A stretch of 20,453 nt of DNA, taken from positions 1 through 20,453 of IMG/VR virus record IMGVR_UViG_3300047470_000320. One strand, 5' to 3'. Under the pieces are notes generated by a model that searched no databases, was not told where the DNA came from, and worked only from the letters and a program-made list of their open reading frames with translations. The stretch comes from a virus. The stretch's first letter is position 1; every line of letters starts with the position of its first letter. Below are positions 1 to 20,453 of the stretch, one piece after another. Made by a program: the position numbers and the translations under genes.

Positions 1-865
1 CGGCCGCGTTGAGCATCTCCTCCTGCATGAGCGAACGCATCGCTCTGTACAGCAGCGGGATGCCCCGGGGGTTGAACGTGTCCGCCTCGAACTTCATCTG
101 CCGCAGCAGGATGTTCGACACTGGCATGAGGGCGTTGTCGTCGGAGTAGTACGTCAGCTCCGGGTACGCCGTGATGAGCTTCTCGTACTCCCAGGCGGGC
201 TGCCGGGTGCGGATCAGCTCCTTCATGTTCTGCGGGAGCCGGATCAGGAACCGGGGCTCGCGCAGGAACGGGCTCGGCTGGACTTCGACGTCGTCCGGGT
301 TGAGCAGCTCCTCGTCGTCCCAGACGCCGAGGTCCTCGTTGAAGGTGCCCAGCGGCCACGCCTCACCGGTCGTCCAGTACTCCCTGCCCATCCTGACAAG
401 AAACTTCTGGTAGTCCAGGCCGTCCTCGGAGAGGAAGTGGTCGGTGTAGAACTCGGTGAGCCGCTCGTCCTTGCACGTCATCTTCAGCCCGAGCAGCGGG
501 TACTTCGAGTAGATATCGACGCAGGAGCCGACCAGCGGGTGCGAGATGTAAAGAAGTCGGCAGTACGCCCGCATCTTCTGCATCTGCGCCGGGTCATCGA
601 ACTGGAACGGCAGGTTGTTCTGCCGCCAGTAGAACAGCGGGTCACGGGGCCGCACGGTCGCGAAGTCCACGGCAGGACCGCCCGCGCCGCCGCCGGTGAA
701 GCCTGCCGCCGCCGTCTTCCTGCGAGAGGCGATGCGCCGGTTGGCGCGCATCTCAGCCTCTTCCCCCGACTCGCCAGGGCGCGAGGAAAAGCGGCGGAAC
801 AGCCGGTCGATCCGTGACTGCTCGCCGTCGTAGTTCGGCTGGGCTCCGCCCCGCTGGCTTGCCAT
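1..865 (-). CDS. Phage portal protein (N-terminal 288 residues, runs off window)
   Basis: The frame opens at ATG 865 and stays open to base 1, so the C-terminus is missing. The start is set by the SD ACAGGAGG about 5 nt upstream. The portal is the dodecameric ring at the capsid vertex through which DNA is packaged. A basic, probably disordered N-terminus (about 60 residues) leads into DFATVRPRDPLFYWRQNNL, then a helical stretch with HPLVGSCVDIYSKYPLLGLK, and near the window edge NPRGIPLLYRAMRSLMQEEML. An 'N-RG-P-l-y-a---l-qee-l' segment preceded by 'sNil' is typical of tailed-phage portals. The family call rests on this pattern and not on a search. It is the leftmost gene of a morphogenesis block and no terminase lies immediately upstream. 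Confidence is high for portal and moderate for the subfamily. Confidence 0.83.
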   Translation of the reverse strand, partial: MASQRGGAQPNYDGEQSRIDRLFRRFSSRPGESGEEAEMRANRRIASRRKTAAAGFTGGGAGGPAVDFATVRPRDPLFYWRQNNLPFQFDDPAQMQKMRAYCRLLYISHPLVGSCVDIYSKYPLLGLKMTCKDERLTEFYTDHFLSEDGLDYQKFLVRMGREYWTTGEAWPLGTFNEDLGVWDDEELLNPDDVEVQPSPFLREPRFLIRLPQNMKELIRTRQPAWEYEKLITAYPELTYYSDDNALMPVSNILLRQMKFEADTFNPRGIPLLYRAMRSLMQEEMLNAA

Positions 866-883
866 GAATCCTCCTGTGGTGGC

Positions 884-901
884 TCACCCCTTGGGGGTGG
901 G
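884..901 (-). other. Small stem-loop in the portal leader
   Basis: CACCCC (885-890) and GGGGTG (894-899) form a short hairpin, extendable by two outer pairs. It lies between the end of the 62-aa gene and the portal SD. No U-tract follows on the minus strand. It may be a leader structure acting on portal translation rather than a terminator. Confidence 0.35.
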
Positions 902-930
902 TGAGCTGCCACAGACAGGGCTGGGCCTGA

Positions 931-1119
931 TCAGGAGGTGGGGGTCGCCTTCCGCCGCGTCTTTTTCACCGGTTCCACCGGGGCCTCGGCGGCGTAGCCA
1001 TACGTCTGCAGCTCGGCCGCACGGGCCTCCTGGCCGTCGGACAGGGTGATCCACTCGCCAGGCTGGTAGACGTGGCCGTCCAACTCCAGCTGCACGAGCG
1101 CCTGCAGGGCGATGCTCAC
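931..1119 (-). CDS. Hypothetical 62-aa protein upstream of portal
   Basis: It starts with GTG at 1119; the GTGA shares 4 nt with the stop of the 169-aa gene, so translation is probably coupled. The protein has a compact, possibly beta-rich core (residues about 8-45, with LELDGHVYQPGEWITLSDGQ) and a charged Lys/Arg/Thr tail. There are no Cys pairs and no membrane segment. Its position directly before the portal suggests a small morphogenesis or connector-associated protein, but that is inference from context only. I do not recognise the family. Confidence 0.75.
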   Translation of the reverse strand: MSIALQALVQLELDGHVYQPGEWITLSDGQEARAAELQTYGYAAEAPVEPVKKTRRKATPTS

Positions 1120-1625
1120 TGCTGGCCTCCCAGGAGTCCGGCGAGGTAGTCGACATACGCGGTGCGCGCGAGCTGGCGGCCGCCGGGGGCGCGGTAGACG
1201 GACTCCTTCTTCCCGAACGGCGGCCCACCGCCGGAGTCCTTGGAGTCGGAACCGGAGTCGTCCGAGCCGCCACTGTCGGAGCCTGAGTCGCTTGAGTCGC
1301 TGCCTCCGCCGAACGGAGGCGCCCCGCCGTCCTCAGCTCCGTTGGCGCCGGGTGGCATGGCGTTCGGGTCGTTGGGGTCGGCGCCTGGCATCATCCCGGG
1401 CGCAGCCGGAGGAGGCATGCCAGGGATCTGCACTGGCATGCCGTCGATCGACTGCGGGAACGCCGAGAACATCGGCTGCACCCTCACCAGGAAGCTCTGG
1501 TTGCAGAAGCTGCACTCCGTGTTGCCGTCCGAGCGGCCGATGACCTGCCCTGACCCGCAGAACGGGCAGTGCGCGATCGTCACCCCATCGCCGGACTGAT
1601 GCGCCACCACTACGCGCAGCGTCAT
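1116..1625 (-). CDS. Zinc-ribbon protein with Pro-rich middle and Ser/Asp tail (169 aa)
   Basis: I choose ATG 1625 because the SD GGAGGTGA sits about 5 nt upstream. A GTG at 1640 would add five residues but its SD directly abuts the start. Residues 20-41 hold two CxxC knuckles (CPFC at 20-23 and CSFC at 38-41), the pattern of a small zinc ribbon. Residues 50-105 are Pro/Met/Gly-rich. Residues 109-132 are an almost pure Ser/Asp/Gly tract. The C-terminus (about 145-169) turns basic and helical (RQLARTAYVDYLAGLL). The arrangement suggests a metal-binding head on a flexible acidic arm, perhaps a virion or assembly protein given its place two genes before the portal. The function is unknown. Confidence 0.78.
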   Translation of the reverse strand: MTLRVVVAHQSGDGVTIAHCPFCGSGQVIGRSDGNTECSFCNQSFLVRVQPMFSAFPQSIDGMPVQIPGMPPPAAPGMMPGADPNDPNAMPPGANGAEDGGAPPFGGGSDSSDSGSDSGGSDDSGSDSKDSGGGPPFGKKESVYRAPGGRQLARTAYVDYLAGLLGGQQ

Positions 1626-1670
1626 ACCCCTCACCTCCACCCCCTCCGGCTGCAGGCGCGGGCCCGGACA

Positions 1671-1708
1671 GCACGACGCCCCGCCACAGGAATGACGGGG
1701 CGTCGTGC
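1671..1708 (-). terminator. Long GC hairpin, 13-bp perfect stem
   Basis: GCACGACGCCCCG (1671-1683) pairs perfectly with CGGGGCGTCGTGC (1696-1708) around a 12-nt loop. It lies in the 205-bp gap (1626-1830) between the nuclease gene and the 169-aa gene. That gap contains no ORF. There is no U-tract, as is common for actinobacterial terminators. The call as terminator or processing site is tentative. Confidence 0.5.
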
Positions 1709-1710
1709 GG

Positions 1711-1730
1711 GTCCGGCCTGCAAGCCGGAC
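1711..1730 (-). terminator. Second hairpin of a tandem pair
   Basis: GTCCGGC (1711-1717) and GCCGGAC (1724-1730) form a 7-bp perfect stem with a 6-nt loop, 2 bp from the 13-bp hairpin. A weaker CCAGG/CCTGG stem lies near 1777-1790. Together they make the densest secondary structure in the late block and probably separate the nuclease gene from the portal-proximal genes. Confidence 0.45.
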
Positions 1731-1830
1731 CGGTGCTGCCGGTTGGAGTCAGCAATCCGGGGGCTCTCCAAGCATCCAGGCTGCCCTGGCTGCTCGGCAA
1801 GTCAGTACGAGAAGCTGGGACGGCGGTGCA

Positions 1831-2181
1831 TCAACTCGCCGGAACAGGCCGCTTGCCGTTTCCGTCCCACGGCAGGGCCAGCCCGGCCGCGACCAGGTCC
1901 TCGTTCAGACTGACGCCGTCGGCGTAGATGGTGGCCAGGTAGCGCCCGTACTTCTCCTTCTTGTCCTTCTCCGTGGTGACGGTGAAGACCGGCCCATGCT
2001 GGTCGGTCCAGGCCTGCACGAAGGCGGTGGCGGCCTTGCCGTCGGCGGTGTTGTGCTCGGGCGCGTTCAGGCCGAGGAGGCGCACCCGCTGACGGGTGAA
2101 CACCCCGAACCCCAGGTCGATCTGGAGGTCCAGAGTGTCGCCGTCCACGACCTTCTCCACCGCGCCCAGGTAGGTGAACAT
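1831..2181 (-). CDS. Thermonuclease / staphylococcal-nuclease-fold protein
   Basis: The 116-aa protein is a near-minimal SNase (OB-fold) domain. Visible motifs are VDGDT (12-16, Ca-binding aspartates), RLLGLNAPE (34-42) and KYGRYLATIYADG (77-89). Against micrococcal nuclease, R34, E42 and R80 match catalytic R35, E43 and R87. Asp40 of the reference is Asn here and Thr41 is Ala, as in some homologues. There is no signal peptide, so it should act inside the host, hydrolysing DNA and/or RNA, perhaps host DNA degradation or a role near packaging. ATG 2181 shares one base with the stop of the 79-aa gene (TGATG), so translation is coupled. A hairpin cluster follows it. Confidence 0.92.
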   Translation of the reverse strand: MFTYLGAVEKVVDGDTLDLQIDLGFGVFTRQRVRLLGLNAPEHNTADGKAATAFVQAWTDQHGPVFTVTTEKDKKEKYGRYLATIYADGVSLNEDLVAAGLALPWDGNGKRPVPAS

Positions 2182-2420
2182 CAGTTGAGCGGCTCGTCGA
2201 CCGGAGTGCCGTAGAACTGGGCGGCAGGCCAGCCGTTGCTGGTGAGCAGATCGTTGAGTGCCTCGGCGACCATGAGCGAGGTGATGGGACTCGGGCCGCC
2301 GGGGCCCGGGGCCGGGTCGTGGGAAACGGTGAAGTCCAGGGTCACGGTGGCGAAGTCCGACTCGTCGATGCCGACGGCGGAACTGCCGTAGAAACGGCCT
2401 CCGGGGTGGAAGGTCGTCAT
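2181..2420 (-). CDS. Hypothetical 79-aa protein
   Basis: It starts at ATG 2420 with SD GGAGG 6 nt upstream, made by the last codons of the 69-aa membrane gene (spacing 2 nt). It is a soluble protein with an apparent beta-strand stretch (DFATVTLDFTVSHD, residues 22-35), a Pro/Gly linker, and a helix (SLMVAEALNDLLTSNGW, 48-64). I recognise no motif. It ends in a TGATG junction with the nuclease gene and so belongs to the same transcript. The long minus-strand frame extending upstream to 3878 is antisense-biased shadow and was not used. Confidence 0.72.
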   Translation of the reverse strand: MTTFHPGGRFYGSSAVGIDESDFATVTLDFTVSHDPAPGPGGPSPITSLMVAEALNDLLTSNGWPAAQFYGTPVDEPLN

Positions 2421-2422
2421 GA

Positions 2423-2632
2423 TCAGCCTCCGAAGATGATGTGCGGGATGAACCAGGCCGTCAGGCCCAGCCACGCGATGATGAAGGCGGCCTTGCCGGG
2501 CCGGGTGCTGGTGTGGAACCAGGCCCGGAGCCGCTCGGAGAGCGTCAGGCCCTTTCGGCCGTTGAAGACGCCGTACATCTCGTAGGCGAACGCGGTGCCG
2601 AGGATCGCGCCCCAGGCGAGGTTCGGGTCCAT
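2423..2632 (-). CDS. Small membrane protein, two hydrophobic segments (69 aa)
   Basis: ATG 2632 follows SD TAGGAG, 6 nt away and overlapping the TAG stop of the 418-aa gene. The N-terminus (about 5-22, LAWGAILGTAFAYEMYGV) and C-terminus (about 47-68, AAFIIAWLGLTAWFIPHIIF) are hydrophobic. A basic loop with GRKGLTLSERLRAWF lies between them. Small two-segment membrane proteins of this pattern are common in actinophage structural or lysis regions and are sometimes annotated as putative holins. No endolysin is present in this window, so a lysis role is not supported here. Confidence 0.75.
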   Translation of the reverse strand: MDPNLAWGAILGTAFAYEMYGVFNGRKGLTLSERLRAWFHTSTRPGKAAFIIAWLGLTAWFIPHIIFGG

Positions 2633-2641
2633 GTGCCGCTC

Positions 2642-3898
2642 CTACTCGAACAGCCCTGCTGCGTACTGGAAGTGGGTGGGGATGTTCCAGTCCTGCCGCT
2701 GGTGCGGGACGTGGCCGCTGTCCGGGTGGGAGAAGGTCTGCTCGGCCGGGTCGGTCGGCAGCGAGTGCTGGCCGGTGCCGTGACCGGTATCGGCGTGACT
2801 GAAGCCACCCGGGGGCTTGGGGTGGTAGTGCTCGGACGCGCCCGGACCCGCCAGGTTCGCGTCCCACTTCTCTCCCATCTCGCCCCTCGCCTTGTCGAAG
2901 CCGTGAAGCAGGTCGTCGGACGCGTGCTGCGTGGTGTACTCCGGCGAGGCGCCCGGGGATGCCGCGTTGGCGTCCCACTTCTTGCCCATCTCGGCGTGCG
3001 CCTGGTCGAAGCCGTGGAGGAGGTCGTCGGACTTGTGCCGGGTCGTGTACTCCGGCGAGGCACCGGGAGCGGCCGCGTTGGCGTCCCACTTGCGGTTCAT
3101 CTCCTCCTGGGCCCGGTCGAAGGGCTCGAACGAGGTGGTTCCGTGGGCCGTCTCCGGGCCGTGCCACCAGTTCTTCAGCCGCTCGTAGTACCCGGCCACG
3201 GTGGGCTCCAGCGACGCGGTGGCCGGGCTGCCGGGGCCGGACGGCGGCCCTGCGGCAGGGCTGGAGGGACCAGCCAGCCTCGTCTCCATGTCGTCCAGAC
3301 GCCTGTGGACGTTGTCGAAGGTGCTGTCGCCGCCGTTGGCGCCCGGGTCGGCCGCCTGGCCGGTGTTGCCCTTGGGCAGCGTGCCCGGCGTGAAGTTCTT
3401 GACGCGGTTGGTGATCGGGCCATCGCCCGTACCGCCCCACGACTCGTACGCCAGCGGGTAGGAGTCCGCGTGCACGCGCACGGCCTCGGTGGCCAGCTTC
3501 AGGCACTCGGCCATCGGCACGCCCGGGTTCTCCCGCGCCGCCACGGCGGCCAGGCGAGCCGCCACAGCGTCCATGGCCTGCTCCTGAGCGGCCGTCACCT
3601 GCCGCCGGACGGCCGTCTTCTGCGCGGCCGCCGAGCGGGCCGTGGCCAGGATCTGCCAGCGCTCCGTCAGGTCGCCGGTCAGCTCCTCCATCGAGTAGCC
3701 GCGCTGGGTGGCGATCGCCGTCAGCTGCGACTCGGCCAGCGCGAGCCGGTGGGCCAAGTCGACCTTGTCGGCCGCCAGGTACACGAACTGGCCGACCGCA
3801 CGCTCGACGTCGTTCAGGGCGGCCGTACGGGACAGCTCGCGCTGCTCGTGGTCGAGGTCGCGGCCGGTCTCGTCCCACATCAGGGATGCGATGTCCAT
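2642..3898 (-). CDS. Helical protein with 37-aa tandem repeats (418 aa), putative structural
   Basis: ATG 3898 lies 3 nt after the stop of the 129-aa gene (TGA-CCC-ATG). Residues 1-145 are Ala/Gln/Glu-rich and helical. Residues 155-235 are a Gly/Pro/Ser linker. Residues 260-357 hold three tandem copies (two full, one partial) of a 37-aa unit of the form FDxAxxEMxxKWDAN, PGASPEYTT, SDDLLHG. The C-terminus is His/Pro/Gly-rich. There is no catalytic motif, signal peptide or membrane span. Length, repeats and position between the 721-aa protein and the portal suggest a virion or assembly protein. That is inference; I do not recognise the family. Confidence 0.8.
   Translation of the reverse strand: MDIASLMWDETGRDLDHEQRELSRTAALNDVERAVGQFVYLAADKVDLAHRLALAESQLTAIATQRGYSMEELTGDLTERWQILATARSAAAQKTAVRRQVTAAQEQAMDAVAARLAAVAARENPGVPMAECLKLATEAVRVHADSYPLAYESWGGTGDGPITNRVKNFTPGTLPKGNTGQAADPGANGGDSTFDNVHRRLDDMETRLAGPSSPAAGPPSGPGSPATASLEPTVAGYYERLKNWWHGPETAHGTTSFEPFDRAQEEMNRKWDANAAAPGASPEYTTRHKSDDLLHGFDQAHAEMGKKWDANAASPGASPEYTTQHASDDLLHGFDKARGEMGEKWDANLAGPGASEHYHPKPPGGFSHADTGHGTGQHSLPTDPAEQTFSHPDSGHVPHQRQDWNIPTHFQYAAGLFE
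2830..3121 (-). repeat. In-frame tandem repeat, 111-bp period
   Basis: The repeats run 3121-3011, 3010-2900 and 2899 to about 2830 (partial) and encode residues 260-357 of the 418-aa protein. The conserved core is KWDAN followed by PGAS. Copies one and two differ at few residues, so the expansion looks recent or homogenised by recombination. Confidence 0.85.
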
Positions 3899-3901
3899 GG
3901 G

Positions 3902-4291
3902 TCAGGCGCCCTTCTCAGTGTCAGAGGCCGTGTAGACCTCCCAGATGCGAACCTCGGGGGCCTCCAGGCCTGCCTCGGCCAGAAGGGCCCGGACCCGGTC
4001 GATGGAGGCAGGCAGCGGGTGGGCGAACCTCTCGGGGAAGTCCTGGGCGTCCTCGCACATGTAGCGCACCATCGCCACGCACTGCTCGGGCGTGGCGGAG
4101 GCCTGGATGTCGAGGTTCTTGGCAGAGAACTCGCCGACCCGCAGCTCGCCCTCCTGGTCGATGGTCAGCGCCTCGCCGCTGCCGTCGTCCCTGTTCAGGA
4201 AGATCGAGCGGGCCCGCCGGGCCTTGGACTTGATGACGTGCTGGGCGTACTGGCCCCACAGGTCGGCGAGTTCCGTCAGTACAGCGCTCAC
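3902..4291 (-). CDS. Hypothetical 129-aa protein
   Basis: GTG 4291 forms a GTGA overlap with the stop of the 721-aa gene, so it is probably translated by coupling. It is a mixed alpha/beta soluble protein. A helical N-terminus (LADLWGQYAQHVIKSKARRA, about 8-27) leads into a strand-rich middle (SIFLNRDDGSGEALTIDQEGELRVGEF, split across 29-55). The C-terminal half is helical, with two Cys (C71, C79). I recognise no family. Synteny with its two large neighbours suggests a shared role in particle assembly. Confidence 0.76.
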   Translation of the reverse strand: MSAVLTELADLWGQYAQHVIKSKARRARSIFLNRDDGSGEALTIDQEGELRVGEFSAKNLDIQASATPEQCVAMVRYMCEDAQDFPERFAHPLPASIDRVRALLAEAGLEAPEVRIWEVYTASDTEKGA

Positions 4292-6453
4292 TGGCCGTTC
4301 CTCTCGGCGAGGAGGCCCGCCTGGACCGTCCTGCGGAACGCGGCCGCCGTCGGGGACAGGCCGGAGCCGGAGTTGTACGCGGACGCCATGCCGCTGTCGG
4401 GGATGGTCACCGGCTGGCCCTGCGGCACGGCCGGAGCGGACGGCACGACCGAACTCCCGAACGGCTCGGCGCCGTTGTAGGGGGCGGCACCGGCCGGGGC
4501 GGCCGCGTCCATCTGCCCGTCGAGCGGACCGGGCTTGCCGGGGCCGTTGATCGGGGTGTCCCCGGACGGCGACGGCGAGGTGGACGGGTTGGTGGTGTCC
4601 AGGTCGATGCCGGTCGCGGCCTCGACGTGCAGGTAGGTGCCGTCGGTGGGCAGCGCCTGCGCGGCCGCCACCTTGTGCGTCAGCTCCCGGTGCTTGGCGA
4701 TCCGGCGCGCCAGGGCAGGTTCGATGGACGCCAGAGCCGCGTGCGCGGACAGCCACGCGCCGCGCTGCAGGGAGTTGTCGGTGAAGGCGGCGTAGATACC
4801 GGCCTCCAGCTCCGGGGAGCCGGGCCGGACGACCGGGGTGCCCTTCTGCCAGCGGGCCGCGTACTTGTAGCCCTTCTGGAAGTCCGGGTGCTGCATGTCC
4901 TGCTTGGAGGCGACGCGGCGCGAGGCGAACGCGGGGTGCTGCAGGCTCTGGCCGTTGTCGCCGCCCATCGAGTACGGCACGTCCTGCGCCGGTGCGGCCG
5001 GGGCCGCGTGGCTGTAGGCCTCGGTGTACTTCGGCGCGGCGTGAGCGTCACCGAAGCTCGGCGCCGTCTCCAGCGCGCGGGCGTCGGCCGCCCCGTTCCC
5101 GGCCTGGCCGACGTTCCTCGGCGGCGTGGAGCGCGGGGAGTTGGCGATGTTCGGCTCGATGATCTGGGCAGGCTGGGTCCACTGGTCGGCCCGCCTCTGG
5201 ATCGAGGCGTGCGCCTGGTGGCCGGAGGAGACCTGGCCGCCCTGGTCGTAGTGGGCGTCGCCGGTCATGCCGTCGGCGCTCTCGTCCTCGTCCAATGTCC
5301 ACGGGAACGCCACGGTGGTCGGCAGCGGCGTGGAGTGGTTGGCGTCGTGGACGTCGGTGGTCTGCTGGATCTGCTGCAGGCCGGACGCGGCCGTCTTGGG
5401 TCGCTGGGAGACGTCACCGGCCTCCTGGGTCTGCTCCGTCTCCTCCTGCGCCGGTTCAGCCTCCGGCCGCGCGGTCGGGCCGCCCTGGTTCGGGACGTCG
5501 CCGGAGACGGAGTGGCCACCGGCGCGCTCCGGCGAGGAGTTGCCACCACCGCCGGACAGGGACGGCTCGGCGCCGGGGCCGGTCATCACGCCGGTCTCGG
5601 AGTGCCCGCCGGGCACCTCGGGGCTGGAGTTCCCGCCGCCCTGCTGGGACATCTGGATTGCCGGGGCCTGGTTGGAGTCCTCCGTACCGGTGACGCCGGT
5701 GTTGATGTCGGCCACCGGCGGCGCGAAGTTGTCGAAGACGTCCGGCGGCAGCGGGGTCGCCTTCTGGGTGACGCCGTCGGGTGCCGTGGTCTGCTGGATC
5801 TGGTCCAGGCCGGAGGCGGCCTCGACGACGGTGGCCTGGGTACGCAGGAACGTCGCGTAGCCGACGAAGATGCCCTCGGCCGTCTGGGCCTGCCCGCCGA
5901 GGCTGGCAGCGACCTGCCGGGCCTTGCCGAAGGCCTGCTCCTCGAACTCGTCCTTGTCGGCCTTGACGAAGTCGGGCACGTTGCTGAACCACAGCGCGGC
6001 CTCGGCAACCATCCGGCCGTGGTCGAACGGCTCGTCGGCGACCTCGGTGTCCAGCCAGTCGGAAGCCGTAGTGCCGCGCGCGGTCGCGGAGATGACCGGG
6101 GCGAACGCTTGGCGGATCGAGGTGTCGGCCAGGTCCGCCTCGCGGTCGAGCGCGGCCGTGCGCCGAGCCTTCCGGTCGTATTCGTGGAGCTGGCCGACGA
6201 GCTTGAGCTGGTCATCGAGGTTCGTGGCGCTCTCGATCCGCTTGAGCAGCTCGGAGCGTTCAGGGCTGGGCATGCTGTTCTCCTCCTGCGCGCCCGCGCG
6301 GCGCATCCGGCGGCGTACGGAACGGTCTTCGCGGGAGGGGTTGCGGCGCGGGCCGCGCGCAGCAGGACGCATCGGTTCACGCGTGGTCTCGTCGGCGGCC
6401 CATGGGTCGTCGGCCCACAGGTCGTCCGGTGCGTCGTGGCGAGCGTCGTACAT
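4288..6453 (-). CDS. Large low-complexity protein, putative capsid-associated (721 aa)
   Basis: ATG 6453 is used; its SD AAGGAGG is 10 nt upstream and buried in a hairpin. GTG 6462 is unlikely because the SD abuts it. A second in-frame ATG at 6273 has an exposed AGGAGGA SD, so a shorter 661-aa form is plausible. The N-terminal 60 residues are acidic then Arg-rich (RDR/RRR clusters). About 60-215 is helical with WFSNVPDFVKAD and GIFVGYATFLRTQ. About 215-500 is low-complexity Gln/Gly/Pro/Ser and contains two copies of SGL-QIQQTT and two of GGGNSSPE--GGHS. About 525-610 is folded again (HPDFQKGYKYAARW, EAGIYAAFTDN). The tail is Pro/Ser/Gly-rich. Position suggests a structural or scaffold-like protein; no enzyme motif is visible. 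Confidence 0.82.
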   Translation of the reverse strand: MYDARHDAPDDLWADDPWAADETTREPMRPAARGPRRNPSREDRSVRRRMRRAGAQEENSMPSPERSELLKRIESATNLDDQLKLVGQLHEYDRKARRTAALDREADLADTSIRQAFAPVISATARGTTASDWLDTEVADEPFDHGRMVAEAALWFSNVPDFVKADKDEFEEQAFGKARQVAASLGGQAQTAEGIFVGYATFLRTQATVVEAASGLDQIQQTTAPDGVTQKATPLPPDVFDNFAPPVADINTGVTGTEDSNQAPAIQMSQQGGGNSSPEVPGGHSETGVMTGPGAEPSLSGGGGNSSPERAGGHSVSGDVPNQGGPTARPEAEPAQEETEQTQEAGDVSQRPKTAASGLQQIQQTTDVHDANHSTPLPTTVAFPWTLDEDESADGMTGDAHYDQGGQVSSGHQAHASIQRRADQWTQPAQIIEPNIANSPRSTPPRNVGQAGNGAADARALETAPSFGDAHAAPKYTEAYSHAAPAAPAQDVPYSMGGDNGQSLQHPAFASRRVASKQDMQHPDFQKGYKYAARWQKGTPVVRPGSPELEAGIYAAFTDNSLQRGAWLSAHAALASIEPALARRIAKHRELTHKVAAAQALPTDGTYLHVEAATGIDLDTTNPSTSPSPSGDTPINGPGKPGPLDGQMDAAAPAGAAPYNGAEPFGSSVVPSAPAVPQGQPVTIPDSGMASAYNSGSGLSPTAAAFRRTVQAGLLAERNGQ

Positions 6454-6459
6454 GCGAAA

Positions 6460-6499
6460 CACCCCTCCTTCCGCCCCTTGAGGGGCCGAAGGAGGGGTG
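6460..6499 (-). promoter_or_regulatory. Hairpin that sequesters the SD of the 721-aa gene
   Basis: CACCCCTCCTTC (6460-6471) pairs perfectly with GAAGGAGGGGTG (6488-6499). Inside, GCCCC (6473-6477) pairs with GGGGC (6482-6486) around a TTGA tetraloop, with one C:C mismatch between the two stems. On the minus-strand RNA the SD AAGGAGG lies entirely within the 3' arm. It may be an RNA translational switch, a terminator for the 584-aa gene, or both. Confidence 0.7.
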
Positions 6500-6524
6500 A
6501 GACAGGAAGAGGGGTTCTAGCGGG

Positions 6525-8279
6525 TCAGTCCTGAGCTCCGCCGTTGGGCAGGTGCGGGCCGATGTAGCCGACGTGGATCAGCCCGGTCCGGCCGGACGTG
6601 TCGTCGAAGACGTACATGCGCGGCGCCGGAGGCCGGTTGCCGCCGACCCGGACGTGCTCGCCCATGAACACCATTCCGTGCTCCTCCACGTGGAAGGTCC
6701 GCATGGCCGCGTACTTCGGGTCGCGCTTCATCAGGGCCGCCTCCTTGGGGGCGTGCCACGACTCGGGGAAGATGGTGGTGGCCAGCTCCGACCGGAGGTA
6801 CGCCTGCATGTGCGGCAGCACCTCGGGCCCCTGGCTCTCCTTGACGTCGGCGTAGGCCTGGTAGACCTCCAGCGCGGTCCAGGTCCGGCGCACCCACGAC
6901 TTGGTCTTGGGGTGCCGGTCCAGCTTGTCCAGGTGCTCGATGACGTCGTCGAGGACCCGGACCTTCGGCAGCCGGTCGAAGGCGAACTGGAGCAGCTCCT
7001 CCCAGTTGTTCGGGCCGTCCTGCGCCTCCGGCACCGGCTCGTCGTAGGAACGGCCCGGAAACTCGGCCAGCTGGCGTCGCAGCCACGAGATCTCGGACGC
7101 CTGCCTCTCCGCCAGCGCATCCGACGCCTCCTGGGCCTGCCACGCCTCCTCTGCCTGCTGGCGGGCTTCGTGAGCTCCCCGCACCAGCGGGCTCTCCGTC
7201 AGCTTCCTCAGCCGCTGCTGGGTCTCCTCCTTCGCCGCGTACACCAGCCGGGCCGTCTCCCGCTCTTGCCGCAGGAGGTCCCTGGTCTCGGAGAGGACCG
7301 TCTCAAGCTCACGAACCCGCTCCTCTGCCGCCTGCTTCTCCAACAGGACTCGCTGGGGCGCCAGCTCGATCTCCGGCAGCACCCACGACTCGCCCAGGTC
7401 CTCCACGCCCCAACGGGCCCGGTCGCAGAAGTGCGGCTGCAGCGACGCGTAGCGGGCGACCGTCTCGGCCGTCTCCTTCAGCAGCTGCTCCATGTCCCCG
7501 CCGGACGGCCGCCGGACGGCGTAGTCGGCCAGCGACCACGCGTCCTGACGCGGCGTGGTCGGCAGGACCAGCGCGCCGCCCACCTTCAGCCTCAGCCTGC
7601 TGTCCGGCAGCACGCCCTCGGCGTTGACGATCTCGTCCTGGTCCCCGAAGACGCGGAACTCCAGCACCCTGCCCTGCAGGGACGGCGGAACCAGCGTCGA
7701 CACAGCCCCTTCCTTACAGCTCTGCGCCTGGTGCAGGGGCCGCGTGTCATGGGTGACGACGGTGATGTACCAGGGGCACTTCACCAGCTCCGAGAGGGCG
7801 TGCTGAAGGTGCTCGGCGTTGATGGCCTTGTTGGTGAAGCCGCTGTAGTCGAGCAGCGGCATGCGCCCGGTGACCCAGTCGTACGTGTGCCGGTCGCTGA
7901 GCATCTCCAGCGGAGACGGCCAGCTGGAGTTCCACGGCCCGTCGGCCTGGGCCGTGATGGTCCAGCCCATCTCCACGTCTATGTCGCGGGTCTCCAGGTC
8001 CTCCCTGGTGAGCTTCTTCTTCTCGACGAAGTTGGGGTCCGCCGTCAGCAGCAGCCGGGCCTTGACCCGGTGGCCGTCCTCGGTGCGCCAGGCGGCGTCG
8101 AAACCCCACCACCACGGCTCGCTGCTCGGAGTGAAGTCCCGCCAGTGCACGATCGACCCATCGCTCACAGCGTCCTGCAGGTGCTGGCGGATCACCTGCA
8201 GCGAGATGCTCTTGCGAACTCGGCCGTTGCTGTGCCAGACGTTGTCCGGCCAGGGCTGAAGCGCCTTCCTCTTGGCCAC
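6525..8279 (-). CDS. 584-aa protein of unknown function, isolated (moron-like)
   Basis: GTG 8279 is chosen because GGGAG lies 7 nt upstream. Upstream ATG/GTG codons at 8312 and 8333 lack an SD and fall inside a hairpin. Residues 1-300 are a Trp-rich alpha/beta region (EPWWWGFDAAW, GPWNSSWPSPLEM, YITVVTHDTRPL). About 303-408 is a strong Glu/Arg/Gln coiled coil. About 421-580 is a C-terminal domain ending in MYVFDDTSGRTGLIHVGYIG and PHLPN. That ending resembles a module I associate with C-termini of actinobacterial proteins of unknown function (inference). There is no Walker motif, no HxH or PD-ExK site that I can place, and no membrane segment. It is much larger than its upstream neighbours and is bounded by hairpins, as expected for an accessory cargo gene. 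Confidence 0.8.
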   Translation of the reverse strand: MAKRKALQPWPDNVWHSNGRVRKSISLQVIRQHLQDAVSDGSIVHWRDFTPSSEPWWWGFDAAWRTEDGHRVKARLLLTADPNFVEKKKLTREDLETRDIDVEMGWTITAQADGPWNSSWPSPLEMLSDRHTYDWVTGRMPLLDYSGFTNKAINAEHLQHALSELVKCPWYITVVTHDTRPLHQAQSCKEGAVSTLVPPSLQGRVLEFRVFGDQDEIVNAEGVLPDSRLRLKVGGALVLPTTPRQDAWSLADYAVRRPSGGDMEQLLKETAETVARYASLQPHFCDRARWGVEDLGESWVLPEIELAPQRVLLEKQAAEERVRELETVLSETRDLLRQERETARLVYAAKEETQQRLRKLTESPLVRGAHEARQQAEEAWQAQEASDALAERQASEISWLRRQLAEFPGRSYDEPVPEAQDGPNNWEELLQFAFDRLPKVRVLDDVIEHLDKLDRHPKTKSWVRRTWTALEVYQAYADVKESQGPEVLPHMQAYLRSELATTIFPESWHAPKEAALMKRDPKYAAMRTFHVEEHGMVFMGEHVRVGGNRPPAPRMYVFDDTSGRTGLIHVGYIGPHLPNGGAQD

Positions 8280-8296
8280 GTGCGTTCTCCCTTGCT

Positions 8297-8343
8297 CTGG
8301 CGGTGTTTGCATTGTGGTGGAGGGCACTGACAACCACCGCCAG
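8297..8343 (-). terminator. Long inverted repeat between dcd-like gene and 584-aa gene
   Basis: CTGGCGGTGTTTG (8297-8309) and CAACCACCGCCAG (8331-8343) pair over 13 positions with one mismatch and a 21-nt loop. The structure lies in the 95-bp gap downstream of the dCTP deaminase gene and just before the SD of the 584-aa gene. It is likely a terminator, or a leader structure for the 584-aa gene. No convincing promoter is visible in the gap. Confidence 0.5.
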
Positions 8344-8374
8344 ACCGAATAACTCAGGTGACGAGACGCAAAGA

Positions 8375-8920
8375 TCAGCGCATTTCGTAACGAGATTCGG
8401 TAGGGCCGTACTGGCCCTGGTAGTGGTTGCTCGCGCTCCCGTACGGCCGCTCAGGGACGGCCGCCATGGGGATCAGACACAGCTGGGCGATCGGCATCAG
8501 CCGCCGGAGCCGGATCGGCTTGCCCGACAGATTTGCGATCTCCAACGTGATCTGTCCGCTGAACCCCGGGTCGATGAAGCCCGCCGTCACGTGAACGGTC
8601 AGGCCCAACCGGCCCAGAGAACTCTTGCCTTCGACCCTCGCCGCCAGATCGGGCGGCAGGGTCACACGCTCCACGGTGCTGCCGAGGACGAAATCGCCCG
8701 GGTCCAGCAGCCAGCCGTCGTCGCCGATCTCGCTGAGCGTGGTGTGCCGGGCCGGGACGTTGGCGACGTCGATCTCGGCCCACTTCGGCCCGGCCAGCGT
8801 GCGCACGTACTGGTCGAGCAGCATGTCCACGGATGCGGGCTGCACCCGCTCCGGGTCGAACGGGGAGATGTCAAAATCTCCCGAGATGATGCGGTCTTTG
8901 ATCTGCCAGTCGGCGAGCAT
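8375..8920 (-). CDS. dcd: dCTP deaminase, bifunctional dCTP deaminase/dUTPase type
   Basis: This 181-aa enzyme should convert dCTP to dUTP, and probably on to dUMP, feeding thymidylate synthesis during replication. ATG 8920 gives the usual Dcd N-terminus (MLADWQIKDRIISGDFDISP); GTG 8941 would add seven unneeded residues. The key motif GKSSLGRLGL (99-108) is followed by HVTAGFIDPGFSGQITLE (110-127), which holds the catalytic Glu (E127). The C-terminal lid reads PYGS (159-162) and YQGQYGPT (167-174). The wording matches the bifunctional mycobacterial/archaeal-type enzymes more closely than the E. coli monofunctional form. It acts as a trimer in the cytoplasm (family knowledge). It ends a multi-gene transcript and is followed by an inverted repeat. 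Confidence 0.95.
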   Translation of the reverse strand: MLADWQIKDRIISGDFDISPFDPERVQPASVDMLLDQYVRTLAGPKWAEIDVANVPARHTTLSEIGDDGWLLDPGDFVLGSTVERVTLPPDLAARVEGKSSLGRLGLTVHVTAGFIDPGFSGQITLEIANLSGKPIRLRRLMPIAQLCLIPMAAVPERPYGSASNHYQGQYGPTESRYEMR

Positions 8921-8975
8921 GTGGTGGTCCCCTTTCTCCACCCCATGGGGTCGCCGACCAGCACCGTGACAGCTA

Positions 8976-9170
8976 CTACGCTGCCGCTTCGCTCACGAGC
9001 GCCGTCACCAGCATGTCGGCCAGGCGGGGCCGCTCGCGGACGACCGGCTTCGTGCAAGGCCACTTCGCCACCAGGATCTGGAAGTGCACGAGGTCGCCGT
9101 CGACTTCGGTCTCCAGGCTGAAGTGGACGATCCCGCAGCGCGAGCACACCTTGTCGATCGGGCTACCCAC
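8976..9170 (-). CDS. Small Cys-containing hypothetical protein (64 aa)
   Basis: GTG 9170 follows SD GGGAG by 6 nt and overlaps the end of the 51-aa membrane gene by 8 nt. Residues 9-12 are CSRC, followed by a strand-rich stretch (IVHFSLETEVDGDLVHFQI) and one more Cys (about 39). It may be a half zinc ribbon, but with three Cys and one His the metal site is uncertain. A helical tail follows. The function is not recognised. Confidence 0.66.
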   Translation of the reverse strand: MGSPIDKVCSRCGIVHFSLETEVDGDLVHFQILVAKWPCTKPVVRERPRLADMLVTALVSEAAA

Positions 9171-9318
9171 GGCGGTCTCCCGGGACGTTGCCCCAGGCCC
9201 AGAACCACACGGTGATCGCCGTGAGTGCCCCGACGAAGACGCCTGCGCCGGAGTCCTTCACGAAACAGGCGGCGCCGCCTGTGGTGAAACCGGCGGCCGC
9301 GCCGATGAGGGTACGCAT
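9163..9318 (-). CDS. Small one-helix membrane protein (51 aa), paralogue of the gene before it
   Basis: ATG 9318 shares one base with the stop of the 58-aa gene (TGATG). Hydrophobic residues occupy about 3-18 and 27-43 (GVFVGALTAITVWFWAWG), so there are one or two membrane passes. It aligns by eye with the 58-aa neighbour: MR--IGA-A at the start and VGA----I-VWF in the second segment. This suggests a tandem duplication. A holin-like or membrane-modifying role is possible but not shown. Confidence 0.66.
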   Translation of the reverse strand: MRTLIGAAAGFTTGGAACFVKDSGAGVFVGALTAITVWFWAWGNVPGDRRG

Positions 9319-9494
9319 CAGTCGTCCCACCCCAGCGCGAGGCAGAGGAGGTCCCATCCGGCGTCAACCAGGCGGAACCACACGGCGATGCCGAGTCCCG
9401 CGCCGACGACGTAGATGACCGTCGTACTCTGGCCGGTGTGGTGGGCGACGGCGGCGCCGAGGGCGGCGGCTATCGCTCCGATCGTGAACCTCAT
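9318..9494 (-). CDS. Small membrane protein (58 aa)
   Basis: ATG 9494 overlaps the upstream stop in ATGA, with AAGGA about 9 nt upstream. The sequence has a hydrophobic N-terminus (MRFTIGAIAAALGAAVAHH) and a second hydrophobic stretch (TVIYVVGAGLGIAVWF, about 25-40) followed by VDAGWDLLCLALGW. It resembles the 51-aa protein encoded directly downstream. Function is unknown; a membrane location is likely. Confidence 0.68.
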   Translation of the reverse strand: MRFTIGAIAAALGAAVAHHTGQSTTVIYVVGAGLGIAVWFRLVDAGWDLLCLALGWDD

Positions 9495-10084
9495 TCGGCC
9501 GGGTCCTTCTTCAGCCGGGAGGCCGGGTGCTCGGGGCAGTGCGGAAGGCCGTCCGCGTCCATCGTCCATCCCTCGGGGAGGATCGGCTTCAGCAGCGTGG
9601 TCGTCTCGCAGCGGGAGCAGCCGATACGCGGGCCATTCTCCAGTGCGGAGCGCGGCCGCAGAATGGGGGCCGGGCGCCGGGAGCGGTTGACCTCGGCATG
9701 CATGGCGAGCAGTTCGCTCGTCCAGGTGGCCGTGATGTCCCGCAGGTAGTCCATGAGGAGCTGGATGGTGTTCCGGCGAACGCGTGCCGGAACCCACGTG
9801 AACCAGCGGCCCATCCCGTCATACAGGGCCTCCAGCATCCGGTCGGCGTACCAGCGCATCTGCCGTTCGCGCGCGGTCTTGAGCTGCTGCATGTCCTCTT
9901 CGTGCAGGACCGGTATGGAGATCCGGCGCGCGGCGAGGGCGGCGGTGACGGCGACGATGTCGTCCTCGGTCAGTCCGTTGAAGGACTTCCTGACGACCTG
10001 GTCCTTGCCGGTGGAGTAGACGAGGGTGACCGTCGTGCCCCGCTCTTCGCGCGTACGGGCACTGGTGATGATGGTGTCGCTCAT
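9491..10084 (-). CDS. Hypothetical 197-aa protein with C-terminal Cys cluster
   Basis: ATG 10084 overlaps the stop of the 182-aa gene (ATGA), so it is coupled. Residues 15-40 look beta-rich. Residues 40-135 are helical (LTEDDIVAVTAALAARRI, then RQMRWYADRMLEALYDGMGRWF). The C-terminus has CSRC (156-159) and, after PEGWTMDADGLPH, C183 with H182/H186, a plausible zinc-binding tail. The longer minus-strand frame up to 10501 is a shadow of the neighbouring gene. I recognise no family. Confidence 0.75.
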   Translation of the reverse strand: MSDTIITSARTREERGTTVTLVYSTGKDQVVRKSFNGLTEDDIVAVTAALAARRISIPVLHEEDMQQLKTARERQMRWYADRMLEALYDGMGRWFTWVPARVRRNTIQLLMDYLRDITATWTSELLAMHAEVNRSRRPAPILRPRSALENGPRIGCSRCETTTLLKPILPEGWTMDADGLPHCPEHPASRLKKDPAE

Positions 10085-10629
10085 GCTGCCTTGACCCCCA
10101 TGGCGGTGGTGGTGTGGAGAGTGGTGAGGTTGTTCCGGGCGGCCTGCTGACGCTGGACGGTGTTGACGACGGTCTCCCACGCCATCCCGCAGAACCGGCC
10201 CAGCATCCGCTCGATGTTGTGGACGGCCTCGGGATCGACGCGGACCTTGCGCGAGGTGGCCTCCATCAGCATCTTGGCCATCTGCTCCGTACGGTCTCCG
10301 CTGGTACCCAGGTTGAGGATGTCCAGCGGGAAGTCCTTGTTCTCGTACAGGAACAGCTCCGCGTGGCGGGAGTTCTTGGGGCGGATGCCCTTCTCGGTGC
10401 CGATCTTGCGCTGGGTGCGGCGGTAGTCGAGGTAGTTGCCGACCAGCGACACGAACGGCTGGGGGACGCCCAGGAGTTGCGCCGTCTGCGGGTGTATCCA
10501 CTGCCAGCGCGGGCGTGACCGCGTGGTGATGTCGTCGATCGCGGTGACGGCGACCAGGCGGTGAGCCTTCTTCTCAGGGAGGTCCAGGTTGTCGCGGACC
10601 GCGTACAGGTGCGGATGTGCTGCGGGCAT
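10081..10629 (-). CDS. Hypothetical 182-aa protein
   Basis: ATG 10629 has a modest purine-rich SD (AGCAGGG) upstream. It is a basic, soluble protein with an aromatic/Arg-rich middle (FVSLVGNYLDYRRTQRKIG, about 60-78) and a helical C-terminal half (QMAKMLMEATSRKVRV, then IERMLGRFCGMAWETVV). It shares a transcript with the HTH-like 90-aa gene upstream and the 197-aa gene downstream. A nucleic-acid-binding role would fit the charge but is not established. Confidence 0.74.
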   Translation of the reverse strand: MPAAHPHLYAVRDNLDLPEKKAHRLVAVTAIDDITTRSRPRWQWIHPQTAQLLGVPQPFVSLVGNYLDYRRTQRKIGTEKGIRPKNSRHAELFLYENKDFPLDILNLGTSGDRTEQMAKMLMEATSRKVRVDPEAVHNIERMLGRFCGMAWETVVNTVQRQQAARNNLTTLHTTTAMGVKAA

Positions 10630-10654
10630 GACGGGTTGCCCTGCTTTCTGGAGT

Positions 10655-10927
10655 TCAGTGAGCGGTGACTGCCAGCAGACGGCGGCAGAAGAACACGGAG
10701 GCCATCGTGAAAGACGGCCCGCCGTTGACCAGGACCAGCGGCCCGAACAGCCCGCGAGAGGCGTTCAGCTGCGACCGCTCCACCAGTTCATCCAGCCCTG
10801 CCTGAGTCAGCCCCAGCCACTCGCGCGCGAGCTCCGGGGTGAACGTGTAATCGCCGACCTCGTGCTTCTGGAGGTTCTCGGCGGAGATGCGCGGCCTCGA
10901 CGGCATGACGCGCGTGGATTCAGGCAT
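10655..10927 (-). CDS. Small putative helix-turn-helix protein (90 aa)
   Basis: ATG 10927 has the SD CAGGAGA in the shared CCGCCAGGAG leader. After a basic N-terminus, residues 28-52 (TFTPELAREWLGLTQAGLDE, then LVERSQL) look like the helix-turn-helix of excisionase/MerR-type domains. A strand-rich stretch (GPLVLVNGGPSF, 62-73) and ASVFF could form the wing. It is first in its transcript, behind an unusual promoter region with direct repeats, so it could be a regulator. The domain call is by eye. Confidence 0.6.
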   Translation of the reverse strand: MPESTRVMPSRPRISAENLQKHEVGDYTFTPELAREWLGLTQAGLDELVERSQLNASRGLFGPLVLVNGGPSFTMASVFFCRRLLAVTAH

Positions 10928-10995
10928 GAAGGATCTCCTGGCGGATGGAGATTGAAGAATCTTGATCTTGCAGTCTGGCGGGATCTGCGCGCATC

Positions 10996-11049
10996 ACTCT
11001 ACACGTCCTTCACACTCAGACCAGGCATATGCAAGAAACTGACACTCAG
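10996..11049 (-). promoter_or_regulatory. Promoter region with 30-bp-spaced direct repeats
   Basis: A TAGAGT -10 box lies at 11001-10996 (minus). The -35 position is poor. CTGAGTGT (minus) occurs at 11019-11012 and again at 11049-11042, exactly 30 bp apart, flanking the palindrome GCATATGC (11025-11032). It fits a regulator-dependent promoter for the 10927 to 8375 transcript. The rest of the 197-bp gap (10928-11124) holds no gene. Confidence 0.5.
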
Positions 11050-11085
11050 TGACTTTCGCTGGCCAGAGCCGGACATGACGGAAGC

Positions 11086-11110
11086 CCCGCCCCCTTGAAC
11101 AAGGGGCGGG
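11086..11110 (-). terminator. GC-rich terminator hairpin
   Basis: CCCG (11086-11089) plus CCCCTT (11091-11096) pair with AAGGGGCGGG (11101-11110) around a GAAC loop, with one bulged C at 11090. It sits 15 nt after the stop of the 154-aa gene and before the direct-repeat promoter region. Confidence 0.7.
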
Positions 11111-11124
11111 ACTCCGATGACATC

Positions 11125-11589
11125 CTACGCGGCCTGCGCCATCTCCAGCGGCTTGAACTGGTTGCGGATCTTGCCTCGGTGGAGGTGGGCGATCTCACCA
11201 AGTCGGGTGACGTAGAAGGCACCCTGCGCCCGGCGGAGGAACACGGCGAGCCCCTTGCCGCTCATGGGCTCTTGCTCGTGGAACTTCCTGCCGTCGCCGG
11301 GCGCGGCCCAGTGCTTGTACAGCTCAGCCAGCTGGCGCATGTCCTGGCTGGGCGCCAGCGGCGTGTACTGGATGACGGTCCAGTCGTCGGCGGTGACGAC
11401 GAAGCCGCCGCCGGGCTGCTGGCTGACCTGCTGGTCGGTGTAGATCTCGGTGAGGACGTAGTTCGCCTGGGAGCCGTGGACGACGTCAGCCACCCGGGTG
11501 CGGTGGTTGACGCGGAGGTAGGCACCAGCGGTCGCGAGGGCGTACGACGGCGTCGCGAGGGCGCGCCGTCCGATCATGATGGCGGTCAT
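11125..11589 (-). CDS. Hypothetical 154-aa protein
   Basis: ATG 11589 follows SD AAGGAA by 5 nt, itself preceded by the conserved CTCGACCCGCCACG leader. The protein is soluble and mixed alpha/beta, with a strand-rich first half (AYLRVNHRTRVADVVHG, NYVLTEIYTDQQV, WTVIQYTPLAP) and a basic C-terminus (KIRNQFKPLEM). It is a single-gene unit: a weak hairpin at 11663-11678 lies upstream and a strong terminator downstream. I recognise no family. The 87-nt upstream gap has an AT-rich patch (11630-11640) that could be a promoter, but I cannot assign boxes. Confidence 0.73.
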   Translation of the reverse strand: MTAIMIGRRALATPSYALATAGAYLRVNHRTRVADVVHGSQANYVLTEIYTDQQVSQQPGGGFVVTADDWTVIQYTPLAPSQDMRQLAELYKHWAAPGDGRKFHEQEPMSGKGLAVFLRRAQGAFYVTRLGEIAHLHRGKIRNQFKPLEMAQAA

Positions 11590-11662
11590 GGTGGTTCCTT
11601 CGTGGCGGGTCGAGGAACTACTGATGGAGTTGTAAATAGGTGACGGAGCAGGGCAGTTGGCG

Positions 11663-11678
11663 GACCGCCCGGCCGGTC
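11663..11678 (-). terminator. Short hairpin overlapping the stop of the 169-aa gene
   Basis: GACCG (11663-11667) and CGGTC (11674-11678) form a 5-bp stem with a 6-nt loop, touching the stop codon at 11677-11679. It is a weak terminator candidate at the end of the 12812-11677 unit. Confidence 0.35.
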
Positions 11679-12186
11679 AGTTCGTGGTGACTGAGGCCTC
11701 GGCCTCCTTGTCCAGCCTGACCTCAGCGAGGTGCTGCAGCCGGTCTGTGGACGTGGGCAGGATGATCTCCCAGTCGGCGCCGGGCACCGTCGAGCGGATG
11801 CCTTGCCCCGGCCAGGGCTCGTGCCACTGGGTTCCCTCGGGCAACAGCGTGCCGAGGAGGGCGATGTCGTGGTGGATGCGCGCGCCGTGGCGGTCGGCGG
11901 CATCACCCGGCTTCAGGGAGTGCAGTGGCCCGTTGTCCCCGCCCGGCTCCCAGCCGGGTCCGTCGACCGACCACAGAGGCTTGTCGCCGTCGCCGAGGAT
12001 CTGCATCGGCTCGGCGCGCCCGGTGACGTCGTCGATGGTGATGAGCATGCGGCGGGCGCCGGGGTAGTGGAGCCAGAGGTGCTCGGCCATGCGCATGGCC
12101 AGGTCCTTGACGAGCCGGTCGGTGCCGATCCTGACACGGCCGTCGAGGGTCTTGGCGTACTGATCGCTCAGGCGGGTCCTGGTCAC
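11677..12186 (-). CDS. Hypothetical 169-aa protein
   Basis: GTG 12186 overlaps the stop of the 209-aa gene (GTGA). The N-terminal half is helical with RIGTDRLVKDLAMRMAEHLW. The middle is strand-rich (ARRMLITIDDVTG, about 45-57). Trp-rich turns follow (PLWSVDGPGWEPG, QWHEPWPGQG). The C-terminus is acidic and helical. There is no clear motif. The longer frame running upstream to 12768 is antisense-like shadow of the 209-aa gene. Confidence 0.73.
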   Translation of the reverse strand: MTRTRLSDQYAKTLDGRVRIGTDRLVKDLAMRMAEHLWLHYPGARRMLITIDDVTGRAEPMQILGDGDKPLWSVDGPGWEPGGDNGPLHSLKPGDAADRHGARIHHDIALLGTLLPEGTQWHEPWPGQGIRSTVPGADWEIILPTSTDRLQHLAEVRLDKEAEASVTTN

Positions 12187-12812
12187 CACCGGCTCCCGGG
12201 GATCTCGTCCAGGACCTTGCGCATGGAGTCGAGAGGGAGCATCACGTAGGGCTCGGGGTGAAAGCCGTCGCCCTCGTGGACGACGAACGGGCCACGGTCG
12301 GAGGCCCCGTGACCGGTGAGCAGGTAGCTCAGGGCGCCTGCCACGTCCAGGGGCGTGGCCTCCTTCTCCTCGTCGTCGGTCAGGGCCTCGGCCGTAGGTC
12401 GCAGTTCGCCCTGCAGGCTGGCGATGTACGACTTGGCAGCCTCCTGGGCGGCATTCCGGGTGCCGTCGGTTGCCTTCACGGCCTCGGTCAGGCCCTTCAT
12501 CTCGGGGCTTTGCCAGTTGGCCCAGGGGTCGATGTCCGTGCGGAACACCTTGTCCGGGTCTCCGTTGTCGAAGGTGTCGGTCGGGTCGCCGAGCGGGGAG
12601 ATGATCGCGCGGCCGAATCCGATCCCGGCGCCAACGACGTGGTCGGTCTGGCGCTTGGCGGTCGCCGCGATGCGCTCGGCCTCGGCGGCGAGCAGCTTGT
12701 CGGCGTAGGTGCGCAGGCGGTGGCCGAGGGGGCTGTTCCACAACTCCTCGTCGGTCATGTCGTCGCATGCGGCGGCGGCCGAGGCCTGGATCTCTTCACG
12801 GTTGATGGTCAA
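12183..12812 (-). CDS. Hypothetical 209-aa protein, TTG start
   Basis: The best start is TTG 12812, with SD AAGGAG 6 nt upstream; the next in-frame ATG (12758) has no SD. The protein is acidic and helical, with a clear helix at 30-60 (LRTYADKLLAAEAERIAATA). DNA-binding or enzyme motifs are not visible. It is the first gene behind promoter copy A, whose -10 box ends 31 nt upstream, giving a short leader of about 24 nt. It is coupled to the 169-aa gene. Rare TTG use at a promoter-proximal gene may limit its translation. Confidence 0.72.
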   Translation of the reverse strand: MTINREEIQASAAAACDDMTDEELWNSPLGHRLRTYADKLLAAEAERIAATAKRQTDHVVGAGIGFGRAIISPLGDPTDTFDNGDPDKVFRTDIDPWANWQSPEMKGLTEAVKATDGTRNAAQEAAKSYIASLQGELRPTAEALTDDEEKEATPLDVAGALSYLLTGHGASDRGPFVVHEGDGFHPEPYVMLPLDSMRKVLDEIPGSRW

Positions 12813-12842
12813 GACGTTCTCCTTCTCCTAGGCAGCGACCCC

Positions 12843-12871
12843 ACCCTAACGCATCCATAGATGCGTGTCTA
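12843..12871 (-). promoter_or_regulatory. Promoter copy A with embedded palindromic operator
   Basis: On the minus strand TAGACA (12871-12866) and TAGGGT (12848-12843) are separated by exactly 17 nt. The spacer carries the ACGCATC-N4-GATGCGT palindrome. It drives the 12812-11677 unit. The -35 box overlaps the stop of the upstream 195-aa gene. TAGGGT followed by GGGGT is shared with the other copies. Confidence 0.8.
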
Positions 12872-13456
12872 GGCGGCTGGGGTGATGCGTCCCGCCTCGC
12901 GCTCGTCGTGGGTCAGCGAGGTGTTGGAGCGTGGGCAGGGCTCCCCGGCCGGGGTGAGGTGGTTGCGCAATCGGCTTGAGGCGCCAGGCGAGACGGCCGT
13001 GCCGCACGCGACGCCGTCGCCGCCGGGGCAGCGGTACTGGATGGCGGGGCGGTCCCAGGGCTCCACGATGTCCTGCTGGCGCACCACACTGAGAAGCAGC
13101 GGCTCCTCGATCTCCTCCCGCAGGGCGGCCAGGGAGCCGATGGACTTCTCGGGGAAGCCGATCTCCTCGGCGCGCGAGCAAAGGGCGGTGAGCCCGGCGG
13201 CGATGTCGTCCTCGGTGAGGTCGAAGTAGGCGCCGGGGTTGGCGTGGACGACGAGCAGCCCCCGGCGAGTGCCGGTGTTCGGGTTGATCCTGCCGCCCCA
13301 GGTGGCGTCCTCGGGCGCCGGTGCGAAAGAGCGGTCGGCGCCCGCAACGGTCAGGTCCCACAGGCGCGTGTCCAGGAGCAGGCCGGGCCTGGCCTGCTGG
13401 TAGACGGCGGTCTTGACGCGATACAGGCGCGGCGGCCTGAGCTCGGTCCTGCGCAT
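12869..13456 (-). CDS. Hypothetical 195-aa protein with Cys-rich C-terminus
   Basis: ATG 13456 follows AGGAGG by 7 nt. The N-terminal half has a strand-rich stretch (RLYRVKTAVYQQARPGLLLD) and later GLLVVHANPGAYFDLTEDDI (66-85). A helical segment follows. The C-terminal 50 residues contain CPGGDGVACG and GEPCP, perhaps a loose zinc site with the nearby His. It lies alone between the altered promoter copy B and promoter copy A, so it is a single-gene unit. I recognise no family. Confidence 0.74.
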   Translation of the reverse strand: MRRTELRPPRLYRVKTAVYQQARPGLLLDTRLWDLTVAGADRSFAPAPEDATWGGRINPNTGTRRGLLVVHANPGAYFDLTEDDIAAGLTALCSRAEEIGFPEKSIGSLAALREEIEEPLLLSVVRQQDIVEPWDRPAIQYRCPGGDGVACGTAVSPGASSRLRNHLTPAGEPCPRSNTSLTHDEREAGRITPAA

Positions 13457-13489
13457 GGTGGAGCCTCCTGGGGGCGAGTGTGAACAACG

Positions 13490-13531
13490 AACCCCACCCT
13501 AACGCATCTATGGGTGCCCGAGGGTGGGGTT
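13490..13531 (-). terminator. Altered promoter copy B forming an 11-bp hairpin
   Basis: AACCCCACCCT (13490-13500) pairs perfectly with AGGGTGGGGTT (13521-13531), with a 20-nt loop. The loop and 3' arm keep the element's ATGCGT half-operator and the TAGGGT box (13501-13496), but the TAGACA -35 and the other half-site are lost. It separates the 123-aa and 195-aa genes and may act as terminator, weak promoter, or both. Confidence 0.65.
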
Positions 13532-13543
13532 GGCTGGGGGTTT

Positions 13544-13915
13544 TCAGGCGGCGGGCAGGACCTGGCGGAAGGCGAGCACGGCCATGATCCCGCCGCCGGT
13601 CACGCGGGTGCGGTGCGAGATCTCCTCGACGCTCAGCCCGTTCAGCAGGTACAGGTCGGTGATCTCCTGGATCTTCACCCAGGGCACGCCCGCGACGGCG
13701 AACTCCTGGTGCTCCTTCTTCAGGCGGGTGTGCAGCCGCCAGCCGTACTCGGTCAGGTGCAGGGTTCCATGCACGGACTCCGCGTACCCCTTGGCGCGCA
13801 GCTCGTCGCGGAGATGGCAGCCGGATGCGTTGATCCGGCCGGTGCCCGGGTCGGCGTGGAGCAGGGCCTGGCGCTCGGCGGAGTTCAGCTTGCTGGTCAT
13901 GGTTTTGGCGGCCAT
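13544..13915 (-). CDS. Putative winged-helix / helix-turn-helix DNA-binding protein (123 aa)
   Basis: ATG 13915 follows AGGAG by 5 nt. Residues 8-60 (LNSAERQALLHADPGTGRI, then LRDELRAKGY and LHLTEYGWRLHTRL) look like a winged helix, with LTEYG in the usual wing-to-helix position. Residues 80-115 contain a second HTH-like stretch (IQEITDLYLLNGLSVEEISH, then TRVTGGGIMAVL), in which LSVEEIS fits the first helix of an HTH. It is a candidate for the regulator of the repeated promoter-operators, but nothing in the sequence ties it to them directly. Domain calls are by eye. Confidence 0.68.
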   Translation of the reverse strand: MAAKTMTSKLNSAERQALLHADPGTGRINASGCHLRDELRAKGYAESVHGTLHLTEYGWRLHTRLKKEHQEFAVAGVPWVKIQEITDLYLLNGLSVEEISHRTRVTGGGIMAVLAFRQVLPAA

Positions 13916-13969
13916 GGGGACTCCTGGCGGTGAGTCGGAACGTATGTATGCCTGGCGGGCAGTTCGAGG

Positions 13970-14248
13970 CTAGCGCGAGGAGGCCTCGGCGAGGCCCTTC
14001 TCCGCGATCTGGATCGCCTCACGGACGTCGGCGGCCATCTGCGGCTCCTCTCCGTTCAGCGGCCAGGAGCGGACCGTGGCGGACACCAGACGGCCGTCCT
14101 CGCTGGTCACGGCGCGGGAGACGTGCCCCCGCGTGCTGCCCTGGGTGAACACCATCTCGACGGTGCAACCGTCGCTGCGCCGGGCGGGCAGGCGGATCGA
14201 TCCTCCGAGGCGGACGAGCGGTTCGACGGTGGCGGTCATCTGCGGCAC
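13970..14248 (-). CDS. Hypothetical 92-aa protein
   Basis: GTG 14248 follows AGGAGG by 5 nt; the in-frame ATG at 14239 is too far from the SD. The protein is beta-rich for most of its length (RLGGSIRLPA, TVEMVFTQG, GHVSRAVTS, GRLVSATVRSW) with a helical C-terminus (ADVREAIQIAEKGLAEA). It is the first gene after two tandem terminators and carries the shared CTTGACCCGCCAC leader. The next gene begins 55 nt further on. I recognise no family. Confidence 0.72.
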   Translation of the reverse strand: MPQMTATVEPLVRLGGSIRLPARRSDGCTVEMVFTQGSTRGHVSRAVTSEDGRLVSATVRSWPLNGEEPQMAADVREAIQIAEKGLAEASSR

Positions 14249-14284
14249 GGGGCCCTCCTGTGGCGGGTCAAGAGGTAAACGAGG

Positions 14285-14324
14285 GACGGCCGCGCCTGAT
14301 GGCGGTCAGGTTGCGGCGGCCGTC
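14285..14324 (-). terminator. Nested GC hairpin
   Basis: GACGGCCGC (14285-14293) pairs with GCGGCCGTC (14316-14324). Inside, CCTGA (14295-14299) pairs with TCAGG (14306-14310). It is the second of two hairpins in the 129-bp gap between the 102-aa and 92-aa genes, and no gene lies in that gap. Confidence 0.5.
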
Positions 14325-14331
14325 ACTGATT

Positions 14332-14377
14332 TTGCCAAAATCCGCTTCAACGGATCAACGGAAATGCGGTTTTTTGC
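14332..14377. terminator. Bidirectional rho-independent-type terminator
   Basis: CCGC/GCGG (14342-14345 with 14366-14369) and TTC/GAA (14346-14348 with 14361-14363) form the stem. An A-run (14337-14340) and T-run (14370-14375) flank it, so each strand ends the stem in U. It begins right after the stop of the 102-aa gene and is the only classical U-tract terminator I see in this GC-rich window. Confidence 0.75.
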
Positions 14378-14686
14378 TTACTCGTTACTTTCCTCGTCGA
14401 GGATCTGCAGGTAGTCCACGGCGTCCCGGTCTCCTGCAGCGGCCGCCTTCTCCCACCACGGGCGGGACTCGGAGACGTCGTACAGGCTTTCCGCGACCTC
14501 CGCGATCCGACGCAGCTGGGCCCCGTCTGGCTCATCCAGCCCCAACAGCGTCGCCAGCTCCCTCCTCCAGGAGGACACCTGCATCTGCGCCCGCGCCAAC
14601 GGTGGGATCGGCCCGGATTCCCCCTGGACGTGCGGCGCGCCCAGGCTGCTCTCGTTGAGCAGCTTCTCGAACTCCGCGTCATCCAC
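14378..14686 (-). CDS. Hypothetical 102-aa acidic protein
   Basis: GTG 14686 has GGAGG 9 nt upstream and overlaps the end of the 100-aa gene by 8 nt. It is an acidic helical protein. LLGLDEPDGAQLRRIAEVAE (47-66) and SLYDVSESRPWWEKAAAAGD (67-86) resemble helix pairs; the 'WWEKAAAAGD-DAVDYLQIL' ending is reminiscent of a single Sel1/TPR-like repeat. That likeness is weak. It is last in the promoter C unit and is followed at once by the bidirectional terminator. Confidence 0.73.
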   Translation of the reverse strand: MDDAEFEKLLNESSLGAPHVQGESGPIPPLARAQMQVSSWRRELATLLGLDEPDGAQLRRIAEVAESLYDVSESRPWWEKAAAAGDRDAVDYLQILDEESNE

Positions 14687-14981
14687 GACGGCTTACCTCC
14701 GGCTGGCGGTCCTCCGGACCCCAGTCGGCCGGGGTGATACCGATCTCGGCGAGCGCTGGACCCTGCCGCACCTGCTCGGTCTCGGAGGTGGCCAGCGGCC
14801 CATACCAGGCCAGCCGCTGGCCTGTCTCCGGGTTGCGGAAGACGGCCAGCGAGGCCGGGAACCGCACCGGCGGCGACCACCGCAGGAAGTACTCGCCGCT
14901 GTCCGGCGGCGTCTTCGTGTCGGCGGGCAGCCACCCGCGCTCGGCGGGGGCCCAGTCCTCGGGGATGGGGACCAGGAACAT
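14679..14981 (-). CDS. Hypothetical 100-aa protein
   Basis: ATG 14981 has AGGAGG 4 nt upstream and shares its A with the preceding stop (TGATG). Trp/Pro-rich and compact: VPIPEDWAPAERGWLPADTK, then GEYFLRWSPPVRFPASLAVF (29-48). Alternating hydrophobic strands suggest a small beta fold. The longer minus frame to 15713 is a shadow. No family is recognised. It belongs to the 15598-14378 unit. Confidence 0.73.
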   Translation of the reverse strand: MFLVPIPEDWAPAERGWLPADTKTPPDSGEYFLRWSPPVRFPASLAVFRNPETGQRLAWYGPLATSETEQVRQGPALAEIGITPADWGPEDRQPEVSRRG

Positions 14982-15598
14982 CAGCCCTCCTGCTGCGGCA
15001 TGAGCAGCGTGGTGGGCTCGAAGTTGGACCAGGTGGCGCCGTCCTTGGCCTTGTGGGCGCGCAGCTCGTTGGCGACAGCGCGGCCGCGCTCGGTCAGCCG
15101 GAAGCGGGCCCAGGGCATCAGACGCCACTCGGTGAGGCCGGTCATGAAGCCCGGCCGGGGGTCGTCCTCGCCGTCGAGGGGGCGGCCGTTGGGCTTCAGG
15201 AAGTGCTCGCCGTCCTCGCTGGCCTGCGGCATCTCGGTGGTGACGAACCCGGCGTCGACCATGTCCATCAGGGCGTCGGCCTCGCAGTGCCCGTACAGGG
15301 TGACCGGCTCGCCGTTGACGCGCTTGAGGCGCAGGCCGTACTTGTCGGCCGCGTCCTCGTCGTTGAGGAGGGAGTGGGGGTTGCGGGCGGCCCACAGCAT
15401 CGGCCAGTTCCGCTGGGAGAGGGTGAGCCGGTCCCAGGTGATGCGGCCGTGGTAGTCCACCTCGACGGACTCGACGTAGGCGAGCAGGCTCCAGTGGTCC
15501 TTGCTCCAGCGGTCGGGGGTGATCTGCTCGCGGCCCTCGCGGGCCTGCCACTCGGGCGCGGAGGCGGCGAGTTCGGCGAGGGTGTCCATGTTCTTCAT
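14981..15598 (-). CDS. Conserved-looking actinophage hypothetical protein (205 aa)
   Basis: ATG 15598 has AAGGAG 4 nt upstream, and a second AGGAG belongs to the shared leader. Residues 28-75 (DRWSKDHWSLLAYVESVEVD, then GRITWDRLTLSQRN) recall a 'W-KDHWS-LAY-E' block that I associate with hypothetical proteins in several actinophages; this is recollection, not a search. The C-terminal part is RLMPWARFRLTERGRAVANE, a possible winged-helix ending. It is first in the unit from promoter copy C. The function is unknown. Confidence 0.76.
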   Translation of the reverse strand: MKNMDTLAELAASAPEWQAREGREQITPDRWSKDHWSLLAYVESVEVDYHGRITWDRLTLSQRNWPMLWAARNPHSLLNDEDAADKYGLRLKRVNGEPVTLYGHCEADALMDMVDAGFVTTEMPQASEDGEHFLKPNGRPLDGEDDPRPGFMTGLTEWRLMPWARFRLTERGRAVANELRAHKAKDGATWSNFEPTTLLMPQQEG

Positions 15599-15634
15599 GC
15601 TGCTCCTTCGGTCGTGCTCCTAGGCGGTGACCCC

Positions 15635-15663
15635 ACCCTAACGTATCCATAGATGCGTGTCTA
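15635..15663 (-). promoter_or_regulatory. Promoter copy C with embedded palindromic operator
   Basis: On the minus strand TAGACA (15663-15658), 17-nt spacer, TAGGGT (15640-15635). The palindrome has one change from copy A in one half (ACGTATC on the plus strand). It drives 15598-14378. The leader after the -10 box (GGGGTCACCGCCTAGGAG) is nearly the same as in copy A. Confidence 0.8.
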
Positions 15664-15682
15664 CGAGTCCGGGAAACGCGAA

Positions 15683-15708
15683 GGCCCGCCCCGGCAAGGG
15701 GGCGGGCC
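15683..15708 (-). terminator. GC-rich terminator, 10-bp perfect stem
   Basis: GGCCCGCCCC (15683-15692) and GGGGCGGGCC (15699-15708) with a GGCAAG loop. It lies 9 nt after the stop of the 111-aa gene and 20 nt before promoter copy C, and is followed on the minus strand by a mildly T-rich stretch. It insulates the two units. Confidence 0.75.
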
Positions 15709-15716
15709 AGCACGTG

Positions 15717-16052
15717 CTAGTCCTCGTACGGCCAGACGTGGCCGTCGATGTCTTCGTGGTCTCCGCCGTCGTGCGGCGGCCGGATGCAGAGCGTCTCCTG
15801 GGCGTCCATGATGATGTCCATGGCGTCGCAGGTCGGCCCCTTGGGCTCCCGCGCCTCCCGTTCGGCCTCCAGCTGCTCGGCGGCCGTCCGGCGGGCGCGC
15901 ACCGTGGCGGCCGCCTTCAGGGACCGCTCGCGGCGCTTACGGCGCGCCTCGGGGGAGTTGAAGCGGCGCTCTTTCTCCTCCTTGACGGCCGCCACCACAT
16001 CCGGGTGGCTGGCGGCCAGCCGGAGCAGCGCCTTCACGAGGGGGTCAGGCAC
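15717..16052 (-). CDS. Hypothetical basic-helical 111-aa protein
   Basis: GTG 16052 has AGGAG 7 nt upstream and overlaps the previous gene by 8 nt. Residues 25-75 are a long, highly charged Arg/Glu/Ala helix (EEKERRFNSPEARRKRRERS, then VRARRTAAEQLEAEREA). The tail has two Cys and a His/Asp cluster (CIRPPHDGGDHEDIDGHVW), a possible metal site. The charge would suit nucleic-acid binding; no family is recognised. It is last in its unit, before a strong terminator. Confidence 0.72.
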   Translation of the reverse strand: MPDPLVKALLRLAASHPDVVAAVKEEKERRFNSPEARRKRRERSLKAAATVRARRTAAEQLEAEREAREPKGPTCDAMDIIMDAQETLCIRPPHDGGDHEDIDGHVWPYED

Positions 16053-16281
16053 TGCGCTGCTCCTCGCCGTACCCCGAGGGCCAGCGGTCATTCTGATGGG
16101 CCCAGCTCGCCAGGATCTCCGGGTGCTCGGCGAAGTACTCGGCCCAGGCGTCGTTGAAGCGCTCGGTGCCCCGGTCGCGGACGTGGCTGCACACGGTGTT
16201 GTGACCGGGGCGACGCATGCAGGTGTGAGGGGGCTCGTCGCGGCCGAGGTCCTCACCGCAGTAGACGTACCCGCTGCTCAC
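16045..16281 (-). CDS. Small Cys/His protein (78 aa)
   Basis: GTG 16281 overlaps the upstream stop in GTGA. Residues 6-31 contain YCGEDLGRDEPPHTCMRRPG and then HNTVCSH, three Cys and three His that could bind zinc; 'C...H.C.RRPGH' patterns recur in small actinobacterial and phage proteins. The C-terminal half is helical (ERFNDAWAEYFAEHPEILAS). The function is unknown. Confidence 0.7.
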   Translation of the reverse strand: MSSGYVYCGEDLGRDEPPHTCMRRPGHNTVCSHVRDRGTERFNDAWAEYFAEHPEILASWAHQNDRWPSGYGEEQRSA

Positions 16282-16697
16282 TGGTCGGCTCCGGTGCAGC
16301 GGCACTGGCAGCGCTTGATGACGTCGACCGTGACGCCGAGCATCGCACCACACGTGGCCTTGTCCTCGATGTACGGGCCGCTGTGCCCGCAGGCGGGGCA
16401 GACGTCGCGCTCGCCGGTCTTGCCGTGGGTGTTAACCCACTTCCGGGCGGCGTCGCTGTCGGCGAACTCGGTCTCGATCTCCACCTGGTCCAAGCGGTCA
16501 TACACGGTGCCGCCGTTGACGTAGTAGCGGTGCGACCGGTACATCGCGGTACCGCGCTCCGCATCCATCTGCCGGACGGCTTCGATGACGTCCCAGGTGT
16601 GCTCGACCGGGTACTCCTCTATGTGCCCGTCGATGATGCCCGCGATCTCCTCGGCGAGGGCCCGGGGCAGGCGCACGGTGACCATGTCGTCAGCCAC
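16278..16697 (-). CDS. Hypothetical 139-aa protein with C-terminal zinc-ribbon-like tail
   Basis: GTG 16697 has AGGAGG 8 nt upstream. The N-terminus MADDMVTVRLPRALAEEIAG looks like a ribbon-helix-helix-type strand plus helix (VTVRLPRALAEEIAGII, 6-22), often DNA-binding or antitoxin-like; this is a by-eye suggestion. The middle is YYVNGGTVYDRLDQVEIETE. The tail holds CPACGHSG (from about residue 100), a further Cys, and CQCRC near the end, enough Cys for a zinc site. Coupled to the 78-aa gene. Confidence 0.73.
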   Translation of the reverse strand: MADDMVTVRLPRALAEEIAGIIDGHIEEYPVEHTWDVIEAVRQMDAERGTAMYRSHRYYVNGGTVYDRLDQVEIETEFADSDAARKWVNTHGKTGERDVCPACGHSGPYIEDKATCGAMLGVTVDVIKRCQCRCTGADQ

Positions 16698-16700
16698 AGG

Positions 16701-17063
16701 TCAGCCCTCCTCGCCCTTCATGACGGCCAGCAGGCCACGCAGTTTGACCAGCGGCACGGTGTCCTGCAGCTGGTGCTTGATCTCGACCCCGGCCTCGCGC
16801 AGGTCGGCCAGCAGCTGCTCGCGCTCCTTCATGTCCGCGTGCTGCTCGGGCGTGACCAGCCACCGTGCCCAGCCGTGGTTCTCCTTCGAGACGCCGGTGG
16901 CGCGGTTGAACTGGTCTCTGGTCTCCTCCGTCTCACCCTCGCGGCAGACGTACACCCAGGCGCGGCCGACGCGGGAGACGACGACGTTCCGGGGCTCCTT
17001 GTTGTTGTCGGCCGAGACGAGGACGAGCGGGTCGCCCTTCTGCAGGTTGTCGGGCAGGCTCAT
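16701..17063 (-). CDS. Hypothetical 120-aa protein, start-site hairpin upstream
   Basis: ATG 17063 follows TAGGAG by 4 nt in the shared CCGCCTAGGAG leader. The first half is strand-rich and could be a small beta-barrel (DPLVLVSADN, RNVVVSRVGRAWVYVC). The second half is a charged helix (HADMKEREQLLADLREAGVE) followed by PLVKLRGLLAVMKG. It is first in the 17063-15717 unit, 20 nt after an 11-bp hairpin. No family is recognised. Confidence 0.74.
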   Translation of the reverse strand: MSLPDNLQKGDPLVLVSADNNKEPRNVVVSRVGRAWVYVCREGETEETRDQFNRATGVSKENHGWARWLVTPEQHADMKEREQLLADLREAGVEIKHQLQDTVPLVKLRGLLAVMKGEEG

Positions 17064-17082
17064 GGTTCTCCTAGGCGGGTGG

Positions 17083-17112
17083 CGGCCGCGCCCATGGTGT
17101 CGGGCGCGGCCG
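17083..17112 (-). terminator. GC-rich hairpin, 11-bp perfect stem
   Basis: CGGCCGCGCCC (17083-17093) and GGGCGCGGCCG (17102-17112) around an 8-nt loop. It lies between the surface-protein cassette and the 17063 unit, so it probably ends the cassette transcript. No U-tract follows. Confidence 0.6.
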
Positions 17113-17130
17113 TCGGGTGAAGGGGGTGGG

Positions 17131-17628
17131 TCAGTAGGACCAGCGCCAGCCGCCAGAGCGGTAGCGGCAGGTGATGGACGTACCGGCGGCGTTCGTGGTG
17201 GTCGCCCCGTGGTCGCTGTTCCTGCAGTACTGCCCGGCGGAGTAGCAGTTGCCGGAGTTCGACGTGATCGAGCAGGTGCCCGTGCTGGTGCCGCTGTCAC
17301 TGCTGCTGCCGTACGAGCTGGAGCCGGTGTTGCTGCTGGCGGCATGGGCGGTCTTGGTGACGGTGACGGTCGGCGCGGGCTTCGGCTTGGCCGTCTTGGT
17401 GACGGTGACCTTCGGCTGCGGCGTGGAGGTGACGGTCTGGGTCGCCGTGGCAGTCACGTGGACGGCGGGCTTGGCGTCGACCGACTCCGTGTTGTTGCCG
17501 GAGCTGCCGATGCCCGAGCCGATCACGAGGAGCAGGAAGCCTCCGGCCCACACGCGCTTGCGCTTGTACAGCTTGCGGGAGTCGGGCGGGCGCGGGGCGG
17601 GCGGGGCGGTGTACGGGTTGGTGTTCAT
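17131..17628 (-). CDS. Membrane-anchored protein with Cys-rich outer domain (165 aa)
   Basis: ATG 17628 follows a G-rich SD (AGGGGGG). The N-terminus is Pro-rich and basic, then a single membrane helix at about 27-42 (VWAGGFLLLVIGSGIG) gives an N-in, C-out topology. A Thr/Val/Lys/Pro linker (about 55-95) repeats VTVTKTA. A Ser/Gly spacer leads to a domain with Cys at 119, 128, 135 and 154 and the ending TCRYRSGGWRW, a small disulphide-type domain I associate with actinobacterial exported proteins. It shares anchor and leader with the PASTA protein next to it. A role at the host envelope, such as superinfection exclusion, is inference. Confidence 0.8.
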   Translation of the reverse strand: MNTNPYTAPPAPRPPDSRKLYKRKRVWAGGFLLLVIGSGIGSSGNNTESVDAKPAVHVTATATQTVTSTPQPKVTVTKTAKPKPAPTVTVTKTAHAASSNTGSSSYGSSSDSGTSTGTCSITSNSGNCYSAGQYCRNSDHGATTTNAAGTSITCRYRSGGWRWSY

Positions 17629-17648
17629 GATCCCCCCTGGGATGCGTG
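17626..17648 (-). promoter_or_regulatory. Leader of the Cys-domain gene, twin of 18194-18216
   Basis: Minus-strand leader CACGCATCCCAGGGGGGATC then ATG. It differs from the leader of the PASTA gene by one substitution and one insertion. ATCCC and GGGAT can pair across the G-rich SD, which may mask it. Confidence 0.6.
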
Positions 17649-17674
17649 ATGGTGGATGGTGAGGCTAGCGGCGG

Positions 17675-18196
17675 TCAGCAGGACTCGGTGAGCTTGACCG
17701 CGTACATGGTCACGGTGATCTCCAGACCGTGACTGCCGGGCGCGGGCTCCTGGGAGCACACCTTCCAGTCGTGGTCGAGGACCTGGAAGCGGCCCTGGCC
17801 GCTGGCGTCCTTGTCGCGAAGGTTGTAGAACCCGGCGGCCTGGGCGGTGTCCTGGGCGTCCTGCAGGTCCATGCCGGTGAAGTCCGGCAGGTCGCCGGTC
17901 GCGACGGCGGCGGCCGACTCGGAGGCCTCGTCGATCTGCTTCTGCAGGTCGTCGCGGCCCTTCTTGTTGTCCTTCTGCAGCTGCTTGAGGGCGTCGTCGG
18001 CCGAGGTCGGCGACGGGGTCGCGGTGACCGTCTTGGTCGGCGACGGGGTGGCGGTCGTCTTCTTGGTGTCGTCGTTGCCACCCGCGATGGCGCCGATGAC
18101 GAACAGCCCGACGACGGCACCGGCCCAGGTGCGCTTCATCTTGTACCAGGGGCGCGAGGGCTTGGCGGGCTGCTGCGGAACGTTCGGGTCGTACAT
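17675..18196 (-). CDS. Membrane-anchored PASTA-domain protein (173 aa)
   Basis: ATG 18196 follows the G-rich SD TAGGGGGG. A Pro-rich, basic N-terminus leads to one membrane helix at about 24-40 (TWAGAVVGLFVIGAIAGG). A repeated linker TATPSPT-KTV (48-64) and a charged coiled stretch (66-93) follow. Residues 102-173 look like one PASTA domain: LPDFTGMDLQDAQDTAQAAG, then DWKVCSQEPAPG and a final strand. PASTA domains bind peptidoglycan or beta-lactams in Ser/Thr kinases and PBPs (family knowledge). C147 and C173 may form a disulphide. The protein probably displays its domain outside the host membrane. Confidence 0.84.
   Translation of the reverse strand: MYDPNVPQQPAKPSRPWYKMKRTWAGAVVGLFVIGAIAGGNDDTKKTTATPSPTKTVTATPSPTSADDALKQLQKDNKKGRDDLQKQIDEASESAAAVATGDLPDFTGMDLQDAQDTAQAAGFYNLRDKDASGQGRFQVLDHDWKVCSQEPAPGSHGLEITVTMYAVKLTESC
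18005..18064 (-). repeat. Two 30-bp direct repeats in the PASTA gene linker
   Basis: Two copies, at 18005-18034 and 18035-18064, begin with GGTCGGCGACGGGGT on the plus strand and encode the TATPSPT linker repeat. Confidence 0.7.
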
Positions 18197-18216
18197 GATC
18201 CCCCCTAGGGATACGT
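18194..18216 (-). promoter_or_regulatory. Leader of the PASTA gene, twin of 17626-17648
   Basis: On the minus strand CACGTATCCC is followed by TAGGGGGGATC and ATG. ATCCC and GGGAT flank the SD. The match to the downstream paralogue extends across the leader and into the membrane-anchor region. Confidence 0.6.
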
Positions 18217-18239
18217 GGGTTGATGGTGGGTCAGGTGGT

Positions 18240-18467
18240 CTACGGGGCCAGCCACGGGGTGGCGGACCGGCTGGCGTCCTCGCGAGCCCGGCGCAGCGCG
18301 GCCGGGTCCAAGCTGGTCGGCGAGACGGTGACGATGACGGTGCGAGTGGGCTCCGGCATGGGCTTGGCGCCAGTGTCCTGAAACTCGGCGGCGCAGATGA
18401 TCGTGGCGAAGACAGCGATGCCGGTCAGGACGGCAGTGGCGGCCTGGCGACGGGTGTTGGCGTCCAC
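18240..18467 (-). CDS. Single-pass membrane protein (75 aa)
   Basis: GTG 18467 follows AAGGAG by 5 nt. The only membrane helix is at about 8-28 (QAATAVLTGIAVFATIICAA). A Pro/Thr/Val stretch (EPTRTVIVTVSPTS, 39-52) resembles the linkers of the two larger surface proteins. The tail is charged. It could be a partner of the PASTA and Cys-domain proteins. Function unknown. Confidence 0.72.
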   Translation of the reverse strand: MDANTRRQAATAVLTGIAVFATIICAAEFQDTGAKPMPEPTRTVIVTVSPTSLDPAALRRAREDASRSATPWLAP

Positions 18468-18539
18468 TCGGACTCCTTGGGTCAGCCGCTGGCGGGACGG
18501 CGGTGTTCGGTCAGCAGAACGCGCGAGGCGCTCTTCACG

Positions 18540-18872
18540 TCACGCCTCCTGTTCGGCGGCGTGACGGGCATGCTCGGCGAGGGCTCCGGCGGCGATGTGC
18601 GCGGTGCGCCAGATGCGGCTGGTGTTCCAGGCGCGGGCGCAGTCCTCGGCGTAGTTGGCCAGCGGCTGCAGGAGGTCCACGGGCCAGTCGACGCGTACGC
18701 AGTTCCCGGCCACCGGGCGGCCCCCGAGCGTGTCGAGCCGGGCGTTCAGCTCCTCGGGGGCATCAGGCTCGTCCGCGACGGCGCTGGCGGCCAGGAACGC
18801 GCGGGGGATGAGGAGTTCGGTGAAGCGGTCGCGGTTGGCTGCGACCCACTCTCTGCGGCCGTCGTCGCTCAC
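18540..18872 (-). CDS. Hypothetical 110-aa protein
   Basis: GTG 18872 overlaps the 66-aa gene's stop in GTGA. It is a soluble, helical protein: WVAANRDRFTELLIPRAFLA (9-28), then LLQPLANYAEDCARAWNTSR (68-87) and AHIAAGALAEHARHAAEQE. No motif or membrane segment is seen. It lies inside the membrane cassette and may be its only cytoplasmic member. The region 18468-18539 after it holds no gene. Confidence 0.72.
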   Translation of the reverse strand: MSDDGRREWVAANRDRFTELLIPRAFLAASAVADEPDAPEELNARLDTLGGRPVAGNCVRVDWPVDLLQPLANYAEDCARAWNTSRIWRTAHIAAGALAEHARHAAEQEA

Positions 18873-19069
18873 CGCTCGGCCCTCGGGGCCGTCCAGGCGC
18901 GCCCGGCGATGGCGAGGACTGCGGTGCAGACGGCGTACAGCACGGTCAGGTTGTCGCACAGGGCGCGGTTCTGCGGGGTGTTGGAGAGGTGGAAGTGCAG
19001 CCACAGCCAGACTGCGGGCGTGAGGGCGGACGGCGCTATGGGCGCGAACGCCAGGATGGAACGGCGCAT
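18869..19069 (-). CDS. Two-helix membrane protein (66 aa)
   Basis: ATG 19069 has AGGAG about 10 nt upstream within the shared CTCGACCCGCCACG leader. Hydrophobic stretches at about 5-25 (ILAFAPIAPSALTPAVWLWL) and 40-58 (NLTVLYAVCTAVLAIAGRAW) suggest two membrane passes with a short loop. It is the first gene of the unit from promoter copy D. A holin-like or membrane-exclusion role is possible; no direct evidence. Confidence 0.72.
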   Translation of the reverse strand: MRRSILAFAPIAPSALTPAVWLWLHFHLSNTPQNRALCDNLTVLYAVCTAVLAIAGRAWTAPRAER

Positions 19070-19117
19070 GATGAGTTGTTCTCCTCGTGGCGGGTCGAGG
19101 GGGTGGTGGTGTCACCG

Positions 19118-19144
19118 GGTGCTCCGCTGGCGGGCAAGAGCACC
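19118..19144 (-). other. Stem-loop in the promoter D leader
   Basis: GGTGCTC (19118-19124) and GAGCACC (19138-19144) form a perfect 7-bp stem with a 13-nt loop, about 15 nt after the -10 box. Copies A and C have no counterpart. It may be an attenuator or RNA-stability element. Confidence 0.45.
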
Positions 19145-19158
19145 TTGCAACGAACCCC

Positions 19159-19187
19159 ACCCTAACGCACGCATAGATGCGTGTCTA
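19159..19187 (-). promoter_or_regulatory. Promoter copy D with embedded palindromic operator
   Basis: On the minus strand TAGACA (19187-19182), 17-nt spacer, TAGGGT (19164-19159). The spacer keeps the left half-site and has one changed base in the other. It sits just after the stop of the 157-aa gene and drives the membrane cassette (19069 leftward). The bases after TAGGGT (GGGGTTCGTTG) match copy B. Confidence 0.8.
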
Positions 19188-19191
19188 CGGG

Positions 19192-19665
19192 TCAGCTGCC
19201 CTTGGTCTGGGAGTCGTTCTCTCGCATGTAGTCGCCGAAGGCGTCGGTGGCAGAGGAACGCGTCTCGTACTCGATCTTGCTGACGTAGCCGTTCGGCGCG
19301 GCGAACCGCCACCGCTTCCCGGCGCGGAACGTGAGCCCCTCGCACCGGTAGCGCCCGTGGTAGCCAGCCAGTTCGAAGTCGGCGGCCTCAGGGAACTGCG
19401 CCAGGACCAGCTCCTGCAGGAGGGGCGCCGGGATGGGCTCGCCGTTGATGTGCCCCTCGGAGTTGAGGATGACGGAGGCGCGGACGCGGGCCAGCGTCGC
19501 GGCGTACGCGATCGGGTTCCCGGAGGAGGTCACCAGCTTGGCGGCCAGGTACTCCGCGCGCGGATGCCCGCTCTTGAGGATGATCTCCATCAGCTCCTCG
19601 GCCTCCAGATGGCTGTACCGGGGCTGGGTCCCCTTGATCGCGGGGATGATCTTCGGCTCGGTCAC
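19192..19665 (-). CDS. Hypothetical 157-aa protein
   Basis: GTG 19665 overlaps the stop of the 95-aa gene (GTGA). The N-terminal half is helical ([20 protein letters not shown], 20-39). The C-terminal half is strand-rich with aromatic and basic residues ([20 protein letters not shown], then [20 protein letters not shown]). There is no known motif. It is last in its unit, ending 5 nt before promoter D. The frame extending upstream to 20007 is a shadow. Confidence 0.74.
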
Positions 19666-19949
19666 TGCTGCTCCTTGCGGGTCAGTTCGATGATGAGGGC
19701 GGCCAAGCGCAGGGGGCCGTGGGTGTGGTGGCACTGGGTGCACTCGCGCAGGTGGTCGGCCTCGTGCTGGCGCGCCAGGGTCAGGCAGGAGACGCGGCCG
19801 GGCAGCGGGCGGCAGACGTAGAACCGCACACCCGGCCGGTACAGGCCCGGCGGGATCGGGTGCTTCATGTCCTCGGTGACCTCCTCCAGCGGCGCTTCGC
19901 AGCCGTCGCAGGTGATCACCTCGCCGGACGGGGTTTTTGCGAGGGGCAC
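19662..19949 (-). CDS. Small multi-cysteine (zinc-finger-like) protein (95 aa)
   Basis: GTG 19949 has GGAGGA about 7 nt upstream, overlapping the previous stop. The protein has CDGC at 14-17, single Cys at about 46 and 55, and CTQCHHTH at about 70-77. Pairs of CxxC at both ends suggest a zinc-binding fold. The C-terminus is helical. Function unknown. It is coupled to the 157-aa gene by GTGA. Confidence 0.73.
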
Positions 19950-19952
19950 GGG

Positions 19953-20183
19953 TCAGTCCTCCGTTTCCTGTTCGAGGTCCATGACCACCTTGAGGATCTC
20001 GGGCCAACGATGGCTGTAGTCCAGCAAGTTGGTCGCCACGAGGGCGATGATGAAACGGGAGGCCGTACGGTCCGTGTGACCGGCGCGCACGGCGAACGCC
20101 ACCGCCTTGATCATCATTTCGTTGATGATCAGGTGGCGCATGCTGTCGATGCCGGTGAGCGTCAGCTGCTCGGGTTCCATCAT
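19953..20183 (-). CDS. Hypothetical 76-aa helical protein
   Basis: ATG 20183 lies 3 nt after the upstream stop (TGA-CCC-ATG), with AGAGGA upstream. ATG 20180 is a possible alternative. It is mostly helical: HLIINEMMIKAVAFAVRAGH (17-36) and RFIIALVATNLLDYSHRW (43-60). The long hydrophobic patches could pack as a soluble bundle or be membrane-associated. No family is recognised. Confidence 0.7.
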   Translation of the reverse strand: MMEPEQLTLTGIDSMRHLIINEMMIKAVAFAVRAGHTDRTASRFIIALVATNLLDYSHRWPEILKVVMDLEQETED

Positions 20184-20186
20184 GGG

Positions 20187-20381
20187 TCAGTCCTCTCCGA
20201 TGCGGCCGAACATGCCGTTCATGGCGTCGGCCTGGCAGGCGTCGTAGCCGAAGCCGTATGCCTTCGACAGGCAGGCGCGCACGTTGCTGGCCTGGTGCGG
20301 GTCCAGGCCCAGCTTCTTGAGGGCCACAGTCACCAGCTGCTCGACGTCACGGGTGGCGTCGAGGGTCGGGTCCTGGCTCAT
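20187..20381 (-). CDS. Hypothetical 64-aa protein
   Basis: ATG 20381 lies 3 nt after the upstream stop, with AAGGAG 9 nt upstream. It is a helical protein with two Cys (CLSKAYGFGYDACQ, about 37-50). No motif is recognised. It is part of a run of four genes joined by TGA-CCC-start junctions. Confidence 0.7.
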   Translation of the reverse strand: MSQDPTLDATRDVEQLVTVALKKLGLDPHQASNVRACLSKAYGFGYDACQADAMNGMFGRIGED

Positions 20382-20384
20382 GGG

Positions 20385-20453
20385 TCAGAACTCCTTGACG
20401 GTCAGGTCCAGGCGGTAGCGGTCGGCGTGCTGCAGCAGCTCGCCCAGGCCGCG
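20385..20453 (-). CDS. C-terminal end of a gene truncated by the window edge
   Basis: The last 22 codons are open from the window edge to TGA at 20387-20385 and read GLGELLQHADRYRLDLTVKE then F. Frame, codon choice and the 3-nt junction to the next gene match the other genes here. The product cannot be judged. Confidence 0.6.
   Translation of the reverse strand, partial: RGLGELLQHADRYRLDLTVKEF

What the first reader, a model, noticed from the sequence alone, without database searches (positions are those of the whole stretch)
12843..19187. Repeated promoter with a palindromic operator built into its 17-nt spacer
Seen: three copies (12843-12871, 15635-15663, 19159-19187) on the minus strand have TAGACA, exactly 17 nt, then TAGGGT. 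The spacer is almost filled by ACGCATC-N4-GATGCGT or a one-base variant. Each lies between the end of one unit and the first gene of the next. Known: actinobacterial vegetative promoters often use TTGACA/TAGRRT-like boxes. Inferred: one dimeric phage or host regulator binds between the boxes and switches at least three small-gene units together. I know of no described family with this exact arrangement.
Basis: partly seen in the sequence, partly recalled or inferred. Interest (0 to 1): 0.75.

Follow-up and report, generated by a model that had tools for sequence, protein, structure and literature searches.

The report
Phage promoter with built-in operator site
A family of large Streptomyces phages that live as plasmids repeats one switch, a mirror-image binding site set directly against the promoter's -10 box, in front of many small-gene units, and each phage lineage uses its own version, so one phage-made regulator probably controls all the units at once.

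Summary
In detail: three TAGACA-N17-TAGGGT units with a spacer palindrome, none expected by chance. A fourth, weaker copy (13496-13519) was missed. The window is a fragment of a Streptomyces phage whose relatives are circular 152-157 kb phage-plasmids; one is pRLB1-9.1 of Streptomyces sp. RLB1-9. They carry up to 19 such sites each. In pRLB1-9.1 all 19 are intergenic, mostly 30-65 nt upstream of a start codon.

The constant part is an 18-bp dyad, nnGCAnn-N4-nnTGCnn, abutting TANNNT. The -35 box varies: TAGACA at 17-18 nt, TTGACA at 19, or no clear box. Dyad sequence differs by lineage, yet several orthologous genes keep a site. Arms do not covary within a lineage. Sites are absent from two host chromosomes. 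This fits operators of a dimeric phage-encoded regulator, most likely a lysogeny repressor.

My lead candidate is an EspR-like XRE repressor next to an ImmA-like metalloprotease gene. Fetching new phages by this protein alone predicted their sites correctly. Binding and transcription are untested. In kind this resembles phiC31 CIRs and L5 stoperators; the strict -10 register and lineage re-coding appear new.

The parts
12843..12871 (-). Site 1: -35 TAGACA (12866-12871), dyad ACGCATCTATGGATGCGT (12849-12866), -10 TAGGGT (12843-12848); 30 nt before the TTG start of gene 12183-12812
13496..13519 (-).
   Evidence: orthologous sites in G001, G002, G003, G004, G005 and G008
15635..15663 (-). Site 2: TAGACA, dyad ACGCATCTATGGATACGT (15641-15658), TAGGGT; 36 nt before gene 14981-15598
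   Evidence: orthologous sites in G001, G003 and G005
19159..19187 (-). Site 3: TAGACA, dyad ACGCATCTATGCGTGCGT (19165-19182), TAGGGT; 89 nt before gene 18869-19069
   Evidence: orthologous sites in G001, G002, G003 and G005
12183..12812 (-). first gene downstream of site 1 (209 aa, unknown)
12869..13456 (-). first gene downstream of site 4 (195 aa, unknown); orthologues found in G001-G005 and G008, not in G007
14981..15598 (-). first gene downstream of site 2 (205 aa, unknown)
18869..19069 (-). first gene downstream of site 3 (66 aa, membrane-type by inspection)
13544..13915 (-).
10081..10629 (-). 182-aa protein family with a weak HTH_37 match (in the pRLB1-9.1 homologue), present in all complete lineages; second-rank candidate regulator
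15684..15706 (-). G+C-rich hairpin (about -27 kcal/mol) between the previous unit and site 2, probable terminator

Best explanation
The element is a repeated promoter-operator of a Streptomyces phage-plasmid. RNA polymerase carrying the host vegetative sigma factor recognises the TAGGGT (TARRRT) -10 box, usually with a TWGACA-like -35. An 18-bp dyad, nnGCAnn-N4-nnTGCnn, fills the -13 to -30 region directly against the -10. It is the operator of a dimeric phage-encoded helix-turn-helix regulator that most likely keeps the non-structural small-gene units silent in the plasmid-prophage state by steric occlusion, and releases them together on induction. The most likely regulator is the EspR-like XRE protein of the XRE / HExxH metalloprotease / DUF6545 cassette found in all complete relatives and in the sister contig G001; the protease would be the ImmA-type inducer. 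Shown: the repeated architecture, its promoter-like placement, lineage-specific dyads with a constant GCA/TGC core, absence from the host chromosomes, and co-occurrence with the XRE gene. Inferred: promoter activity, repression rather than activation, the identity of the binder, and the protease step.
For: Exact repeat with 0 expected. Sister phage G001 keeps the window's sites at the orthologous positions of sites 2, 3 and 4. PWM scans found up to 19 (G002), 9 (G007) and 11 (G008) promoter-oriented sites above the best score in the reversed genome. 19/19 sites in pRLB1-9.1 are intergenic (12% of that region is intergenic), with a median -10-to-start gap of about 40 nt. Orthologous downstream genes carry a site in several lineages although the dyad sequence differs. 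GCA/TGC is constant at dyad positions 3-5/14-16 while positions 6-7 are lineage-specific; arms do not covary within a lineage, p>0.1. The dyad sits at offset 0 from TANNNT, and this is not seen in cousins Stormageddon, Finch or Breeniome. Lineage-specific sites occur only on the phage contig in two 8-Mb assemblies. Relatives have phage structural genes plus ParA and are circular plasmids or whole contigs. Prediction test: two new phages fetched only by the XRE protein contain 3 and 9 GCA-N8-TGC-N2-TANNNT sites, all on one strand, reversed control 0. The XRE family matches EspR by profile (E=4e-7) and by fold (top PDB hits, prob 1.00, E=4e-3; next Stl, CapH, P22 c2, SinR). EspR's consensus TTTGC[TC][GA] is (R)GCAAA, which shares the GCA core (PMC3315491).
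Against: No transcript, binding or lysogeny data. The XRE gene's own divergent control region holds no GCA-N8-TGC site in any lineage, so autoregulation through this operator is not seen. The XRE gene lies outside the window, which is a fragment, and is inferred for it from sister G001. Other phage HTH proteins occur in all complete lineages. Close phages share both XRE and operator, as they share most genes, so the correlation is not specific to the XRE. G008 promoters lack a clear -35, which would also suit an activator. Using 12-nt block shuffles, the strict palindrome-next-to-TANNNT counts in G001 and G002 are not above the largest shuffle; the PWM and pattern controls are the stronger tests.
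Confidence: 0.62

Rival explanations
1. Same promoter-operator and dimeric phage regulator, but the binder is another phage HTH protein and not the EspR-like XRE, for example the window 10081-10629 family (weak HTH_37), the tandem-XRE 212-aa protein of the replication module, or the 173-aa protein whose gene carries the site in three lineages.
For: These proteins occur in all complete lineages. The 173-aa gene has its own site in G002, G007 and G008. The XRE control region lacks the operator.
Against: The XRE protein predicted sites in two new phages, though any conserved gene might do so. Only the XRE has a solved homologue (EspR) with a GCA-core half-site. The 173-aa protein has no domain hit.
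Confidence: 0.35
2. The dyad is an activator site: either a MerR-type regulator that untwists a long spacer, or a phage activator that replaces the -35 contact, turning the units on as lytic middle genes.
For: Several copies are TTGACA-N19-TAGAGT with a dyad filling the spacer, which is the geometry of MerR promoters (MerR geometry from general knowledge). G008 copies mostly lack a -35. The dyad-to-10 register is strictly fixed.
Against: MerR action needs a 19-20 nt spacer, but copies in the same genome have 17 (7 of 19 in G002 at >=5/6 to TTGACA) as well as 19 (6 of 19). A dimer at -13 to -30 would normally block polymerase. No MerR-family domain appeared among the proteins scanned, but the scan was not exhaustive.
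Confidence: 0.2
3. The inverted repeat acts as an RNA or DNA hairpin: a terminator between units or a translation-start element like SAS/ESAS.
For: The site 4 copy folds to -30.6 kcal/mol, z -4.1. A symmetric copy exists in G001 at 10449-10495. Sites lie close to start codons.
Against: Arms do not covary within lineages. Site 3 folds no better than shuffles (z -0.9). The dyad is upstream of the likely transcription start. The TANNNT box and its register are constant. Only a few copies are symmetric, terminator-like ones.
Confidence: 0.07
4. A host Streptomyces regulator binds the dyad.
For: Host sigma would have to read these promoters anyway.
Against: Dyad sequence differs between phage lineages of one host genus. 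Lineage-specific patterns have 0 matches in the rest of two 8-Mb assemblies, and the window-type pattern with up to 3 mismatches also has 0 there.
Confidence: 0.03

Closest known systems
phiC31 conserved inverted repeats (CIRs) and repressor c
   Same: Streptomyces temperate phage; one dyad repeated about 16 times, mostly between genes (refound here as CCTACTCACGTGAGTAGG); read as operators of the phage repressor (own knowledge; no open paper found); a few CIRs sit 1 nt upstream of a TANNNT box.
   Different: CIR sequence is unrelated; most CIRs are not in register with a -10; the phiC31 repressor has no homologue here; phiC31 integrates, whereas these relatives are circular plasmids.
Cluster A (L5) mycobacteriophage stoperators and Rep
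   Same: Many dispersed sites for one repressor, one orientation, motif differs between subclusters along with the repressor; some members are extrachromosomal with parABS (PMC6550527).
   Different: Stoperators are 13-bp asymmetric and mostly not at promoters; here they are 18-bp dyads, each locked to a -10 box.
Cluster K SAS/ESAS repeats
   Same: Inverted repeats repeated close to gene starts in the non-structural half, with consensus differing by subcluster; suggested as DNA-binding sites (PMC3203893).
   Different: ESAS has 17-bp arms with a variable spacer and adjoins a 13-bp SAS at the RBS; here arms are 7 nt with N4, no SAS, and a -10 box follows.
MerR-type promoters
   Same: Dyad inside the spacer of a TTGACA/TAnnnT promoter, 19-nt spacer in one class of copies.
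   Different: Spacer is 17, 18 or 19 nt in other copies; no MerR gene seen among scanned proteins.
EspR of Mycobacterium tuberculosis; XRE/ImmA-type repressor-protease pairs (ImmR-ImmA, CapH-CapP, Stl)
   Same: Lead regulator matches EspR by profile and fold, including YLSxLRxGxRTNP; an HELGH protein gene is adjacent; Stl, CapH and P22 c2 are further structural hits.
   Different: The phage protein has an insertion between the HTH helices and a different C-terminus; no Pfam family matches; the protease has only a sub-threshold M48 match.

Membership tests
Phage promoter-operator repeat (general kind) | repeated promoter with the same dyad, upstream of genes | tested here: met
Phage promoter-operator repeat (general kind) | transcription starts at the boxes and is regulated | not testable with these tools
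   no RNA data
phiC31 CIR system | homologue of repressor c | tested here: not met
   tblastn best E about 1
phiC31 CIR system | CIR sequence CCTACTCACGTGAGTAGG | tested here: not met
   dyads here are nnGCAnn-N4-nnTGCnn
L5 stoperators | 13-bp asymmetric site, mostly away from promoters | tested here: not met
   18-bp dyads abutting a -10, 19/19 intergenic
Cluster K SAS/ESAS | 13-bp SAS GGGATAGGAGCCC at the RBS, 17-bp arms with variable spacer | tested here: not met
   no SAS seen in the listed flanks; fixed N4 and short arms
MerR-type promoter | fixed 19-20 nt spacer | tested here: not met
   17, 18 and 19 nt found
MerR-type promoter | MerR-family activator encoded | tested here: inconclusive
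   none among the scanned proteins, scan not exhaustive
XRE / EspR-like DNA-binding protein (lead regulator) | XRE helix-turn-helix fold | tested here: met
   profile E=4e-7 to EspR; model pLDDT 86, top PDB hits EspR; no Pfam hit
XRE / EspR-like DNA-binding protein (lead regulator) | binds the dyad | not testable with these tools
   indirect only: shared GCA core and prediction test
ImmR-ImmA / CapH-CapP pair | adjacent HExxH metalloprotease | tested here: inconclusive
   HELGH motif, sub-threshold M48 match E=0.0015, no PDB match
Phage-plasmid | circular plasmid record with virion genes and partition genes | tested here: met
   pRLB1-9.1: circular, capsid, baseplate, ParA, ParB-like; for the window itself only by kinship

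The most novel reading that the evidence does not exclude
An undescribed immunity regulon in which an EspR-like XRE repressor, released by an ImmA-type protease, controls up to about 19 promoters whose -10 box is fused to its operator. Lineages have re-coded the inner half-site bases while keeping GCA, so whole regulons of 9-19 sites were rewritten together, giving separate immunity groups among Streptomyces phage-plasmids.
Probability: 0.35. Interest if true: 0.75.

Novelty: new variant of a known kind. Interest (0 to 1): 0.56.

Why it matters
It gives a concrete, testable map of a phage-wide regulon in a little-described group of large Streptomyces phage-plasmids: up to 19 promoters per genome whose operator can be read from sequence. 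Because each lineage re-coded the same dyad at most sites while orthologous genes kept a site, it is a natural experiment on how repressor specificity and many dispersed operators change together, an open question studied so far mainly in cluster A mycobacteriophages. The promoters may also serve as compact, orthogonal repressible parts for Streptomyces.

Tried and rejected
DNA search of known phages with the whole window: no match. Window-type motif in viral contigs: only the sister contig G001; other degenerate hits were unrelated AT-rich contigs. phiC31-like repressor: no homologue. 123-aa binder: no homologue in G008. 90-aa protein: no domain hit. XRE-DUF5753 regulator beside the site region: its own intergenic region keeps a similar GAGAATTCTC-like repeat across lineages, by eye, and no dyad, so it is an unlikely binder. 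414-aa HTH protein: beside a 1-kb non-coding stretch on the replication side, probably a replication protein, by inspection only. RNA hairpin reading: no covariation. More relatives in 393 Streptomyces genomes by capsid protein: none besides G007 itself. Architecture in distant cousins (partial genomes of Stormageddon, Finch, Breeniome): absent. Block-shuffle control was too noisy to use alone. Papers on phiC31 CIRs: none held.
Full report
OBSERVATION. The three copies exist exactly as described and are not expected by chance (0 in 100 shuffles). They belong to a longer repeat: copies 1 and 2 share 62 nt at 85%, and all copies continue as TAGGGTGGGGT. A fourth copy at 13496-13519 (-) has the dyad (one arm decayed) and TAGGGT but no -35. 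The window is the entire IMG/VR contig.

WHAT GENOME. No known phage matches at DNA level. The portal and capsid proteins are about 36% and 59-60% identical to those of large actinobacterial myophages such as Rhodococcus phages E3 and Finch, Gordonia phage Stormageddon and Mycobacterium cluster C phages (the capsid query was the pRLB1-9.1 protein). A motif scan gave a sister contig, G001 (86.7 kb, mostly collinear at about 77-87% DNA identity). Protein searches gave circular or whole-contig elements of 152-157 kb in Streptomyces: pRLB1-9.1 (NZ_CP041653.1 = G002), a contig of strain MH60 (G007) and one of strain A0642 (G008). pRLB1-9.1 is a circular plasmid record with capsid, baseplate, DNA polymerase, helicases, ParA and a ParB-like protein, so this is a phage-plasmid family. 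Whether the window phage also lives as a plasmid is inferred from kinship.

THE ELEMENT IN RELATIVES. G001 keeps sites at the orthologous places of sites 2, 3 and 4 and has four more. In G002/G003, G007 and G008 the same architecture recurs with different dyads: GGCAAC-N4-GTTGCC + TAGAGT; ATGCATATCGATATGCAT + TAnnnT; GCGCACTNNNNAGTGCGC + TAAGGT. Using position weight matrices with the reversed genome as null, 4 sites were found in the window, 7 in G001, 19 in G002, 9 in G007 and 11 in G008 in promoter orientation. In pRLB1-9.1 all 19 sites are intergenic although only 12% of that region is, and most -10 boxes end 30-65 nt before an annotated start. Orthologous downstream genes carry a site in several lineages.

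WHAT IS CONSTANT. In 50 sites the hexamer is TA[GA][GAT]GT-like, followed by G (48/50) and usually GG, with CC enriched 11-12 nt after the hexamer (the sites were chosen by weight matrix, so this is descriptive). The dyad ends immediately before the -10 in every lineage. GCA at positions 3-5 and TGC at 14-16 are nearly invariant; positions 6-7 define the lineage. A bare pattern GCA-N8-TGC-N2-TANNNT finds 3, 8, 18, 9 and 11 hits in window, G001, G002, G007 and G008, with 0 for the reversed pattern and 0-1 for other dyads. The -35 is not constant: TTGACA or TTGACC at 19 nt, TAGACA at 17 nt, both in one genome (G002); TAGACA at 18 nt in G007; mostly absent in G008.

OPERATOR, NOT HAIRPIN; PHAGE, NOT HOST. 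Within each lineage the two arms vary independently (all p>0.1), as expected for two half-sites of a protein dimer and not for a hairpin. The exceptions are a few symmetric copies such as site 4, which fold strongly and may double as terminators. The lineage patterns occur only on the phage contig in two 8-Mb Streptomyces assemblies, all on one strand, and the window-type pattern has no match there.

REPRESSOR OR ACTIVATOR. A dimer on -13 to -30 covers DNA that sigma-bearing polymerase must use, so occlusion is the simplest reading. A MerR-type mechanism needs a fixed 19-20 nt spacer, which is not met. An activator is not excluded, above all because G008 copies lack a -35.

WHICH PROTEIN. The 123-aa protein is missing from G008. 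A cassette of XRE-like protein, HELGH protein and DUF6545 protein, transcribed against its neighbours, is present in G001, G002, G007 and G008, and its first gene also in G401 and G402. The XRE protein matches EspR by profile and by predicted fold (pLDDT 86; EspR first, then Stl, CapH, SinR and P22 c2). EspR binds TTTGC[TC][GA], i.e. a GCAAA half-site (PMC3315491), and shares YLSxLRxGxRTNP with the phage proteins. As a test I searched viral contigs with this protein alone: two further phages appeared, and both contain the predicted pattern, 3 and 9 times, on one strand, with 0 in the control. One has the G007 dyad and an XRE 96% identical to G007's; the other has a new dyad, GCATCT-type, and an XRE 46-48% identical to those of G001, G002 and G007. 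This shows co-occurrence, not binding. Against it, no such site lies in the XRE control region.

COMPARISON. The kind is known: phiC31 has about 16 CIRs (refound here), L5-type phages have dispersed stoperators with subcluster-specific motifs, and cluster K phages have ESAS repeats of unknown function near gene starts. As far as I know none has the dyad locked to the -10 box in nearly every copy, and none of their defining sequences or proteins tested is present here. I therefore file it as a new variant of the multi-operator phage regulon.

LIMITS. No expression or binding data; few independent lineages (about five dyad types); several genomes are fragments; gene calls in G007 and G008 are my own crude calls; phiC31 biology beyond the sequence is from general knowledge.

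Noticed in passing
NZ_CP041653.1 (pRLB1-9.1), whole record: Listed as a plasmid in PLSDB but carries capsid, baseplate, tail and replication genes plus ParA/ParB-like genes: a 154-kb phage-plasmid related to cluster C-type myophages.
   Followed up: partly
G002 136105-138581 (-) and homologues in G001, G007, G008: Conserved cassette of XRE repressor-like, HELGH metalloprotease-like and DUF6545 (MAB_1171c-type) genes; its divergent control region has its own lineage-specific long inverted repeats next to a conserved TTGACA.
   Followed up: partly
NZ_CP041653.1 69862-71032: ATP-grasp-modified RiPP genes (tgmA and MvdC/MvdD-like ATP-grasp) carried by the phage-plasmid.
   Followed up: no
window 13491-13530 (-); G001 10449-10495: Symmetric copies with CCCACCCTA on the far side too: hairpin plus -10 on both strands, possibly a combined terminator, operator and promoter.
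   Followed up: partly
G002 sites: Strong -35 (TTGACA) goes with a 19-nt spacer and weaker -35 (TAGACA) with 17 nt, as if promoter strength were balanced.
   Followed up: no
G002 76033-77826 and homologues in G007, G008: WhiJ/AbaA-like group (XRE-DUF5753, DUF397-like, ATP-binding protein) with a GAGAATTCTC-like repeat that looks conserved across lineages.
   Followed up: partly
phiC31 AJ006589, 16 positions: CIR palindromes refound de novo; the copy at 19771 inside gene c is 1 nt from TAGAGT.
   Followed up: no
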